DNA from: Rudanella paleaurantiibacter
GTDB lineage: Bacteria; Bacteroidota; Bacteroidia; Cytophagales; Spirosomataceae
Length of the DNA: 64,000 bases
Reading direction: 5' to 3'
Assembly: GCF_009184635.1 (NCBI RefSeq)
Contig: NZ_WELI01000001.1
Location: 186,001 to 250,000 of the forward strand
The notes beneath the pieces were generated by a model. The model was given only the letters and a program-made list of their open reading frames with translations, ran no database searches and had not been told where the DNA came from. This document shows positions 1 to 64,000 of this stretch, piece after piece. Made by a program: the position numbers and the translations under genes. How positions within the stretch are numbered: position 1 is the stretch's first letter; every line of letters begins with the position of its first letter.

Positions 1-371
1 AGCGGATAAAGGGCAATGGCTTCGGGGGCTTCCTGCACAATAGGGCCCGGCAGCGCGAGGGGGCGGGCCAGTACCCGCACCTGTACGTCGGATTTGATGC
101 GGTGGCCCTCGTCGTAGAGGTACCAAACAATACGGCGGTTGGGGCCTACGGGCACATTACGGCCATAATCGCCGTACAGATAAGCCGCTGTGGGTTTGAG
201 TTGCCCACCAAAACGGGCTTCTACTTCGATCCAGACCGAATCGGCGGGTTCGAGGAGGTTATACCAGATTTCGAGCCGGGTGGGGTCGGGCATGCGGAGC
301 CGAACATCGGTCACCCGCTGCGCCATACAAAAACCCGGAAATAACCATAGAAAGAGAAAAATGTGTTTCAT
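1..371 (-). CDS. Secreted protein, N-terminal part (runs off window)
   Basis: The reading frame starts at the ATG at 371 and is still open at base 1, so about 123 residues are visible. The first 18 residues (MKHIFLFLWLFPGFCMAQ) are a classic Sec signal peptide with cleavage after CMA. The mature part (RVTDVRLRMPDPTRLEIWYNL..., then GDYGRNVPVGPNRRIVWYL) resembles the small beta-sandwich found at the N-terminus of many Bacteroidota envelope proteins, where a 'gDvG..v.pG..rrI.W' pattern recurs. The function is unknown. It lies 45 bp downstream of the PKD lipoprotein on the same strand and is probably co-transcribed with it. Confidence 0.7.
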   Translation of the reverse strand, partial: MKHIFLFLWLFPGFCMAQRVTDVRLRMPDPTRLEIWYNLLEPADSVWIEVEARFGGQLKPTAAYLYGDYGRNVPVGPNRRIVWYLYDEGHRIKSDVQVRVLARPLALPGPIVQEAPEAIALYP

Positions 372-416
372 GCGCAACAACCATAGAAACCATACCTGTT
401 TGCTACCCGTTGCCTG

Positions 417-749
417 CTACTGAATGGTGATGGTTCGGCTCGTCCGAAAAACGTCGTTGCAGCTATTAGCAATAACGATGGATATGGTGTACGTGCCGGG
501 TTTTGCGTATCGGTGGTACACCGGATTACCAACGCGCGTACGCCCATCGCCCAAATCCCAACCCACGGAGCCAATGTCGCCCCGCGGGTTGGTCAATGAG
601 AATTCAACTTCCAAAAGATCCTGTTTGAAGCGAATGCCTGCTTCGGGTGCCTGACACTTCGGAAAGTCGAACCGCCGTAAATCGTACGGTTCACAGGCCG
701 CAAAAAGGCACAATATGAAGCATAGAGGGCCAATTCGTTTGATCATCAT
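417..749 (-). CDS. Small PKD-domain lipoprotein
   Basis: This 110-aa protein has a lipoprotein signal (hydrophobic LCFILCLFAAC, lipobox cysteine near residue 19), so it should be lipid-anchored in the envelope. The rest is one PKD/immunoglobulin-like beta-sandwich: 'VGWDLGDGRTRVGNPVYHRY' followed by 'AKPGTYTISIVI' is the canonical PKD pattern (WDFGDG...HtY..pGtYtVtl). Two adjacent ATG codons (749 and 746) can serve as start. The following gene (371 to 1) is also secreted and they likely form an operon. PKD domains usually mediate protein or glycan contacts; a specific role cannot be read from the sequence. Confidence 0.8.
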   Translation of the reverse strand: MMIKRIGPLCFILCLFAACEPYDLRRFDFPKCQAPEAGIRFKQDLLEVEFSLTNPRGDIGSVGWDLGDGRTRVGNPVYHRYAKPGTYTISIVIANSCNDVFRTSRTITIQ

Positions 750-885
750 TCATATGGGTAGAGTCTGCAAACATACACCAGAGCTACTCGCAGGAGGCCC
801 TAACTGTCGTGCAGTCAGATAATAAGACGTTAAGCCGGGGGGGAAGTATCGCATAAGCCGTCTTTTTTTGTAGTTTAGATGATTC

Positions 886-3800
886 ATGGATACCAAACGG
901 TATACTGGTGTGTGCTACACAGCCGCCATACAGTCAGGTATCAAACAGCCAACAGCATTCGTTGTGAACACGCCCTCATCAACATTGCCAACTCAAACCG
1001 CCCTTGCCACGCAGCCCGCTACGTTCGACGTTCGTCAGACGGTCGATCAGCTCAATTTGATTGGACTGACCGTCGACAAAGACGGGACGCTTAGCTACGC
1101 CAATCCGTACACCTATCGCGTAACGGCATGGCAACCCGACGACATCATCGGTCGTAATTTTTTTGATGTGTTTGTGCCACCCGCCGACCGCGCCAAACTC
1201 GAAGGAGAATTCGAGGAGGCCCTCCGGCGCGGGGGCTTCGTAGAACAGCGAGAAATCGACCTGCTGGCCCGTAGTGGGGCCGTCAGGAACGTACTCTTAA
1301 ACTCGTTTATCGTCAATCACAGGGCCGGTGAACTGGCTTCATTTACCATTATTGGCGAAGACATCACCACAAAAAAACGCGTCGCGTCGGCACTGTCGTT
1401 TTCAAACGCGCAGCTACAGGATCTGGTCGATAACACCTCCGATCTGATTCAGCTCGTCACGCTGGACGGCAAGTTCATGTTTGTGAACCGCGCCTGGCGT
1501 GAGGTGCTGGGATTCGGCTCCGACGAGGTGGCCTCGCTCACCCTTCACGATGTACTGCATCCCGATTACGCCGATGTGACGATGCAACGGCTTGGGCGGA
1601 TACAGGACGGAGAGAAACTGCCTTACTTCGAAACGGTTTTCCGCAGCAAGGCCGGCAAAACCATCTTTGTGTCGGGCAGCGTCAACTGTCGCTACGACAA
1701 CGGCCGGCCGACGGCCTTCCGTTGTATCCTGCACGATACAACGAGCAAAATTCGGGCCGAAAAAGCCCAGAAGCTGTACTACAGCATTGCCAACTGGACC
1801 ATCAATACCCGCGACCTCGACGACCTGTACGGCAAGATTCACGAGGAACTGGGCAATATTATCGATGCCCGTAACTTCTTTATTGCCCTCTACGATGGCT
1901 CGAAACGTTACCTCTACTTCCCGTACTATGTGGATGAGTACTTTGGCGGGCACCTCCGGTTTACCAAGCGCCGGTTGGGCAACGGCCTCACCGAGTACGC
2001 TATTCGGGCCAATAAGGCCCTGTTTTTGTACGAGAAGGATATTCGGCAAATGGCTGACCAGCACCAGCTTGACCTGTACGGGCAGCTTCAGCCGAAGGTG
2101 ATGCTCACGGCTCCGCTGCGGGTGGGTGAGCAGGTGACGGGTATTATCGGAGTGAAATCGTACACCGACGAGCGGACCTACGGCCCCCGCGATCTGGAAT
2201 TGCTGGAGTTTATTTCGGGGCAGGTGGCGTTGGCCATTGCCCGTAAACAGGACGAAGCCGCTCTGAACAAACAGACGGCCCGGCTCAACGCAATTGTTGA
2301 AAGCAGTACGTACCTGATCTGGTCGGTCAACAAAAGTTTGCAGCTGACCTCCTTTAACAAGAATTATACCAGCCTCATCGAACGCAACGTGGGTGAGCGC
2401 CCAACCATGCTGGGCAGTGCGCCCAATTTGGGCTGGCGGATGATTGGAACCGAAAACCGCCGGGCCCTGGAAGAGAAGTACCGGCAGGCGTTTCGGGGGG
2501 TACCCCAAACGTTTGAAATGCGGATTGGCGGGGAGGGAACCGGCACGGCCGAAACCTGGCTCGATTTCCAGCTCAACCCAATTCTGTTGTCGGGTGGAGT
2601 AATTGAGGAGGTGTCGGGCATTGCGCGCGACATTACCAACCGTAAGCGGGCCGAAATTGCGACCCAGCAGAGCGAAGAGAAGTTCCGGGGGATTTTCGAA
2701 AACCTCCAGGATATTTACTGCCGCGTGGACCGGAACGGACACATTACCATGATCAGCCCGTCGGTGTACAAGCGCATGGGCTACACACCCGAAGAGGTAC
2801 TCGGGCAGGACGTAACCCAGTACTTTGTCGATAAGAGTATTATCCACAAGGCCATGTTGCGGCTGGTGCGTAACCGGAGCCTCCGCAACTTTGAGGTGAC
2901 CCTCCGGCGGAAAGACGGCACCGAGCGGCAGTTTATGTTCAACATGCTTCTGCTGAAAGACGATGCCGGGCATCATTCAGTAGTGGCCGTACTGGCCCGC
3001 GATATTACCGAACTGAAACGGCAGGCCGCCGAACTGGTGAAGGCCAAAGAAGAAGCCGAACGATCGCTGAAGGTGAAAGAGCGTTTTCTGGCCAACATGA
3101 GCCACGAAATCCGAACGCCCATGAACGGGGTAATCGGGATGATTGACCTACTCAACGATACGCCCCTCGACGTGGAACAGCGCGACTACGTGCGGACCAT
3201 CAAGCGGTCGAGCGAAACGTTGCTGAATATTCTGAACGATATTCTGGACCTCTCGAAGATTGAAGCCGGTAAAATGGTGCTGCACGAAGCGCCTATTGCC
3301 CTGCGGGAGGTGTTCGATAAACTGATTGCCTTGTTTGGGCAGCAGGCGGCCTCGAAAAATAACCAGCTCACCTACCGCCTGGCCGACGACCTGCCGACGT
3401 TCGTGATTGCCGATCAGACGCGTCTGTTGCAGATTCTGTCGAACCTGACCTCCAACGCCATCAAGTTTACCGAAAACGGCGAAGTGACCGTAACGGCTTC
3501 GCTGGTGGGCAAAAAAGGGAAGTTCAACCGGATTCGGGTGGATGTGCGCGACTCGGGTATCGGGATTTCGCCCGAAAACATCAAGTTGCTGTTCAACTCC
3601 TTCAGTCAGGTCGACGAGTCGTCGCGCAAGTCGTTTGGCGGCACGGGTTTAGGGCTTGCCATTTCTAAAGAGTTGGCCCTGCTGATGAAAGGTGAAGTGG
3701 GCGTAGAGTCGACGGTAGGGAAGGGGAGTACGTTCTGGTTCGTGATCGAACTGAAAGAGACGGCCATCAGCCCCACCCAGCAGACTACCGAAAATACGGA

Positions 3801-4668
3801 GGTTACGCTTATCGATTTCTTTAAAACCACGCATCCGCAGGTGTTGCTTGTCGATGATAACACCACCAACCGGAAGGTGGCCAGTGAGATTTTGCGGAAG
3901 GCGGGGTGCCTGGTTACGACGGCTGCCAGCGGGCCCGAGGCCATTGACATTGTGAAGGGAAGGCGAACGCAACCGGGAGAAGGAGCCGACGGGTTGTCAG
4001 ATACCGCTGCGTTGCCGTTACCGCCTTTCGATGTCATTTTTATGGACATCCAGATGCCCGATATGGACGGCGTAGAAACGACTCGCCACCTGCACGAGCT
4101 GTTTGGCAACGACCTGCCGCCTATTGTGGCCATGACGGCCTACTCCATGCGCGAAGACCGGGAGCGGTTCCTCAGTCAGGGGCTCGACGACTACATTGCC
4201 AAACCGATTCGGGCGCAGAGCCTGATTGCGAAGGTGAAAGAGCTGGTGGATGCCGCCAGTACCAAGCGCGAGACTCAGCAGCTGCAACTCCGGCAACAGC
4301 AGATTGCCCAGCAAACGGCCCAGATACAGGCCCCGCTGCCGCCCGTGATTGATGAGGAGATTGTGTCGCAGCTGCGCGATCTGGGTGGTCAGGAACTGGT
4401 GGATGAGATTATGGGTGAGTTTGTGACCGAGGCTACCGAGTTGGTCAACGGGGCCAACGATGCCTTTGCGCTCGGCGATATTCCGACGGTGAAGAGTCAC
4501 CTGCACACGCTCAAAGGCAGTGCGGGCACTATTGGCGTGTCGCGAGTGGCTCACATTGCCCGCGAGGCCGAGGGTAAACTCAAACTAAGCGACACCAGCC
4601 ACCTGGCCGAAGAACTTCAGGCGCTGACCAGAGCATTTGAGGAGTTTTTGCTGACGCGTAAGGGGTGA
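886..4668 (+). CDS. Hybrid sensor histidine kinase (PAS-PAS-GAF-PAS-PAS-HisKA-HATPase-REC-HPt)
   Basis: A 1260-aa multidomain sensor kinase with no transmembrane segment, so it should be cytoplasmic. In order: PAS domains at about 50-170 and 170-295, GAF at about 298-453, PAS at about 465-590 and 600-715, HisKA with phospho-acceptor His740 (FLANMSHEIRTPMNG), HATPase_c with N box (SNLTSNAIKF, near 850) and G2 box (GGTGLGLAIS, near 919), receiver with DD pair near 988 and phospho-Asp1054 (IFMDIQMPDMDG), and C-terminal HPt with His1207 (HTLKGSAG). It thus carries a full His-Asp-His phosphorelay and probably hands phosphate to a separate regulator; the stand-alone receiver at 8635 is one candidate (inference). 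The HPt end is duplicated at 6590-6940. Confidence 0.95.
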   Translation: MDTKRYTGVCYTAAIQSGIKQPTAFVVNTPSSTLPTQTALATQPATFDVRQTVDQLNLIGLTVDKDGTLSYANPYTYRVTAWQPDDIIGRNFFDVFVPPADRAKLEGEFEEALRRGGFVEQREIDLLARSGAVRNVLLNSFIVNHRAGELASFTIIGEDITTKKRVASALSFSNAQLQDLVDNTSDLIQLVTLDGKFMFVNRAWREVLGFGSDEVASLTLHDVLHPDYADVTMQRLGRIQDGEKLPYFETVFRSKAGKTIFVSGSVNCRYDNGRPTAFRCILHDTTSKIRAEKAQKLYYSIANWTINTRDLDDLYGKIHEELGNIIDARNFFIALYDGSKRYLYFPYYVDEYFGGHLRFTKRRLGNGLTEYAIRANKALFLYEKDIRQMADQHQLDLYGQLQPKVMLTAPLRVGEQVTGIIGVKSYTDERTYGPRDLELLEFISGQVALAIARKQDEAALNKQTARLNAIVESSTYLIWSVNKSLQLTSFNKNYTSLIERNVGERPTMLGSAPNLGWRMIGTENRRALEEKYRQAFRGVPQTFEMRIGGEGTGTAETWLDFQLNPILLSGGVIEEVSGIARDITNRKRAEIATQQSEEKFRGIFENLQDIYCRVDRNGHITMISPSVYKRMGYTPEEVLGQDVTQYFVDKSIIHKAMLRLVRNRSLRNFEVTLRRKDGTERQFMFNMLLLKDDAGHHSVVAVLARDITELKRQAAELVKAKEEAERSLKVKERFLANMSHEIRTPMNGVIGMIDLLNDTPLDVEQRDYVRTIKRSSETLLNILNDILDLSKIEAGKMVLHEAPIALREVFDKLIALFGQQAASKNNQLTYRLADDLPTFVIADQTRLLQILSNLTSNAIKFTENGEVTVTASLVGKKGKFNRIRVDVRDSGIGISPENIKLLFNSFSQVDESSRKSFGGTGLGLAISKELALLMKGEVGVESTVGKGSTFWFVIELKETAISPTQQTTENTEVTLIDFFKTTHPQVLLVDDNTTNRKVASEILRKAGCLVTTAASGPEAIDIVKGRRTQPGEGADGLSDTAALPLPPFDVIFMDIQMPDMDGVETTRHLHELFGNDLPPIVAMTAYSMREDRERFLSQGLDDYIAKPIRAQSLIAKVKELVDAASTKRETQQLQLRQQQIAQQTAQIQAPLPPVIDEEIVSQLRDLGGQELVDEIMGEFVTEATELVNGANDAFALGDIPTVKSHLHTLKGSAGTIGVSRVAHIAREAEGKLKLSDTSHLAEELQALTRAFEEFLLTRKG

Positions 4669-4670
4669 AA

Positions 4671-4740
4671 CATAATGCACAATGTGTAATGTATAATGCG
4701 TAAAAAACCAGACGCTGTACACGGCATATTGTGCGTTACT
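4671..4740. repeat. Heptad-armed inverted repeat 3' of the kinase gene
   Basis: Directly after the kinase stop codon lies a run of 7-bp units of the form YRYAATG (CATAATG, CACAATG, TGTAATG, TATAATG). After a spacer a short inverted arm (ATTGTGCGTTAC) follows. The same block is present in the duplicated copy at about 6943-7012 and a longer relative sits at 34606-34705. It probably folds into a hairpin in the transcript; no function is assigned. Confidence 0.55.
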
Positions 4741-4751
4741 CTTTTGTAAGG

Positions 4752-4883
4752 TCATGACCAACTATCACATTCGATGGTGAACAGGGCTACCGAGTCGGCT
4801 GCGAGGGTAGCCGGTGGCGCGGTGGGCTGCTGGGTGGTGAAGGTAAAGAGGAGCAGGAGAATGGAAGGTAGCGTTCGTTGCAT
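4752..4883 (-). CDS. Possible 43-aa secreted peptide or truncated gene start
   Basis: A short frame from the ATG at 4883 to a TGA at 4752 encodes a plausible signal peptide (MQRTLPSILLLLFTFTTQ) followed by only about 25 residues (ending FTIECDSWS). Its stop lies close to the boundary of the duplicated HPt segment. It could be a genuine tiny exported peptide or the severed 5' end of a longer gene cut by the rearrangement that created the duplication. No homology is recognised. Confidence 0.3.
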   Translation of the reverse strand: MQRTLPSILLLLFTFTTQQPTAPPATLAADSVALFTIECDSWS

Positions 4884-5082
4884 GGTTTTGGTAGCTAGAT
4901 TATTCCACTAACTTTCATAATTGATGTCAAAGTCAACTTTTTCCTTTAGATGGTTAAGCAAAAAGTTTTGATTAGTCAGGTTTTCGTTTGGCGACCCAAG
5001 TCTACATACCGAAACCCCTGCGGGCTTCTTCTAAAAGGCGAGAGTTAAGCAAAGGGCTAGCCCCTTCTTTTCATCATAAATT

Positions 5083-5119
5083 CAAGGCGGGCTAGCTCTT
5101 ACGAAACTAGCCCGCCTTG
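5083..5119 (-). terminator. Terminator hairpin downstream of the 5141-5902 lipoprotein gene
   Basis: A perfect 13-bp stem (CAAGGCGGGCTAG pairing with CTAGCCCGCCTTG) with an 11-nt loop lies about 20 bp past the stop codon of the minus-strand lipoprotein gene. On the minus strand the stem is followed by AATTTATGATG, which is A/T-rich but not a clean U-tract. Confidence 0.65.
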
Positions 5120-5140
5120 GCATAATCAGTTTATGGAAAC

Positions 5141-5902
5141 TTACAGCTTAGTCAGTATCTGTTTCAGCTTAGAAATGTCCTCCGGTAATGTTGAATTTTC
5201 CAGGCGAGAAATTTCATGCTCCATAATTCCCACTATAAAGTCCTTTTTAAAGTCCCCATTCACACTTATTTCTTTCTTATTTTGAAGACTATTTTTAATC
5301 GCTGCTATTGCTTTTTGATTTGATACAAGTCGTTGTTCTGCATCATGTAGTACAAGGCGCGTTTCTTGTTCAAGGCGCGTCTGGTCAATGTGACCATTGA
5401 GTTTAGATAACCCTTTAGCAAGGGTACTGAAATCTAATGTTTTAGACATTCGTAGCTGGTCAACATAGTAATAGATTAAATCATAATCTGTTTGATTCAA
5501 CAGGTTATACTGATTTAGCATTACCCGTGCATAGCGCTGTTGAAACAAAGGAATGACCTTATCACCTTTATGTTGATCCAAAAAGGCAGTGTACCGCTTA
5601 TGGGCTTCCTCTACAGATATAGCTGGCTGACTATTCTCAAGAGGAATGGGTATTGTTGCAATTTCTGACAAGTGCTCTTGTAACGCTTCATTCTCCAAAG
5701 CAGCAACCTTCATTTGAGCAGCAGAGAGCTTAGAATTAGAAGGGTTGACTCCCGGAAGATTTAAAGGAATCGCATCAGCTACGAGTGGTTTGTTCGATGT
5801 TATCCCTGAAGAAAACCTATCACTTGAAACGTTTTCTTGCTCAGTAATCCCACAGCTTGATAATGTGAGGGCAACACAGCTAATTATTATGTACTTTTTC
5901 AT
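5141..5902 (-). CDS. Putative lipoprotein of unknown function (AT-rich)
   Basis: A 253-aa protein with a lipoprotein signal: MKKYIIISCVALTLSSCG, lipobox LSSC with the cysteine at 17. The mature chain is largely predicted helical and charged, rich in Lys, Glu and Gln, with no domain I recognise. Codon use and base composition are distinctly more AT-rich than the flanking kinase and DinB genes, pointing to horizontal acquisition. It sits in the segment between the two copies of the HPt sequence and follows the secreted 115-aa gene on the same strand (12-bp gap), so the two are probably one transcription unit. Confidence 0.75.
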   Translation of the reverse strand: MKKYIIISCVALTLSSCGITEQENVSSDRFSSGITSNKPLVADAIPLNLPGVNPSNSKLSAAQMKVAALENEALQEHLSEIATIPIPLENSQPAISVEEAHKRYTAFLDQHKGDKVIPLFQQRYARVMLNQYNLLNQTDYDLIYYYVDQLRMSKTLDFSTLAKGLSKLNGHIDQTRLEQETRLVLHDAEQRLVSNQKAIAAIKNSLQNKKEISVNGDFKKDFIVGIMEHEISRLENSTLPEDISKLKQILTKL

Positions 5903-5913
5903 GATAAGTCAGT

Positions 5914-6261
5914 TTAGCTTGGATTAATGGATGAATTACAGCCAGCAGCATACTGGACTTCAGCAATAGTAACGTAGTACGATACTGTAGATGAATACAC
6001 CCCGTTTATATAGTAAGCGTAGGTTACTAATGCTAATCCTGATGTCCGTGCGCAGCAGTCTGTATCTTCGACGACCCACTTGATTATTGCTACACCCGCA
6101 AGCGTACCATCATCAAAATGTCCTGTTCCTGTACATTCGTTTGCTTTCCCAAAACTTGTAGTTATACCCATAACTAAAGCTAGCCCTACTAAGAAGGCTC
6201 TCGCAATTTTTGTGTAAATGATTTGCGTTAGTGGATAGAATATTTGTGTGAAGAATGGCAT
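5914..6261 (-). CDS. Small secreted cysteine-containing protein of unknown function
   Basis: A 115-aa product with a long N-terminal region and an export-type hydrophobic stretch (AFLVGLALVMGITTSFG, about residues 22-38). The mature part of about 75 residues contains several cysteines (NECTG, DTDCCAR, AAGCNSS), so disulfide bonding outside the cytoplasm is likely. A later start at Met35 is possible but would shorten the signal peptide. No family is recognised. Like its downstream neighbour at 5141-5902 it is AT-rich and lies in the putative insert. Confidence 0.6.
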   Translation of the reverse strand: MPFFTQIFYPLTQIIYTKIARAFLVGLALVMGITTSFGKANECTGTGHFDDGTLAGVAIIKWVVEDTDCCARTSGLALVTYAYYINGVYSSTVSYYVTIAEVQYAAGCNSSINPS

Positions 6262-6369
6262 CTAACGCTCTCTCTCCAGAGTTCAAGGAGGTTAGATCTT
6301 CTTAAATGTAAAACATTTTTATAGTTTTGTTAAAAAATATGTATACTTTGATTGCCAATCTATTAAACG

Positions 6370-6591
6370 GCTCCTTTTTATTTGTATAATACTGTTGCTC
6401 ATAGTGTTCAGGGCTTTTGTAGTCCAGCGACGACCGGGCTGCCTACGTACCTAATTGTAGTAACCTTCAATGTAGGCTAACACTTCGGTTCGGACATCTT
6501 CAGCACTCAAAAATACTCCGTCTTTGAGCAATTCAGCTTTTAGACGGCCCCATAGTGACTCAGCGTAAGCATTGTCATATGGATCGTCTGC
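6370..6591 (-). pseudogene. IS3-family transposase (OrfB) C-terminal remnant
   Basis: Read on the minus strand from 6591 the frame gives DPYDNAYAESLWGRLKAELL, then LSAEDVRTEVLAYIEGYYN, the typical end of the IS3-family DDE integrase core (rve) including the catalytic-region glutamate in the AES motif. It then meets an in-frame TAG. After a frame change the family tail SSLDYKSPEHYEQQY reappears, so the copy carries a frameshift. All upstream coding sequence is missing: the fragment is cut at 6590/6591 exactly where the duplicated HPt sequence starts. This is a dead remnant, not an active insertion sequence; no convincing terminal inverted repeat was found. Confidence 0.85.
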
Positions 6592-6940
6592 CCAGATACA
6601 GGCCCCGCTGCCGCCCGTGATGAATGAGGAGATTGTGTCGCAGTTGCGCGATCTGGGTGGTCAGGAACTGGTGGATGAGATTATGGGCGAGTTTGTGACC
6701 GAGGCTACTGAGCTGGTCAACGGGGCCAACGATGCCTTTGCACTCGGCGATATTCCCACGGTGAAGAGTCACCTGCACACGCTCAAAGGCAGCGCGGGTA
6801 CCATTGGCGTGTCGCGGGTGGCTCACATTGCCCGCGAGGCCGAGGGTAAGCTCAAACTAAGCGACACCAGCCACTTAGCCGAAGAACTTCAGGCGCTGAC
6901 CAGAGCATTTGAGGAGTTTTTGCTGACGCGTAAGGGGTGA
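6590..6940 (+). pseudogene. Duplicated HPt-domain 3' end of the hybrid kinase
   Basis: This segment matches the last about 117 codons of the kinase gene (4318-4668) and the match continues into the 3' flank as far as about 7017. It keeps the HPt phospho-acceptor motif HTLKGSAG. I count 15 base differences across the pair, all in the first about 255 bp; 13 are silent and only two residues change (Ile-Asp to Met-Asn near the start). The last about 119 bp, including non-coding flank, is identical. There is no proper start: an open frame can begin at a TTG at 6572 inside the transposase remnant, giving a 122-aa solo HPt. Most likely a fragment, although the silent pattern of change shows both versions evolved under protein-level constraint. 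Confidence 0.8.
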
Positions 6941-7014
6941 AACATAATGCACAATGTGTAATGTATAATGCGTAAAAAACCAGACGCTGTACACGGCATT
7001 GCATTACTCCTTTG

Positions 7015-7276
7015 TACTGGACATTAGACATTAGATGTATTGGGTGATAAGGTTGTTCTCGCAAGGAACCACTGCCAGCAACATCCGTTGTGGGGTCTTC
7101 GACTACTGGCAGGGTTTGGGTTGCTCACTCCCTGCCAGTGGTCGAAGACCCCACAACGGATGTTGCTGGCAGTGGTTGTACAGGACAGCCAAAAGGAGAA
7201 CAATCTAATCACTCAATACAGTTGGACGTTAGACCTCTCTACAGAATGGTAGTAAGTCTAACGTCTAATGTCCAGT
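7015..7276. repeat. Three-tier nested inverted repeat
   Basis: Three inverted repeats are nested. The outer arms 7015-7035 and 7256-7276 match at 20 of 21 bases (unit CTGGACATTAGA). The middle arms 7036-7060 and 7196-7220 match at 22 of 25. The inner arms 7067-7114 and 7130-7177 form a 48-bp stem with one mismatch and a 15-nt loop. The outer unit recurs at about 55107-55197. The arrangement suggests one palindromic element inserted into another, but no clean target duplication is seen here. Confidence 0.75.
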
Positions 7277-7321
7277 ATTGAACACTATTCATTATCTATT
7301 TGACTTTAATTCAGTAAGGTT

Positions 7322-7846
7322 ATGACCAAAACCCACATTAATCCGATGCCGGGGTTCTTCGACCGGTACATTAATCTGGCACCTGATGGGGAGCTGATCG
7401 ATGCGTTGGCGGCTGGTGCCCGGCTCGAAACGCTATTGCCTGCCCAAACGCTCGAAAGCCTGGGCGATTACCGGTACGCACCCGGCAAATGGACGGTCAA
7501 AGATATTGTTCAGCACCTGATTGATACCGAGAGGATTATGGCGTACCGAGCCTTGCGGTTTGCCCGCAACGATCAAACCCGGTTGCCGGGCTTTGAAGAA
7601 GACGATTTTGCGCAGTACGCCCAGGCGTCGCGCCGGTCGCTGACCGATCTGTACGACGAATACGCGCTGCAACGGCAGTCGACACGGGCATTATTTCGGA
7701 GTTTCGATGCCGAGATGTTACAGCGTACGGGCATCTGTTTCAACCAGACTATCTCGGTTCTGGCGTTGGGGTTTGTGCTGGTTGGCCACCCAATACACCA
7801 CGCCCGGGTGGTTCAGGAGCGGTATGTGCCGGGTGTACAAAAATAG
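7322..7846 (+). CDS. DinB-superfamily protein (DinB_2)
   Basis: A 174-aa four-helix-bundle protein of the DinB/YfiT superfamily. Visible hallmarks are 'YRYAPGKWTVKDIVQHLIDT' (first metal-ligand His in helix 2, with the family 'gkWsv.eil.HL.D.E' pattern) and the C-terminal 'LVGHPIHHARVVQERY' carrying the second pair of histidines. These three His would bind a divalent metal (Ni, Zn or Mn in characterised members). Some family members are thiol-dependent S-transferases, but the substrate here is unknown. The gene stands alone and ends in a strong hairpin shared with the convergent gene at 7903. Confidence 0.85.
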   Translation: MTKTHINPMPGFFDRYINLAPDGELIDALAAGARLETLLPAQTLESLGDYRYAPGKWTVKDIVQHLIDTERIMAYRALRFARNDQTRLPGFEEDDFAQYAQASRRSLTDLYDEYALQRQSTRALFRSFDAEMLQRTGICFNQTISVLALGFVLVGHPIHHARVVQERYVPGVQK

Positions 7847-7884
7847 CCTGGTGCCGCACGGGTTCTTATCCGTGCGGCACCAGG
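7847..7884. terminator. Bidirectional terminator between convergent genes
   Basis: A perfect 15-bp stem (CCTGGTGCCGCACGG with its complement) and an 8-nt loop (GTTCTTAT) start at the base after the DinB-like stop codon and end 18 bp before the stop of the convergent gene. There is no U-tract on either side, so it may work as a processing or stability barrier for both transcripts. Confidence 0.7.
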
Positions 7885-7902
7885 CCACGAACTAGTCAGT
7901 GA

Positions 7903-8352
7903 TTAATCGCGTACCGGAAACTGTTGCAACTGCTCATCGAGCGTAACAATGGCTTCCTGAAGTTGCGTAGAGTCGGGCGAAAGCGTCAGATAAAACGCTT
8001 GCTGATCGGTGGGCTGCCAGCCGGGCTGGGCCTCGTGCGAGAGCTTGAGCCGTAAGTCGTATCCATCGGTACCGCCCGAAAAGTCGCTGAAACTGATTTC
8101 GGGCTCCACAAACGTAATCCGGCGGGATTGGTGCTGATGGGCCGCTACCGACGACATCCAGTCGCGGAGGAGTTCGAGCTCCCAGGTCGAGAGCACAGGT
8201 ACCGCCTGCGACCATTCGTGGTTCTGGTGCCGGGTTCGGATGTGTACCAGCAAGCCGTTGCGCTCCAGAAACCGGGGCGAATCGCTGTATTCGTAGTCTA
8301 ATACAGCCAGTTCAAATGAGCCCGTGGGGCCGGTGAGTGTCATAGGTTTCAT
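7903..8352 (-). CDS. WapI-like immunity-family protein
   Basis: A 149-aa cytoplasmic protein. The N-terminal half (FELAVLDYEY, then LLVHIRTRHQNHEWSQAVPV, then STWELELLRDWM) follows the layout of the WapI-family immunity proteins, which protect against contact-dependent Rhs/WapA-type toxins: a beta-rich N-terminus, an exposed tryptophan, and a 'T.EL..l..Wl' helix. The C-terminus (FYLTLSPDSTQLQEAI) fits the same fold. No toxin gene is nearby, so either it is an orphan immunity gene or the family has other roles. Assignment is from pattern recognition only. Confidence 0.55.
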   Translation of the reverse strand: MKPMTLTGPTGSFELAVLDYEYSDSPRFLERNGLLVHIRTRHQNHEWSQAVPVLSTWELELLRDWMSSVAAHQHQSRRITFVEPEISFSDFSGGTDGYDLRLKLSHEAQPGWQPTDQQAFYLTLSPDSTQLQEAIVTLDEQLQQFPVRD

Positions 8353-8634
8353 ACGGAAAGAGAGGTAGGTTACAAGATGAGTGAGCAGGGCAATACGATA
8401 AGATAAGGGCCGCCTGCTCGGAGCCCCACCGCGCTTCAGAAGATAGTGCAGATTAAAATCTGTTGACTGGAATAGTAAATATACGGAATAACTTCCTGAT
8501 TTTCTGTAGTTGTCACATTAAATTTTGCCCGCTTGCAGCGCGTGTAACGGATACCGCTAAACGCCCGTAATTTTTTAGGTTAAGCGATTTATCCGTAATT
8601 TCACACCGAATCAATTGCCAACTCCGGTTTCCCC

Positions 8635-9012
8635 ATGTCAGCCAAGCGCGTTCTGATTGCCGAAGACAGTTCTGTCATTCAAAACTTAGCTCGTAAAATT
8701 TTAGAGTTCCAGAATTACGACATCACCTCGGTCAAAAATGGCGAGCAGGTGCTACAGATTCTGGCCAAAGAAGACTTTAACATCCTGCTGCTCGACATCA
8801 ACATGCCCGTGATGGATGGGATGGAGTGCGTGCGTCAGGTGCGGGCATTGTCCGACAAAACCAAAGCCGAGGTGCCCATTGTAGCCATTACCGGCAACGC
8901 CAAAAACTACACCGAAGAAGAATTCAAAACGGCTGGTTTCAACGATGTACTCGTGAAGCCCCTCAACTTTGATCGGCTGGTTGAGGTAGTGAATCAGCTA
9001 ACGGATAAATAA
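8635..9012 (+). CDS. Single-domain response regulator (CheY-like)
   Basis: A 125-aa stand-alone receiver domain: acidic pair Glu10-Asp11, phospho-acceptor Asp54 (ILLLDINMPVMDG), conserved Thr (VAITGNA) and the Lys of the VLVKPLNF motif. No output domain is present, so it acts by protein contact or as a phosphorelay intermediate. Candidate donors are hybrid kinases such as the one at 886-4668, whose HPt could phosphorylate it (inference). The ATG at 8635 is the first in frame. It is followed by a palindromic octamer repeat that fills the whole gap to the MBL-fold gene. Confidence 0.93.
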   Translation: MSAKRVLIAEDSSVIQNLARKILEFQNYDITSVKNGEQVLQILAKEDFNILLLDINMPVMDGMECVRQVRALSDKTKAEVPIVAITGNAKNYTEEEFKTAGFNDVLVKPLNFDRLVEVVNQLTDK

Positions 9013-9099
9013 TTGAGTGATTGAGTGAATGAGTGATTGAGCGATGTTCGCTACTGTAGAAACCAATCACTCATTCACTCAATCACTCAATCACTCATT
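9013..9099. repeat. Octamer-armed inverted repeat, copy 1
   Basis: The left arm (about 9013-9044) is a run of 8-bp units TGAGTGAT/TGAGTGAA/TGAGCGA; the right arm (9063-9099) is its inverted complement (units of ATCACTCA). It begins at the stop codon of the receiver gene and its last base precedes the ATG at 9100, so it fills the intercistronic gap. Two relatives lie at 48677-48790 and 61766-61851. Confidence 0.8.
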
Positions 9100-9861
9100 A
9101 TGCTCGTCACTCTCCTCGGAACGGGCACATCGTCGGGTGTGCCGATGATTGGTTGTACGTGTGCCGTATGTCGGTCGCTTGATTTCCGCGACAAGCGCCT
9201 GCGCACGTCGGCCCATATTGCGGTGGAGGGGAAAAGCCTGTTGATTGACACCGGCCCCGATCTCCGGCAGCAGGTTCTCCGGCTGGGCCTGACCCAACTT
9301 GATGCCGTCCTGTTTACCCACGAACACAAAGATCATACGGCCGGTATGGATGAGGTGCGGGCGTTTAACTTTCGGCAGGGCGAAGAAATTCCGGTGTATG
9401 CCCGCGAACAGGTGCTCGATCAGCTTCGGCGCGAGTTTGCCTACGTTTTTGCCGACTTCAAGTATCCCGGCGTGCCGCGCGTACAAACCCACGAAATCAC
9501 CAACGAACCTTTCGAAGCGGCCGGTATTCGGATTATTCCGATTGAGGTATGGCACCATAAGCTACCGGTGTATGGGTTCAGAATCGGGGATTTCACGTAT
9601 CTGACCGACCTGAACGGCATTACCGACGATGAGCTCGACAAAGTGCGCGGCACCCGTGTGCTGGTACTCGACGCTCTCCGGCGAGAGCCGCATCTGTCGC
9701 ATTTTACGCTTCAGCAAGCCATTGACCTTGTTGAGCGTGTGCGCCCCGAGCGAACCTATCTGACACACATCAGCCACCAAATGGGCCTGCACCGCGAGGT
9801 GGAGAAAGAGCTGCCGCCCTACATCCGGCTGGGGTATGATGGGTTGCAGATAAAGATGTAG
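9100..9861 (+). CDS. MBL-fold metallohydrolase (PhnP-like)
   Basis: A 253-aa metallo-beta-lactamase-fold hydrolase. The dinuclear-metal motif is THEHKDHTAG (HxHxDH), with further ligands in DTGPDLRQQ, the LDALRREPH region and THISHQMGLH. The N-terminal MLVTLLGTGTSSGVPMIGC and the cysteine pair CTCAVC match the PhnP / phosphoribosyl cyclic phosphodiesterase-like branch common in Bacteroidota. Substrate is unknown. The frame opens at 9037, but those 21 codons lie inside the octamer repeat; ATG 9100 gives the family N-terminus. Probably co-transcribed with the receiver gene upstream and the MpaB-like gene downstream. Confidence 0.85.
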   Translation: MLVTLLGTGTSSGVPMIGCTCAVCRSLDFRDKRLRTSAHIAVEGKSLLIDTGPDLRQQVLRLGLTQLDAVLFTHEHKDHTAGMDEVRAFNFRQGEEIPVYAREQVLDQLRREFAYVFADFKYPGVPRVQTHEITNEPFEAAGIRIIPIEVWHHKLPVYGFRIGDFTYLTDLNGITDDELDKVRGTRVLVLDALRREPHLSHFTLQQAIDLVERVRPERTYLTHISHQMGLHREVEKELPPYIRLGYDGLQIKM

Positions 9862-9906
9862 TTGGGGCCTTCCAAACCCTTTCATTACACAGCCTGTTTA
9901 CCGGGT

Positions 9907-10920
9907 ATGACAACCGCCCGCATAAAACCTACCCGCGCTTTTACGTCCGAATGGCTCGAACAGTACCGACAAATGGGTGATCCCCCGGCCGATGCTGTTG
10001 TGGCTGAAGTGGTAGCGCAGGGCGGTCGCGAAGGGGTGAGCCAACTGATGCGTTGGTTAGGCAATACCGGCCAACTGGCCCCTACCGATCAACTACCCGT
10101 AGTACAGCAGTTTTTTGCCGATCACAGCACGATGCCCGTCTGGGCCGATTCGGCTCGTATGCAGCGGGGAATGGCCTTTTTCAAAAAACATGAGGGGGCT
10201 ATTGGGTTGGCGTTGGGCACCCTGTCGTTGCCGTACACCTACCTGGGGGCCAATGGCGTGCAGGTGCTCTGGCTCACCGAACGGATCAAAACCGATACGG
10301 CCCGTCGGCTGCAGGAAACGGGCGAGTGGGTATTTGCCGTGAACAACCCCAAAAACTGGGTACCGTCGGCGGGCACGGCGTCGGCTATTTTGTACACCCT
10401 CAAAATACGGCTGATTCACGCGGCTTCGCGCTGGTTTGCCAAACATACCGGCCGTTGGAACGAAGCCTGGGGAACGCCTATCTGTCAGGAAGATATGGTG
10501 GGTACAATCGGGGCGTTTGGGTATATCGTACTGCGCGGACTGCGCAAGATGGGCGTCTCCATGACCGAGCGTGAAGAAGAAGATTACCTGCACCATATCA
10601 ACGTAGTAGGGCATTTCAACGGGGTAGTGCATGAGCTGTTACCCCAGAACATGCGCGAGGCTTTCCACCTCGATGGGCAAATAGCTCGTCGGCAGTTTGC
10701 CTCGTCCGAAGCGGGCCGGGGTCTTACCAAATCGCTGCTCGAAGCCATTGTTACCATTAGTGGCAACCCGGCAGCCCGGAACCTGGCGACCGCTCAGATG
10801 CGTTTCTTCCTGGGCGATGCTCACGCCGATGCGCTGGGCCTACCGGCAGTGCCGCTTGAGCAGGGACTCATCAACGTGGTGAATCGGTTGCCCATTTTTC
10901 CAAAACTGATAACAAAGTAG
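9907..10920 (+). CDS. Oxygenase MpaB family protein (DUF2236)
   Basis: A 337-aa protein of the DUF2236/MpaB family, heme-binding oxygenases related to latex-clearing protein and ER-bound MpaB. Family features seen are the central 'MVGTIGAFGYIVLRGLRKMG' helix, the acidic 'MTEREEEDYLHHINVVGHFNGV' with candidate heme-ligand histidines, and the C-terminal alpha-helical bundle. No signal peptide is visible, so it should be cytoplasmic. A TTG at 9862 would add 15 residues; ATG 9907 is preferred. It lies 45 bp after the MBL-fold gene and is separated from mnmE by a heptad palindrome. Confidence 0.8.
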   Translation: MTTARIKPTRAFTSEWLEQYRQMGDPPADAVVAEVVAQGGREGVSQLMRWLGNTGQLAPTDQLPVVQQFFADHSTMPVWADSARMQRGMAFFKKHEGAIGLALGTLSLPYTYLGANGVQVLWLTERIKTDTARRLQETGEWVFAVNNPKNWVPSAGTASAILYTLKIRLIHAASRWFAKHTGRWNEAWGTPICQEDMVGTIGAFGYIVLRGLRKMGVSMTEREEEDYLHHINVVGHFNGVVHELLPQNMREAFHLDGQIARRQFASSEAGRGLTKSLLEAIVTISGNPAARNLATAQMRFFLGDAHADALGLPAVPLEQGLINVVNRLPIFPKLITK

Positions 10921-11047
10921 TTTTCTGTTTTCGGTTTACAAGTTTTCGTTGGCGCTCGTGAGGGGGCCATATAGAGTCCCTGCAACGGACCCCGAGGCCC
11001 GGAGAGGGTTCTGAGAACTGTAAATGGTAAACTGAAGACTGAAGACG
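10921..11047. repeat. Heptad-armed inverted repeat between mpaB-like gene and mnmE
   Basis: The left arm starts right after the stop codon: TTTTCTG, TTTTCGG, TTTACAA, GTTTTCG (10921-10948). The right arm (11015-11047) reads as AACTGTA, AATGGTA, AACTGAA, GACTGAA, which is an imperfect inverted complement of the left. The middle part is GC-rich. The right arm ends 3 bp before the mnmE ATG, so the element fills the intergenic gap. Confidence 0.6.
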
Positions 11048-11050
11048 TGT

Positions 11051-12427
11051 ATGCAACAATTTGAACCCATTGCGGCTCTGGCTACGGCCCCCGGTATTGG
11101 TGCTATTGCCGTGGTCCGAGTGTCGGGCGAAGGGGCTATCGATATCACCAATCGCATTTTTAAGGGTAAAGACCTGAGCACACAACCGAGCCACACGGCG
11201 CATTTTGGTACGCTCCGGCAGCCCGACGGGACCCTTATCGACGAGGTGCTGGTGACGGTGTTTCGGGCGCCCACATCGTTTACCAAAGAAGACGTAGTCG
11301 AAATATCGTGTCATGGTTCCGATTACATTATCCGGCAGATTCTGACCCGGCTCACCCGCGAGGGCGTGCGGTTGGCGCGGCCCGGCGAATTTACGCAGCG
11401 GGCTTTCCTGAACGGTCAATTTGATCTGGTGCAGGCCGAAGCTGTAGCCGACCTGATTGCGGCCGACTCGGAAGCGAGTCACCGCTCGGCCCTGAGTCAG
11501 TTGCGGGGTGGTTTTTCCCGAAAACTAAAAGATTTACGTCAGCAACTGATTGATTTTGTGGCTCTGGTGGAGCTGGAGCTGGATTTTGGCGAGGAGGATG
11601 TTGAGTTTGCCCGGCGCGATCAGCTACGGAGTCTGATGGTTGATGTCCGGCGGGTACTGCACCCCTTGATCGAGTCGTTTTCGGTGGGGAATGCCGTGAA
11701 AAATGGTGTGCCTACCGTGATTGTGGGTAAGCCCAACGCGGGCAAGTCGACCCTGCTCAACGCCTTGCTGGACGAAGAAAAAGCGATTGTGTCGGATATT
11801 CCGGGAACTACCCGCGATGTGATCGAAGACGAACTGTTTATCGATGGCATCCGGTTCCGGCTGATTGATACGGCGGGTCTGCGCCACACTACCGATACCA
11901 TTGAGGCTATTGGGGTGGAGCGTACCCGGCAGCAGATGGAGAAGGCTTCGGTGGTGGTGTATCTTTTCGACGGGGCCGAAACTACCCCCGGTGAATTGCG
12001 CCGGACTATCGCTGAACTGGAGGAAGCCGGAAAACCCTACCTGCTGGTAGGCAACAAGGCCGACCTGACGCTCGATTCGGGCCGGCAAACCCTCGACGAT
12101 ATTGCCGGGAAGGGCAAAATCATCTGGATTTCGGCCCGCGACCAGCGGATCGACGAGCTAAAAGCGGCTCTTTCGCTGCGCGTTCGTACCGATTCGGCCG
12201 TGCAAACCGACGGTGCCCTGATTACCAATGCGCGGCACCTCGAACACCTCACTGCCACCGACGAAGCCCTTGCCCGCGCCATCAATGGCCTCGATGCGGG
12301 CGTGACCGCCGATTGGCTGGCTATGGACCTGCGCGTAGCCCTGCGCCACCTCGGCGAGCTTACCGGCGAAATCACCACCGACGACCTGCTCGACTCTATT
12401 TTTGGCCGGTTCTGTATTGGCAAATAA
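11051..12427 (+). CDS. mnmE: tRNA modification GTPase MnmE
   Basis: A 458-aa protein of full family length. MnmE with MnmG installs the 5-carboxymethylaminomethyl group on U34 of certain tRNAs. The N-terminal folate-binding domain (about 1-120, starting IAALATAPGIGAIAVVRVSG) is followed by a helical region and an inserted G domain with G1 (GKPNAGKSTLL), G2/G3 (PGTTRDV, DTAGLRHT), G4 (NKAD) and G5 (ISARD). The C-terminal FCIGK carries the essential catalytic cysteine. The ATG at 11051 gives the standard N-terminus. It is preceded by a palindromic repeat and followed by the divergent-composition hip operon. Confidence 0.97.
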   Translation: MQQFEPIAALATAPGIGAIAVVRVSGEGAIDITNRIFKGKDLSTQPSHTAHFGTLRQPDGTLIDEVLVTVFRAPTSFTKEDVVEISCHGSDYIIRQILTRLTREGVRLARPGEFTQRAFLNGQFDLVQAEAVADLIAADSEASHRSALSQLRGGFSRKLKDLRQQLIDFVALVELELDFGEEDVEFARRDQLRSLMVDVRRVLHPLIESFSVGNAVKNGVPTVIVGKPNAGKSTLLNALLDEEKAIVSDIPGTTRDVIEDELFIDGIRFRLIDTAGLRHTTDTIEAIGVERTRQQMEKASVVVYLFDGAETTPGELRRTIAELEEAGKPYLLVGNKADLTLDSGRQTLDDIAGKGKIIWISARDQRIDELKAALSLRVRTDSAVQTDGALITNARHLEHLTATDEALARAINGLDAGVTADWLAMDLRVALRHLGELTGEITTDDLLDSIFGRFCIGK

Positions 12428-12511
12428 CAGTTTGGGGTTGGCAGTTTTGGGCGAGTCTATAGTTCTATATTTAGCCTATAAATGGTATAACAACTGTAAA
12501 ATAACAATATT

Positions 12512-12570
12512 TATACCTTTACGGGTATACTATAGTGTTGTTTATGCTTTTCTATACCCTAAAAGGTATA
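12512..12570 (+). promoter_or_regulatory. Tandem palindromic operators of the hip operon
   Basis: Two 18-bp palindromes share the frame TATACC-N6-GGTATA: TATACCTTTACGGGTATA at 12512-12529 and TATACCCTAAAAGGTATA at 12553-12570. A degenerate third site (TTAGCC...GGTATA) lies at 12471-12489. The second ends 2 bp before the hipB start and covers its AAAAGG Shine-Dalgarno-like sequence. The arrangement matches autoregulation by HipB-type XRE repressors, whose known E. coli operators are TATCC-N8-GGATA. Confidence 0.75.
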
Positions 12571-12572
12571 TT

Positions 12573-12800
12573 ATGAAGACTTCATTGAGCCATTTCGTAA
12601 AGGAACGTCGAAAAGTTTTTAAGCTAACACAAGAGGGTTTGTCTCAGAAAGCAGGCGTTGGATTACGTTTCATTCGTGATCTTGAGCAGGGCAAAACCAG
12701 CTTACGACTCGATAAAGTCAATCAGGTACTCAGTTTATTTAATTATGAGGTAGGCCCCGTGCCAACTCGGTTTCTGCCTGAATCAGAGAAGAAAATGTGA
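12573..12800 (+). CDS. hipB: HipB-type XRE antitoxin/repressor
   Basis: A 75-aa Cro/CI-type helix-turn-helix protein: 'FKLTQEGLSQKAGVGLRFIR' covers helices 2-3 and 'DLEQGKTSLRLDKVNQVLSL' helices 4-5. The start ATG 12573 lies just after an operator palindrome; the frame further upstream (to 12402) runs through mnmE and the operators and is not used. The stop overlaps the next gene's ATG by 4 bp (ATGA), giving translational coupling. By analogy with HipB it should dimerise, bind the TATACC-N6-GGTATA sites and repress the operon, probably together with the downstream proteins. Confidence 0.9.
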   Translation: MKTSLSHFVKERRKVFKLTQEGLSQKAGVGLRFIRDLEQGKTSLRLDKVNQVLSLFNYEVGPVPTRFLPESEKKM

Positions 12801-13132
12801 TGAGACAGGCTAACGTGTACCTATTTCATCCGCCCATATTGGCGGGGATCCTGACAGAAACCGATGAAGGTTACGAGTTTATGTATGAACCTGACTATCT
12901 GGTTCGACCCGATGCCACGCCTGTAAGCCTGACATTGCCGCTTTGCAATACCCCATATCAGGGTACGATGTTATTTCCATTCTTCGACGGTCTAATTCCG
13001 GAAGGATGGTTGCTTGATATTGCTGAACAAAGCTGGAAGTTACGGTCCAATGACCGCTTTGGGTTGCTGTTGGCTTGTTGTCGGGACTGTATTGGAGCGG
13101 TCAGTATTGTCCCTGTTCATAGTAAAGCATGA
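12797..13132 (+). CDS. HipS-like protein (stand-alone HipA N-terminal subdomain)
   Basis: A 111-aa protein equal to the N-subdomain-1 ('couple_hipA') of HipA: 'ANVYLFHPPILAGILTET', then 'VSLTLPLCNTPYQG' and 'LFPFFDGLIPEGWLLD', then 'NDRFGLLLACCRDCIGAVSI' are all recognisable HipA N-domain motifs. In single-chain HipA this domain is fused to the kinase; here it is a separate gene overlapping hipB and the kinase gene by 4 bp each. This is the HipBST arrangement, in which HipS acts as the antitoxin for HipT in characterised enterobacterial systems. Start choice: the ATG at 12797 is followed by another at 12800. Confidence 0.85.
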   Translation: MMRQANVYLFHPPILAGILTETDEGYEFMYEPDYLVRPDATPVSLTLPLCNTPYQGTMLFPFFDGLIPEGWLLDIAEQSWKLRSNDRFGLLLACCRDCIGAVSIVPVHSKA

Positions 13133-14073
13133 GACGCTGTTTAGCTTGCTATGAGTTGCTAGGCGACCATGAAACCGATTTCCACCAAAGGTGTAGTCGG
13201 AAATTTTTCGGTACAGTACAGGCGCCTATTCTGCCTTATTCACTGGATAAAATGCATGAACTGGCGGAGGAAATTGTACGCCAGCATGTAACTGTAACGG
13301 GTGTGCAGCCCAAGTTGTCACTTGATTTGCAACGACAGAACGGTGCCAACCGTCTGACATTAGTGGGGCTCTGGGGGCGGTATATTCTCAAGCCTCCATA
13401 TGCTCTTTATCCAGCAATGCCGGAAATCGAAGACTTGACCATGCACTTAGCGACTCACTTTGGCATCGGTATAGTTCCGCATGTGCTGATTCGGCTACAG
13501 ACCGGAGAATTGGCTTACCTGACCCGGCGTATCGACCGCGATGAGAAAGGCCGTAAGTTCGCTATGGAGGATTGTTGTCAGCTGGCTGAAAAAGTTACTG
13601 CCGATAAATACAAAGGCTCTATGGAACTCGTTGGGCGATTGGTGAAAAAGTATAGCACACAGGCAGGTTTGGATGCATTGACGTTGTTTGAAGTGACCTT
13701 GTTTTGTTTCCTGACAGGGAATGCTGATATGCACCTAAAGAATTTTTCACTTTGGGAAAAAAACGGCTTCATCGCACTGACTCCAGCCTACGATCTATTA
13801 GCTACAAAACTGCTCTTGCCATCAGACCCTGAAGAATTAGCCTTATCGATGAATGGGCGGAAAAGCCGCCTTCAACTAAACGACTGGCACACCTTTGCCA
13901 ACTATCTTGGCCTTACCGAACGACAACGAGTTAACGTGTTTACACGATTCAACCGACAGCTACCCGAAGGGCTTGAGTGGGTCGACAAAAGCTTTTTAAG
14001 TACTCAGATGAAGACAGCCTACAAAGACTTGATTCAGGATAGGGCCAGTCGTTTAGGACTTACTATCCACTAA
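13129..14073 (+). CDS. HipT-like Ser/Thr kinase toxin with N-terminal zinc-finger-like motif
   Basis: A 314-aa HipA-fold kinase without the N-subdomain-1. After the N-terminal MRRCLACYELL...FHQRCSRKFFG, whose C-x2-C and H-x2-C spacing looks like a zinc knuckle, comes the kinase: 'VTVTGVQPKLSLDL' (the Gly-rich, activation-serine loop region), 'GRYILKPP' (ATP-binding Lys), 'LTGNADMHLKNFSL' (catalytic Asp and Mg-binding Asn) and 'LTPAYDLLATKL' (metal-binding Asp). HipA and HipT toxins phosphorylate aminoacyl-tRNA synthetases (GltX, TrpS). The target here is unknown; this window does contain a trpS at 33606. Composition is more AT-rich than the neighbours, fitting a mobile toxin-antitoxin module. 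Confidence 0.88.
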   Translation: MRRCLACYELLGDHETDFHQRCSRKFFGTVQAPILPYSLDKMHELAEEIVRQHVTVTGVQPKLSLDLQRQNGANRLTLVGLWGRYILKPPYALYPAMPEIEDLTMHLATHFGIGIVPHVLIRLQTGELAYLTRRIDRDEKGRKFAMEDCCQLAEKVTADKYKGSMELVGRLVKKYSTQAGLDALTLFEVTLFCFLTGNADMHLKNFSLWEKNGFIALTPAYDLLATKLLLPSDPEELALSMNGRKSRLQLNDWHTFANYLGLTERQRVNVFTRFNRQLPEGLEWVDKSFLSTQMKTAYKDLIQDRASRLGLTIH

Positions 14074-14079
14074 CCCGTT

Positions 14080-15363
14080 TTACCTCTCCTCCCGTGCCGC
14101 TGATGTAAGTCGGATGTTGGTCATCACGAAGCCACTGCGGGGGTGGGTGGGCATCCGCGAAAGGCTGAACCCGAGGTTCTGCGCGGGTACCTCGTAGGTG
14201 ATCTGACGAGTTAGAAAACGCAGGGCCAGCTTGATGGCCTCCTGCGTAAGGGCCTCACCCGCGCACCGATGCCCGCCCAGATAATCGCCCCCGCCCTGCG
14301 GAATGAAATTAAACGAGTTAGCGGTGTGCTCGGCAAACCGCTCGGGCCAAAACCGGTCGGGGTTTTCCCAAAGGCGGGTGTCGTGGTTAGTGCCGTATAG
14401 ATCGAGCAAAACCAGCGTCTCTTTCGGGAACCGGAACCCGCGCCAGACAAACGCCTGCCGTACCCGTGCTCCGGTCATGGGCGCAAACGGGTAATACCGG
14501 CGTACCTCGTTGGCAAACCACCCCAACTCTGTATCCGTAGCGGTTTGTAGCCGGTGCCGCCAGGCCGGGTGCTCGTGCAGGGCCAGCGCGGCAAACGTGA
14601 TGTACCACGAGATAGCGACCGTTGGCCGAATCAGGTTGATTAGTTCAACCCCGGCGAGTTGGGCGCTCAGATGCCGCATTTTACCCTGCTCATTCGGTTC
14701 TCGATGGGTGGCAATCCGGTGCGCGGGCGAGCCAGTAGCTACCAGTTGGTTTCCTTTTCGGACCTGCTCGATAAAATGCCGGGCCCAGCGTTCGGTGCGG
14801 TAGCGTGCCCACCGCCCACGCAGGTGCCGGAGCCCTATGCCCCCAAACGCATCGACCATCCGGGCCATATCGCGGCTTCGGTGAGCTACCTCCCGGTCGG
14901 GAAGCGGCATGCCAACCCAGTCGCAAACGGCCCGACAAAGCAACTGTTGTGTTTGCTCCATCAGAATCACCGGCTCGTTGGTACGGGCCCAGCGTTTGGT
15001 GGCCGTTTGCCAGCCGTCGGCCATGTGTTTCAGAAGCACTCGGAAGTTGTCGGGGGCCAGAATCGCCATGAACAACTGTTTACGCTGTCGGTGCAGCTCG
15101 TCGTCGAGTGTCATTACACTCTGTTCGCCCAGTAGGGTATGCTGAATCGGTTCGGGAACAGCGCCCTTCCGAATAAACCGGGAGGTGTCGTAAAACAGGC
15201 GTGCGCCATCTTCGCCCGTCAGGCAAATGGTGGGTTGAAACACGAAACGGGTGCTGAACACATCGGAATGATGATGTTGGCAGCGCTTTTGGATAAACCG
15301 AAAGCCGTCGCGGAGCAGAGCTATTGAACTATCAAAGCTCTTTTCACGGGGAATCGTTGCCAT
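14080..15363 (-). CDS. CYP152-family cytochrome P450 fatty-acid peroxygenase
   Basis: A 427-aa P450 very similar in layout to Bacillus P450-BSbeta (CYP152A1): N-terminal IPREKSFDSSIALLRDGF, substrate-carboxylate arginine in the I helix 'LINLIRPTVAISWYITF', ExxR region 'NEVRRYYPFAPMTGARVRQA', the 'LLDLYGTNHDTRLWENPDRF' stretch, and the heme-ligand loop FIPQGGGDYLGGHRCAGEAL. CYP152 enzymes use H2O2 directly to hydroxylate (or decarboxylate) fatty acids and need no reductase. The frame extends to a TTG at 15423, but ATG 15363 aligns with the family start. It converges with the hip operon, 7 bp from hipT's stop. Confidence 0.92.
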   Translation of the reverse strand: MATIPREKSFDSSIALLRDGFRFIQKRCQHHHSDVFSTRFVFQPTICLTGEDGARLFYDTSRFIRKGAVPEPIQHTLLGEQSVMTLDDELHRQRKQLFMAILAPDNFRVLLKHMADGWQTATKRWARTNEPVILMEQTQQLLCRAVCDWVGMPLPDREVAHRSRDMARMVDAFGGIGLRHLRGRWARYRTERWARHFIEQVRKGNQLVATGSPAHRIATHREPNEQGKMRHLSAQLAGVELINLIRPTVAISWYITFAALALHEHPAWRHRLQTATDTELGWFANEVRRYYPFAPMTGARVRQAFVWRGFRFPKETLVLLDLYGTNHDTRLWENPDRFWPERFAEHTANSFNFIPQGGGDYLGGHRCAGEALTQEAIKLALRFLTRQITYEVPAQNLGFSLSRMPTHPRSGFVMTNIRLTSAAREER

Positions 15364-15764
15364 GGGCTGTATGGAAACTGAGCGTCGTTTTGGAAAGAGA
15401 AGCCGCTCGAAGCTGTGTAGCAATCGGCGGTTATTTATTTAACTGATCTATAGAGTGAATAGGTACTAAAAAAGATATTAGCTGAGCCAACGGTCCCACG
15501 TAATAGGAAAGATATAACAATGTTTAACCATTTGTTAGTCAGTTAGTTGTCAGTATGGGGCATTCCGGGGCCGGTTGGTGGTAGTCGGGATGGTGGTCTG
15601 GTTCAACGGCGCAGAGGCCGGACCGTTTCCTCATTCGGTCATTGGGGTTGTGTGTGATTGGACATCGGCGGGCGGTTGTTTGGTATGAACGGGCGGGCTT
15701 CAGAGCCGGCTTAACAACCGTTCGATGCACTTACTTTTTCACCTTACGTAAATTGAAAAACGTT
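15364..15764. other. Intergenic region between divergent P450 and DUF892 genes
   Basis: About 400 bp with no supportable gene. The P450-proximal part is AT-rich and could hold both promoters. The central part (15541-15720) is unusually G/T-rich on the plus strand and has short open frames on both strands without a start, motif or codon bias that would support coding. No repeat of the families seen elsewhere in this window was found. Confidence 0.5.
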
Positions 15765-16253
15765 ATGACAACAATGGACGAACTCATGGAGCACACCATT
15801 CAGGATCTGTACTCCGCCGAACAGCAGGCACTGGAAGCTATGCCCCAATTGGCCGAGCGGGTAAAAAACACCAAGCTACGGCAGGCGTTTATCACCCACA
15901 TGCGCGAAACGGAGCAGCAGGTGAAGCGGCTGGAGCAAATTGCCCAGCAATTGGGTATTGAGCCCGAGGGCGAAGTGTGCCTGGCCATGCAGGGGCTGAT
16001 CGAAGAAGCACAAGACCTGATCGATCAGCTCGAAGAGGGTGAGCTGGCCGATGCTGCCATTATTGGGGCGGCTCAGAAAATGGAACATTACGAAATAGCC
16101 AGCTACGGCACGGCCCGTACGTTGGCGCAGCAAGCCGGACAACAACAGGTGGCCGAACTACTGGAGCAGACGCTCAACGAAGAGAAAGCCACTGATGAGA
16201 AACTGACCGTGATTGCCACGGGTGGGGTGAACCAAAAGGCCGCCCAGAAATAA
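15765..16253 (+). CDS. DUF892 (YciE/YciF-type ferritin-like) stress protein
   Basis: A 162-aa helical-bundle protein of the DUF892 family. The opening 'TMDELMEHTIQDLYSAEQQA' is the family signature; Glu/His residues in 'YSAEQQALEAMPQLAE', 'ETEQQVKRLEQI' and 'KMEHYEIASYGTARTLAQ' supply a ferritin-like di-metal site. Family members (YciF, YciE) are induced by osmotic and other stresses and behave as dimeric, rubrerythrin-like proteins. ATG 15765 gives the conserved start; the frame upstream lacks homology. A strong terminator follows directly. Confidence 0.9.
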   Translation: MTTMDELMEHTIQDLYSAEQQALEAMPQLAERVKNTKLRQAFITHMRETEQQVKRLEQIAQQLGIEPEGEVCLAMQGLIEEAQDLIDQLEEGELADAAIIGAAQKMEHYEIASYGTARTLAQQAGQQQVAELLEQTLNEEKATDEKLTVIATGGVNQKAAQK

Positions 16254-16257
16254 GTAT

Positions 16258-16312
16258 CCGGTTTGTTTAGCGGGTGACTAGCTCAACTGCTGCCACCCGC
16301 TAAACAAACCGG
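16258..16312 (+). terminator. Rho-independent-type terminator after the DUF892 gene
   Basis: A perfect 19-bp stem (CCGGTTTGTTTAGCGGGTG with its complement) around a 17-nt loop starts 4 bp after the stop codon and is followed by TCTCTTTTAG. It separates the DUF892 gene from the GH1-like gene. Confidence 0.8.
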
Positions 16313-16331
16313 TCTCTTTTAGACCACATCT

Positions 16332-17612
16332 ATGCACACACACGTACCGACCTTCGCTACCGACGCTCAGCCACTGGCGTTGTGGGGTGGCCTCGAATGC
16401 ACCGTCAATCGAGTAGGCGACCAGTATGGAGATCAGATTGTCCGGACCGGGCATCACGACCGACTCGACGATCTGGGGCAACTGGCCGATCTGGGTCTCC
16501 GTACGCTGCGCTACCCCATTTTGTGGGAACGCACCGCCCCTCACCATCCCGACGGACCAGACTGGCGCTGGGCCGACCAACGGTTGCACCACTTGCGTAA
16601 GCTCGGTATTCGGCCCATTGTAGGGCTGGTGCATCATGGCTGCGGCCCCCGGTACGCTACCTTTGAGCAAACAGCGTTTGAACGACACCTGCCCCGGTAT
16701 GCCCGGCAGGTGGCCGAGCGGTATCCGTGGATTGATGCGTACACGCCGATCAATGAGCCGCTGACAACGGCCCGGTTTTCGGGGCTTTACGGCTTTTGGT
16801 ACCCGCACGGAACGTCGGATCGGCTGTTTGTCGATCTGTTGCTGCGGCAGTGTCGGGCAACGGTGCGGGCCATGCGCGAAATTCGGCAGGTACGGCCCGA
16901 TGCGCAACTGGTACAAACCGACGATCTGGGCTACACGCACGCGTCTCCGGCGTTTGGGTATCAGGCTGATTTCGAGAACGAACGGCGCTGGCTGGCGTGG
17001 GACTTGCTGTGCGGCCGCGTCACCCCCGATCATGCCTTGTGGAATTACCTCCGCCGATCGGGGGCAACGGAAGGTCACCTCTGGTTCCACGTCGAAAACC
17101 CCTGTCCGCCCTCGGTCATTGGGGTCAATCATTACGTTACGAGTGAACGATACCTGTTTCCCGACCGCAATTCGCCTACCGGCTACGGCGATACCGAGGT
17201 GGTGCGGGGTGCTCCTGAGCAACGTCTGGGCCTTGGCAATCTGTTGATGCAGGCATGGGAGCGGTACCAATGCCCTATTGCCGTAACGGAGGCTCACCTG
17301 GGCTGCACCGTCGATGAGCAGATGCGATGGCTGGCCGAAAGCTGGCAACAGGCCGAGTGGGCGCGCCGGCAGGGGGCCGATGTGCGGGCCGTAACTGCCT
17401 GGGCCTTGTTTGGCCTCTACGACTGGCATTGCCTGCTTACCCGCTGCGAAAACCGTTATGAACCGGGCGTTTTTCATGTGGCCGATGGCCAACTGCAACC
17501 CACCGACCTGAGCCGTATGGTGCAGCAGCTGGCCCACGGGACACCGGTCGAACAACTGACCCCGGCCGGTTTGGGCTGGTGGCAGGTCGAAGAAATTGAG
17601 AGTCTGATTTGA
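16332..17612 (+). CDS. Glycoside hydrolase family 1-like protein
   Basis: A 426-aa TIM-barrel protein resembling GH1 beta-glycosidases. It starts LWGGLECTVNRVGDQYGDQI, and shows the acid/base motif TPINEPLT (GH1 T-x-N-E-P) near residue 137 and a C-terminal nucleophile motif AVTEAHLG. It is shorter than typical GH1 enzymes (about 450 aa) and belongs to a divergent subgroup often annotated as family 1 hydrolase and sometimes found fused to an RfbD-like sugar-nucleotide reductase. No signal peptide, so intracellular. It precedes treZ on the same strand, so a role in maltooligosaccharide, trehalose or related sugar metabolism is possible (inference). Confidence 0.75.
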   Translation: MHTHVPTFATDAQPLALWGGLECTVNRVGDQYGDQIVRTGHHDRLDDLGQLADLGLRTLRYPILWERTAPHHPDGPDWRWADQRLHHLRKLGIRPIVGLVHHGCGPRYATFEQTAFERHLPRYARQVAERYPWIDAYTPINEPLTTARFSGLYGFWYPHGTSDRLFVDLLLRQCRATVRAMREIRQVRPDAQLVQTDDLGYTHASPAFGYQADFENERRWLAWDLLCGRVTPDHALWNYLRRSGATEGHLWFHVENPCPPSVIGVNHYVTSERYLFPDRNSPTGYGDTEVVRGAPEQRLGLGNLLMQAWERYQCPIAVTEAHLGCTVDEQMRWLAESWQQAEWARRQGADVRAVTAWALFGLYDWHCLLTRCENRYEPGVFHVADGQLQPTDLSRMVQQLAHGTPVEQLTPAGLGWWQVEEIESLI

Positions 17613-17742
17613 AACCGAACCTGATCTAAGTACCAGGACAAAATCGAATGGATAATGTACGGCGCCAAATGGGTTATAAACAAGTCCATAATCAGCAGAA
17701 TGAGCCATTGTTCATTGTGCATTATTCAGTGTGCATTCACGT

Positions 17743-19743
17743 ATGAACGAGCAACTTGAGGTTGTTGCCGAGGGCGGTGGTCGGTGGGAAGAAGAACGCG
17801 CTGACGAATGGCTATTCGGTCAAACAACCGACCGGCGTCAGATTGGCGTAAGCTTTTTAGCCGACGGCCGGGCGCAGGTTATGGTGTGGGCACCTCGTGC
17901 CAGTTGGGTCGCTTTGGCTATTGAGGGAAACCCCGACTCTCTGCCCCTCGATAAAGAAAAATTTGGGTATTGGTGCCTTACAACCGATCAGCTCCGACCC
18001 GGCGACCGGTACCGGTTTGTACTACATGGCCCCGAAGACGCTCCGCCCCTGTACCGACCCGACCCAGCCTCGCTGGCGCAGCCCGAGGGCGTGCACGGCC
18101 CCTCGCAGGCGGTGGATACCGGTTTGTTTTACTGGGAAGACGCCTGTTGGATCAATCCCCCCCTGTCGTCGTACCTGATCTACGAAATTCATACCGGTAC
18201 GTTTACGCCCGAAGGCACGTTTGCGGGTATCGAACAAAAACTCGACTACCTCAAAGCGTTGGGTGTCAATGCGGTTGAGATTATGCCGATTGCCGAGTTT
18301 CCGGGTAGACGTAACTGGGGCTACGATGGCGTGCTGGGGTTTGCGGCTCACCATGCGTACGGGGGAGCCAAAGCCCTGCATCATTTGGTCAATGCCTGCC
18401 ATTACCGGGGTATGGCCGTGGTGCTCGACGTGGTGTACAACCATTTCGGGCCGGAGGGCAACTACCTTGATGACTTTGGTCCGTACCTCACCGATCAGTA
18501 CCAGACGCCCTGGGGTAAGGCCGTCAACTTCGACGATGCCTGGAGCGACGGCGTCCGGCGGTATGTGATCGAAAACGCGCTTATGTGGCTGCGCGATTTT
18601 CATATCGATGCCCTGCGGCTCGACGCCGTGCACGCGATCAAAGACTTTGGCCCGGTGCATATTCTGCGCGAACTCCGGCAGCATGTCGATGCGCTTACGG
18701 CCAGCACGGGCCGCACGCATTACCTGATTGTGGAGAGTGATCTCAATGATCCCCGCGTGATTAGCCCGTTGGCCGAACAGGGCTACGGAATGGATGCGCA
18801 ATGGGTCGATGAGTTTCATCATGCCCTGCGCGTGACCGGGGGCGGGGAGCGAACGGGTTATTACGCCGACTTTCAGAAGATTTACCACCTCTCCAAATCG
18901 TATATCGACGCCTACGCCTACGACGGGCAGTTTTCGGCCGTGCGGCAAAAGCGGTTTGGTCTCCGGGCCGAACGTAACCCGGGGCATCAGTTCATCGTGT
19001 TTTCGCAAAATCACGATCAGGTTGGCAACCGCAAAGGCGGAGAGCGGTCGAGTCAGTTATTTAGCTTCGACATGCTCAAACTCATGGCCGGGGCCGTACT
19101 GGTGAGCCCGTTTATTCCGATGCTGTTTATGGGGGAGGAGTGGGGCGAAACTAATCCGTTCTTCTACTTCGTGCACCATTCTGACCCGGCGCTCATCCGG
19201 GCCGTGCGGGAAGGGCGGCAGAAAGAGTTTGAGGCTTTTTACGATGGGGGGCAGATGCCCGACCCGCAAAGCCGGAGCACATTTCGGCAGAGCAACTTGC
19301 AGTGGAGCCTGCCCACGCAGGAGCCGCACCAGACCCTGCTCCGGTATTATCAATGCCTCATTGCTATTCGGAAGCAACTGCCGGCCTTGCATCACTTGAG
19401 TCGGCGGCATTTACGTGCCCTGCCCGACGAGGCTAATCAGACCCTGGTGTTGCACCGCTGGCATACGGATGCGCACGTGCTCTGCCTGATGAATTTCTCG
19501 AAGGAGACCCGCTTGATCCCGTTGCCCGATGGCGAGCACCGCTGGCAAAAACTGTTCGATTCCTCAGCCGAGGAGTGGCAGGGCCTGGCCCGAACCGGCC
19601 CAAGCCCCTCGCCCGAGAGCGTACTGTCGGGCGAGGCTATACCCGTGCGGCCCGAGTCATTGGTCCTGTACGGCCGGGGACATGAGCGGTTGCACGTGGT
19701 GATGCCTCCGGCTATACCATCCCCATTATTTATGCCGACATGA
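17743..19743 (+). CDS. treZ: Malto-oligosyltrehalose trehalohydrolase
   Basis: A 666-aa GH13 enzyme. TreZ releases trehalose from maltooligosyl-trehalose made by TreY. Visible are an N-terminal CBM48-like domain ('GRAQVMVWAPRASWVALAI'), then the barrel: 'VVLDVVYNHFGPEGNY' (region I), 'DALRLDAVHAI' with the nucleophile Asp (region II), 'LIVESDLNDPR' with the acid/base Glu (region III; TreZ-type E-x-D) and 'FSQNHDQVGN' (region IV). 'MLFMGEEWGETNPFFYF' is also TreZ-typical. A GTG at 17731 would add four residues; ATG 17743 is preferred. The stop overlaps the DUF421 start (ATGA). No treY is in the window. Confidence 0.92.
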   Translation: MNEQLEVVAEGGGRWEEERADEWLFGQTTDRRQIGVSFLADGRAQVMVWAPRASWVALAIEGNPDSLPLDKEKFGYWCLTTDQLRPGDRYRFVLHGPEDAPPLYRPDPASLAQPEGVHGPSQAVDTGLFYWEDACWINPPLSSYLIYEIHTGTFTPEGTFAGIEQKLDYLKALGVNAVEIMPIAEFPGRRNWGYDGVLGFAAHHAYGGAKALHHLVNACHYRGMAVVLDVVYNHFGPEGNYLDDFGPYLTDQYQTPWGKAVNFDDAWSDGVRRYVIENALMWLRDFHIDALRLDAVHAIKDFGPVHILRELRQHVDALTASTGRTHYLIVESDLNDPRVISPLAEQGYGMDAQWVDEFHHALRVTGGGERTGYYADFQKIYHLSKSYIDAYAYDGQFSAVRQKRFGLRAERNPGHQFIVFSQNHDQVGNRKGGERSSQLFSFDMLKLMAGAVLVSPFIPMLFMGEEWGETNPFFYFVHHSDPALIRAVREGRQKEFEAFYDGGQMPDPQSRSTFRQSNLQWSLPTQEPHQTLLRYYQCLIAIRKQLPALHHLSRRHLRALPDEANQTLVLHRWHTDAHVLCLMNFSKETRLIPLPDGEHRWQKLFDSSAEEWQGLARTGPSPSPESVLSGEAIPVRPESLVLYGRGHERLHVVMPPAIPSPLFMPT

Positions 19744-20441
19744 AAAAGGAAGAGATTCACCTTGCCGACTGGCAACGGATCTTGCTGGGCGAGGCTCCTG
19801 CGGAGTTTATGCTCGAAGTCTTGCTGCGGTCGGTGCTGATTGTCCTGTTTTTCTCGGTGATTGCCCGGCTGTTGGGCAAGCGTATGAATGGGCAGGTGTC
19901 GCCAACCGAACTGGCCGTGATGCTATCACTCGGGGCCGTGATTGCCCCGGCTATGCAGCTCCCTGACCGGGGGGTATTGATGGGTGTACTCGCTTTGACG
20001 GCTGTTTTGGCGTTTCAGCGTGGGATTACGTGGCTAGGATTCAAAAATAGCAGCTTCGAAGAGGTGTCGCAGGGCGTTGAAACGGTGCTGGTGAAAAACG
20101 GCATTCTGCAGCTGGATCAGATGGCCGAGTGCCGAATTTCGCGGCAGCAGCTGTTTGCAGTATTGCGGGCGGCTAATGTGTACAATCTGAGCGGGGTAGA
20201 GCGGGTGTATATGGAGGCCTGTGGTCTGTTTAGTATCTACCCAACCGACCAGCCCCTCCCCGGTTTATCCACCTTGCCGCTGCATAGCGATGCGTTGAAA
20301 GAGGCCATCCTGACCGGCATTCAGGAGCCTGTAGCCGGTGTGTCAGCCTGTAATCATTGCGGAAACACTGTGCCCCAACAACAGGCAACCCACGCCTGCC
20401 CAGTATGCGGAGATACTGACTGGACCGGGGCCATTCGATAG
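19740..20441 (+). CDS. DUF421 (YetF-like) membrane protein with C-terminal zinc ribbon, copy 1
   Basis: A 233-aa inner-membrane protein. After an amphipathic N-terminus (MKKEEIHLADWQRILLGEAP) come about three membrane segments (LLRSVLIVLFFSVIARLLG; LAVMLSLGAVIAPAM; VLMGVLALTAVLAF), then the DUF421 soluble domain (SFEEVSQGVETVLVKNGILQ, ISRQQLFAVLRAANVYNL, VERVYMEACGLFSIY). The C-terminus has a rubredoxin-like zinc-ribbon: CNHCGN followed by CPVCGD. DUF421 proteins such as YetF/YdfS in Bacillus are envelope proteins of unknown biochemical role. It overlaps treZ by 4 bp and is followed 27 bp later by a paralogue. Confidence 0.88.
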   Translation: MKKEEIHLADWQRILLGEAPAEFMLEVLLRSVLIVLFFSVIARLLGKRMNGQVSPTELAVMLSLGAVIAPAMQLPDRGVLMGVLALTAVLAFQRGITWLGFKNSSFEEVSQGVETVLVKNGILQLDQMAECRISRQQLFAVLRAANVYNLSGVERVYMEACGLFSIYPTDQPLPGLSTLPLHSDALKEAILTGIQEPVAGVSACNHCGNTVPQQQATHACPVCGDTDWTGAIR

Positions 20442-20468
20442 CCGAGCTATATTATAAACCCAACAGGG

Positions 20469-21158
20469 ATGAAGAAAGAGGAGATTCACCTCAGCGACTG
20501 GCAGCGTATCCTGTTGGGTGAGGTGCCGGGTAGCTTTTACGTTGAACTGCTTATCCGGGTGGCGGTGGTGTACTTGATTCTGCTCGTGTCGATGCGGCTC
20601 ATGGGCAAGCGTATGGCCTCGCAACTGAGCCGGACCGAAATGATTGCTATGGTGTCCTTGGCGGCCTCGATTGGTGTACCGGCCCTGGCACCCGACCGGG
20701 GCTTGTTCCCTGCTGTTATCTCAGCTTTTGTGATTGTAGCTATCCAGCGGTTGTTGGCCATCCGAACGGCCCAAAATGTAGGCTTCGAAACCCTGGTGCA
20801 GGGAGATATGAGCGTGTTGGTGAGCAACTCGGTGTTGCAGTTAGACGCTATGGAAACGGCCCGAATCACCCGTGAGCGGCTCTTTGCTCAGCTCCGGTCG
20901 AATGGCCTCTACCACCTGGGGCAGGTTAAATACCTCTTTATGGAGTCAGATGGCAAGTTTACTCTTGTACAGGAACCTGAGCCCCAGCCCGGCCTGTCGG
21001 TATTACCCGGCTGGGACCGGGATTATACCGACAAACAAAACAGGGCCAGTAACCGGGTTGTGTGTCAGCAGTGCGGCCAACCCGAATCAGCCCCGACCCA
21101 ACCCGATCTCTCCTGTGCCAACTGTGGCGACCGGCACTGGCAGCCAGCGGTGCAGTAG
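20469..21158 (+). CDS. DUF421 membrane protein with C-terminal zinc ribbon, copy 2
   Basis: A 229-aa paralogue of the preceding gene: the same 20-residue N-terminal block (MKKEEIHLSDWQRILLGEVP), membrane segments (LLIRVAVVYLILLVSMRLMG; MIAMVSLAASIGVPALA), DUF421 domain (FETLVQGDMSVLVSNSVLQL, ITRERLFAQLRSNGLYHLGQ) and zinc ribbon (CQQCGQ...CANCGD). The two have drifted considerably in the membrane part, so the tandem duplication is not recent. Being in one operon they may form a hetero-oligomer (inference). Confidence 0.88.
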   Translation: MKKEEIHLSDWQRILLGEVPGSFYVELLIRVAVVYLILLVSMRLMGKRMASQLSRTEMIAMVSLAASIGVPALAPDRGLFPAVISAFVIVAIQRLLAIRTAQNVGFETLVQGDMSVLVSNSVLQLDAMETARITRERLFAQLRSNGLYHLGQVKYLFMESDGKFTLVQEPEPQPGLSVLPGWDRDYTDKQNRASNRVVCQQCGQPESAPTQPDLSCANCGDRHWQPAVQ

Positions 21159-21237
21159 GGCCGTTGCCTCATCCTCTAATCTATTGGCCAGTCGTCAGAA
21201 AGACTTAATGAGTTGGGTAGAAATAGCTTTGAACAGG

Positions 21238-21486
21238 ATGAAAATTGGCGAGAAACTTCTGAAGCAGCTGAGCAAACGATATGCGCCCTCCACGCTCGTT
21301 ACGTTTCGGTTTGGGCGGTACGATGTGGCAGCCAAAACTGACAACGAAGGAAACCCGGTGCTGGCCTTTGTGGGCAAAGCCGATGAACAGGGCCATATCA
21401 AAGGCGATCAGTTTACCCGTAAATTACTCAAAGACGAGACCGGTACCGTGCTCAAAGACCATTGGGATTATAAGGGGAAGGCATGA
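21238..21486 (+). CDS. Small conserved protein of unknown function upstream of sdhB
   Basis: An 82-aa cytoplasmic basic protein: '[20 protein letters not shown]', then '[20 protein letters not shown]' and '[11 protein letters not shown]'. I recognise the pattern as a small conserved Cytophagales/Bacteroidota hypothetical but know of no function. ATG 21238 gives the conserved N-terminus; an in-frame ATG at 21208 adds ten residues. The stop overlaps a possible upstream sdhB start (21483) by 4 bp. Confidence 0.7.
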
Positions 21487-21515
21487 ACCCCGACCCTCAA
21501 TTGCTACTCAACACG

Positions 21516-22271
21516 ATGAACTTTACGCTCAGAATCTGGCGACAGAAAAACGCCAATACCCCCGGCAAATTTGTGTCGTACGCCGTGAGCGACGTTTCGG
21601 CGGATATGTCGTTTCTGGAAACCCTCGATGTGCTCAACGGGGCACTCATCCGGCGGGGTGAAGACATTATTGCTTTCGATCACGACTGCCGCGAGGGGAT
21701 CTGTGGTTCCTGCTCGCTCTACGTCAACGGGCGGCCGCACGGCCCCCAAACGGGCGGGGCGGTGTGCATGCTGCATATGCGTTCGTTTATCGACGATAGC
21801 ACCATTATTGTCGAACCCTGGCGGGCGCGGGCCTTCCCGATTATCAAAGACTTATCAACCGACCGCACGGCGTTCGACCGGATTGTGCAGGCGGGTGGGT
21901 ACATTTCCGTGGGTACGGGCTCGGCCCCCGATGCGAACGAGATCGCTATCCCGCGCGAAACGCAGGAGGCATCGATGGATGCCGCTGCCTGTATTGCCTG
22001 TGGGGCCTGCGTAGCGGCTTGCAAAAACGCGTCGGCTATGCTGTTTGTAGGGGCACAGGTGACCAAGTTTGCCTTGTTACCGCAAGGGCAGCCCGAGCGA
22101 AAAAAACGGGCCGAGCGCATGGTGGCGCAGATGGATACCGAGGGTTTCGGGGCGTGTTCGTTTACGGGTGCCTGCTCGGTAGAGTGCCCGGCTTCGATTC
22201 CGCTCAACGTGATTACCCGCCTGAATCGCGAGTACCTCGGGGCTAAGCTCACCTCCGAAAACGAGACCTAA
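21516..22271 (+). CDS. sdhB: Succinate dehydrogenase / fumarate reductase iron-sulfur subunit
   Basis: About 251 aa of the SdhB family. It passes electrons from the flavoprotein to quinone through three clusters: [2Fe-2S] ([15 protein letters not shown] plus the later C in AVCMLHM), [4Fe-4S] ([13 protein letters not shown]) and [3Fe-4S] ([12 protein letters not shown]). The N-terminus [12 protein letters not shown] at ATG 21516 matches Bacteroidota SdhB; an ATG at 21483 in frame overlaps the preceding stop and would add 11 residues. The gene is orphaned here: no sdhA or sdhC is adjacent. Its stop overlaps by 4 bp the stop of the convergent helicase gene. Confidence 0.93.
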
Positions 22272-24688
22272 ACACCAGCCGCTACCACCATTCGAATTTC
22301 GCCAAACGAGACCGAATTGTTTAGCCCGGCTCTGATTTCGCTCGTTTTCAGCCCCTGGTTGGCCCGCACAAACGCCCGAATCCGGTCGATGGTATCGGCT
22401 GCAACCAGCGACTCCACCGGCACCTGACCGGCCTTGATCGCCTGGGTGAGGTGGGTTTCGATGGTCGAGAGCGACAGCCCCCGTTTGTCGGCAATGGCCT
22501 GGGGTGATAACCCGGTGAGCAACAGGCGGATGGTGGTTTCGTGCGTGGGCTCTTTATCGGCTTTGGCCGGTTTGGTACCTGATCGGGTTGTACCCGTGCC
22601 ACTCCGGTACGCATCCAGAATCCGCATAATATCGGGGCCGATTTGCTTTACCTTGGTTTTGCCAAATCCTTTGATCGCCAGCAGCTCGGCTGTTGAGTTA
22701 GGGCGGGTTTTGACCAGCTCGACAATGGTTTTGGTAGGTAGCACCATGTAGCCGGTGGTGTTGTGTTCGGCGGCCATTTCATCGCGCCACCGCACCAGGG
22801 CTTTGTACAGGTCGTCGCGGTTACTGCCGCCCGCTTCTGCGGCTTTTTCGAGCCGTTTGCGGCTGGGTTTGAAGTCCAGTTCGGCATGGTTGCGGGCTTG
22901 CAGGTACCCGAGCGCATCGAACCCCTCGGCGCACCGTTCAAAGCATTTGAGTTTCACAAACAGTTCGCGTTCCAGCTCGTCCATCACGTCGAGCAGAGCC
23001 TCCCGCACGGCTTTGTTGTCGGAGTCGGTCGGGGCCTGTTCGAGGGCCGGGAGCAGGTCGTTGGCGAGTAGCGGACCAAAGTAAGCGGCTGCCTTGCGTA
23101 CTCGTTCCTGAAGAGATTCGTTGGCTTCGGGCAAAGGCTCCTGCGCGAAATAGTGGGGGAGTTGCTGCGCAAACCGGCGGCCAATGTCGCGGGCTTTGGG
23201 CCGCAGTTCGTTTTCGAGGGCTTCGAGGGCGGGCGCGAGTTCGTCGGAGAAACTGGCTCCGTGCGTATTCACCTCGCGCCGACACCGGTACAAGAGCGTA
23301 CTAGCGTGTTCAAACGAAAACAGCTCGTCCAGCAGGGTTTCCTGATTGAGCCGTTTGGCTTCGTGCAGGTGTTGCTCAGTGGGTGTTTGCTGCTGCACCT
23401 GTTCGTGAAAAACCTCCAGCGTTTGTTCGGTTTTGATACTGCTCGACGGAATCGGGGTGCGGAGTACCAGCCCGTCGAGGGTTTTGCAGCGACTCAGGGC
23501 CACGTACACCTGCCCGTGCGCAAAAGCCGCCGATGCGTCGATAATGGCCCGCTCAAACGTAAGTCCCTGACTTTTGTGAATCGTGATGGCCCACGCCAGC
23601 CGGAGTGGGTACTGCGTAAAGGTACCAATGACCTCGGCCGTAATTTCCTTGGTTGCCGGGTCGAGCGTGTAGCGAATGTTTTGCCACTCGGCGGGCGTCA
23701 CGATGATCGTGTCGCCGTCGGCCTGCCCTTCTACGTAAATCACCCCGTCTTCCTCATCAATGCGAAGCACCCGCCCGATTTTGCCGTTGTAGTAGAGTTT
23801 CTCGCGGGAGATGTCGTTTTTGATAAACATCACCTGCGCGCCCACTTTGAGCGTCAGTTCCGACTCGGTCGGGTAAGCCGAAGCCGGAAAATCGCCCGTG
23901 GTGGTGGCTTCGAATGAGTACTCCTGGCCCGGTAATTCGGCGAGCCGGGTGCTGTTGATCTGTTGGGCGGTGTTGTTGTGGGTCGAGAGGGTGATGTAGC
24001 CCGCGTCGTCGGCCGGTCGGAAATCGGCAATGTACCGCTGGTTGAGGTCGGCCAACTGGGCAGAACTGATGGTTTTTTCCCGAATAGCGTTGAGCAGGGT
24101 AATAAACCGCTCGTCGGCCTGCCGATAGATATGGGTCAGTTCGATACTCACATACGGAATTTCGCGCAGGGCCCGGCTTCCAAAAAAGTAGCCGGTGTCG
24201 TAGTAGGGGCGGAGCAAGGCCCAGTCGTCGTCGCGGATTACGGGCGGTAGTTGCTGCATGTCGCCAATCATGAGCAGTTGCACCCCACCAAAGGGTACGT
24301 TGGGGTTACGGTACCGGCGCAGCACCTCATCAATACCGTCGAGCACATCGGCCCGTACCATACTGATTTCGTCGATAATCAGGAGATCGAGGGTGCGCAA
24401 CAGCCTGATTTTGTCGCGGTTAAACTTGCGGCCCTCGCGGGTGGTTGCCCCGGGCGTGAGCGGCCCAAACGGTAGCTGAAACAGCGAGTGAATAGTAACG
24501 CCCCCCGCGTTGATGGCGGCCACCCCGGTTGGGGCTACTACTGCCAACCGCTTTACAGCCGCCCCCTTAATCTGGTGCAGAAACGTGGTCTTACCCGTGC
24601 CGGCTTTGCCCGTCAGGAACACGTTATGGCGGGTATGAAGCACAAAATCAGTGGCAAGCAGGAGTTTTTCGTTGACGGGGGCAGGCAT
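22268..24688 (-). CDS. PIF1-like helicase with HRDC and helix-turn-helix C-terminal domains
   Basis: An 806-aa protein. The N-terminal about 430 residues are an SF1B PIF1/RecD-type helicase: Walker [15 protein letters not shown], Walker [20 protein letters not shown], motif [20 protein letters not shown], motif [20 protein letters not shown] and YVALSRC. After a helical linker comes an HRDC-type domain ([32 protein letters not shown]; about 650-705) and a C-terminal HTH_40-like domain ([20 protein letters not shown]; about 735-790), as at the C-terminus of RecQ-type helicases. Probably unwinds DNA, perhaps structured DNA, 5' to 3' like other PIF1 family members. Confidence 0.9.
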
Positions 24689-24986
24689 TCGTTCGGATGT
24701 TCGGGGTGTCTGGTTCGGTTATCGGCTGGGGTTCCGCGCCCGATAAGACGAGCGGCAACCGGCCGGGTAACTTCGGGCACAAAGTACAAACAAAGAACAC
24801 CAATCGGGAAATGTATGTGCACCGTTTATCCGATAATTTGCCCGCTTACCTATTCACTAGACCACCCAGAAATAGAGCACCCAGATTTTTTGCTGGGCGT
24901 GCAACCTCCCCGCATCCCTTGTGCATCTGGACTGTAAAACGGGTTTAGCGCTTTTTCTAAACCCCTAAACAATCGCCTGAAAAACC

Positions 24987-25685
24987 ATGAAACCATTCCT
25001 TCTTCTCTGCGCTGCCGCCCTTACTTCGCTCACGACAGCTACTGCCCAAACCGCCCATACGTCGCCCGACGAAACTCCTTACAAGCCCCGCATCATCAAA
25101 GATTTTGGCTTTTATATCGGTATAAACGGGGTGAGTGGTGCCGGAGCCGATGGATTTCAGCTACGTCCGCTCGGGTCACGGTTTGTGGCTCTGTCATGGC
25201 GTCGGCAACTGCCCCTGAGCAACCGACCCGATGGCCCTCGGATTGGTGTCGGTCCCGAAATTGCCTGGAACAACTTTATGTTTGAGCGGGATCAGCGGCT
25301 GGTATCAACCGTAAACCCGGCCACGGGTCGGCAGGAGTCGGTGCTGGTGGGCGATAACCGCGACCTGAAACGGACTAAGCTGACCACGTTTCAGGGTAAT
25401 ATTCCGGTACTGCTCATGTTTGGCCCGTCTGATAGAGTAACCTTTGGGGTAGGGGCCTACGCCGGTATCCGGCTCGACAGCTACACGAAAGTAAAACCCG
25501 ATGGCGGTGAGGCTACCCGTCAGCACGGCGGTTATAATACGACCTCGCTGCGGTGGGGGCTCACGGCCGAAGCCGCCTGGGGCGAAGACACCGGCCTGTT
25601 TGTCCGCTACGAACCATCCACGATGCTTTTCCGCGATGGCCAGGGCCCCAAAGTAAATGTTTGGTCAGTAGGTATCCGGTTGTAA
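24987..25685 (+). CDS. Outer-membrane beta-barrel-like protein
   Basis: A 232-aa exported protein with signal peptide MKPFLLLCAAALTSLTTATA (cleavage before QTAH). The rest alternates short amphipathic beta-strands with turns (GFYIGINGVSGAG; RFVALSWRRQLPL; RIGVGPEIAWNNFMF; VTFGVGAYAGIRLDSY; LRWGLTAEAAW; VWSVGIRL) and ends in a strand closed by Leu, consistent with an eight- to ten-stranded outer-membrane barrel of the PorT/OMP_b-brl_2 kind. No specific function. A strong terminator hairpin follows. Confidence 0.75.
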   Translation: MKPFLLLCAAALTSLTTATAQTAHTSPDETPYKPRIIKDFGFYIGINGVSGAGADGFQLRPLGSRFVALSWRRQLPLSNRPDGPRIGVGPEIAWNNFMFERDQRLVSTVNPATGRQESVLVGDNRDLKRTKLTTFQGNIPVLLMFGPSDRVTFGVGAYAGIRLDSYTKVKPDGGEATRQHGGYNTTSLRWGLTAEAAWGEDTGLFVRYEPSTMLFRDGQGPKVNVWSVGIRL

Positions 25686-25695
25686 GCCGGTGGAG

Positions 25696-25734
25696 CCTCC
25701 CCAATCGAAGCGAAACCGGCTTCGATTGGGGAGG
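25696..25734 (+). terminator. Terminator hairpin after the beta-barrel gene
   Basis: A 16-bp perfect stem (CCTCCCCAATCGAAGC with its complement) and a 7-nt loop lie 10 bp after the stop codon. It is followed by AAAACGTGG, so there is no U-tract on the plus strand. Confidence 0.65.
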
Positions 25735-25803
25735 AAAACGTGGCAACTCAACGGCCGTTATCCAGTAATTAGAGTAGTTCTATAGATATTTCGAAGTCAT
25801 ATT

Positions 25804-25914
25804 CTACCGTTCAGCACGAATTTTTATCAGTTCGTGCAACTTTCTGTTTCGGGCGCGCATCTCTGTAGTGACCTTTACGCCCATCAGCCGCTCTTCTGGC
25901 GTAATCTCAGCCAC
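25804..25914 (-). CDS. Possible 36-aa ORF or gene remnant
   Basis: A GTG-started frame encodes a charged, helical peptide beginning VAEITPEERLMGVKVTTEMR and ending in KIRAER. A Shine-Dalgarno-like GAGGTG lies 5 bp upstream. It reads like the C-terminal helix of a longer protein more than a random frame, and the neighbourhood is a 360-bp gap otherwise without genes. Could be a decayed gene end. Very tentative. Confidence 0.25.
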   Translation of the reverse strand: MAEITPEERLMGVKVTTEMRARNRKLHELIKIRAER

Positions 25915-26043
25915 AAAATCACCTCAAATCCGCTTATCTACCCGATCCGACCGCTTGTGTAAGAAAAGGTACTTTGTAATGCCAGCTACCTACCTTTGCA
26001 ATGTACTTCTTGCTTGAACAGGACAACAACAGCAATAATCGTC

Positions 26044-28500
26044 ATGAAATCCGTTACACTTTCCCTTCTGCTTTTGCTCCTCAGCGCCTGTATAGTCGCC
26101 TTCGGACAATCGCCAACCAAACACACCATCAACGGTCAGGTAAAAACAGCGGCTGGCCAACCTCTTGAGTTCGTAACCATGCTGCTGGTACAGGCCTCTG
26201 ACTCGACCAAGCTCGTAAAAGGGGCCATTAGCGATGCCAACGGGGGGTACGCCTTCGAAAACGTGACGCCGGGTCAGTACCGGATCGGGGCGCAACAGGT
26301 GGGTTTTGCCAAAACGTATAGTAAACCGTTCGCAGTCGATGCTACGCAGCCGACAGTGGCTGGCCCCGCACTGACCCTCGCCGAAGAGTCGAAAAACCTG
26401 AGCGAAGTAAAGGTGGTTGCCAAGAAGCCGTTTATTGAGCAACAGGTCGACCGGACGGTGGTCAACGTGGAAAACAGCATCGTATCGAGCGGCAACACGG
26501 CCCTGGAGGTGCTCGAAAAAGCCCCCGGCGTTACCATCGACCGCCAGAACGACCAGATTCAGTTGAAAGGGAAAGCGGGTGTCATTGTGATGATCGACGG
26601 CAAGCAGACCTACCTCTCGGTTCAGGAAGTATCGAACCTGCTGAAAAACACACCGAGCGACAACATCGAGAAGATTGAGATTATTACGAATCCCGGTTCT
26701 AAATACGATGCGTCGGGCAACTCGGGCATCATCAATATCAAGATGAAGCGCGACAAAAATTTCGGTACAAACGGCACGGCGATTCTGGGCGCGGGTATGG
26801 GTCGGTTCGAGAAAACCAACGCCAGTATCAACCTCAACCACCGCCAGGGCAAAATGACATCGTTTGGTAGCGTGAACGCCCGGTACGGCCGCTCGTTCCA
26901 GACGAATGACATCAGCCGTGTGATTCCCTTGCAGGGCCAAACGTCGTACTTCGACCAGAATTCGTACCGGGTCAATTTCTCGCGTAACGTCAATTTCCGG
27001 GCGGGCTTCGACTACAATCTGACGCGTAAAAGCACGGTTGGGGCCGTTCTGACCGGTTTCTCGAACCTCTGGGCGCAACCCAACGGCATCAATACGAGCT
27101 ATATCAGCAATGCGAACCGCGAGGTAACGCTGGTGCCAACTACCAATATCCGGTCGGATAATCGCTGGAACAACATTACGGGTAACGTTAACTACAAGTA
27201 TGATTTCGACGGAAAAGGTCGCGAACTGACCGCCGACGCCGACTATTCACGCTTCAACGCCGACAACCTCAACGACATGACCACCCGGTTCTACAATGCC
27301 GCCGGGGCAGAGGTGCAGGGCGCGCAGCGGTTCCGTAACCCGATGATGGCCGAAATCAATATCTGGGCCGCCAAAGCCGATTACGTACACCCGACCAAGA
27401 AGGGTAAAATCGAAGCCGGGGTGAAAAGCAGCCTCGTGAGTACCGACAACGACATGCGCTTCTTCGACATTATCGACAACCGCGAGGTGGTCAACGTTCG
27501 GCAAACCAACCGGTTCCAGTACAACGAAAACATCAACGCAGCTTACACCAACTTTGCTACCAAGCTGAACAAGAAAACGAACTTGCAGGCAGGCCTTCGG
27601 ATGGAGCACACGCACTCAGAAGGCAAGTCGGTGACGCTGAACCAGATCGTTACCCGCGATTATGTCAACCTGTTCCCAACGGTACACGTTTCGCGGCAGC
27701 TCGACACTAACCACGTACTGAACGTATCGTACAGCCGCCGAATCGACCGGCCGAGCTACCAGGACCTGAACCCGTTCAAGTTCTACCTCGATAAGTACAC
27801 ATATCAGGAGGGTAACCCGTACCTGCGTCCGCAACTGACGCACTCGGTTGAGATGACCCACGTATACAAGAGCGCGTTCTCGACTACGCTTGGCTACAGC
27901 CGCACCAACGACGTGATTTTCCGCGAGGTGCCCGGCCAAAACCCTGCCGACTCGACCACGTTTGTGATGACCCAGAACATGCGCTTGCAGCAGAACGTGA
28001 CCCTGACCCTGAGCTTCCCGATTCCGGTACGCAAGTGGTGGAACATGCAGAACAACATCACGGCGCTGTACAACAACATCGACGCTGAGTACCGGGGGGC
28101 TAACCTGAACGTGAAGGCGTTCACTTACAACCTCTATTCCGCGAACAACTTTACGCTGGGCAAGGGCTTTAGCGCCGAACTGGCAGGCTGGTTCAACTCA
28201 GCAGGGGTGTACGGAATCATGAAAACCCAGCCGATGGGCGCGTTCAGCCTCGGGGTGCAGAAGCGGGTACTCGACGGAAAAGGTACGCTCCGGGTCAACG
28301 TAAACGACCCCTTCTGGATCAACAAATTCCGGGGCTCGGCGCAGTATCAGGACATCAACCTCCGGGTTGGGTCGCGGTGGGAGAGCCGTCAGGTACGGGC
28401 CACGTTTACCTACCGGTTTGGTAATCAGAATGTAAAAGCGGCTCGTCAGCGGCAGTCGGCCACCTCGGCAGAACAAAACCGCGTACAGAGCAACAACTAA
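26044..28500 (+). CDS. TonB-dependent-receptor-like outer membrane barrel protein (CarboxypepD_reg + plug + barrel)
   Basis: An 818-aa outer-membrane protein. Signal peptide MKSVTLSLLLLLLSACIVAFG; a CarboxypepD_reg domain (HTINGQVKTAAGQPLEFVTM, about 25-110); a plug-like domain (SSGNTALEVLEKAPGVTIDR; VIVMIDGKQTYLS; IEKIEIITNPGSKYDASGNS, about 120-235); and a long beta-barrel of the OMP_b-brl_3 type to the C-terminus. It lacks a SusD partner, so it is not a standard SusC/D pair; these proteins are TonB-dependent-like receptors of unknown ligand. A TACCTTTG sequence at 25991-25998 fits the Bacteroidota -7 element (TAnnTTTG), though no well-spaced -33 TTG was found. ATG 26044 is chosen because it directly opens the signal peptide. 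Confidence 0.9.
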   Translation: MKSVTLSLLLLLLSACIVAFGQSPTKHTINGQVKTAAGQPLEFVTMLLVQASDSTKLVKGAISDANGGYAFENVTPGQYRIGAQQVGFAKTYSKPFAVDATQPTVAGPALTLAEESKNLSEVKVVAKKPFIEQQVDRTVVNVENSIVSSGNTALEVLEKAPGVTIDRQNDQIQLKGKAGVIVMIDGKQTYLSVQEVSNLLKNTPSDNIEKIEIITNPGSKYDASGNSGIINIKMKRDKNFGTNGTAILGAGMGRFEKTNASINLNHRQGKMTSFGSVNARYGRSFQTNDISRVIPLQGQTSYFDQNSYRVNFSRNVNFRAGFDYNLTRKSTVGAVLTGFSNLWAQPNGINTSYISNANREVTLVPTTNIRSDNRWNNITGNVNYKYDFDGKGRELTADADYSRFNADNLNDMTTRFYNAAGAEVQGAQRFRNPMMAEINIWAAKADYVHPTKKGKIEAGVKSSLVSTDNDMRFFDIIDNREVVNVRQTNRFQYNENINAAYTNFATKLNKKTNLQAGLRMEHTHSEGKSVTLNQIVTRDYVNLFPTVHVSRQLDTNHVLNVSYSRRIDRPSYQDLNPFKFYLDKYTYQEGNPYLRPQLTHSVEMTHVYKSAFSTTLGYSRTNDVIFREVPGQNPADSTTFVMTQNMRLQQNVTLTLSFPIPVRKWWNMQNNITALYNNIDAEYRGANLNVKAFTYNLYSANNFTLGKGFSAELAGWFNSAGVYGIMKTQPMGAFSLGVQKRVLDGKGTLRVNVNDPFWINKFRGSAQYQDINLRVGSRWESRQVRATFTYRFGNQNVKAARQRQSATSAEQNRVQSNN

Positions 28501-28592
28501 GATACCCGATGTGCGTGGGCCGGTCTTTCGGCTGGCTCACCACACAACCGATTCATTGAACAGGATTGACTTTAGGTTAAGAATACAAGTAG

Positions 28593-28625
28593 AAAGCCGC
28601 CCTCAACTTGAAGAGCGGCTTTTTT
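28593..28625 (+). terminator. Rho-independent terminator after the receptor gene
   Basis: AAAGCCGC pairs with GCGGCTTT (with an extended imperfect stem through CCTC/AAGA) followed by a TTTTTT run. It lies 93 bp after the receptor stop codon and is a standard intrinsic terminator. Confidence 0.8.
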
Positions 28626-28654
28626 GTGTACCGGGTTTGGGCTGAGTTCATTGT

Positions 28655-28780
28655 GACAGGTTTCCTAAAAAAAGTTTTTTGACAGGATTACAGGATAAAC
28701 AAGATTTTCGTGGGCCTTTATAAATCCTGCTTATCCTGTAATCCTCCGGGCTGCCGGGCTGCCAAAAAAAGAAACTTGTC
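28655..28780. repeat. ACAGGAT-type inverted repeat
   Basis: The inner arms 28684-28707 and 28722-28745 match at 22 of 24 bases and consist of near-tandem units AGGATTAC/AGGATAAA/CAAGATTT. An outer pair, GACAGGTTTC near 28655 and its complement near 28770-28780, extends the palindrome. A small direct repeat (GGGCTGCC twice) lies in the right half. It sits between two plus-strand genes. Sequences of this ACAGGAT type recur in many Bacteroidota intergenic regions. Confidence 0.65.
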
Positions 28781-28846
28781 CTATACCCTTCTGAAGCAAA
28801 TGGTGCCCAGAAAGGCTTTTTCGTAGTATCTTGGGTTTTGATTCGT

Positions 28847-30358
28847 ATGAAACGCCTGCTAACACTCCTTCTCATCGGCTTGCCGTACTGGGTCAGCGCC
28901 CAGTCAGACGAGTATGACCCGTATCGTCTGTACACGCCGACTCAGTTGCAGGAAGACCTGGCTGTATTGCAACGGGCGTTTGTGCAACTGCATCCGGGCC
29001 TGTACCGGTACACCTCGCCCGATAGTCTCAATCTGGCGTATCGGCAGGCCGTAGCGCAGATTGATCGGTCGATGCACGACGTCGAGTTTGGGTTGTTGTT
29101 ACGGCCCTACATCGGGCGGGTGCGGTGCGCCCACACGGGACTGTCTATCTCCAAAGAACGCCAACGGTATCTGCGTCAGCTCCGGCAACCCCCGCTGCCC
29201 CTATCGCTGTTGGTGCGGGGCGACAAGCTGTTTGTGGCTACGCAACCCATGCAGGCCACTGGTATAGCGGCTTTTGAAGAAATTGCCTCGCTCGACGGCC
29301 GCCCGGCCACCGATCTGATTCGTCAGTTTCGGCCGATGGTTTGGGGGGATGGCTACTCGCAGACCGCAACCGACGGGATGCTGTCGATGCTGATGCCGGC
29401 CTTGTACCGGGCCGCCTATGGGTATCAGGATACCCTCACTGTACACCTCACCGACTCGACCGGCCGCCTGCGTAAAGTGGCCCTGCCCACGCGGGGTGTC
29501 TCGGCCCGTCGGTTGGCTCGCCATGCCAAAGCCGACACCGTTCGGCGGCAGCGGTCGGCTCTGCCTACCCGCACGGTACTCAACCGCCGGGGCATTCGGC
29601 TGTCGGTAGTACGCGAAGATTCGGCCATTGCTGTGCTCAAAATTGACCGATTTGCCGATGGGCCCATGCGCCGGGCTTTTGCGGCTGCTTTCAAGGAAAT
29701 AAAACGCCGGGAAATTCGGCAACTGATTGTCGATGTCCGGGGCAACCTCGGAGGTAGTGCCCAAACCTGCCGCGATCTGGTACGCTATGTGGCTACGCAG
29801 CCGTTTGTGTTCTGGGACTCGACGGTGGCCAACGCCCGAACAGCCCGAATTCCGGGCGTCAAAACCTGGCTCAGCAGCCCGTTTGCGTACATTGATCTGC
29901 GGTTCCGGCTCCGGCGCGACGATCACGGGAACCTCCAGTTACCCACGTATCGCAAAACCGTTCGGCCCTACGAGAACCGGCGGTTTACGGGGCCGGTGTA
30001 CATTCTAACGGATGGGCTCTCCTTTTCGGCGGGCTCTATTTTCCCGGCTTTGGCTCGGCAGTACAACCCCAATGTTCGGATTGTCGGGCGCGAAACGGGG
30101 GGCGGGGCCTATGGGTGTAATGCCGGCCAAAGCATTTTTGTGCAGTTGCCCAACACCCGAATGGTGGTCAAAATACCGGCCTACCGGATTCGGCTCCCCT
30201 TGCCCGGCCGCGATCAGGGCCGGGGTGTCATGCCTGATTACCCCGTGGCCTACTCGCTTGACGACCTGCGGCAGGGCCGCGACCGTGATCTCGAAACAGC
30301 CCGGCAACTCATGTCGCGCGACCGGGCTACGTCTAATACCTTATCTAATTCCCGTTGA
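28847..30358 (+). CDS. Secreted S41-family (tail-specific-like) peptidase
   Basis: A 503-aa exported protein. The signal peptide is MKRLLTLLLIGLPYWVSAQ. After a helical N-terminal domain (LQEDLAVLQRAFVQLHPGLY, a common 'YxxHPgLy' start in Bacteroidota S41 proteins), a small PDZ-like region (VRGDKLFVATQPMQATGIAA) leads to the peptidase domain: IRQLIVDVRGNLGGSAQTC, PVYILTDGLSFSAGSIFPAL with the catalytic Ser in SFSAGS, and VGRETGGGAYGCN. The general base Lys of CtpA-type enzymes is not evident, as in the Ser-His-type subgroup. ATG 28847 opens the signal peptide. Likely periplasmic or outer-membrane associated. Confidence 0.85.
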   Translation: MKRLLTLLLIGLPYWVSAQSDEYDPYRLYTPTQLQEDLAVLQRAFVQLHPGLYRYTSPDSLNLAYRQAVAQIDRSMHDVEFGLLLRPYIGRVRCAHTGLSISKERQRYLRQLRQPPLPLSLLVRGDKLFVATQPMQATGIAAFEEIASLDGRPATDLIRQFRPMVWGDGYSQTATDGMLSMLMPALYRAAYGYQDTLTVHLTDSTGRLRKVALPTRGVSARRLARHAKADTVRRQRSALPTRTVLNRRGIRLSVVREDSAIAVLKIDRFADGPMRRAFAAAFKEIKRREIRQLIVDVRGNLGGSAQTCRDLVRYVATQPFVFWDSTVANARTARIPGVKTWLSSPFAYIDLRFRLRRDDHGNLQLPTYRKTVRPYENRRFTGPVYILTDGLSFSAGSIFPALARQYNPNVRIVGRETGGGAYGCNAGQSIFVQLPNTRMVVKIPAYRIRLPLPGRDQGRGVMPDYPVAYSLDDLRQGRDRDLETARQLMSRDRATSNTLSNSR

Positions 30359-30425
30359 TTTTCGTCCGGCTTTGGCCACTTATTGCCCCTTCAGGCATCG
30401 CCAGAACCGAAATCATGCACCCCAC

Positions 30426-31547
30426 ATGTGGTATCACCTCACTAACCCTGACCTGATTGATTCGCCCGCCCTGCTCGTACATGCCGGGAATGTGGCCGAC
30501 AATATTCAGAAAACGATCCACATAGCCGCTGCGGGTGGGCCCGAAGCAACGCCCGGAGCTGGAGCCGCCCGGTTGCGCCCGCATGTAAAAACGCACAAAA
30601 TGCGCGCCGTGACCGATCAGTTACTGGCCGCTGGTATTCGTCAGTTTAAATGCGCGACGCTCAAAGAAGCCCGGATGCTGGCCGAAGCGGGTGCCCTCGA
30701 TATTCTGCTAGCTTACCCCGTGGTGGGGCCCAAAGCGGAGGGGCTTCGTCAACTGGCCGATGCGTTTCCGGCGGTCCGGTGGGCGTGCCTGACCGATTCA
30801 GAAGCGGGGGCACGGCACCTCTCGGCTGTGTTTGCCGATGCCCCGCACCCGATCGACGTTTGGATTGACCTGAACGTAGGTATGGGCCGTACCGGTATCG
30901 ACCCGGCGGAAGCCCCGGCTTTTGTTACGCAAATCCGTCAGCTTCCCGGCGTGCAGGTGGCCGGTTTGCACGCCTACGATGGCCACATTCGCGATACGGA
31001 CTTTGCCGTACGTTGTGACCGCGCCGATGCGTCGTTTGCGCTGGCCAAAGCGGTGCAGCAACAGATTTTAGCAACGCATGGCGTTGAGCTACCCATCGTG
31101 GTAGGCGGTACGCCCAGTTTTCCGGCCCACGCCCGACGCACCGACCCCACCATGCAGCTGAGCCCCGGTACGTTTGTGTTCTGGGATGCCGGGTATGGGC
31201 AGGCCCTGCCCGATTTGCCCTACCAGATAGCCGCTGTGCTGCTCACGCGGGTGATCTCGGTTATCGACGACCAAACCCTGTGCATCGACCTCGGTCATAA
31301 ATCGGTAGCGGCCGAAAACCCGTTTCCGAGGGTGCTCTTCCCCGACCACCCCGATGCCGAGCCGATTGGCCAAAGCGAAGAGCATCTGGTGGTGCGGGTG
31401 CCCAATGCCCGTGCGCACCAACCGGGCGACGTATGGTACGGGATTCCGATCCATATTTGCCCGACTGTGAACCTGTACGATGCCGTGCAGGTGGTAGCTG
31501 ACAGGCAGGTAGTTGATCAATGGCCCGTAACGGCCCGGGGGCACTGA
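30426..31547 (+). CDS. D-TA (D-threonine aldolase-like) family PLP enzyme
   Basis: A 373-aa fold-type III PLP enzyme (alanine racemase-like barrel). The PLP lysine is in RPHVKTHKM near residue 60. The C-terminal metal-binding motif characteristic of D-threonine aldolase/D-serine dehydratase (H-x-C) is visible in 'IPIHICPTVNLYDAVQVV'. 'VDVWIDLNVGMGRTGI' and 'VVGGTPSFPAHA' are also family-typical. It probably cleaves or dehydrates a D-3-hydroxy-amino acid. ATG 30426 gives the family start (MWYHLTNPDLIDSPALLVH); the frame extends upstream into the S41 gene but is not used. It precedes an M19 dipeptidase by 67 bp, a recurring pairing. Confidence 0.88.
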   Translation: MWYHLTNPDLIDSPALLVHAGNVADNIQKTIHIAAAGGPEATPGAGAARLRPHVKTHKMRAVTDQLLAAGIRQFKCATLKEARMLAEAGALDILLAYPVVGPKAEGLRQLADAFPAVRWACLTDSEAGARHLSAVFADAPHPIDVWIDLNVGMGRTGIDPAEAPAFVTQIRQLPGVQVAGLHAYDGHIRDTDFAVRCDRADASFALAKAVQQQILATHGVELPIVVGGTPSFPAHARRTDPTMQLSPGTFVFWDAGYGQALPDLPYQIAAVLLTRVISVIDDQTLCIDLGHKSVAAENPFPRVLFPDHPDAEPIGQSEEHLVVRVPNARAHQPGDVWYGIPIHICPTVNLYDAVQVVADRQVVDQWPVTARGH

Positions 31548-31614
31548 ATACTATGAATTTAGCAGAAAACCGGATTAGCGGCACGAAAAACCAAAAACAA
31601 TAAACCCAAAACCG

Positions 31615-32736
31615 ATGATTATTGACGCCCACCTCGACATCTCGCTCAATGCTATGGAATGGAACCGTGATTATCGCTACCCGGTAGCCGCCATACGGGC
31701 GTCGGAGCAGGGAATGGACGATAAAATTGACCGGGGCCGTGGGGTGGTGTCGTTGCCCGAATTACGCCGGGGCGGCATTGGACTCGTGGTCGCCACTCAG
31801 ATTGCCCGTTTCAACGGTACCGATTACACCGCAGCCTCATCGACCCTCACGGGGGCTATGCGGCCGGGGGCGGGCTGGAGTTCGCCGGAGCAGGCCTGGG
31901 CCATGACGCAGGCGCAGCGGGCCTGGTACGAAGCGATGGAAGACGACGATTCGGCGGGGTTTCCGCAAATGCGCCAAATCCGCGATCGGGCCGGGCTGGA
32001 GGCTCATCTGGCGCTTTGGCAGGATACGTCGGTTCCGAACGAGCAAAAGCCGGTGGGGTATATTCTGAGCCTCGAAGGGGCCGATTCGCTGGTGCGGCTG
32101 TCGTATCTGGAGCGGGCCTATGGCTACGGATTGCGGGCGCTGGGGCCGGCGCATTACGGGCCAGGCCGCTACGCACCGGGTACGGGTATGAATGGCCCAC
32201 TGACCGCCCTCGGCCGCGACCTCCTGCGCGAAATGGACAACCTAAATATGGTGCTCGACGTAACCCACCTGACCGACGAGGGCTTCGACGAGGCTCTGAC
32301 GTTGTACAAAGGCCGGGTGTGGGCGAGCCATCATAACTGCCGGGCGCTGGTACCGCATCAGCGTCAGCTTACCGACGAGCAGATTCGGCGGCTCATTGAG
32401 CGCGACGCCGTGATTGGTGGGTGTCTGGATGCCTGGATGATGAAGCCCGGCCTGACGCAGCGGCAAAGTAACCCTGCCGATTTTGGTGTGACGCTCGACA
32501 CGCTAATCGATCATTACGACCACATTTGCCAGTTGGCGGGCAATGCCCGGCACATTGCCATCGGCTCCGACCTCGACGGCACGTTTGGCACCGAACAGTC
32601 GCCTGTTGATCTGGATACCATTGCCGACCTCGCCCGGCTGCCTGAGTTACTGGCCAAGCGGGGCTATTCGCCCGACGACATCGACGGGGTTATGTACGGC
32701 AACTGGCTGCGGTTTTTGCGCGAAGCGTGGACGTAA
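31615..32736 (+). CDS. M19 family (renal dipeptidase-like) metallopeptidase
   Basis: A 373-aa amidohydrolase-fold dipeptidase. Metal ligands are seen in the N-terminal DAHLDIS (HxD), the bridging Glu in ILSLEGADSL, His in VLDVTHLTDEGF and SHHNCRAL, and Asp in IGSDLDGTFG. No signal peptide, so cytoplasmic. M19 enzymes hydrolyse dipeptides, often with a D-amino acid at the C-terminal side. Next to the D-threonine-aldolase-like gene, this suggests a route for D-amino-acid-containing dipeptides, perhaps from peptidoglycan or its environment (inference). ATG 31615 directly starts the family motif MIIDAHLDIS. Confidence 0.9.
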   Translation: MIIDAHLDISLNAMEWNRDYRYPVAAIRASEQGMDDKIDRGRGVVSLPELRRGGIGLVVATQIARFNGTDYTAASSTLTGAMRPGAGWSSPEQAWAMTQAQRAWYEAMEDDDSAGFPQMRQIRDRAGLEAHLALWQDTSVPNEQKPVGYILSLEGADSLVRLSYLERAYGYGLRALGPAHYGPGRYAPGTGMNGPLTALGRDLLREMDNLNMVLDVTHLTDEGFDEALTLYKGRVWASHHNCRALVPHQRQLTDEQIRRLIERDAVIGGCLDAWMMKPGLTQRQSNPADFGVTLDTLIDHYDHICQLAGNARHIAIGSDLDGTFGTEQSPVDLDTIADLARLPELLAKRGYSPDDIDGVMYGNWLRFLREAWT

Positions 32737-32737
32737 A

Positions 32738-33388
32738 TCAGAAGCTGACTTTGTGGTAGATGTCCCGGAGGGACAGTTCTGCATCGCCCAGCTTGATTAC
32801 GGCATCGAGTGTGTCGTAATCATCGTTGAGCCAGTGGTGAACATCACCGTTTTTGGTGTAAACCGAAACGTAGGGCAAATACTGCTCTACGTAAATAATG
32901 TACTGAACGGATGGGAGTTGCTTGTAGCAACGGAGTTTCAGGTTACGGTCCTGTTTCTGGGTCGAGTCGGAAAAGACCTCTACCAGCATGTACGGGTTTT
33001 TGATGCCCGCTTCCTGCCCTTTTCGGGGATACAGGTCGCTGGGGGCGTTCATAACTACCAAATCGGGCTTCACGGCCATTTGACAAGGTTCTACGTACAC
33101 CGTTCGGTTGCTACCCATAACCCGAACATCTGGATAGTCGTAATAAATTGATCGTAGTGTGCCTGCCAGATTGGCGACGATGAGTTCGTGAAAGTCAGTT
33201 GCCATTTTTATACGAGCGCGGAGGTGGCCGTCTAGATATTCAATATCGTATTCCATTGGCGAATGCTCTTCGCCAATTTCGGACGCCACCTCCCAATACT
33301 CATCCAGAGAGACAGGCACTAAAACCTCCTCTTCGGTTTGAAGCCGTTCCACGATTTGTCCAGACAGACTGAGCGTTGCATTAACCAT
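32738..33388 (-). CDS. Uma2 family (DUF820) endonuclease-like protein
   Basis: A 216-aa protein of the Uma2/DUF820 family, PD-(D/E)XK-like restriction-endonuclease fold. Motifs: 'EHSPMEYDIEYLDGHLRARI', 'YPDVRVMGSNRTVYVEP', 'AVKPDLVVMN' (the catalytic PDLvv), 'YMLVEVFSDSTQKQDRNLKL' (the EV-S...D pattern) and 'YIIYVEQYLPYVSVYTKNGD'. The family is abundant in cyanobacteria and Cytophagales; its role is unclear, with links to mobile elements proposed. Its start lies 26 bp from the MITE-like element at 33415, so that insertion may influence its promoter. Confidence 0.88.
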   Translation of the reverse strand: MVNATLSLSGQIVERLQTEEEVLVPVSLDEYWEVASEIGEEHSPMEYDIEYLDGHLRARIKMATDFHELIVANLAGTLRSIYYDYPDVRVMGSNRTVYVEPCQMAVKPDLVVMNAPSDLYPRKGQEAGIKNPYMLVEVFSDSTQKQDRNLKLRCYKQLPSVQYIIYVEQYLPYVSVYTKNGDVHHWLNDDYDTLDAVIKLGDAELSLRDIYHKVSF

Positions 33389-33414
33389 ACTGACGCTATT
33401 TTTTTATCAAGTTA

Positions 33415-33573
33415 ACGTGAATTATGGATAACGCAGGTCACGACTGCTTGATTTACAATTAGTTGCTGACGCTTGGGCCTTCGACAGGCTCAGGCTGACT
33501 GTAGACTTGAGAACTGCCTGTCAGCCTGAGCCTGTCGAAGGCCCAAGCGTCAGCCATTTTCCATAACTCACGT
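33415..33573. mobile_element. MITE-like 159-bp element, copy A
   Basis: Terminal inverted repeats: ACGTGAATTATGGATAA at the left end, and the right end reads the same in reverse complement apart from small changes (CCATAACTCACGT). Inside is a perfect 35-bp stem (33465-33499 with 33520-33554) with a 20-nt loop, containing TTCGACAGGCTCAGGCTGAC. Flanking bases are caagtta (33408-33414) and taagtta (33574-33580), so a 6-bp direct repeat AAGTTA abuts both ends. Copy B at 52669-52827 has the same length in the opposite orientation. There is no coding capacity; any transposase would act in trans. Confidence 0.85.
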
Positions 33574-33605
33574 TAAGTTAGGACAAAAGTCGGGAAAAGC
33601 CAACC

Positions 33606-34598
33606 TCAATTAAACCCCATAGCCTGCCGCACGCGCTCGATGGTTTGGCGGGCTACCGCACGGGCTTTTTCTTCGCCAGCACGCAATTCTTTCTCCAATT
33701 CATCGGGGTTTTCCATGTAAAAGCTGAACCGCTCGCGCTCGGTGGCGTAGGTGTTCATAATCAGCTCGTACAGCTCCTTTTTAGCGTGCCCGTACCCATA
33801 ACCGCCAGCCTCGTAGTTCTGGCGCATTTGGGCCGTTTGCTCGTCGGACGCAATGAGGCTGTACAACTGAAACGTGATGTCGGTATCGGGTTTTTTGGGC
33901 TCCTCCAGTGGTGTCGAGTCCGACTTGATTTTCTTAATGACCTTGTACAGATCGTTGGCCGGCTGGAAAATGTCGATGTAGTTCCCGTACGACTTGCTCA
34001 TTTTGGCCCCGTCGATGCCCGGAATCGTCATGATTCGCTCGTCGATGCGGGCTTCGGGCAACACAAACACATCGCGGGCGGGGTCGCCGTTGTTGTAGGC
34101 CCGGTTCACGGCCGAGGCAATGTCGCGGGTCATTTCGAGATGTTGCCGCTGATCTTTTCCAACGGGCACCAGATTGGCGTCGTAGAGCAGAATGTCGGCG
34201 GCCTGCAACACCGGATACGTAAACAGACCCGCGTTCACCACCGAAGTCCCCAGTTTATCGGCCTTGTCTTTAAACGAGGTCGCATTCTGGAGCATCGGCA
34301 TGGGCGTGAAGCAGTTCAGATACCACGCCAGTTCGGTATGCTCGGGCACCCGCGACTGCCGCCAGAGGGTGTTATGCTGGGTGTCGTACCCGAAAGCGAG
34401 CCATGTAGCCGCAATGGCCCGCACGTATTCCCGGCGGGTTTCGCCTTCTTTCAGGGTGGTGAGCGAGTGCAGGTCGGCAATGAACAGAAACGACTCATTG
34501 CCCGGCTCCTGCGATAGTTTGATGGCGGGGACAATAGCCCCCAGAATGTTACCCAGATGCGGCCGGCCGCTGGATTGGATACCTGTTAGGATTCTCAT
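33606..34598 (-). CDS. trpS: Tryptophanyl-tRNA synthetase
   Basis: A 330-aa class Ic aminoacyl-tRNA synthetase that charges tRNA-Trp. The HIGH-like motif is SGRPHLGN near residue 10 and the KMSKS motif is intact (GAKMSKSYGNYI). Other family sequence: 'FLFIADLHSLTTL', 'WRQSRVPEHTELAWYLNCFT', 'YPVLQAADILLYDANLVPVG'. The frame extends to 34625, but those nine codons lie in the heptad repeat; ATG 34598 gives the standard MRILTGIQSSGR start. It follows maeB on the same strand with a palindromic repeat filling the gap. Confidence 0.96.
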   Translation of the reverse strand: MRILTGIQSSGRPHLGNILGAIVPAIKLSQEPGNESFLFIADLHSLTTLKEGETRREYVRAIAATWLAFGYDTQHNTLWRQSRVPEHTELAWYLNCFTPMPMLQNATSFKDKADKLGTSVVNAGLFTYPVLQAADILLYDANLVPVGKDQRQHLEMTRDIASAVNRAYNNGDPARDVFVLPEARIDERIMTIPGIDGAKMSKSYGNYIDIFQPANDLYKVIKKIKSDSTPLEEPKKPDTDITFQLYSLIASDEQTAQMRQNYEAGGYGYGHAKKELYELIMNTYATERERFSFYMENPDELEKELRAGEEKARAVARQTIERVRQAMGFN

Positions 34599-34605
34599 AG
34601 TAGGA

Positions 34606-34705
34606 ATGCATAATGCACAATGCATAATGCGTAATGACGAACTGCCGTATCTACGAACACCCCATCATTATGCATTACACATTACACATTACTCATTAAG
34701 CATTA
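34606..34705. repeat. Heptad-armed inverted repeat between maeB and trpS
   Basis: The left arm (34606-34637) is a run of 7-bp units CATAATG/CACAATG/CATAATG/CGTAATG; the right arm (34664-34705) is the inverted counterpart (units of CATTACA). The right arm includes the maeB stop codon (34703-34705) and the left arm ends 8 bp from the trpS start. A relative is at 4671-4740. Confidence 0.8.
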
Positions 34706-36970
34706 CTTTCCTTGTGCCCCCACAACGGCGATAGCCACCATGTTGACGATTTCGCGCTCCGACGAGCCCAGCTGCAATACGTGTACCGGCTTGCGGATAC
34801 CCAGCAGAATGGGCCCAATGGCGTCGGCACCACCTACTTCCGACATCAGGTTGTAGGCAATATTGCTGGCCGACAGGTTCGGGAAGATAAGCGTGTTGGC
34901 GCCTTCCTCGATCAGCTTGCTGAACGGGTGGTTTTGCTTCAGCAGTTCCGTGTTGAAGGCCAGGTGCGCCTGAATTTCACCGTCCACAATCATGTCGGGG
35001 TTGCGCTGATGCAGCATTTCAACCGCCCGGTTCATTTTCTCGGCGTCTTCGCCTTTGGCACTGCCAAAGTTGGAGTACGTAACCAGCGCAATGCGGGGCT
35101 TAATGTTAAACTGCTCTACGGCTTTGGCGGTCAGCTCCGTAATTTCGACAATCTCTTCAGCCGTTGGGTTGAAGTTCACCGTCGTGTCGGAGAAGAACAG
35201 CGGGCCGCGCTTGGTGAGCAGAATGTACATACCGGCCACCTTTTTCACACCCGGCTCGCGCCCAATTACCTGAAGGGCCGGCCGGATAGTGTCGGGGTAG
35301 TTGCGGGTCAGACCCGAAATGAGGGCGTCGGCTTCACCCGACTCCACCATCATGGCCCCGAAGTAGTTGCGGTAGTACATCAGCTTACGGGCTTCGCGGG
35401 CGTTAACCCCTTTGCGCTGCCGGCGCTGGAAATACAAATCAGCAAACTTCTGGATGAGGGCATCCTGTTCAGGGGCGCGTGGGTCCAGAATGGGCGTATC
35501 GCCCAGATCGATGTTATTCTGCTCGATCATCTGCCGGATCATGGCCGTTTCGCCCAACAAAATGGGGTAGGCAATGCCCTCGTCGCGCACTTGCTGAGCC
35601 GCCTTGAGCACTTTGAGGTTTTCGGCATCGGCGAATACCACCCGCTTGGGGTTCGACTTGGCCTTGTTGATGATCACCCGCGAGATCCGGTTGTCTTGCC
35701 CCAGTCGGCGGGCCAGTTGGCTTTCGTAGGCTTCCCAGTCGGTAATCGGCTCTTTGGCTACGCCCGATTCCATAGCCGCGCGGGCTACCGCCGGAGCTAC
35801 CGTACTGAGCAGACGCGGATCTACGGGTTTGGGGATGATGTACGTCCGGCCAAACATCAGGTTGTCGGTGCTGTAGGCCATATTGACCAGATCAGGTACC
35901 GGTTTTTTAGCCAGATCGGCCAGGGCTAGCGTTGCCGCCAGTTTCATGGCTTCATTGATCTCGGTGGCCCGCACGTCGAGGGCACCCCGGAAAATGTACG
36001 GGAAACCGAGCACGTTGTTTACCTGGTTGGGGTAATCCGAACGGCCCGTAGCCATGATGATGTCGGGCCGGGCGGCCAGCGCTTCTTCGTAGCTAATTTC
36101 GGGCGTGGGGTTGGCCATGGCAAACACAATCGGGTTCTCAGCCATGCTCTGCACCATCGCCTGACTAACCACATTGCCTTTCGACAGACCGATGAACACA
36201 TCAGCCCCTACAAAGGCTTCTTCCAGCGAGTGCAAATCGCGTGAGGTGGCAAACAGGGCTTTGCGCTCGTCGAGGTCGGTGCGGTCGGCACGGATCGGGC
36301 CTTTAGAGTCGCACATCACAATGTTTTTCACATTGGCGCCGAGGGCTACGTAGAGTTTGGTACACGAGATGGCCGAAGCTCCCGCGCCATTGACCACGAT
36401 TTTGACTTCGTCGATCTTTTTACCCACAATTTCCAGAGCGTTCAGCAAGGCGGCTCCTGAGATAATAGCCGTACCGTGCTGATCGTCGTGCATCACCGGA
36501 ATGTTCAGCTCTTTCTTGAGCCGTTCTTCGATTTCGAAGCATTCCGGGGCCTTAATATCTTCGAGGTTAACACCGCCGAAGGTAGGTTCCAGAATCTTAA
36601 CAGTCCGTACAAATTCGTCGACGTTCTTGGTGTTCAGCTCAATGTCGAACACGTCGATATCCGCGTAGATTTTAAACAGCAGGCCCTTTCCTTCCATAAC
36701 CGGCTTGCCGGCTTCGGGGCCAATATCACCTAAGCCGAGTACCGCGGTTCCGTTTGAAATCACGGCTACCAGGTTGCCTTTGGTGGTGTATTTGTACACA
36801 TCTTCGGGGTTGGCGGCAATAGCCAGGCAGGGCTCTGCCACACCCGGCGAGTACGCGAGGGTCAGGTCGCGCTGGGTGCTGTATTCTTTCGATGGAATGA
36901 CCTCCAGCTTGCCGGGCCGGCCTTTTGCGTGGTATTCGAGGGCGTCTTCGCGCCGTATCTTTTGTTGCAT
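34703..36970 (-). CDS. maeB: NADP-dependent malic enzyme (malic enzyme-phosphotransacetylase fusion)
   Basis: A 755-aa two-domain enzyme. Residues about 1-430 are malic enzyme, converting malate to pyruvate and CO2 with NADP: '[17 protein letters not shown]', '[20 protein letters not shown]', '[20 protein letters not shown]', '[20 protein letters not shown]' and '[13 protein letters not shown]'. Residues about 430-755 resemble phosphate acetyltransferase and in MaeB serve mainly regulation and oligomerisation. '[20 protein letters not shown]' is also typical. Length matches the family. Together with upstream-gap spacing of 85 bp to the divergent FGE-like gene, it probably has its own promoter. 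Confidence 0.96.
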
Positions 36971-37055
36971 ATGATCGGTTTCTGAGGGGTCTTGTTAAGA
37001 GTGCGAAGGTACGGAAGTACGACGAAATGGTCGTGAAAGTCTTTATTTTTGTCCT

Positions 37056-37994
37056 ATGCGATTGTCTATTTTGTGTCTGTTTGCGGGCGTTCTGGCCGCT
37101 TGTGAGTCGGCTCCGTCTACGTACTCGTACGCACCCGGCATCGAGACTGCCGCTACTCCCGATGCCTTTGCTACCTCCCCGTCGCCGGTGTCGGTAGCGG
37201 CTCCGGCGGGCATGGTGCTGGTGCCCGGTGGCGTTACCCAGATTGGGTCGGCAGAGGGTTTAGACGCCGAAAAACCGGTGATCTGGGCCCGGATAGCCCC
37301 GTTTTTCATCGATGAGTCGCCTGTAACGGTAGCCGAGTTTCGCAAGTTTGTACAGGCAACGGGCTACAAAACCCAGGCTGAGACGTTTGGCGATGGGGGC
37401 GTATTCAGCGAAGAAAACCGGGGCTGGACACTCGTGAAAGGGGCGTGCTGGCACCACCCGCAAGGCCCTGATGCGCCCCCGGCCCCCGACAATCACCCCG
37501 TTACGCAGGTCTCCTGGAATGATGCCACCGCCTACGCTACCTGGGCCAAAAAGCGGCTCCCCTCCGAACTGGAGTGGGAACACGCAGCCCGCAACGGTCG
37601 CAACGATCAAACACTGTACTCCTTTGGCAACGACTTAGTGGAAAACGGAAAGCCCCGTGCCAACACTTGGAATGGCATTTTTCCTGAGAAAAACGCCAAC
37701 ACCGATGGCTTCAGGACGACGTCGCCCGTGGGCTACTTCGGCAAAACACCCCTAGGCCTTACCGATATGACCGGTAATGTGTGGGAGTGGTGCACCGACT
37801 GGCGGATGAATTACGGCGATTTGGTGGCCGGAAAACCCGCGCCCACCTCTGGCGACGAAAAAGCCATGCGGGGTGGGTCGTTTTTGTGCGAGCCAAGCTG
37901 GTGCCACGGCTACCGGGTGTCGGGGCGGTCGTTTAGCACCCCCGAAACGGGCCTGATGCACGTTGGCTTCCGGTGCGTCCGGTCGGTACAGTGA
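37056..37994 (+). CDS. Formylglycine-generating-enzyme family lipoprotein
   Basis: A 312-aa protein with a lipoprotein signal (MRLSILCLFAGVLAAC, lipobox LAAC) and an FGE-sulfatase/SUMF1 domain from about residue 50 (MVLVPGGVTQIGSAEGLDAE; FFIDESPVTVAEFRKFVQAT; HPVTQVSWNDATAYATWAKK; LPSELEWEHAARNG; MTGNVWEWCTDW). The loop RGGSFLCEPSWCHGYRVSGR keeps both cysteines of the aerobic copper FGE active site (Cys278 and Cys283, C-x4-C). Many bacterial SUMF1-fold proteins have lost these, so this one may be a real sulfatase-activating enzyme, placed outside the cytoplasm. No sulfatase is in the window. Confidence 0.88.
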   Translation: MRLSILCLFAGVLAACESAPSTYSYAPGIETAATPDAFATSPSPVSVAAPAGMVLVPGGVTQIGSAEGLDAEKPVIWARIAPFFIDESPVTVAEFRKFVQATGYKTQAETFGDGGVFSEENRGWTLVKGACWHHPQGPDAPPAPDNHPVTQVSWNDATAYATWAKKRLPSELEWEHAARNGRNDQTLYSFGNDLVENGKPRANTWNGIFPEKNANTDGFRTTSPVGYFGKTPLGLTDMTGNVWEWCTDWRMNYGDLVAGKPAPTSGDEKAMRGGSFLCEPSWCHGYRVSGRSFSTPETGLMHVGFRCVRSVQ

Positions 37995-38018
37995 GGGTAG
38001 GGTTCAACGGAATAGTTT

Positions 38019-38061
38019 CCAAACGCAAAAAGCGGGCAATAGGCCCGCTTTTTGCGTTTGG
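38019..38061. terminator. Bidirectional terminator between the FGE-like gene and the 92-aa gene
   Basis: A long perfect stem (CCAAACGCAAAAAGCGGGC with its complement, 19 bp) around the loop AATAG. Runs of A and T within the stem (AAAAA/TTTTT) give a U-tract effect in both directions. It lies 24 bp after the FGE-like stop and about 10 bp before the stop of the convergent gene at 38071. Confidence 0.8.
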
Positions 38062-38070
38062 AAAAGCGTG

Positions 38071-38349
38071 TTATTTCGATAAATCGTCTACCGAGAACCG
38101 CTCAATAAATGGCTCCAGAAAGTCGGTGTTCGACGGCATGTCCAGATAGTGCCTGATGCTACTAACCTGCCAGGTAGTAAACCAGCCTTTGAGGGTAGGT
38201 ACGCAGGTAATATCGACAAAGTGCGAGTCCAGATAATACAGGCTCCGCATCTCGGTATTGCTGGTAACAGTTGTCAGAAGCGTCCCTTCTTTGTACGTGA
38301 GGCTCAGTTGCTCCTGTATATCCATCGATTGAAAGTCGGTCGTCAGCAT
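38071..38349 (-). CDS. Small hypothetical protein
   Basis: A 92-aa cytoplasmic protein starting MLTTDFQSMDIQEQLSLTYK. It contains a beta-rich central part (LLTTVTSNTEMRSLYYLDSH, then FVDITCVP) and a helical end (FLEPFIERFSVDDLSK). No family is recognised. It is somewhat more AT-rich than its neighbours. Convergent with the FGE-like gene across a strong shared terminator, which supports it being a real transcribed gene. Confidence 0.6.
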   Translation of the reverse strand: MLTTDFQSMDIQEQLSLTYKEGTLLTTVTSNTEMRSLYYLDSHFVDITCVPTLKGWFTTWQVSSIRHYLDMPSNTDFLEPFIERFSVDDLSK

Positions 38350-38736
38350 TGTAGTAAGCGGATTCTATGATGAAGTTTCTTCTGTGTCTGTTTCGAGACT
38401 GCCTACAAAAGCTGTCTCCCTGTGGTTTTGTTAACGCATATTTACAGAAAAAAGGTTGAACTATTTGCAAAGTTTTGCAGAAAAATATTCAAAATAGCTT
38501 ATAACTATTTATATAGTTGTTGTTTATGGCTTACAAAAACTGGATTTTGGCAGAAATAGGTGATAAAAAGCGAAAAATGCCACGAAGTTAAATTTTTCTA
38601 ATCTTAGCCAGTGGGGCCGCCAAAACAGGAGGAAATGAGGGGAGTTGGCGAGGGTATGGCTCAGTGTTACAAAAAAAATAGGGACAACCGTCTGATGGTT
38701 GTCCCTGTGATTTCTGTTACCAAAAAATAGAGCCCG
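38350..38736. other. AT-rich intergenic region
   Basis: About 390 bp between the start of the 92-aa gene and the stop of the DUF1501 gene. It is distinctly AT-rich (notably 38440-38610) and holds the upstream region of the 92-aa gene and, at its right end, the terminator at 38680-38706. No coding frame or repeat of the families seen elsewhere is apparent. Confidence 0.5.
38680..38706 (-). terminator. Rho-independent terminator of the DUF1800-DUF1501 operon
   Basis: On the minus strand a 10-bp perfect stem (AGGGACAACC with its complement, 7-nt loop) is followed by a run of eight T. It lies 30 bp after the DUF1501 stop codon. Confidence 0.9.
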
Positions 38737-40302
38737 TTACCGGTTTACCAATAGCCGGTTGGTCAGCTTCCGGCGGCCCGTTTCGACTGCTACAATGTAC
38801 GTACCGGCTGGTAGCTCGCGTACACTCATGCGGTAGGTGTTGGCCTGCAACCGCTCAACAGGTACGGAGAGCGGTCGACCGGTCATATCCACTACCTGCA
38901 CCGATTGCAGCCCTCCCGGACCAAATAATTCTGACTCCATAAGAACCTCGTCGACGGCGGGGTTGGGGTACAAGCCAAACGTAACGAGTGGGTCTTCATT
39001 GGCGGCCACAATCTGACGGAACATCGGGGCTGGCTCAAAATTGCGGAGCAGCACACTATTGGCTGTAGCCGTGGTTTCACCAAGCCAATCGGTGAGGAGG
39101 GCCGAATATACCTGCCGGAAATCCATCTGCATCTTGATTGAGTTTCCATCAAGGTCGGTCAGCGACGGATTCTTGCCTACAAACTGGGTTTTGATGCCTT
39201 CGCCCGCGAACACAAACACTGGAGCGGCTACACCATGGTCGGTGCCGCGCGCACTGTTCGAACCGGCCCGGCGACCAAATTCCGAAAAGGTCATGCCAGC
39301 CACCCGTTTGTCGATGCCCATCATCTTAAGGTCGGTCATAAACGCCCGAATTCCGTCGGATACCATTTTGAGCAGGTTTGCGTGCGCCCCGATGCTCGTG
39401 TCGGTGGCATCGGTCTGGGTCGCGTGCGTGTCGAACCCGCCGATCGAAACGTAATATACCTTGGTACGTAACCCACCGTGAATCAACCGGGCTACAATCT
39501 TGAGCTGATCGGCCAGCGAGTTGCTCGTGGGGTAGGTGGCCATATTTTTACCCTTGCCAGCAGCTGCCTTGATTTGCCCGGCATACTGCACCGACGACAC
39601 CTGTTGCTGCCGGATAAAGGCAATGCTGCGCCCGGCGGGTGTGTTGGCCGTGGTGCCGGGGTCAATGGCTGCTTTGTCACCTACAAGGGTCGCAAACGTA
39701 TCCGGGTTCTGAATAGCAATCGCCATCGACTGCGAGGGGCCCAGCAACGAGGTCGACGTGATATAGTTAATCTGTACGGCGAGCGGGTCGGGCATGGCCG
39801 TGCTGGGGTACTTATCGGGATAGCCGGGAAACTCGGAGTCTAGGTACCGCCCCAACCAGCCTGTCGTGAGGGTTTGGTTGCTGTTGGCCGCCGTAAACCA
39901 GATGTCGCTGGCCCGGAAGTGCGACTGTGAAGGCGAGGGGTACGAAACTGAATGTACAATCGACATTTTCCCCTCGTTAAACAGGTCGCGCATACCGGTC
40001 ATGGCCGGGTGCAGGCCCGTTGTAATGGTATTGGTGAGCCGCAGTACTTTGTCTTCTTTGATGGCAATATTGCTCCGAAGGTTGTTGTAGGCGCTCATCT
40101 GATCGAGCGGGATCACGGTATTGAGGCCGTCGTTACCGCCGTTGAGCTGTACCAGCACCAGTACCCGGTCATTGGTATCGGCCACTGAAGCGAGCGCATC
40201 GAGGAACGCCGTTTGACCGTAAGCGCGGGCGCTGTACCCACCGAGTACAACCGGAGTCATGGCTCCGGCAGCAGCGTATTGTATAAAATCGCGACGTTTC
40301 AT
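38737..40302 (-). CDS. DUF1501 domain protein with T9SS C-terminal sorting domain
   Basis: A 521-aa exported protein. The N-terminus MKRRDFIQYAAAGAMTPVVL is a Tat-like signal. The body is the DUF1501 domain, an alkaline-phosphatase-superfamily fold: VLVQLNGGNDGLNTVIPLD near 50, IGGFDTHATQTDAT and FGRRAGSNSARGTDHGVAAP, with likely metal ligands. The C-terminal about 85 residues (LVTFGLYPNPAVDEVLMESE to TNRLLVNR) form a type A T9SS sorting domain. It overlaps no other gene but follows the DUF1800 gene by 3 bp, the usual pairing. Likely surface-exposed; biochemical role unknown. Confidence 0.93.
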   Translation of the reverse strand: MKRRDFIQYAAAGAMTPVVLGGYSARAYGQTAFLDALASVADTNDRVLVLVQLNGGNDGLNTVIPLDQMSAYNNLRSNIAIKEDKVLRLTNTITTGLHPAMTGMRDLFNEGKMSIVHSVSYPSPSQSHFRASDIWFTAANSNQTLTTGWLGRYLDSEFPGYPDKYPSTAMPDPLAVQINYITSTSLLGPSQSMAIAIQNPDTFATLVGDKAAIDPGTTANTPAGRSIAFIRQQQVSSVQYAGQIKAAAGKGKNMATYPTSNSLADQLKIVARLIHGGLRTKVYYVSIGGFDTHATQTDATDTSIGAHANLLKMVSDGIRAFMTDLKMMGIDKRVAGMTFSEFGRRAGSNSARGTDHGVAAPVFVFAGEGIKTQFVGKNPSLTDLDGNSIKMQMDFRQVYSALLTDWLGETTATANSVLLRNFEPAPMFRQIVAANEDPLVTFGLYPNPAVDEVLMESELFGPGGLQSVQVVDMTGRPLSVPVERLQANTYRMSVRELPAGTYIVAVETGRRKLTNRLLVNR

Positions 40303-40305
40303 TGT

Positions 40306-41850
40306 TTAGGACATTTGGAACTCGGCCATGCGGTACATGAACAGAAAGAGATTGTCGAGTTTGATCTTGACACTCATGCGCTTGGCGTTGGTGGGGCTCT
40401 GCGCATAATCATTCCATTCAGCAGGCCATTCGTAGCGCGGCAAGCCCGGCACCAGCACCTGATCAATCAGGAAATCTTTCTGTGATTGAGACAGCGGTAC
40501 GGCAAAGACCAGATCGGTCAGCTCGTCCATCATCTGCACAGGGTCGCCGGGGTTACTCAGGGCTCTGACCACTTCAACCGAGTCGAGACCGTAGGTAACA
40601 TTATTGTAGCGAATCTGCCCTCGTATAAACTGATCGGTAAAGAGCGAGCGTAGCGCCAGCGTGTTGGCACTAATCCAGATTCGGTCGAGGCCGGTATCGT
40701 AGTAAGGCGGGTAACCGAATACGGTTGGTTGTTCGTACACGTCCATCTGTTGCTCGCGGGCGCGGCCACGCAGGTAGTCGCCCAGCTGATTGAACGCGGT
40801 GGTGCCGTGTTCGGGCGTTTTGAGCCCCGCAAACCGGAACTGCCCCACCAGTAATTCGAGTGGCGACCGGATGATGGCCCCCCGGATGCTTTCTTCGTAG
40901 AAATGGTCGCTCGTAAACAGGGTTGTGAGTACGGGTTTCAGTTCGTACTTGTTATCCCGGTAGATTTTGGCGAGGGGCTCGATAACGTTTGATTCGACGG
41001 CCGGGGTAATCTCGGTACAAACAAAGAAGCGGTACAGCTTACGAATCAGGAACCGGGCTGTTTCGGGTTGCCGCAGAATCATGTCGACCATGTCGGCCAG
41101 TTCTTCGTCGCCAGCGGTGGCCCCGGTGCGGCCTTTGACCACATAGTTGCCATACGCAGCCGAAAACTGTTTGTTGCCGGTATCGTGCTGATTCGCCCGA
41201 AACGCAACCGTGATGTCGGCACTGGTGGTGCTGCGGAAACCCGTATCGGCCCAGCCGGTGAGCACGCGGGTGGCCGCTTTCACGTCGTCTTCGGTGTATT
41301 GGCCCCCCAGCCCGATCGTAAACAGCTCCTGCAACTCCCGCCCGTAGTTTTCATTGGGCTTGTTGGCTACGTTGACATTGCCGTTGAGGTACCGCAACAT
41401 GGCCGGGTCTTTGGTCATGTCGATCACAAACTGCCGGAAATTCCCTGTCGCATACTGCCGAATAAGCAGCAGCTGCCGGTAGAGATAACGGGCGTCTGAC
41501 ACCGTAGCGTAGGTCGACACGAAATGGTTTTGCCAGAACAGGGTCAGCTTTTCGCGAACCGACGCCCCTTCGTTGATCATCAGGCCCAGCCACCAGTTCT
41601 TTAAGGCCGTTTGGTGGGCCGTTTGCAGGTCGTTGTTAAACGGCAGATCGACAAAGGTTTTTCCCGTTGTGGTGTCGATGGGGGGCGTAGGCGTAGGCTG
41701 ATCGGCCAGCAACAGCGCCACGGCAGCTGCGGGCTTAAGGCCCGTAAACTGCCGGAGCTGAGCCGCCGTTGGACCAAAGGTAGCCCGTCGGAGCAGATGG
41801 GCCGCCTGTGTTCTCGTCAGCGATTGAGTATAAGTAGATAACCAGGGCAT
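40306..41850 (-). CDS. DUF1800 domain protein
   Basis: A 514-aa protein of the DUF1800 family: 'AAHLLRRATFGPTAAQLRQF' at the N-terminus, 'WWLGLMINEGASVREKLTLF', 'WQNHFVS', 'NENYGRELQELFTIGLGGQY', 'YTEDDVKAATRVLTGWA' and 'FLIRKLYRFFVC' are its standard blocks. No clear signal peptide is visible in this frame. DUF1800 genes are nearly always followed by a DUF1501 gene, as here (3-bp gap, translationally coupled). Function is unknown; the pair is widespread in Bacteroidota, Planctomycetota and Proteobacteria. Confidence 0.93.
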   Translation of the reverse strand: MPWLSTYTQSLTRTQAAHLLRRATFGPTAAQLRQFTGLKPAAAVALLLADQPTPTPPIDTTTGKTFVDLPFNNDLQTAHQTALKNWWLGLMINEGASVREKLTLFWQNHFVSTYATVSDARYLYRQLLLIRQYATGNFRQFVIDMTKDPAMLRYLNGNVNVANKPNENYGRELQELFTIGLGGQYTEDDVKAATRVLTGWADTGFRSTTSADITVAFRANQHDTGNKQFSAAYGNYVVKGRTGATAGDEELADMVDMILRQPETARFLIRKLYRFFVCTEITPAVESNVIEPLAKIYRDNKYELKPVLTTLFTSDHFYEESIRGAIIRSPLELLVGQFRFAGLKTPEHGTTAFNQLGDYLRGRAREQQMDVYEQPTVFGYPPYYDTGLDRIWISANTLALRSLFTDQFIRGQIRYNNVTYGLDSVEVVRALSNPGDPVQMMDELTDLVFAVPLSQSQKDFLIDQVLVPGLPRYEWPAEWNDYAQSPTNAKRMSVKIKLDNLFLFMYRMAEFQMS

Positions 41851-42040
41851 AGAATTGCACTAAAACGCGATCAATTTAGATTGACAGCAAGATAGGCAAA
41901 ACCGTTGCGTTTAAATGACTATAAATCAGTAAGTTAACATTTACAAATAGGCATGCATTGATATGTATGCCCAACAAGTTAATGGTTATCAGGGAAGCGC
42001 CGACAAAGCGAGTAAATCTGGTAGTTGGGTAGGTGGGCGG

Positions 42041-43717
42041 TTATTCCCAGACCACAACTTCGTCGCGTTCGTACCAGTGCTCCAGGTGCGGGCCGTAGTG
42101 AGCCTCGACCACATTGCGTTTGGTTTTCATGGTCGGGGTAAGCATGTTATTATCGACCGTCCAGGTATCACGGACTACCACCACTTTTTTGACCCGCTCA
42201 TACGCGTGCAGTCGGGGGTTGAGGGTATTCATGGTGGCCGACAGGCTTTCGGTTACCTGCTCACGATTGACCGAGCGGCCCAGTTCCGACAACACCACCA
42301 GCGCAACCGGTTGGGGAAGATGCTGCCCAGCCACGCAGATTTGCTCAATGAGGTTATTGTCCGAAAAGCCAAACTCGATTTGGGCGGGTGCTACGTACTC
42401 GCCTTTGGCCGTTTTGTACATCTCTTTCACCCGGCCCGTAATTTTCAGGAATCCGTCGGCGTCCACTTCACCCACATCGCCGGTGTAGAGCCAGCCATCG
42501 CGCAGGGTTTGGGCGGTCAGTTCGGGTTCGCGGTAGTAGCCGAGCATATTCCAGGGCGAGCGCATGGCAATTTCGCCCGTTACGGGGTCGATTTTAACCT
42601 CGACGCCGGGATACAGTTTGCCCACGGTGCCGTCTTTTACCTGATTGGGTGGCATCATAGACACGGCTCCCAGATTTTCGGTCATGCCGTAGGCTTCCTG
42701 AATAGTAATGCCTAACGCGCGGAACCACCGGATCAGCGACGTAGGCATGGGCGCGGCCCCGGTCAGAATCAGTTTAGCTTCGTTCAGGCCCAGTCCTTCC
42801 CGAATTTTTTTCTTGACCAGGCCCGACACAATCGGGATACGGAGCAGCAGGTCGAGTTTCTTTTGTGGCATTTTGGCCAGAATCCCGAGCTGAAACTTTG
42901 TCCAGATACGCGGCACGGCCAGAAAATGCGTGGGGCGGGCGGCTGCCAGATTCCGGGCAAACGAATCCAGCGTCTCGGCGAAGTAGATGGTGCCCCCGGT
43001 CATGAGGCAGGTAGCTTCTACGAGGTTCCGCTCGGCAATGTGGCATAGGGGAAGGTACGAAAAAAACCGGGTTTCGGGGAGGTCGTGCCGCAGCATGGGT
43101 CTGGTTTTCTCGATGGCCTCGGCCATGGCCCGGTACTGCATCATCACGCCCTTGGGGTTGCCTGTGGTGCCGGAGGTGTAAATAATGGTAAACAGGTCGT
43201 CGGGGGCGGGCCGGAACGTGCCGGTCATGGGCCGGTACCGGTCCAGAATATCGTTCCACTGCACCAGATCGGGGTCTATGGGGCCATACTCGGGAAACTG
43301 AATCCCAATTACATCCGTGGGGACGCCCGCTTTGGTGGCGGGCCAGTCGTCGAGTTTGCCAACAAACAAAACCGGGCAACCACTGTGCTGCATCACCTGC
43401 CGGAGCTGATCGGCGGTGAGGGTAGCATAAAACGGCACCGAAACATGGCCACTGATCATGATGGCCAGATCGGCGATGATCCAGTGCGCGCAGTTTTTGG
43501 AGATCAAACCGACGGGGCTTCCCGGTGGCAAATCGAGCGATTGCAGGTAAGTGGCCAGAATCCGGGCCTGCCGACCGGTTTCGGCCCAGCTAAAATCGAT
43601 AAAGGTATCGCCCACGGGTTGCCGCAGAAAGATATCGTCGGGGCGGGTTTGCTCATACTGATAAAACGCATCGACAAGCGTGACGGTAGCCAGGGCGTTG
43701 GTTAGTTCGGTGTTCAT
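42041..43717 (-). CDS. AMP-dependent long-chain acyl-CoA synthetase
   Basis: A 558-aa ANL-superfamily ligase that adenylates a fatty acid and joins it to CoA. ATP-binding motif IIYTSGTTGNPKGVMM near 175; 'FFSYLPLCHIAERNLVEATC' and 'FLAVPRIWTKFQLGI' are typical of the FadD15-like long-chain group; 'IQEAYGMTENLGAVSMMPPN' is the A5 motif; 'DGWLYTGDVGEVDADGFLKI' carries the hinge region; 'KEMYKTAKGEYVAPAQIEFG' is A8-A10-like. Cytoplasmic or peripheral membrane. It stands alone, with a 190-bp gap to the DUF1800 gene. Confidence 0.93.
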   Translation of the reverse strand: MNTELTNALATVTLVDAFYQYEQTRPDDIFLRQPVGDTFIDFSWAETGRQARILATYLQSLDLPPGSPVGLISKNCAHWIIADLAIMISGHVSVPFYATLTADQLRQVMQHSGCPVLFVGKLDDWPATKAGVPTDVIGIQFPEYGPIDPDLVQWNDILDRYRPMTGTFRPAPDDLFTIIYTSGTTGNPKGVMMQYRAMAEAIEKTRPMLRHDLPETRFFSYLPLCHIAERNLVEATCLMTGGTIYFAETLDSFARNLAAARPTHFLAVPRIWTKFQLGILAKMPQKKLDLLLRIPIVSGLVKKKIREGLGLNEAKLILTGAAPMPTSLIRWFRALGITIQEAYGMTENLGAVSMMPPNQVKDGTVGKLYPGVEVKIDPVTGEIAMRSPWNMLGYYREPELTAQTLRDGWLYTGDVGEVDADGFLKITGRVKEMYKTAKGEYVAPAQIEFGFSDNNLIEQICVAGQHLPQPVALVVLSELGRSVNREQVTESLSATMNTLNPRLHAYERVKKVVVVRDTWTVDNNMLTPTMKTKRNVVEAHYGPHLEHWYERDEVVVWE

Positions 43718-43883
43718 ACAAGAAGGCTGTTGTAATTTTATACGATAAAACTATATTTTTCTTATAAAAGCAAGTGCTTTGTTTCCTTTACTACTTCACA
43801 ATCAAGGCTTTTGTGAGGCTTGCTCGTTAGGGCTCTGGATACTGGACAAAATGTACAATCAATCGATTGACTTAGCCAATTGA

Positions 43884-43961
43884 ACGCGGATGACACGGAT
43901 TAGGCAGATGTACACCCATGAGTATATCTGTGAAAATCTGTCCAATCCGTGTCATCCGCGT
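43884..43961. repeat. Inverted repeat ACGCGGATGACACGGATT
   Basis: An 18-bp perfect inverted repeat (43884-43901 and 43944-43961) with further imperfect pairing inside (GCAGAT/ATCTG). It lies in the 385-bp gap upstream of the acyl-CoA synthetase gene. The rest of that gap holds the terminator at 44040-44070 and no coding frame. Related hairpins are common in other bacterial genomes, and only one copy is in this window. Confidence 0.7.
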
Positions 43962-44027
43962 GCCAATTCTTTCGCACTGAACAAATGCCCAGTACTGAGC
44001 TTGTGGGGTGAGGGCCAGTCTGGCGGC

Positions 44028-44070
44028 TTATAAAACGGAAAGGGTGGCCGGTTCGAATCCAGCCACCCTT
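44028..44070 (-). terminator. Terminator of the 11-mer-repeat gene, with a T-arm-like loop
   Basis: On the minus strand AAGGGTGGC pairs with GCCACCCTT (9 bp perfect, 44040-44048 with 44062-44070) and the stem is followed by TCCGTTTTATAA. The 13-nt loop, read on the plus strand, is CGGTTCGAATCCA, which is the universal tRNA T-loop/B-box sequence. It lies 33 bp after the stop of the gene at 44103. Confidence 0.7.
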
Positions 44071-44102
44071 GTATGAGGTTCAATCGTTGTATGTGCCCTG
44101 AC

Positions 44103-44612
44103 TTACTTGCCGAACAGTTTATTCCAGAAGCCTTTTGCCTTTTCTTTTACTTCTTCGACCTGCTCGGTGGCTTCGGCCTTTAGTTCATCGAGTTTCTGGC
44201 CCGCGGCTTCGAGTTGCTCGGCGGCTTCGGCTTTAATTTCGCTTAATTTCTCACCGGCTTCGTCTTTCAGTTCAGCCAGTTTTTCCGACGCTTCCGCTTT
44301 GAGTTCGGCGGCCTCGGCTTTCAGCTCATCGAACTTCTCCGACGCTTCGGCACCCACTTCGGCTAACTTTTCCGATGCCTGCGCGGCTACCCCCGATGCT
44401 GCCGTTTGCAGATCGGCCAATTTCTCTGATGCCTGCGTTTTGATACCGTCCACGTCGACGCTGTCCGCTAATTCGGAAATCTTCGCAGTGGCTTCGTCTT
44501 TCAACTCGGTCAGTTTGGCCGTTGCTGCATCGATTTGCTCCCCGGCGGCCGCTTTAAGTTCTTCAACTTTTTCGCTTGCCTGATCGCCTAAGCTTTTGCT
44601 TTGCTCGCTCAT
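44103..44612 (-). CDS. 11-mer-repeat amphipathic helical protein (LEA/apolipoprotein-like)
   Basis: A 169-aa protein made almost entirely of Ala, Glu, Lys and Leu in an 11-residue periodicity (units such as ASEKLAELKDE, AGEKLSEIKAE, AEQLEAAGQKL, ASEKFDELKAE), predicted as one long amphipathic helix or coiled coil. The C-terminus KAKGFWNKLFGK is amphipathic and aromatic, a possible membrane-contact tail. There is no signal peptide. Such repeats resemble group 3 LEA proteins and apolipoproteins, linked to desiccation tolerance or lipid binding. Function is inferred from composition only. Confidence 0.8.
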   Translation of the reverse strand: MSEQSKSLGDQASEKVEELKAAAGEQIDAATAKLTELKDEATAKISELADSVDVDGIKTQASEKLADLQTAASGVAAQASEKLAEVGAEASEKFDELKAEAAELKAEASEKLAELKDEAGEKLSEIKAEAAEQLEAAGQKLDELKAEATEQVEEVKEKAKGFWNKLFGK

Positions 44613-44716
44613 TGGTTTGTACGGATTACGTAGTGATTTGTGAATGAGCGGGTAATTAGAGAAAAAACTGAGCCCTTTGCAAATGAAGTAACCCCTAATT
44701 GTGTTGTTACGGTACT

Positions 44717-45382
44717 ATGAGACAATTGGCACTTACCCTGCTAAGCCTGGCCTTGCTGACCGGCTGCGGGCAGAAATCGACTACCACCACCCAATCGGCC
44801 GTAAAAGATACCTCACCGGCACCCCTGCCCGAACCCAAGCCGGGCGAGGCTGTTGCTACCTTTGCCGGGGGCTGCTTTTGGTGTATTGAAGAAGAGTTTG
44901 AGCAGTTGAAAGGCGTTCGGGAGGTGGTCTCGGGCTATGCGGGGGGCGACCTCGAAAACCCAACCTACGAACAGGTAGGCACCGACCAAACGGGCCATGC
45001 CGAAGCCGTGCAGATTTACTACGACCCCAAAGTGATTCCGTACGATACGCTGCTGACAGCCTTCTTTGCTGGCCATGACCCCACCACACCCGACCGGCAG
45101 GGACCCGATATTGGCAAGCAGTACCGGTCTATGGCGTTTTACCGCACCCCCGACGAGAAAGCCCGGATCGAGGCTACTATTGGGCGGGTGAATGCGTCGG
45201 GGCATTTTGATAATCCAGTGGTGACGCAGGTGGTTCCGTTCAAGGCGTTTTACGCGGCCGAGGTGTACCATCAGGGCTACTACCGCGCCCACCCCGAAAA
45301 CCCGTACGTCGAAAACGTGTCGAAACCCAAAGTAGAGAAGTTCCAGAAAGCCATGAAAGCGTGGCTTAAGGAGGGTTTATAG
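44717..45382 (+). CDS. msrA: Lipoprotein peptide-methionine (S)-S-oxide reductase
   Basis: A 221-aa protein: a lipoprotein signal (MRQLALTLLSLALLTGCG) and linker, then an MsrA domain. The catalytic site is GCFWCIEEEF (GCFWC); 'GGDLENPTYEQVGTDQTGHA' and 'TTPDRQGPDIGKQYRSMAFY' are standard MsrA blocks. It reduces methionine-S-sulfoxide in proteins, here presumably in the periplasm or at the outer membrane. A TTG upstream start at 44699 would disturb the signal peptide; ATG 44717 is chosen. It is divergent from the 11-mer-repeat gene, with a shared 104-bp promoter region. Confidence 0.94.
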   Translation: MRQLALTLLSLALLTGCGQKSTTTTQSAVKDTSPAPLPEPKPGEAVATFAGGCFWCIEEEFEQLKGVREVVSGYAGGDLENPTYEQVGTDQTGHAEAVQIYYDPKVIPYDTLLTAFFAGHDPTTPDRQGPDIGKQYRSMAFYRTPDEKARIEATIGRVNASGHFDNPVVTQVVPFKAFYAAEVYHQGYYRAHPENPYVENVSKPKVEKFQKAMKAWLKEGL

Positions 45383-45489
45383 CGGCCGGCGCTCCGGTTT
45401 TTGGTTTTTGGTTTTTAGTTTATGGCGGCCGGTGCTCCGGTTTTTGGCTTGTCAGCGCTCTATAAACCATAAACCCAAAACCATAAACC
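45382..45489. repeat. Composite repeat: direct and heptad-armed inverted
   Basis: A 24-bp direct repeat with 2 mismatches (GCGGCCGGCGCTCCGGTTTT near 45383 and GCGGCCGGTGCTCCGGTTTT near 45426) is combined with an inverted repeat of 7-bp units: GTTTTTG, GTTTTTA, GTTTATG on the left (about 45403-45424) and the complementary CCATAAACCCAAAACCATAA on the right (45467-45486). It fills the gap between the convergent msrA and 45494 genes. Confidence 0.65.
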
Positions 45490-45493
45490 ACAC

Positions 45494-46114
45494 CTACCCA
45501 CCCAGTCGGCGCATAATCAAGCTGTCGACCAGGGTGTAGAGACCGACGGGCTTGAGCGTTCGCCAGTTTTCGATTTGTAGGGTGCCGCCAAAATTGATGT
45601 AGTAGTCGAGGTGGTATTTTTTCCACTCGCGCTCCACAAACTCCGGGAAGTTGAGGCCCACAATCCAGCCGTCTTCCACGTCTTCAAACCATTCTTCGTA
45701 GTACGAATCGTCGGAGCCGTGGAAGTTCAGTACGTTTTCGCCGATCAGAATAAAGTGGTTGATTCCCTCTTTCACGAGAGGATCAACCACTTGCCGTTTC
45801 AGAAACATAATGTCGTTGTGGAGCGTGTCGTTCCACTCGCCAAACAGCTCGATAATAACGTACCGCCGGTCGTAGTCAGCAAACAGAATCTTGCAATAGA
45901 GCGTTTCGGAGCCGATTTCGTCCCAAAGCGGATGAATGTAGTACCCGTATATGTTATTCTCGTACTGGGTCATATTGTACTCCCGCTCGTGGAACGGCGA
46001 CCGCTCATCGTCGGCCGATACGTAGTACTTCTCCCAGCCGTAGTAGGGTTCAATGTCCTGCATACAAAGCTTCGTAAAACCGTCTAACGAATTGCGTAGC
46101 CTCTCTGTTACCAA
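45494..46114 (-). CDS. Conserved hypothetical protein
   Basis: A 206-aa cytoplasmic acidic, Tyr/Trp-rich protein. It starts MVTERLRNSLDGFTKLCMQD and contains 'YYGWEKYYVSADDERSPFH', 'YGYYIHPLWDEIGSETLYCK', 'FADYDRRYVIIELFGEWNDT' and 'FILIGENVLNFHGSDDSYYE'. The style is of a Cytophagales-conserved protein without known function. The C-terminus (LYTLVDSLIMRRLGG) is typical of an orthologous group I recall only as hypothetical. Its stop is 5 bp from the palindromic repeat; its start is 27 bp after the ABC permease stop on the same strand, so it may be in the same operon. Confidence 0.8.
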   Translation of the reverse strand: MVTERLRNSLDGFTKLCMQDIEPYYGWEKYYVSADDERSPFHEREYNMTQYENNIYGYYIHPLWDEIGSETLYCKILFADYDRRYVIIELFGEWNDTLHNDIMFLKRQVVDPLVKEGINHFILIGENVLNFHGSDDSYYEEWFEDVEDGWIVGLNFPEFVEREWKKYHLDYYINFGGTLQIENWRTLKPVGLYTLVDSLIMRRLGG

Positions 46115-46141
46115 ATCGGCGCCGAAAAATAGCCTGCCGAC

Positions 46142-48679
46142 TTACGCTTCGGCCCGGAGCACTTCGAGCGGGGGGCGCACCAGCACGGCCCGGCTGTTGA
46201 AAAGCCCAATGAGCACCGTCAGCACCGTGACCACGGCCAATACCGCCAGCAAAGGCAGCAGGTCGGGGCGGAACGGGGTTTCGAACACGAAATACGCCAG
46301 CCCCCAGGTGGCCCCCAGCGCCAGAATCACGCCCGACAGAGCCGCCAATACCCCCAGCATGAGGTATTCAATGGCCTGAATCCAGAGAATCTGGCGTCGG
46401 CTGGCTCCGAGTGTGCGCAACAAGACGCTCTCCTGCATGCGCTGGTAACGGCTGATAATGACCGAACTGGCCAGTACCAGCAGGCCCGTCAGGATACTGA
46501 ACAGAGCCATGAACTGAATCACAAACGAAACCTTTTGCAGAATCTCGTCGACTGTGCGCAGAATCAGCCCCAGGTCGATGGCCGATACGTTGGGGAACCC
46601 ACTCACCAGCTCGCGCTGAAACGCGGCCGACTGTTCAGTGTTGCTCACGCGGGTCATGAGTACCTGAAACTGCGGGGCCTGTTCGAGTACACCATTCGGA
46701 AACACAATGAGAAAATTGGTTTGTACCCGGTTCCAGTCAACTTCGCGGGTGCCGCTCACGACCGTGGCCATGGGCGCTCCCTGCACGTTGAACGTGAGTG
46801 TGTCGCCCAGTTTCAGTTTCATCCGGCTCAGGTAGTCTTTCTCGACGGTGATGGCCGGCATGTTGCCCGCGTTGGCCTGCACGGTGCCCGCCGTCAGTTT
46901 TTCGGAGTCGATAAGCGAGTCGCGGTACGTAACGCGGTACTCGCGGGTGAGCGCCCACTCTGGGATTTTAGCTGAGGTATCAGCCTGTATAGCCTCGACC
47001 GAACGGCCGTTGATGCTCGCCAGACGCATGGTTACTACCGGCACGGCCTGCACCACCGGCAGTTTATATCGGTCTACCAAAGCCCGTACGCCCGCTTTTT
47101 GCTCGTTCTGAATATCAAACAAAACCATGTTGGGCCGTCCGGAGCCCCCTTCGCCCCCCGAAAAAGCTACCCGGTCGAGCAGCAGGTTTTGGGTGAGCGT
47201 GAGGGTAGCAATCAAAAATGCACCCAGCCCGATAGACGTAATCAGAATCACGGTTTGGTTGTTGGGTCGGTACAGGCTGGCGAGGCTTTGCCGCCACACA
47301 AAACTCCAGTGCCGGGGAAAAAACCGCCGAACCCCGTTGATGAGCAACAAGCCCAGGCCGGTCAGAATCCCGAAGGCCGCCAACAGCCCGCCCGTGAAAC
47401 CTACTGCCACTTTCCAGTCGCGGGTTTGCCAGTATGAGAAGGCCATGACAAACAACACGATCAGGCCGTAAACCGCCCAGCGAAACGGGTCGCGGCCGGC
47501 CGTATCATCTTCGTACGAAGCCCGCAGCGTGCGCAGGGGCGACACGTTGCGTATGGTCAGCAAAGGCAGCATGGCAAACAGCACCGCCACCAGCAAGCCT
47601 ACGCCTACGCCCTGTGCCACCGCCGACCACGAGATGGCCGTTTCGACCGTGACGGGCAGGAAACCGGCAAACACACGCGGCAACAAAAGCTGCACTAGCG
47701 AGCCCGCCAACGCGCCCACAATGGCTCCTACAAGACCCATAAGGGCCGTTTGGATAAGGAAAATGAGAAAGGCCTGCCGCCCGCTTGCCCCCAGGGTGCG
47801 GAGTACAGCCACCGAGGCTACTTTTTCTTTCACGTACAGGTGCACGGCACTTGCCACGCCCACGCAACCGAGCAGCAGGGCCACAAAAGCTACCAGATTC
47901 AGAAACCGGGTGAGGTCGGCAAAGGAGCGGCCGGTTTGTTGTTTACGGCTCTCGACGGTGTCCTGATTAATGCCCACTTTGTCGAACCGGGCTTCGTTGG
48001 CTTTGACAAAATCGGCCACGTCCTGCCCCTTCGCAAACTGGTAATAGTAGCGGTGCTGAATGCGGCTGCCCCGTTGCAGCAGGCCCGTTTCGGGTAGCGA
48101 TTTGGCCGCCACAAAAACCGTGGGCGCTACCGACGTGGTCACGGCCGACTGACCGGGCGTTTTGAGCACCCGACCCGCAATAAAGTATAACTGGGTACCG
48201 AGCCGCACTGAATCGCCGGGTTTGGCTCCGAACTGAATCAGCAGGGCATCGTCGACAAGGGCCACGCGTTCGTTACGGGCCGCAGCCTGCCGAAACTGCT
48301 CGACCGCCGAGCGGGGCTGTACCTCCCACTCGCCATAGTACGGAAACGGCCCATCGAGGCCCTTAACCTGCGCCAGCCGTACCCCGCCTGTGCGCGGGAA
48401 GAGTGTCATCGATGCAAACGATACCTCGTAGGTTCGGTTTTTGCCGATTTTTTTGAGGTAGTCTTCGGTTGGTTTTGGAATCGCTTTGGCGTACGACAGC
48501 ACGAGGTCGGCCCCTAGGAGCTCGCGGGCTTGCGCGTCGATGCTGCGGGCGAGGTTGTCGCCAAATGAATTGAGGCCCACCAGGGCCGATATGCCTAGCA
48601 CAATGGCCGACATAAATAACAGTAACCGTTGGCGGCTCCGGCGGCTATCGCGCCAGGCCATGCGGAAGAGAAAGTTCAT
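46142..48679 (-). CDS. ABC transporter permease (FtsX/MacB-type, YbbP-like)
   Basis: An 845-aa membrane protein. The first segment (LLFMSAIVLGISALVGLNSF, near 20-40) is followed by a large periplasmic domain, then three membrane segments near 255-380 (FLNLVAFVALLLGCVGVASA; LIFLIQTALMGLVGAIVGAL) with an FtsX domain, more segments near 400-470, a second periplasmic domain, and a second FtsX domain at the C-terminus (FVIQFMALFSILTGLLVLAS; LMLGVLAALSGVILALG). This double-FtsX layout matches YbbP-type permeases, which pair with the ATPase next to it and often with an SGNH esterase (TesA), as here. Substrate is unknown. Confidence 0.9.
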   Translation of the reverse strand: MNFLFRMAWRDSRRSRQRLLLFMSAIVLGISALVGLNSFGDNLARSIDAQARELLGADLVLSYAKAIPKPTEDYLKKIGKNRTYEVSFASMTLFPRTGGVRLAQVKGLDGPFPYYGEWEVQPRSAVEQFRQAAARNERVALVDDALLIQFGAKPGDSVRLGTQLYFIAGRVLKTPGQSAVTTSVAPTVFVAAKSLPETGLLQRGSRIQHRYYYQFAKGQDVADFVKANEARFDKVGINQDTVESRKQQTGRSFADLTRFLNLVAFVALLLGCVGVASAVHLYVKEKVASVAVLRTLGASGRQAFLIFLIQTALMGLVGAIVGALAGSLVQLLLPRVFAGFLPVTVETAISWSAVAQGVGVGLLVAVLFAMLPLLTIRNVSPLRTLRASYEDDTAGRDPFRWAVYGLIVLFVMAFSYWQTRDWKVAVGFTGGLLAAFGILTGLGLLLINGVRRFFPRHWSFVWRQSLASLYRPNNQTVILITSIGLGAFLIATLTLTQNLLLDRVAFSGGEGGSGRPNMVLFDIQNEQKAGVRALVDRYKLPVVQAVPVVTMRLASINGRSVEAIQADTSAKIPEWALTREYRVTYRDSLIDSEKLTAGTVQANAGNMPAITVEKDYLSRMKLKLGDTLTFNVQGAPMATVVSGTREVDWNRVQTNFLIVFPNGVLEQAPQFQVLMTRVSNTEQSAAFQRELVSGFPNVSAIDLGLILRTVDEILQKVSFVIQFMALFSILTGLLVLASSVIISRYQRMQESVLLRTLGASRRQILWIQAIEYLMLGVLAALSGVILALGATWGLAYFVFETPFRPDLLPLLAVLAVVTVLTVLIGLFNSRAVLVRPPLEVLRAEA

Positions 48680-48790
48680 TGAGCGAATGAGTGATTGAGC
48701 GAATGCGAAAGGTGAGTTAACCAGTAATGAGAGATTTTAGATAGGATTCTCTATAATCCATTCACTCAATCACTCATCCTCTCATTCACC
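48677..48790. repeat. Octamer-armed inverted repeat, copy 2
   Basis: The left arm (48677-48705) begins with the permease start codon (CAT on the plus strand) and continues TTGAGCGA/ATGAGTGA/TTGAGCGA. The right arm (48759-48788) is the inverted counterpart (CACTCAAT units) and contains the ATPase stop codon at 48766-48768. The last seven residues of the ATPase (VNERMSD) are therefore encoded by repeat sequence. Relatives are at 9013-9099 and 61766-61851. Confidence 0.8.
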
Positions 48791-49458
48791 AATTGGTCAA
48801 CTACGGCTCCGCCCCGCATTTTCAGAATACGGCCCGTGCGTTGGGCAAGTTCAAGATCGTGGGTAACGAGTACGAGTGTAGTACCGGCTTCGCGGTTGAG
48901 GTCGAACAGAAGGGCTTCGACGGTATCGCCCGTGTCGGTATCGAGATTGCCGGTAGGCTCGTCGGCAAACAGTATTTTGGGTCGGTTGGCAAAGGCCCGC
49001 GCAAGCGACACCCGTTGCTGCTCCCCGCCCGACAGCTGGGTAGGGTAGTGGTGACTCCGTTTGGCAAGGCCCACCCGGTCGAGCAGGTCAAGGGCAGTTT
49101 TTTCGACGTTGCGGGCGCCTTGCAGCTCCATCGGGACCATCACGTTTTCAAGGGCCGTAAGGGTCGGTAGCAGTTGGAAATTCTGGAAAATAAACCCTAC
49201 ATGCTGGTTGCGCACGGCGGCTCGCTCATCTTCGCTCAGGTTGTCGAGCCGGATTCCGTTCAGATATACGCTGCCCGACGTGGCCCGGTCGAGACCGGCG
49301 CAGAGGCCGAGCAGGGTAGTTTTGCCGCTACCCGAAGGTCCGACAATCGAAAACGTATCGCCCGCCTGAATCTCGAACGAAACGTTGTGCAATACGGTCA
49401 GCGGACCGCTGCCGCTGGAATAAGTCTTGGTGAGATTTTCGACGCGCAGAATGCTCAT
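48766..49458 (-). CDS. ABC transporter ATP-binding protein (MacB/LolD-type, YbbA-like)
   Basis: A 230-aa ATPase: Walker A VGPSGSGKTTLLGLCAG, Q-loop GFIFQNFQLLPTL, signature LSGGEQQRVSLARA, Walker B KILFADEPTGNLD and H-loop VLVTHDLELA. The YbbA/LolD subfamily energises FtsX-type permeases. ATG 49458 (MSILRVENLTKTY) is the proper start; the frame runs back to 49551 but lacks homology. The permease gene follows on the same strand. The arylesterase gene at 49572 is divergent, with a 113-bp shared upstream region. Confidence 0.95.
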   Translation of the reverse strand: MSILRVENLTKTYSSGSGPLTVLHNVSFEIQAGDTFSIVGPSGSGKTTLLGLCAGLDRATSGSVYLNGIRLDNLSEDERAAVRNQHVGFIFQNFQLLPTLTALENVMVPMELQGARNVEKTALDLLDRVGLAKRSHHYPTQLSGGEQQRVSLARAFANRPKILFADEPTGNLDTDTGDTVEALLFDLNREAGTTLVLVTHDLELAQRTGRILKMRGGAVVDQLVNERMSD

Positions 49459-49571
49459 AAGAATCAATAGGGAGCCCGGTCGGTTGCCGGGAATAAAAAC
49501 CGAACATTGTTTTAAACTAATTCTCTCCCTGAGTGGGTTATAAAATGACAAACGGCTTGATTCTTATTTGT

Positions 49572-50288
49572 ATGCGTACACCCATCCGAACGCTCCTGAC
49601 CACACTCACTGCCAGTACCCTGCTCATGCTAACTATAGGCTGCTCGGGCAACGGCGACCAGAAAAAAGAAACTAACCCGCCAATGTCGGCATCGGCCACG
49701 GCTGCCCAAAGCACCACAACAGCCGGGGCGGCCGCGTCGAAAAAAACGGTTCTGTTCTACGGCAACAGCCTCACGGCGGGCTACGGCCTCGACCCTGCGC
49801 AGGCGTTTCCGGCCCTTATTGGCAAGCGCATCGATTCGCTGGGACTGGGCTACACCGTTGTGAATGCCGGGCTCAGTGGCGAAACCACGGCGGGCGGTAA
49901 GAGCCGCATTAGTTGGGTGTTGCGTCAGCCGGTTGATGTATTTGTGCTCGAACTGGGGGGGAACGACGGCCTGCGCGGCATCGACCTCCGCTCGACCCGG
50001 CAAAATCTGCAAGCCATCATCGACACCGTTCGGACCAAGTACCCCGACTGCAAAATTGTGCTGGCGGGTATGCAGGTGCCGCCCAACCTTGGGGCGCAGT
50101 ACACCCGCGATTTCCGGGCGATTTATGGGCAACTGGCCGACCAAAACAAGCTCCCTCTTATTCCGTTTCTGCTCGAAGGCGTGGGTGGAGTGGCCCGCCT
50201 GAACCTGCCCGATGGGATTCACCCCACGGCCGAAGGGCACCGGATAGTGGCCGAAACCGTCTGGAAAACGCTGAAAGATGTTTTATGA
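49572..50288 (+). CDS. SGNH-family arylesterase / acyl hydrolase (TesA-like) lipoprotein
   Basis: A 238-aa SGNH hydrolase with lipoprotein signal (MRTPIRTLLTTLTASTLLML to IGCSG). Block I reads FYGNSLTAGYG, i.e. GNSL in place of the usual GDSL, with the catalytic Ser retained. Block III is LELGGNDGLRG (Gly, Asn of the oxyanion hole) and block V DGIHPTAEGH (catalytic Asp and His). TesA-like arylesterases are frequently encoded next to YbbA-YbbP ABC exporters, as here divergently. ATG 49572 is chosen because it directly opens the signal; the frame extends to 49533. Confidence 0.9.
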   Translation: MRTPIRTLLTTLTASTLLMLTIGCSGNGDQKKETNPPMSASATAAQSTTTAGAAASKKTVLFYGNSLTAGYGLDPAQAFPALIGKRIDSLGLGYTVVNAGLSGETTAGGKSRISWVLRQPVDVFVLELGGNDGLRGIDLRSTRQNLQAIIDTVRTKYPDCKIVLAGMQVPPNLGAQYTRDFRAIYGQLADQNKLPLIPFLLEGVGGVARLNLPDGIHPTAEGHRIVAETVWKTLKDVL

Positions 50289-50387
50289 GTGAGCCGCCTG
50301 GGTCGGGTCGGCCGGGCGGGGCTGCGTAGTAGTAGGTAGCTGGATTTCAGCTCAGTAAAGCCACCCGTCTGGGTGTCTTTTAGAGGC

Positions 50388-51698
50388 ATGAAAAAATGGA
50401 TACCTGCCCTTGCTTTACTGGCTGCGTTGGGCTGTTCGGGGGGTGGGCAAACTACCACCCAAACCGAAATAGCCACCCCGACGTTTAAACTGACGCCCGC
50501 GCCCAAAGTCCTGTTCAATTCGTTTGTGGATTGTAACATGGCCGAAGCCTGGGTGGGCGATACCTTCCGAATTTTTCCGGGTAAATACGGTGAAGACCCG
50601 TTATGGGGCAACGCCCGCGACCTGAAATACGCCGACGGTAGCCATGCCGAAGAGGCTTTTGCTCGGAAATCCGACGAGTTTCACGAGCCTGTGATGCCCA
50701 AAAATGCGCCCATTGGTACGCCGGGATTGCACGGGGCGGTTTGGTTTGAAACCGTTTATCAGGACCCCAACGACACGTCGGGCCGGACACTCTACGCGGT
50801 TTACCACAACGAAAACTATCCCATGACGTTGCCCTACGACCCCAAAACGGGCGAAGGGTACATCGACAAAAAGTGGCCGCGCGGGCTTACCGGCCCTACC
50901 TCGCCCGCTGCGGTATGCCGCATTGGTATTATGAAATCGACGGACGGGGGTAAGTCGTGGGACAACCGGGGATTATTTCTGGAAGACCTTCAGCCCCGCA
51001 TGATTCTGAAACCGCACAACACCTCGAACACCTTTGCCGGGGGCGTGGGCGACCCGTCGGCGGTGGCGAGTGGTGATTATCTGTACCTGTTTTACGGCGA
51101 GTATGGCTACCCTGGCCAATACGACGAAAAAGCCTACGACCCCCAAAAAGAATGGAGTGGGCAGTGTATCAGTGTGGCCCGCATCCGCCTGAGCGACCTC
51201 GACAATCCGGTGGGTAAGGCTAAACGTTGGGATGGCAAAGGGTTCAATGCCCCCTGGAATGGGGTGGGCGCGCCGATTGCCTCCTTGCAGATTCCGCGCG
51301 AGGCCGGGGGCGGTCCTGCCTCGTCGCCAACGGGCGGCTTTCACTGGGGGCCGTCGGTGAGCTGGAATACTTACCTCAATGGCTGGGTGATGCTCATGGG
51401 TAAAGTGACGGGGCCATCGTGGGCGGGGAGTAGTATTCACATCTCGTTCAACCCGCACAAAGACCTTGGCGAAGCGCTACAGTCGCAGGCCTGGAGCAAA
51501 CCCCAGCTCCTGCTCGATAAGCCGGGGTTCTTTTTGTGGTATCCTTCGCTGCAACCCATGAACACCCCCGACGATATAGCCAACAAACACACTTGTTTGC
51601 GGCTTGGCCGACGGGCGCGGCTATTTGTCAAAAACATAAAGCCCGAAAAAAGCGAGTACATGTCGGAGTATATCATCGAGTTTTCGAAGCCGGAGTAG
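50388..51698 (+). CDS. Putative beta-propeller-like lipoprotein (sialidase-like/DUF4185-like)
   Basis: A 436-aa lipoprotein: signal MKKWIPALALLAALGCSGGG. The body is rich in turns and aromatic strands with an Asp-box-like motif (KSTDGGKSWDNRGLFLE), 'GVGDPSAVASGDYLYLFYGE', 'CISVARIRLSDLDNPVGKAK' and 'TGGFHWGPSVSWNTYLNGWV', the look of a five-bladed propeller as in DUF4185/GH43-like or exo-sialidase-like proteins. Enzymatic activity cannot be asserted. It starts 100 bp after the arylesterase on the same strand. The upstream ATG at 50373 would spoil the lipoprotein signal. Confidence 0.7.
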   Translation: MKKWIPALALLAALGCSGGGQTTTQTEIATPTFKLTPAPKVLFNSFVDCNMAEAWVGDTFRIFPGKYGEDPLWGNARDLKYADGSHAEEAFARKSDEFHEPVMPKNAPIGTPGLHGAVWFETVYQDPNDTSGRTLYAVYHNENYPMTLPYDPKTGEGYIDKKWPRGLTGPTSPAAVCRIGIMKSTDGGKSWDNRGLFLEDLQPRMILKPHNTSNTFAGGVGDPSAVASGDYLYLFYGEYGYPGQYDEKAYDPQKEWSGQCISVARIRLSDLDNPVGKAKRWDGKGFNAPWNGVGAPIASLQIPREAGGGPASSPTGGFHWGPSVSWNTYLNGWVMLMGKVTGPSWAGSSIHISFNPHKDLGEALQSQAWSKPQLLLDKPGFFLWYPSLQPMNTPDDIANKHTCLRLGRRARLFVKNIKPEKSEYMSEYIIEFSKPE

Positions 51699-51716
51699 GC
51701 CCATGCGTGGGTGGGG

Positions 51717-52610
51717 TCACTCGTAGGTAAACGGGTTGCCCGACGGGATATAGCGCACCGAGACACCCGGCACTTTCGGTTTGAGCCAGTTCACAAACCA
51801 CTCCATACCAGCGGCTTCGCTCATAATGTGTCCCAGCACCACCAACGACACCTGTTGACCCTGCCGGCGGGCGTCGCGGATGTATTCGGGGGTTTCCCAC
51901 TCGTTGGCTTCCCCGCACAGAATCACGTCGGGCCGGTATTTTTCGACCGCCATAATGTGGCTGCGCCCGCCCGATGCTCCCGGCATCAGCAATACCCGCC
52001 TGCATACCTGATTGCGGTCGCCCACGAGCCGAACCGTTTTGATGTCGAGCTTTTGTTTTACATGGCCAATCAGCGTATTAAGCGGAGTCGGTGGCATCAC
52101 GAGTAGCGGCTCGGTGTCGGCTTGGCTATACTGGCTCCAGCCGAGCACATCGAGCATCCCTTTCCGAATACCATCGGGGCGGTGCGCGTGCCAGTAATCG
52201 TGAAAGCGCCATACCGCAATCTTGTGTTTGTCGAGCAAAGCCTGCTTGTGTTGCAGTACGGGGCTGTCTTTAAGCCAGTCGGTTTCGTCGGCGTGGTTGT
52301 AAAAGGTCGGCTCGTGGGCAATGATGAAATTAGCCCCGGCGGCAATGGCCTGTTCAATCACTTCGATGGTGGTAAACATGGTCGAAATGATGCCCGTAAC
52401 CGGCTGCTCGGGGCGGCCCGACTTGAGGGTATCGACGGTTTTGGGAAAAGGCGCGCCCGGAATGGTTTTCAGAATCAACTCCATCACCTGACCCACCGTA
52501 AGCGGAGCCGATGCCACGGGGGTAGCCCCCGCGCAGAAGGGAATATTGAGCAAGTAAGCGGCCCCCAGCGTTTGCGAGAGGCCCGCGATAAATTGTCGGC
52601 GATTGGCCAT
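51717..52610 (-). CDS. NIF3-like protein with export signal
   Basis: A 297-aa protein of the NIF3/YbgI-like dinuclear-metal family: 'NFIIAHEPTFYNHADETDWL' (His pair), 'ISTMFTTIEVIEQAIAAGAN' and 'VVLGHIMSEAAGMEWFVNW' (His and Glu ligands) are the metal-site blocks. Unlike normal NIF3 it begins with a signal-like N-terminus (MANRRQFIAGLSQTLGAAYL; an RR motif suggesting Tat), so it is probably exported, as in a Bacteroidota subgroup. ATG 52610 is chosen; the frame runs back to 52697 through the MITE-like element, which lies 58 bp upstream and might carry or disturb its promoter. Confidence 0.8.
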   Translation of the reverse strand: MANRRQFIAGLSQTLGAAYLLNIPFCAGATPVASAPLTVGQVMELILKTIPGAPFPKTVDTLKSGRPEQPVTGIISTMFTTIEVIEQAIAAGANFIIAHEPTFYNHADETDWLKDSPVLQHKQALLDKHKIAVWRFHDYWHAHRPDGIRKGMLDVLGWSQYSQADTEPLLVMPPTPLNTLIGHVKQKLDIKTVRLVGDRNQVCRRVLLMPGASGGRSHIMAVEKYRPDVILCGEANEWETPEYIRDARRQGQQVSLVVLGHIMSEAAGMEWFVNWLKPKVPGVSVRYIPSGNPFTYE

Positions 52611-52668
52611 GTTCAAATCGGAAAAAGGTTTCGGGAATGTCGGAAGAGAATGGACGATGAATAATATA

Positions 52669-52827
52669 ACGTGAATTATGCATAATGGCTGACGCAAAGG
52701 CCTTCGACAGGCTCAGGCTGACATTCGTCTTGAGAGTCTCCAGTCAGCCTGAGCCTGTCGAAGGCCTTTGCGTAGCAACTACTTGTAGGGCAGGGGTTAT
52801 ACAGTACGCATTATCCATAACTCACGT
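52669..52827. mobile_element. MITE-like 159-bp element, copy B
   Basis: Same length and structure as copy A (33415-33573), in inverted orientation: ends ACGTGAATTATGCATAA and, in reverse complement, ACGTGAGTTATGGATAA. The inner stem is 52688-52722 pairing with 52743-52776 and contains TTCGACAGGCTCAGGCTGAC. Both ends are flanked by the exact 7-bp direct repeat TAATATA (52662-52668 and 52828-52834), a target-site duplication. There is no coding capacity. It lies between the NIF3-like gene's start and the ArsC-like gene's stop. Confidence 0.88.
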
Positions 52828-52937
52828 TAATATACAACATGCCTGTCAATGGCTCGGCTAATCAAGGCTTGTGTGTACCCCACCCCCGGCCCCTCCCCGT
52901 TAGGGAGGGGAGAGACCCATGACGGGGAGGGACCGGG

Positions 52938-53285
52938 TTAACCACCAAACACCCTGCTGTACTCGTCGGGTTTGAAACCTAGGGCCACAATTTGACCGTT
53001 GGCCTCAATCAGCGGCCGACGAATAACCGAATGCTTCTCCATCATTAGAGCAATAGCGGCTTCGGTATCGGTCGGTTTGTCGGTGTCGGGCAGTTTTTTC
53101 CAGGTCGTACCCGCCCGGTTTACGAGTTCTTCCCAGCTTTTCTGGCTCAGCCATCGCTCCAGCGTTTCCCGGTCGATACCCGCTTTTTTATAATCGTGGA
53201 ATGTGTACGCAACACCTTGTTCGGCCAGCCAGGTGCGGGCTTTTTTTACGGTGTCGCAATTCGGAATAGCGTATAGTGTGTACAT
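52938..53285 (-). CDS. ArsC/Spx-family thioredoxin-fold protein
   Basis: A 115-aa protein of the arsenate reductase-like (ArsC/Spx/MgsR) family: 'YTLYAIPNCDTVKKARTWLA' places one cysteine (Cys10 area) where Spx has CxxC, then 'YTFHDYKKAGIDRETLERWL' and 'VIRRPLIEANGQIVALGFKP' (the family RRP.ie motif). With a single N-terminal Cys it resembles YffB/ArsC-like proteins rather than the Spx regulator. ATG 53285 opens the family N-terminus. Between its stop and the MITE-like element is a C/G-tract-rich spacer (52880-52935) with a short CCCTCC/GGAGGG hairpin. Confidence 0.9.
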   Translation of the reverse strand: MYTLYAIPNCDTVKKARTWLAEQGVAYTFHDYKKAGIDRETLERWLSQKSWEELVNRAGTTWKKLPDTDKPTDTEAAIALMMEKHSVIRRPLIEANGQIVALGFKPDEYSRVFGG

Positions 53286-53403
53286 GGTTGTACGTGAATG
53301 TATCATAAAACTACGGCGACAAAAGTCGGTATCGGGGAGTAAAAGAAAAAACCGACTATCCTTACGTTTCAGAAGCTATCCAGGTAAACCCCTTCGCCCG
53401 AAT

Positions 53404-55020
53404 ATGAAACTGATTGTGTGGATGCTCGCTCTTGGCCTGACCCTCGGCGGGTGGTCCAAAGCTCTTGCCCAACGGGCCGGACAGCTACAAGTGGTGGTGC
53501 GCGATGCCGCTACGGGCAAGCCTACCCCGGTGCGCGTGCGGCTCACGCGGGCGGATGGTGGTCCGGTGCCGGTGGTGCCGCCCCAGGTGGTGGCGGTGCA
53601 ATACGGCCTGTGGGACCATGCCGATGGGTACGCTTTTCAGCCCGATAGCTCGTTTTATGTGTCGGGTACGTTTAGCCTTACCTTGTCGCCCGGTACCTAC
53701 AACCTGAGTCTCTCGAAAGGGAACGAATACCTGCATCAAACCCACCGGCTACACATCAGGCCGGGGCAGGTGCTGCGCCAAACCTACGCTCTCAAACGCT
53801 GGATTCATATGGCCGCCCGCCACTGGTACTCGGCCGACGACCATATCCACATCCGGCGGTCGCCCCGCGAAAATCCGCTGTTGCTCGACTGGATTCGGGC
53901 AGAAGATGTGAACGTGGGTGTATTGCTCAAAATGGGCGATTTCTGGGAGACCTACTATCCGCAGTACGCTTTTGGCGAGAAAGGCACGTACCAGCAGGGG
54001 GCGTTTTTGCTGATGCCCGGTCAGGAAGACCCCCGCACCCCCGAGCTGGGCCACGCGCTGGGCTTTGGGGCTTCGGGATCGGTGCGCTACCGGCAGGATT
54101 ATTACCTCTACGACCGGGTATTTGATGAGCTGCACCGACGCGGTGGCCTCACGGGGTACGCGCATCAGGCCGAGTCGTTTCATGGTTACCGGGGGCTCAC
54201 GCTCGATGGGCTGCGGGGTAAAGTCGATTTGCTCGAAATTCTTCAGTACTGTGTGTCGGCCGAGCCGCTTCGTACCGAGCATTATTACCACCTGCTCGAC
54301 CTCGGTATACCGCTCACGGCTACGGCAGGTTCTGATTTTCCGTGGTGCGGCCACGACCATGACCACGGCCCGCCCGAACACTCAGCCCGGATTGGGAATG
54401 CCCGTTTTTACACCTACATCAACGGTCCGCTCACCCCGGCGGCCTGGCAGGCGGGTGTAGCCGCTGGGCATACGTTCGTCACGAGCGGCCCTATTCTGGA
54501 TTTACAGGTGAACAGCCCGGCCGAGCGCGGCCCGGCCCGACCTGGCGACCGGTTGGCGGTGAAGAAAGGGAGTACGCTCACGATTCGGGCTGAAGCGCTG
54601 GGCGAGGCTACGCAGGTACCACTAACGGCCCTCGAACTAGTGGCTCACGGCCGGGTACTGGCGCGGGTCACGCCACAGCAGCCGGGGCAGTCGGCCGCCC
54701 GGTTGGTTGCACAGCTCGACCTGCCCGATGTGCAACAGGGGCTCTGGATTGCGGCCCGTTGCTATGGAGGGCCGCGCTCGGCCGCGCACACCACGCCCGT
54801 GTATGTGAGTGTAGATGGGGGCGGGTTTCATAACCCCGAAACGGCGCAGGCGTATCTGGACAAAAGCGAGGCTTACCTGCGTGAGTTAGAGGCCGAACTC
54901 GATACCCACCGTGATAACCCTGAGTTTCGGGCGTGGTATTACAAACAGCCCCTCAAAACCCGAATCGAAGCCACTCGGCAGGTCATTGCCGATTTGCGGA
55001 AGCGGCTGATAAGGCCCTGA
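53404..55020 (+). CDS. CehA/McbA family metallohydrolase (PHP-like), secreted
   Basis: A 538-aa exported protein with signal MKLIVWMLALGLTLGGWSKA. An N-terminal carboxypeptidase-regulatory-like beta-sandwich (LQVVVRDAATGKPTPVRVRL, about 25-130) precedes a PHP-type metal-dependent hydrolase domain: 'HWYSADDHIHIRRSP' (metal ligands DHIH), 'NVGVLLKMGDFWETYY', 'LMPGQEDPRTPELGHALGF', 'GGLTGYAHQAES', 'LEILQYC' and 'TATAGSDFPWCGHDHDHGPP'. The family includes carbaryl hydrolase CehA and related phosphoesterases or esterases; the substrate here is unknown. ATG 53404 is chosen over more upstream in-frame codons that overlap the divergent ArsC-like gene. Confidence 0.85.
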   Translation: MKLIVWMLALGLTLGGWSKALAQRAGQLQVVVRDAATGKPTPVRVRLTRADGGPVPVVPPQVVAVQYGLWDHADGYAFQPDSSFYVSGTFSLTLSPGTYNLSLSKGNEYLHQTHRLHIRPGQVLRQTYALKRWIHMAARHWYSADDHIHIRRSPRENPLLLDWIRAEDVNVGVLLKMGDFWETYYPQYAFGEKGTYQQGAFLLMPGQEDPRTPELGHALGFGASGSVRYRQDYYLYDRVFDELHRRGGLTGYAHQAESFHGYRGLTLDGLRGKVDLLEILQYCVSAEPLRTEHYYHLLDLGIPLTATAGSDFPWCGHDHDHGPPEHSARIGNARFYTYINGPLTPAAWQAGVAAGHTFVTSGPILDLQVNSPAERGPARPGDRLAVKKGSTLTIRAEALGEATQVPLTALELVAHGRVLARVTPQQPGQSAARLVAQLDLPDVQQGLWIAARCYGGPRSAAHTTPVYVSVDGGGFHNPETAQAYLDKSEAYLRELEAELDTHRDNPEFRAWYYKQPLKTRIEATRQVIADLRKRLIRP

Positions 55021-55040
55021 TAATCAGCAGTAAGCTCCCG

Positions 55041-55360
55041 TCAGACCAACAGACCAACCGCTGGAGTAGAGGCCCCAATCACCAGACTGGCCTCCAGATT
55101 TACAGTACTGGACATTCGGACTTCAGACACTGGACATTAGACTTATTACCTTTATGTATGGAGGTCTAACGTCTAATTTCCAACATCTAATGTCCAGGAC
55201 TGGCCTCCAGGTTCACCTGCGTGATGCGGTTGGTGGTGATGGTGTCGGGCAGAAGCTTGGTGGCTACCTGACTTATTTCCTCTACTGGTTGACGGATGTA
55301 GGTAGGGGGCGCGTAAAACAACTGGCAGGCTTTGGTTTCGTCGAAGCTTGTACGTTTGGT
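55041..55360 (-). pseudogene. Gene remnant interrupted by the CTGGACATTAGA repeat
   Basis: On the minus strand, codons read 'FDETKACQLFYAPPTYIRQP', 'VEEISQVATKLLPDTITTNR', then ITQVNLEAS. The frame is broken by a repeat at 55098-55197 and resumes as VNLEASLVIGASTPAVGLLV to a TGA at 55041. A TAA just upstream and the lack of a start show that the 5' part is lost. Removing the repeat plus one copy of the flanking direct repeat restores one continuous frame. No family is recognised. The rest of this 590-bp gap is AT-rich at 55380-55460 and otherwise featureless. Confidence 0.4.
55098..55197. repeat. CTGGACATTAGA repeat flanked by a 13-bp direct repeat
   Basis: About 100 bp with inverted arms built around CTGGACATTAGA (left about 55107-55142; right about 55163-55197). 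The exact 13-mer GACTGGCCTCCAG flanks it at 55085-55097 and 55198-55210, and similarity extends a further 6-7 bp (ATTTAC versus GTTCAC). The same arm unit forms the outer tier of the nested palindrome at 7015-7276. Confidence 0.6.
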
Positions 55361-55611
55361 ACGTTAGGAATCGGTTCGTGGAAAAAGAATATTTTTTGCC
55401 TGTTTTTATAATTATTCAAATAAATATACGGGTCGTAATCAATAGATTTGGGTCAGACAGGGGTTTCGGGTTCAAAGGATTAAACTTTTGCCAAACCCCT
55501 CCCGTTTCTTTACTGAGTGCCGGGCCGCCTATGGTACCGGCCTAAGTGGTTGATCAGGAGGTCTATAGCAGAGGCCGATCAAACTGTATCACCTAAACAA
55601 CACAAGAACTA

Positions 55612-55995
55612 ATGGAACTGACTCAACAATATAAGCATACTCGTCTGACCCCAAACGCGGTCGGGCACCGGCTGTCGACGTTTGTGAACAATAACAAGGC
55701 CGTGTTTGAAGCATTGAGCCGCGTGGGGTCGCCGTTTGGTGGCAACGTGGCACCTGCCCAAACAAGCCGCCCCGCAACGGCATCTGAATCAATGGCCCCG
55801 CCGACTGAGCACGTCATCGGCGAACCGTTGGTGCATCTACAGCGTCAGCTCGATCAGTTGAGCCGCACAGTTGCCCAGCTGAATAGGCAGCTTGAGCATA
55901 TTCAACGCGCCACTGCAAGTCAACCGGGCGAGACCGGGCGGCCAACCAAACTAATCGGGATCAACCGTTTCCGGGCCCTGCGCGCTCAGTCATAA
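55612..55995 (+). CDS. Small hypothetical protein with a coiled-coil segment
   Basis: A 127-aa protein. The N-terminus (MELTQQYKHTRLTPNAVGHR, then LSTFVNNNKAVFEALSRVGS) is helical; a low-complexity linker (AQTSRPATASESMAPP) leads to a short coiled coil (HLQRQLDQLSRTVAQLNRQL, about 80-102) and a basic tail. No signal peptide and no recognised family. An AT-rich upstream region gives room for its own promoter. Coding is supported by a normal start and codon use similar to the neighbouring genes. Confidence 0.6.
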   Translation: MELTQQYKHTRLTPNAVGHRLSTFVNNNKAVFEALSRVGSPFGGNVAPAQTSRPATASESMAPPTEHVIGEPLVHLQRQLDQLSRTVAQLNRQLEHIQRATASQPGETGRPTKLIGINRFRALRAQS

Positions 55996-56076
55996 GCCTG
56001 TTCACGTATTAGGGGGTTGCGGAAGTGTGGGCCGGGGCGGTTAATTTGCGCCACAAACTGTTTACACGCTCCCGCA

Positions 56077-57972
56077 ATGTCTACGCTTCTGTATACCGGT
56101 ACCTCCCAATCCCACCCGATCCGCCGGGTACAGGCTGGCCCCCTAACGGCCCTGTACGAAAATGGCTTTTTACGCTATGTGAAACTGGGCGACGACGAGG
56201 TGGTCAGAATGATCTATTTTGCCTTGCGCGATGCCCGCTGGAATACCCTCGACTGGCAACTGACCGACGAGCAAGTGGAAATTGGGGAGCAATCGTTCCG
56301 AATTTCGTACACGGGCGGGAGCTTCGAGGGAGTTACCGAAATTATCCGCTGGCAGGCGCAGCTTACCGGCGATGCAAGCGGCCGTATTGACTTCGGGCTT
56401 GAGGGCGAGGTGCTGGTACCGTTCTGGCGGAATCGGGCTGGCTTGTGCGTACTGCACTCACTGGCCGAAACCGTGGGCCGCCCGGCTATTGTCGAAACGC
56501 CCGATGGCCGTACCGTAGAGGGTATTTTTCCCGAAAGTATCACCTTACAGCAACCCTTTCAGGATATTGCCGTCCTGCGCTGGACGTTGCCGCACCAAGA
56601 TGTGGTTCAGTTATCGGTTGCGGGTGATGTGTTCGAAACAGAAGACCAACGCAACTGGGGCGATGCTTCGTTTAAGACGTATTGCACGCCGGTACGTTTG
56701 CCCATGCCGGTGCACATTGAGCCCGGCGACCGGATTAGCCAGCGCGTAACGCTCGAACTGGTAAACCGCTCGGCTGAAGAGAGAATGGCCACCGCGCAAC
56801 AACTTCGGCTTGTGCGGCCCGACGGCCCCGAAAATCCTTTGCCGGTTATTGGCTTGTGTCAGGCACTCGATACGCCCAAACTCAAAACCGACGAGGTAAC
56901 GCAACTTCGGCGCATGGCCCCCCATCATCTGCGAATCGAACTGAATTTTGGTCGGCCCGATTGGTCGGAGTGGTTTACGGTGGGCCTGAGCGAAGCCAAA
57001 AAGTTGCAGGCGGAGGTGTTACTGGCCATTTCGTTTACGGATAACTACCCGGCCGAACTCGATTATTTGCAACAGGCCGTATCGTGGCTGGGTGTGCAGG
57101 CCTGGGCAGTCGAGGTGTTCAGCCTCACCCACCCGGCCACCCCCGACGGGTTGCTAACGGCCGTAGCCGAACCCCTGCGGGCGCTGTTTCCGGGGGCGCT
57201 GCTGGGGGCGGGCACTACCGGCCCGTTTGTCGACCTGCAAGGTGCTACGTTTGAAACCGACCGAACGGACTATCTGGTGTGTTCGCTTAATCCGCAGATG
57301 CACCTCACGGGCGACTGGACGGTTATCGAAAACAAAGATGCTCATGCCGACACGGTTCGGTCGATGCAGGCCCTGCTGCCGTCGACCGCGATACACGTAG
57401 GGCCGGTGTCGCTGCGTCAACGATTGTCGGGCGTACCTACCAACTTCGATACCGATTGGCCCGCCGATATTGACCCCCGGCAACCGTCGTTGCTGGCGGC
57501 AGGCTGGTTTTTGGGTAGTTTGGCTTCGCTGACGAGTGCCGGGGCCGCTCGTGTCACATTTTTCGATACCAAAGGCGGGCGGGGTGTGATTCAGGGCCTC
57601 GATGCGCCCCTGTTCCCTGACCGGTTCAGTGCCGAACCGGGCGATGTGTTTCCGGTAGGGCTGGTGTTGCAACTACTCGCCGATTGGAAAGGGGCCGTAG
57701 CCAAACCCATTGCGTTTCTGGACCCGGTGCAGGGCAGTGCCCTCTGGCTCACCTGGCACGATAGACACCTGCTGGTGCTGGCCAACCATAGTCCGGAGCC
57801 CCAAACCGTCGACCTGGGTGAGTGGCCTGTAACGCCCGCCGAGGTTTGCGTGCTCGACGAAATCACGGCCCCAGCCGCTATCAAAACCGGAACCCTGCCA
57901 CCTGTTGCCCCGTTTGCCGAGACGGCTATCACCCTTAATCCGTTTGCTATTGTAGCCCTAATGAGTGCCTGA
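56077..57972 (+). CDS. D-apionate lactonase-like protein (ApnL family)
   Basis: A 631-aa protein. The opening 'MSTLLYTGTSQSHPIRRVQA', then GPLTALYENGFLRYVKLGDD and 'VVRMIYFALRDARWNTLDWQ', together with VFETEDQRNWGDASFKTYCT and LPMPVHIEPGD, match my recollection of the D-apionate lactonase family (ApnL). That enzyme hydrolyses apionolactone in D-apiose breakdown. The N-terminal half is beta-rich (mutarotase/galactose-binding-like) and the middle may be a TIM barrel (PHHLRIELNFGRPDWSEWF). No other apiose genes are adjacent. ATG 56077 is the first start giving the family N-terminus. Downstream, kynU starts 39 bp later. Confidence 0.65.
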   Translation: MSTLLYTGTSQSHPIRRVQAGPLTALYENGFLRYVKLGDDEVVRMIYFALRDARWNTLDWQLTDEQVEIGEQSFRISYTGGSFEGVTEIIRWQAQLTGDASGRIDFGLEGEVLVPFWRNRAGLCVLHSLAETVGRPAIVETPDGRTVEGIFPESITLQQPFQDIAVLRWTLPHQDVVQLSVAGDVFETEDQRNWGDASFKTYCTPVRLPMPVHIEPGDRISQRVTLELVNRSAEERMATAQQLRLVRPDGPENPLPVIGLCQALDTPKLKTDEVTQLRRMAPHHLRIELNFGRPDWSEWFTVGLSEAKKLQAEVLLAISFTDNYPAELDYLQQAVSWLGVQAWAVEVFSLTHPATPDGLLTAVAEPLRALFPGALLGAGTTGPFVDLQGATFETDRTDYLVCSLNPQMHLTGDWTVIENKDAHADTVRSMQALLPSTAIHVGPVSLRQRLSGVPTNFDTDWPADIDPRQPSLLAAGWFLGSLASLTSAGAARVTFFDTKGGRGVIQGLDAPLFPDRFSAEPGDVFPVGLVLQLLADWKGAVAKPIAFLDPVQGSALWLTWHDRHLLVLANHSPEPQTVDLGEWPVTPAEVCVLDEITAPAAIKTGTLPPVAPFAETAITLNPFAIVALMSA

Positions 57973-58011
57973 TTTGGGCCTGTTTTTAAGTTGTCAACTC
58001 TCTCATCAACA

Positions 58012-59295
58012 ATGCACTACGAAAATACACTTTCCTTTGCGCAGGCGCTCGATGCGCAGGATTCGCTCCGCGCCTACCGCGACCGGTTTCATATTCCGCA
58101 ACGTGACGGGCAGGACCTCATTTACCTATGCGGTAACTCACTTGGTTTGCAGCCCAAAGCCGCCCGGCGCGCTCTGGATAGGGAATTAGATACCTGGCAG
58201 CATCTTGGTGTGGAGGGGTGGTTTGAGAGTTTAGATGAGGCAACACCTTCGTGGCTGGGTTATCACCAACGTTGTCAGGAGCCGCTGGCCCAGATTGTGG
58301 GAGCGCAACCGCTGGAGGTTTGCCCCATGAACGCCCTGACGGTGAATCTACATTTGCTAATGGCCTCATTTTACCGGCCGCAGGGCACCAAAACCCAGAT
58401 CCTGACGATTGCTGGTGATTTTCCGTCTGACCAGTACGCGCTTGAAACGCACATCCGCTCACGGGGGCTTGACCCCGATAGTGTCCTGATCGAGATAAAA
58501 CCGGGTGAGGATGGCCTGATTGATACGCAAACGATTTGCGAGGCTGTGGCAACTCATGCTGACTCCCTTGCGCTGGTTCTCATGAGCGGCCTCAACTATT
58601 ACACCGGACAAGTGTACGATATGGCAGCTATTGCGCATGCAGCCCACGCGCACAATCTGCTGGTTGGCTTCGATTTGGCCCATGCCATTGGCAATGTGCC
58701 CTTGCAATTGCACGATTGGGGCGTTGATTTTGCCACCTGGTGTTCGTATAAATACCTCAATGGAGGCCCCGGTGCGGTTTCGGGCGTGTTTGTGCACGAG
58801 CGGCATCATACCGCTGACGTACCCCGGCTGGCAGGCTGGTGGGGCTACGACGAAGCGAGCCGGTTCAAAATGACCAAGGGGTTTGTGCCGATGTCCGGCG
58901 CGGCCGGCTGGCAACTCAGTACACCCAATATTATGGCGTTGGCCCTGCACAAGGCGGCTATCGACATCACGGCCGAAGCCGGTATGGCGGCTTTGCGGCA
59001 GAAAAGCGAACGACTAACGGGGTATTTGGCCTACGTGCTCGAACCGTTTGCGGAGACCATTCAGGTGCTCACGCCCGCCGACCCCGCCGGGCGCGGGTGT
59101 CAGTTGTCGCTACTGGTGAAGCAAGACGGTAAAGCTCTGTTCAATTACCTGACCGAGTCGGGAATTATTGGTGATTGGCGTGAACCCGACTGTATTCGAC
59201 TAGCTCCTACACCGCTGTACAACTCGTTTAGTGATGTGTGGCAGGTGGGCGAGGCTCTACGCAGCTTCTTCGCCGGGCGACGCTTCGCCGGGTGA
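58012..59295 (+). CDS. kynU: Kynureninase
   Basis: A 427-aa PLP-dependent hydrolase converting L-kynurenine to anthranilate and alanine (or 3-hydroxykynurenine to 3-hydroxyanthranilate). Evidence: 'IYLCGNSLGLQPKAARRALD', 'PMNALTVNLHLLMASFYRP', the PLP-lysine motif ATWCSYKYLNGGPGAVSGVF, and 'RLAGWWGYDEASRFKMTKGF'. Normal family length. An in-frame TTG at 57991 would add seven residues; ATG 58012 is preferred. The last 39 bp overlap the C-terminal coding end of the convergent TetR gene. No other kynurenine-pathway gene is present in the window. Confidence 0.95.
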   Translation: MHYENTLSFAQALDAQDSLRAYRDRFHIPQRDGQDLIYLCGNSLGLQPKAARRALDRELDTWQHLGVEGWFESLDEATPSWLGYHQRCQEPLAQIVGAQPLEVCPMNALTVNLHLLMASFYRPQGTKTQILTIAGDFPSDQYALETHIRSRGLDPDSVLIEIKPGEDGLIDTQTICEAVATHADSLALVLMSGLNYYTGQVYDMAAIAHAAHAHNLLVGFDLAHAIGNVPLQLHDWGVDFATWCSYKYLNGGPGAVSGVFVHERHHTADVPRLAGWWGYDEASRFKMTKGFVPMSGAAGWQLSTPNIMALALHKAAIDITAEAGMAALRQKSERLTGYLAYVLEPFAETIQVLTPADPAGRGCQLSLLVKQDGKALFNYLTESGIIGDWREPDCIRLAPTPLYNSFSDVWQVGEALRSFFAGRRFAG

Positions 59296-59955
59296 CGCCC
59301 CGCTGGAGGGCGTATCGCCGGAAGCTGATTGGTTCAGGTTCGCCAATCGCTCTTTGTGAAACAGGTACGCTCCGTGGAAAATATTGGACAGGGCGGTCTC
59401 AATGCGCGCCCAGCCTTCTTCTGTGTCGACGTTAATGCCCATCACCTGTTTGTGTTGGTGGGCATATAAGGTCAACAACGTAAGGCCGCTGACAATGACT
59501 GCCGGAAAGCCCCGCCCGTCTTTGTTGCCGATCATCGAAGCCAGTTCGTCGATAATTTTTTTTAGCCGCTCTTCGCGTTCGAGTACCACCGGGTTACGTT
59601 CGTCGTGGGTATTGTACAGATCGGCTTTCAGGAATTCCTGGGCTACTACATTGGTTCGGAGTTCGCGAAACTCGTTCAGAATGTATTCCAGGCACACTTG
59701 AAAAACACTCTCAAGCGGAAGGTTTTTTAGGTGTTCAACGTCGATGGTAGGGGCGGCAATTTGGGGTTGTTCCTGTTTGTAATAGGCTGCCAGAAGCCCC
59801 TCAAGCCCACCGAAATAGCGATATATAAGTACCTTATTTACCTCTGCCTGTTGCGCTATTTTGTTTATTTTGAGCTGATCGAAGCCCTGCTCGCGAAGTA
59901 TTTCGCCTACAGCCTTAATCAACTTTTGTTCCTGGTTTATCCTATCCCTTGGCAT
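59257..59955 (-). CDS. TetR-family transcriptional regulator
   Basis: A 232-aa regulator. The N-terminal HTH is clear: 'EQKLIKAVGEILREQGFDQL' then 'KINKIAQQAEVNKVLIYRYF' and GGLEGLLAAYY. The ligand-binding domain follows (about 60-200). The last about 20 residues (ASGDTPSSGASPGEASPGE...) are low-complexity, and the final 13 are encoded opposite the end of kynU in a 15-bp tandem repeat, so this tail looks like a by-product of the overlap. It might regulate kynU or other genes, but being convergent with it there is no shared promoter. Confidence 0.9.
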   Translation of the reverse strand: MPRDRINQEQKLIKAVGEILREQGFDQLKINKIAQQAEVNKVLIYRYFGGLEGLLAAYYKQEQPQIAAPTIDVEHLKNLPLESVFQVCLEYILNEFRELRTNVVAQEFLKADLYNTHDERNPVVLEREERLKKIIDELASMIGNKDGRGFPAVIVSGLTLLTLYAHQHKQVMGINVDTEEGWARIETALSNIFHGAYLFHKERLANLNQSASGDTPSSGASPGEASPGEEAA

Positions 59956-60048
59956 TCTTTCCTGTGGCGTGTTGTTTACTTTTTACAACAAAGTAACCAT
60001 CATTAGAAAAAATAATCAATGGGTTGGTCACCATTTGTTGCTAAATGG

Positions 60049-60978
60049 TTAATCATTCATAAATAAAATATTCCGTTTAAGCCCCTCAAGCTTAGTGCGT
60101 TTAACTGCCGATCTGCGGAATAACTCCCGAAATACTTCCTCAGTAATTTCTACCCAGTCTTGTCGGCTCATATCTAAAAGGTCCTGTTTGGGTGATAAAG
60201 CCGGTGTTTGGTGTGGGCGGGCAAACCGATTCCAGGGGCAAACATCCTGACAAACATCGCAACCAAAGATCCAGTTATCGAACTTACCCTGCATATCGGT
60301 GGGTAAGGCTTCTTTCAGTTCAATGGTAAAATACGAAATACACTTGCTCCCATCCACTACATACGGTTCGGTGATGGCCTCGGTCGGGCAGGCATCCATA
60401 CAGCGGGTACAGGTGCCGCAATAGTCGGCAATGGGGCCGTCGGGTACCAGGTCGAGGTCCAGAATCAGCTCGCCGATGAAAAAGAAACTGCCCATTTGCC
60501 GGTTAATCAGGTTCGAATGCTTACCTACCCAACCCACCCCCGACCGTTGCGCCCAGGCTTTGTCCATAACCGGGGCCGAATCGACAAATACGCGCCCCCC
60601 CACCTCGCCGATCTCCTCCTGAATAAACGACAGGAAATCTTTTAGCTTATCTTTTATGACAAAGTGGTAATCTTCTCCGTAGGCATATTTCGAGATTTTC
60701 AGGTCGTCGTCGCCTTCGGGAAGCCGCCGTTCGGGATAGTAATTGAGTAAAACAGTCACCACCGAGCGGGCACCCTCAACAAGTTTGCGGGGGTCGAGCC
60801 GCTTGTCGAAATGATTGGCCATGTAGGCCATCTGTCCGTGGTAATTCCGATTAAGCCAGGTTTCGAGCCGAGGGGCTTCGGCTTCCAGAAAACCCGCCTT
60901 CGACACCCCGCAGAAGTCGAATCCCAGCCGGGCAGCCTCGGCTTTGATCAGGTTGGTATGGTGCTCAATGACAGACAT
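60049..60978 (-). CDS. queG: Epoxyqueuosine reductase
   Basis: A 309-aa cobalamin- and Fe-S-dependent enzyme that reduces epoxyqueuosine to queuosine in tRNA, the last step of queuosine synthesis. Motifs: N-terminal '[20 protein letters not shown]', '[20 protein letters not shown]', catalytic region '[20 protein letters not shown]', and two [4Fe-4S] motifs, [16 protein letters not shown] and [16 protein letters not shown] 60978 gives the standard N-terminus ([15 protein letters not shown]); six additional upstream codons are not needed. Divergent from grpE with a 190-bp gap holding the grpE promoter region. Confidence 0.95.
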
Positions 60979-61168
60979 GAAGAGGCCGTTCTGCAAAAAC
61001 GGGAGATACAGTTGGTACGTACCCAGCTAAACACCAACCGGTCGGCAAAAAATCCGATTGACACAGGTGCCACCACAAACTCGGACAACTTGGCAGATTT
61101 GTGGGGTTTGGCAACGCTTTTGCGCCTACTTTTACACCTGAATTATGACATACTAAGTGCGTTACAGC

Positions 61169-61762
61169 ATGGAAAATAAAGACATTTTGGACGACGAACA
61201 ACAGCAGACCAACCCACAAACTGACAGTGCCGATCACGAAACCCTCACCACCGATGAGGCCGTGACTGTAAACGGCGGAACTGCCGGAGGGGAGGGCCAG
61301 GCCGCTACTGAATCAGCCGAAGACAAGACGTACAAGGAGTTGGTTGAACTGAAAGATAAATACCTGCGTCTGTACGCCGACTTTGAGAACTTCCGTCGGC
61401 GCACGGCTAAGGAAAAAATGGAACTGATTGCCAACGCGAATGAAGGCATGCTGGTGGCATTGTTGCCGGTGGTCGACGATTTTGAGCGGGCTATGCAGGC
61501 CATCGATAAAGCCGAAGATGTGGCCGCTGTGAAAGAAGGCGTCAGCCTGATTTATCACAAACTGAGCCGTACCCTCGAAAGCAAAGGCCTGAAACCGATG
61601 GTGGCTAAAGGTGAAGTATTCAACGCAGACCTGCACGAGTCGATCACGCAGTTTCCGGCTCCGAGCGACGATCTGAAAGGAAAAGTAATCGACGAAACCG
61701 AGCGCGGTTATTATCTCAACGACAAAGTCATCCGGTTTGCAAAGGTGATCGTAGGAAGTTAA
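61169..61762 (+). CDS. grpE: Nucleotide exchange factor GrpE
   Basis: A 197-aa co-chaperone that releases ADP from DnaK. A disordered acidic N-terminus (ENKDILDDEQQQTNPQTDSA, about 1-55) precedes the long dimerisation helix (LKDKYLRLYADFENFRRRTA) and the beta-wing head (VDDFERAMQA; GLKPMVAKGEVFNADLHESI; KVIDETERGYYLNDKVIRFA). ATG 61169 is chosen over a start four codons earlier. It is followed by an octamer-armed palindrome and dnaJ; dnaK is not adjacent. Confidence 0.96.
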   Translation: MENKDILDDEQQQTNPQTDSADHETLTTDEAVTVNGGTAGGEGQAATESAEDKTYKELVELKDKYLRLYADFENFRRRTAKEKMELIANANEGMLVALLPVVDDFERAMQAIDKAEDVAAVKEGVSLIYHKLSRTLESKGLKPMVAKGEVFNADLHESITQFPAPSDDLKGKVIDETERGYYLNDKVIRFAKVIVGS

Positions 61763-61765
61763 ACT

Positions 61766-61851
61766 AATTGAGTGAATGAGTGATTGAGTAATTGAGTGAA
61801 TAGTTTAAAGACTTCTCACACAATCACTTATTCGCTCAATCGCTCATTGAA
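61766..61851. repeat. Octamer-armed inverted repeat, copy 3, between grpE and dnaJ
   Basis: The left arm (61766-61801) is TTGAGTGA/ATGAGTGA/TTGAGTAA/TTGAGTGA; the right arm (61812-61849) is the inverted counterpart (CAATCACTTATTCGCTCAAT). It begins 4 bp after the grpE stop and ends a few bases before the dnaJ ATG, thus filling the intercistronic gap. Same family as 9013-9099 and 48677-48790. Confidence 0.8.
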
Positions 61852-61854
61852 AAC

Positions 61855-63018
61855 ATGGCGACGAAACGAGATTATTACGAAATATTAGGCGTTGAAAAAG
61901 GCGCTTCGGCGGAAGATATCAAGAAGGCCTATCGGAAGATGGCCATCAAATATCACCCGGACAAAAACCCGGACGACCCGTCGGCCGAAGAGAAATTCAA
62001 AGAGGCCGCCGAAGCCTACGATGTACTGAGCGATGCCAATAAGCGGGCGCGCTACGATCAGTTTGGCCATGCCGGACTCGGTGGTGCGGCAAGCGGTGGC
62101 GGCTACGGAGCGGGCGGCCCATCGATGGAGGATATTTTCAGCCAGTTTGGCGACATCTTCGGTGAGGAGTCTCCGTTTGGTAGCTTCTTCAACCGGGGCG
62201 GTGGCGGTTCGCGGCAGCGCGTTCGGCGCGGCTCCGACCTGCGCATCAAGCTGAAGCTGAACCTACAGGAAGTAGCCAACGGCGTTGAGAAAAAGATCAA
62301 GGTAAAGCGCCACGTTTCGTGTACCACCTGCGGAGGTAACGGCTCTAAGAACGGTACGGCCGTCCAGACTTGTTCGTCGTGCAACGGCACGGGTCAGGTT
62401 CGGAAGGTGGTGAATACCATGCTCGGACAGATGGTGTCGACCAGCACATGCCCTACCTGTAACGGCGAAGGCAAAATTGTGACCGACCGCTGTGATGCTT
62501 GCTTCGGCGAGGGTCGGGTGCTCGAAGAAGACGTAATCCCGATCAAGATTCCGGCGGGTGTAGCCGAGGGAATCCAGCTCTCGGTGGGCGGTAAGGGCAA
62601 CGTACCTCCCCGTGGGGGCGTGGCCGGCGACCTGCTCATTGTGGTTGAAGAAGAAGAAGATGTTGACCTCAAGCGCGACGGCAGCAACGTGGTGTACGAC
62701 TTGTACGTTACGTTCCCCGATGCGGCTTTGGGTACGAGTGTCGAGGTGCCAACCATCGACGGGCGCGCCCGCATTACGCTCGAACCGGGCACACAAAGCG
62801 GCAAAATCCTGCGTCTGAAAGGCAAAGGTATCAAAGAGCTCAATGGCTACGGCCGGGGCGATCAACTGATTCACGTGAACGTGTGGACTCCCCGTACCAT
62901 TTCATCAGAAGAGCGGGCTATTCTCGAAAAACTGCGCGCATCGCCCAATTTCCAGCCTAAGCCGAACAAAAACGAGAAAGGCTTCTTCGAGAAGATGAAA
63001 GACTTCTTTCATGGTTGA
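61855..63018 (+). CDS. dnaJ: Chaperone protein DnaJ
   Basis: A 387-aa type I J-protein. It delivers substrates to DnaK and stimulates its ATPase. J domain (1-70) with HPD in [14 protein letters not shown]; Gly/Phe-rich linker (about 75-120, [14 protein letters not shown]); zinc-binding domain with four CxxCxGxG repeats ([32 protein letters not shown]); then the C-terminal substrate-binding and dimerisation domains. Full length. A strong intrinsic terminator follows 27 bp after the stop. Confidence 0.97.
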
Positions 63019-63044
63019 AAGCGATTTTTAGCGCACTGGCTATC

Positions 63045-63083
63045 AAAAAAAGCCGTCAGGTCCCAGACCTGACGGCTTTTTTT
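63045..63083 (+). terminator. Rho-independent terminator after dnaJ
   Basis: A perfect stem (AAAAAAAGCCGTCAGGT with its complement, 17 bp including the A/T tract) with a 5-nt loop and a run of seven T. It works in either direction, but the nearest gene on the other strand ends at 63163. Confidence 0.92.
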
Positions 63084-63162
63084 GTGAAAATACGAAGGAA
63101 AATGGATAGACATGACATTTCTCTAAACGAGATGTCATGTCTCCCTGCCCCACGCTTTTCTG

Positions 63163-63387
63163 CTACAGCCCTTTTCTGCTCAACTCTTTGCGCACCTTTT
63201 CGGCCGCGGCCAAATCGGTAAGGGTCACTCCAAGGCGCTTGCGCAGGGTGGGCGAGGTGGTCAGCATCTCGCTCGCAATCTGAATGAGCAGGGCAGCCGT
63301 AGCCGTACCGTTGGCCTTATGACGGCGGGCCGGAACTGCCGCAGGCGCATTGTATGTAGTGGTGGTCAGCAGTTCTAGCGATTTCAT
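63163..63387 (-). CDS. Small hypothetical protein
   Basis: A 74-aa protein, starting MKSLELLTTTTYNAPAAVPA. A basic linker (RRHKANGT) leads to two helices (AALLIQIASEMLTTSPTLRK; LTDLAAAEKVRKELSRKGL). No signal peptide and no recognised family. GC content and codon use fit the host. The start is close to a promoter-sized gap of about 200 bp to the next minus-strand gene. Confidence 0.55.
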   Translation of the reverse strand: MKSLELLTTTTYNAPAAVPARRHKANGTATAALLIQIASEMLTTSPTLRKRLGVTLTDLAAAEKVRKELSRKGL

Positions 63388-63527
63388 TGTGCGTTGTATC
63401 CGTTGTTTCTGGTCTGCTTATAGAACAATAAAATGGCCGTTTTAGCTCATTTAAGCCTACTTTTAGCGATAAATAGTACACAATTTGGCCTTGTTTTTGG
63501 GGTCTGATTTAAGGCGTGCCCGTAAGC

Positions 63528-63567
63528 AAAACACCCCTGCCGACGCGGTGCCGACAGGGGTGTTTTT
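63528..63567. terminator. Bidirectional terminator downstream of the DUF2723-like gene
   Basis: AAAACACCCCTG pairs with CAGGGGTGTTTT (12 bp) around a 15-nt loop. On the minus strand it lies about 21 bp after the stop codon at 63588, and the stem ends in TTTTGC; on the plus strand in TTTTTG. Confidence 0.8.
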
Positions 63568-63587
63568 GAATATAATTGGCGTGCTGA

Positions 63588-64000
63588 TTAACCGCCGTAA
63601 GCCGAATAGTGCTTTTCGAGCAGGGCTTCGTACTTCTGGGCGAGAGCATCCTGCTTGGCTTCTTTGCAGGCTTCAACAATTGAGTTGAGGCTGTACAGAT
63701 CCGACCGAACATCACCAAACTGCCGACCCGACGTTTTGTTGTAAGTCAGGTTCTGGTCAATGCGGGTCACCATCGTATCGGCAATTTCGAGGGCCTTCTT
63801 GGTGTCGCCTACGTTGAAGTATAGCTGCACGAAGTTCGACGAAATCTGGTCGAAGGGAATGGTGCTGTCGGGGATTACGCTGAGCGAGTAGTCGAGTACC
63901 TTTTTGGCTTCGGCTTTTTTACCCTCGCGAATCAATTGATCGGCCAACCGGAAGAACGCGATCCGTGCCGTTAGCACCGGCGACCCTTTATACGTTTCGT
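63588..64000 (-). CDS. C-terminus of a probable DUF2723-family protein (partial)
   Basis: The frame is open to the window edge, so only the last about 137 residues are seen. They are helical, TPR-like: 'ETYKGSPVLTARIAFFRLAD', 'LIREGKKAEAKKVLDYSLSV', 'IPDSTIPFDQISSNFVQLYF', 'VGDTKKALEIADTMVTRIDQ'. This layout matches my recollection of the C-terminal part of Bacteroidota DUF2723 membrane proteins (putative O-mannosyltransferase-like glycosyltransferases of about 1000 aa). The catalytic and membrane parts lie outside the window. An in-frame GTG at 63977 is not the true start. Confidence 0.6.
   Translation of the reverse strand, partial: ETYKGSPVLTARIAFFRLADQLIREGKKAEAKKVLDYSLSVIPDSTIPFDQISSNFVQLYFNVGDTKKALEIADTMVTRIDQNLTYNKTSGRQFGDVRSDLYSLNSIVEACKEAKQDALAQKYEALLEKHYSAYGG

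Follow-up and report, generated by a model that had tools for sequence, protein, structure and literature searches.

A MITE within a MITE: a concentric palindrome in Rudanella paleaurantiibacter with ends of IS4 and, probably, IS481 type

The window analysed here, a stretch of 64,000 nucleotides from Rudanella paleaurantiibacter, contains a duplicated HPt-encoding segment, the second copy of which (6590-7016, plus strand; Pfam Hpt 9.4e-15) is 95% identical to the first (4318-4748). A DinB-family gene (DinB_2 2.8e-13) starts at 7322. On the minus strand, a 69-aa open frame at 6451-6589 (DDPYDNAYAESLWGRLKAELL...) adjoins the left edge of copy 2 and, by eye, looks like a candidate IS3-type integrase C-terminus. 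At the right edge of the duplication stands a concentric palindrome, in which an earlier note had distinguished three tiers. All three are real: inner arms of 48 nt at 7067-7114 (plus) and 7130-7177 (minus), mismatched at one position and separated by a spacer of 15 nt (7115-7129); middle arms at 7036-7060 (plus) and 7196-7220 (minus), paired at 22/25 positions; and outer arms at 7015-7035 and 7257-7277, paired at 20/21. Folded as single-stranded DNA, the 273 bases of 7010-7282 reach -100.4 kcal/mol, compared with a shuffle mean of -31.5 (z -19.5), and 0/200 shuffles fold equally well, so that the stability of the fold is far above chance level.

The tier count needs one correction, as the middle and inner tiers form a single element, termed B here, inside an outer element, A. 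A spans 7010-7282 and is split by B; it is delimited by its ends, CTTTGTACTGG at 7010-7020 and CCAGTATTGAA at 7272-7282, by end matches across the genome, and by the 9-bp duplications of its family. B (7036-7220, plus strand; ends TGTATTGGGTGAT and ATCACTCAATACA) lies in the left arm of A, 26 bp from the left end of A and not in the centre as had been supposed. It is flanked by the hexamers ATTAGA (7030-7035) and GTTGGA (7221-7226), presumed to be a 6-bp target duplication with two changes (4/6). The window also contains a second, B-free A element (55101-55204), whose flanking 9-mers CTCCAGATT and CTCCAGGTT match at 8/9. The word CTGGACATTAGA, previously taken as the outer unit, occurs exactly four times in the window, twice within the nest at 7010-7282 and again at 55130 (plus) and 55186 (minus), these last two and a 2-mismatch copy at 55108 all being parts of the second A element; the reported recurrence of the unit thus holds, at these positions and not at 55098.

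Element A is widely dispersed. With 7015-7277 as the query, the genome that contains the window (34 contigs, 6.72 Mb in total) gives 90 matches, of which many cover just the right-hand part; CTGGACATTAGA occurs 162 times at no more than one mismatch (15 for the reversed control), and the A end TTCAGTACTGGACATT 131 times at no more than two (1 for the reversed-pattern control). From the fetched loci, 48 complete two-ended elements were recovered, mostly 76-112 bp long, with clusters at 90, 97, and 104 bp and one at 76. The 7-bp steps between these lengths come from the make-up of the arms, a series of heptamer-like repeats, e.g. TAGACRT/TGGACAT. In the register YTCAGTACTGG...CCAGTACTGAR, the flanking 9-mers match at 7/9 or better in 29 of the 48 copies (9 at 9/9, 11 at 8/9, and 9 at 7/9), compared with an average of 0.88 copies, and never more than 5, across 1000 shuffles, a test that is slightly optimistic, as the register was picked from the same copies after trying offsets. 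A scan of lengths 5-13 with the same ends, allowing one mismatch (two at lengths 10-13), finds 20 copies at length 9, no other length giving more than one. Duplications below 7/9 are found in 19/48 copies, and the window copy has no clear one (best 8-mer 6/8). A is short and non-coding, with terminal inverted repeats, many dispersed copies, and a fixed-length target duplication, as expected of a MITE.

Many A copies (e.g. L013, L016, L107, and L113) adjoin or lie within AT-rich strings, ATTCATTATACATT and TGTATAATGAATAAT among them, which perhaps reflect a target preference or another repeat. Other elements have also entered A. Two A copies (L094 at C12:763550 and L037 at C12:274421) each contain, at an identical TAAGTCTAA, a third element named D, 171 bp long with ends GTGAGTTAAGGGTAA...CATAATTCACG, the duplication around it having been read by eye, and at C23:12533 (L098) a 128-bp A-ended element with a different interior lies inside an A copy, flanked by the 9-bp duplication TATATAGGA.

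Element B, with TGTATTG...CAATACA ends, measures 185 bp in the window and 155 bp in four other copies. The own genome (G000) contains ten two-ended copies, five inside A (the window, C16:5745, C26:214474, C12:640762, and C28:646650) and five outside it (C12:103461, C26 near 457 kb and near 15 kb, C32 near 57 kb, and C1 near 32 kb). This inventory required two recognisable ends and leaves out one-ended, decayed, or core-only loci (L009, L010, L069, L075, L127, L130, L131, L133, L142, L149, and L150-L154). Target duplication was assessed in 15 elements, namely these ten, one from G001, and four from genus g4. Their flanks are 83% identical at length 6 and 20-29% identical at lengths 3-5 and 7-10. 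The hexamers match at 5 or 6 of 6 positions in 10/15 elements (shuffle mean 2.5, maximum 8), the total hexamer identity is reached by 0/5000 shuffles, and the G001 copy scores 3/6; the test is slightly optimistic, as the ends of L024 and L120 (CGTATTG and TCTATTG) were set by eye with the flanks visible. Duplicated hexamers include ATTAGA, GTTAGA, TCTAAC (the complement of GTTAGA), ATTAGC, ATTAGT, and AATATA. B thus combines terminal inverted repeats with a fixed-length target duplication in several copies, again as in a MITE. One 91-bp B in A (L017, C28:646650-646740) has lost nearly all of the central palindrome and kept both ends and a perfect 6-bp duplication.

The ends of A recur on IS4-type transposons of a sister genus. 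A DDE transposase (L216, G003) carries AATACTACTGGACA at both sides, its relative L239 (G067) carries AGTACTGGACATTGA at both sides, and six copies of L216 relatives in G125 end in TCAGTGCTGGACATTGA. Perfect 9-bp duplications in exactly the register of A flank five of the six G125 copies, L241 being the one without; L235 and L243, from other genomes, show no perfect 9-bp duplication. The L216-type transposases match Pfam DDE_Tnp_1, and their best NCBIfam matches are IS4 families, below the curated cut-offs. Relatives of L216 occur in 13/150 genomes of the bacterial family at E 1e-30. In a scan of 32 rve or DDE_Tnp_1 transposase loci of the genus for the ends of A, B, and D, A-end matches at 2 mismatches were found at two (similar ends at both sides of L216 and one end at L230), and the remaining loci gave 3-mismatch matches or none. 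Searching PDB chains by phmmer with the L239 transposase gave 0 matches at E 0.01. Judged by the ends and duplication length that it has in common with these transposons (L239 and the G125 copies), A is a MITE of IS4 type. Like IS4-family MITEs, it is short and non-coding, with terminal inverted repeats common to an IS4-type transposon (CTCAGTACTGGACATT in L239; CTCAGTGCTGGACATT in G125), and its 9-bp duplications agree with those of the transposon in register. It differs from them in being apparently orphaned here, in the heptamer-like tandem arrays of both arms, and in serving as a target for other elements. A search for parent transposons in the own genome gave one rve and one DDE_Tnp_1 match. 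As no L216-related IS4 transposase passed E 1e-30 there, A is probably orphaned and now immobile in this genome.

For B, the end TGTATTGRGTGATWAGR at no more than one mismatch is found in 49/222 family genomes, mostly as single matches that are possible by chance; 17 stretches surrounding such ends were read. At L288 (G205) and L292 (G203) a transposase C-terminus adjoins the B end, and its frame stops inside the terminal repeat. The best NCBIfam match of these pieces is IS481 (9.3e-19 and 1.2e-20), with IS3 second and weaker, and Pfam assigns them to rve_3. At L297 and L298 (G205), the end TGTATTGCGTGATTAG is followed by a start-proximal helix-turn-helix frame (Pfam HTH_28 4e-06 for L297), which may be the other side of an IS481-type element carrying B ends. 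B ends thus border IS481-type transposase fragments in a sister genus, and an IS481-type parent is likely on this basis; a C-terminal query of 36 g4 genomes gave four matches in two genomes, all fragments, with no intact IS481-type element bearing B ends. In published accounts, IS481 relatives duplicate a hexamer, NCTAGN, and their transposase stop lies in the duplicated target (PMC2516522, PMC6794481). B resembles them in its TGT...ACA ends and its 6-bp duplication, the hexamer being of the same size with a central TA. However, its targets are RTTAGA-like and do not match the CTAG-centred target of published IS481 elements, and the fragments at B ends stop inside the terminal repeat rather than in the duplicated target. 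An exact contig scan for a degenerate B end, from which near-source records may have been left out, gave two matches, in Flavobacteriales and Methylovulum assemblies, which are taken as chance.

A and B are two independent families, with their own ends, their own duplications, and separate occurrence. The outer unit alone is present at dozens of places lacking the inner one, the combined middle and inner unit lies outside A in half of its two-ended copies, and the constant association of all tiers that the earlier note had named as contrary evidence is not the case in this genome. Nesting is confirmed, because B occurs both in and outside A and A occurs mostly without B, and the locus is one MITE inside another, an arrangement of a known kind; the earlier proposal that a CTGGACATTAGA element had received an insertion of another whose ends read TGTATTG... 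is borne out. Very probably, then, the locus records two nested MITE families, A with IS4-type ends holding B with IS481-type ends. In the proposed course of events, an A of about 76-112 bp with IS4-type ends (YTCAGTACTGGACATT) would have duplicated 9 bp on insertion. A B of about 90-220 bp with IS481-type ends (TGTATTGRGTGAT), duplicating 6 bp and favouring RTTAGA-like targets, would later have entered it, giving the concentric palindrome. We infer that A was present before B at the window locus and that transposases of the IS4 and IS481 families moved A and B, respectively, in trans.

The heptamer-like arms of A are rich in the B target, so that B inserts into A often and harmlessly. RTTAGA sites on both strands of the window number 30. 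The two A copies (B included), which together cover < 400 bp, hold 10 of them, ORFs hold 13, and the other 7 lie outside both. Because the RTTAGA-like target of B stands in arrays in A, A acts as a landing pad; provided that insertions into genes do not persist, A holds about half of the sites tolerated in the window, which is approximately the share of B copies found there (5/10). The bias of B towards A would thus reflect target density together with the loss of insertions in genes, and a special attraction of B to A is unnecessary. A striking concentric palindrome thereby becomes a readable history of two MITE families with identifiable parent types, one being the target of the other, and the nest preserves, in clean natural form, the record of one insertion within another. 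Modest interest attaches to the parentage, now resolved, to the logic of the landing pad, and to the way the arms and loop of B behave.

Comparable systems have been described. QMITE2 of Coxiella is likewise a MITE that, through a target motif it carries, has become a hot spot for insertion of a different mobile element, but there an intact IS1111 enters the MITE at a REP, whereas in A a second MITE enters via a repeated hexamer (PMC5896051). The BrickBuilt MITE of Porphyromonas gingivalis also contains tandem repeats, with units of 23 nt as opposed to ~7 nt in A, and nesting is unmentioned in its abstract (PMC4596501). The term 'nested' has 0 occurrences in the accessible text of a review (PMC10969869). 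No title or abstract opening in the searched literature describes A or B, and, as subscription journals are mostly absent from it, this is no proof of priority.

Among 11 cores of the inner B palindrome with two alignable arms, arms of the same copy differ by 0.82 mismatches in 23 and arms of different copies by 1.53, a difference equalled in 4/10000 permutations; four of the 15 extracted cores (C12_103, C2_116, G001, and C26_491) had a broken arm or one unalignable without gaps and do not enter this comparison, and C33_139 yielded no core. In the window copy both arms carry the 15-nt segment CAACATCCGTTGTGG (7079-7093, and as its complement at 7151-7165), whereas at C23:312673 only one arm has it. 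One or two arm differences persist in 7/11 copies, counter to perfect correction. The spacer sequence is inverted in other copies: of six that could be oriented by their flanks, three read one way (window, C16, G001) and three the opposite way (C26:214474, C12:640762, and C12:103461, the last being a weaker match with 4 differences). The arm and loop data fit exchange or template switching between the arms. More tentatively, and somewhat against the balance of likelihood, the B palindrome may be a self-correcting invertible cassette, with arms kept matched and the loop flipped by such events, while the A arrays offer a safe landing pad for B and others. The set of B copies is suited to studies of long bacterial palindromes, namely of how matching between the arms is maintained, how loops become inverted, and how cores are lost.

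Other readings of the architecture concern the number of units. Were A, B, and the inner stem a single three-tier element, with the smaller forms as deletion products, the presence of B in A at 5/10 two-ended sites of the own genome would be natural. However, B lies in the left arm of A in the window and at C16, C26:214474, and C28:646650 but in the right arm at C12:640762, and four of the five B-in-A copies have the hexamer duplicated at 5 or 6/6. Moreover, B outside A has duplications of its own, e.g. ATTAGC and AATATA, and A without B is several times more common. Different B positions and separate duplications, which a single element should not show, are thus exactly what is found, and this reading is scarcely credible. 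The inner 48-bp palindrome might instead be a third unit, separately mobile or REP-like, that inserted in B to give a true three-level nest. Some core hairpins (L010, L133, L149, and others) do stand where B ends are not recognisable, and G002 contains many short core matches lacking B ends at the threshold used. Yet nearly all well-matched cores lie within intact or decayed B ends, no duplication is seen around the core, and none of 18 Y1 transposase loci of the genus carries it. A third unit is therefore unlikely; where only a core is seen, it may belong to a B copy whose ends have decayed.

The neighbouring genes raise two further possibilities. The match between the HPt copies stops inside the left end of A, so the palindrome does stand at the right boundary of the duplication, as had been pointed out. 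On the far side of A, from 7314, the match to copy 1 is taken up again for 16 nt (15/16; E 0.17 for that match alone). Copy 1 reads CTTTTGTAAGG, and copy 2 reads CTTTGTA...GTAAGG around ~297 extra bases, copy 1 being without A+B and 31 further bases that lie right of A in copy 2. This is consistent with deletion of A+B between GTA triplets, and a later gain in copy 2 fits equally; the 31 extra bases and the poor duplication of the window A favour neither. That the palindrome caused the HPt duplication as a recombination hot spot, a suggestion of the earlier note, agrees with the exact stop at the left end of A and the continuation of copy 1 with sequence from the right of A. It is not established, as post-duplication gain of A in copy 2 or its loss from copy 1 explains the right edge equally well, and the left edge adjoins the transposase-like remnant (6451-6589, minus strand) and not A, which makes a causal role improbable. 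The nest might have been co-opted as a hairpin acting in cis (as a transcript end, an attenuator, or a processing site) between the HPt copy and the DinB-family gene, and its very stable fold, 39 bp upstream of the latter, would suit this, but 0 terminator-like sites were found, Rfam gives only sub-threshold miRNA models, and the other copies sit in unrelated places, so that such a function is very unlikely.

REP and REPIN palindromes are associated with RAYT (Y1) transposases and, like A and B, are short and intergenic. A and B differ from them in making target duplications. A REP/RAYT origin of the inner palindrome was rejected, as the core, A, and B motifs occur at 0/18 Y1 loci of the genus at up to 3 mismatches. 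Four Y1 (RAYT-like) genes (L185, L189, L188, and L192) are flanked by short-palindrome arrays of their own, e.g. GTCCCGTAGGGAC and ACCCCGTAGGGG, which are unrelated to A and B.
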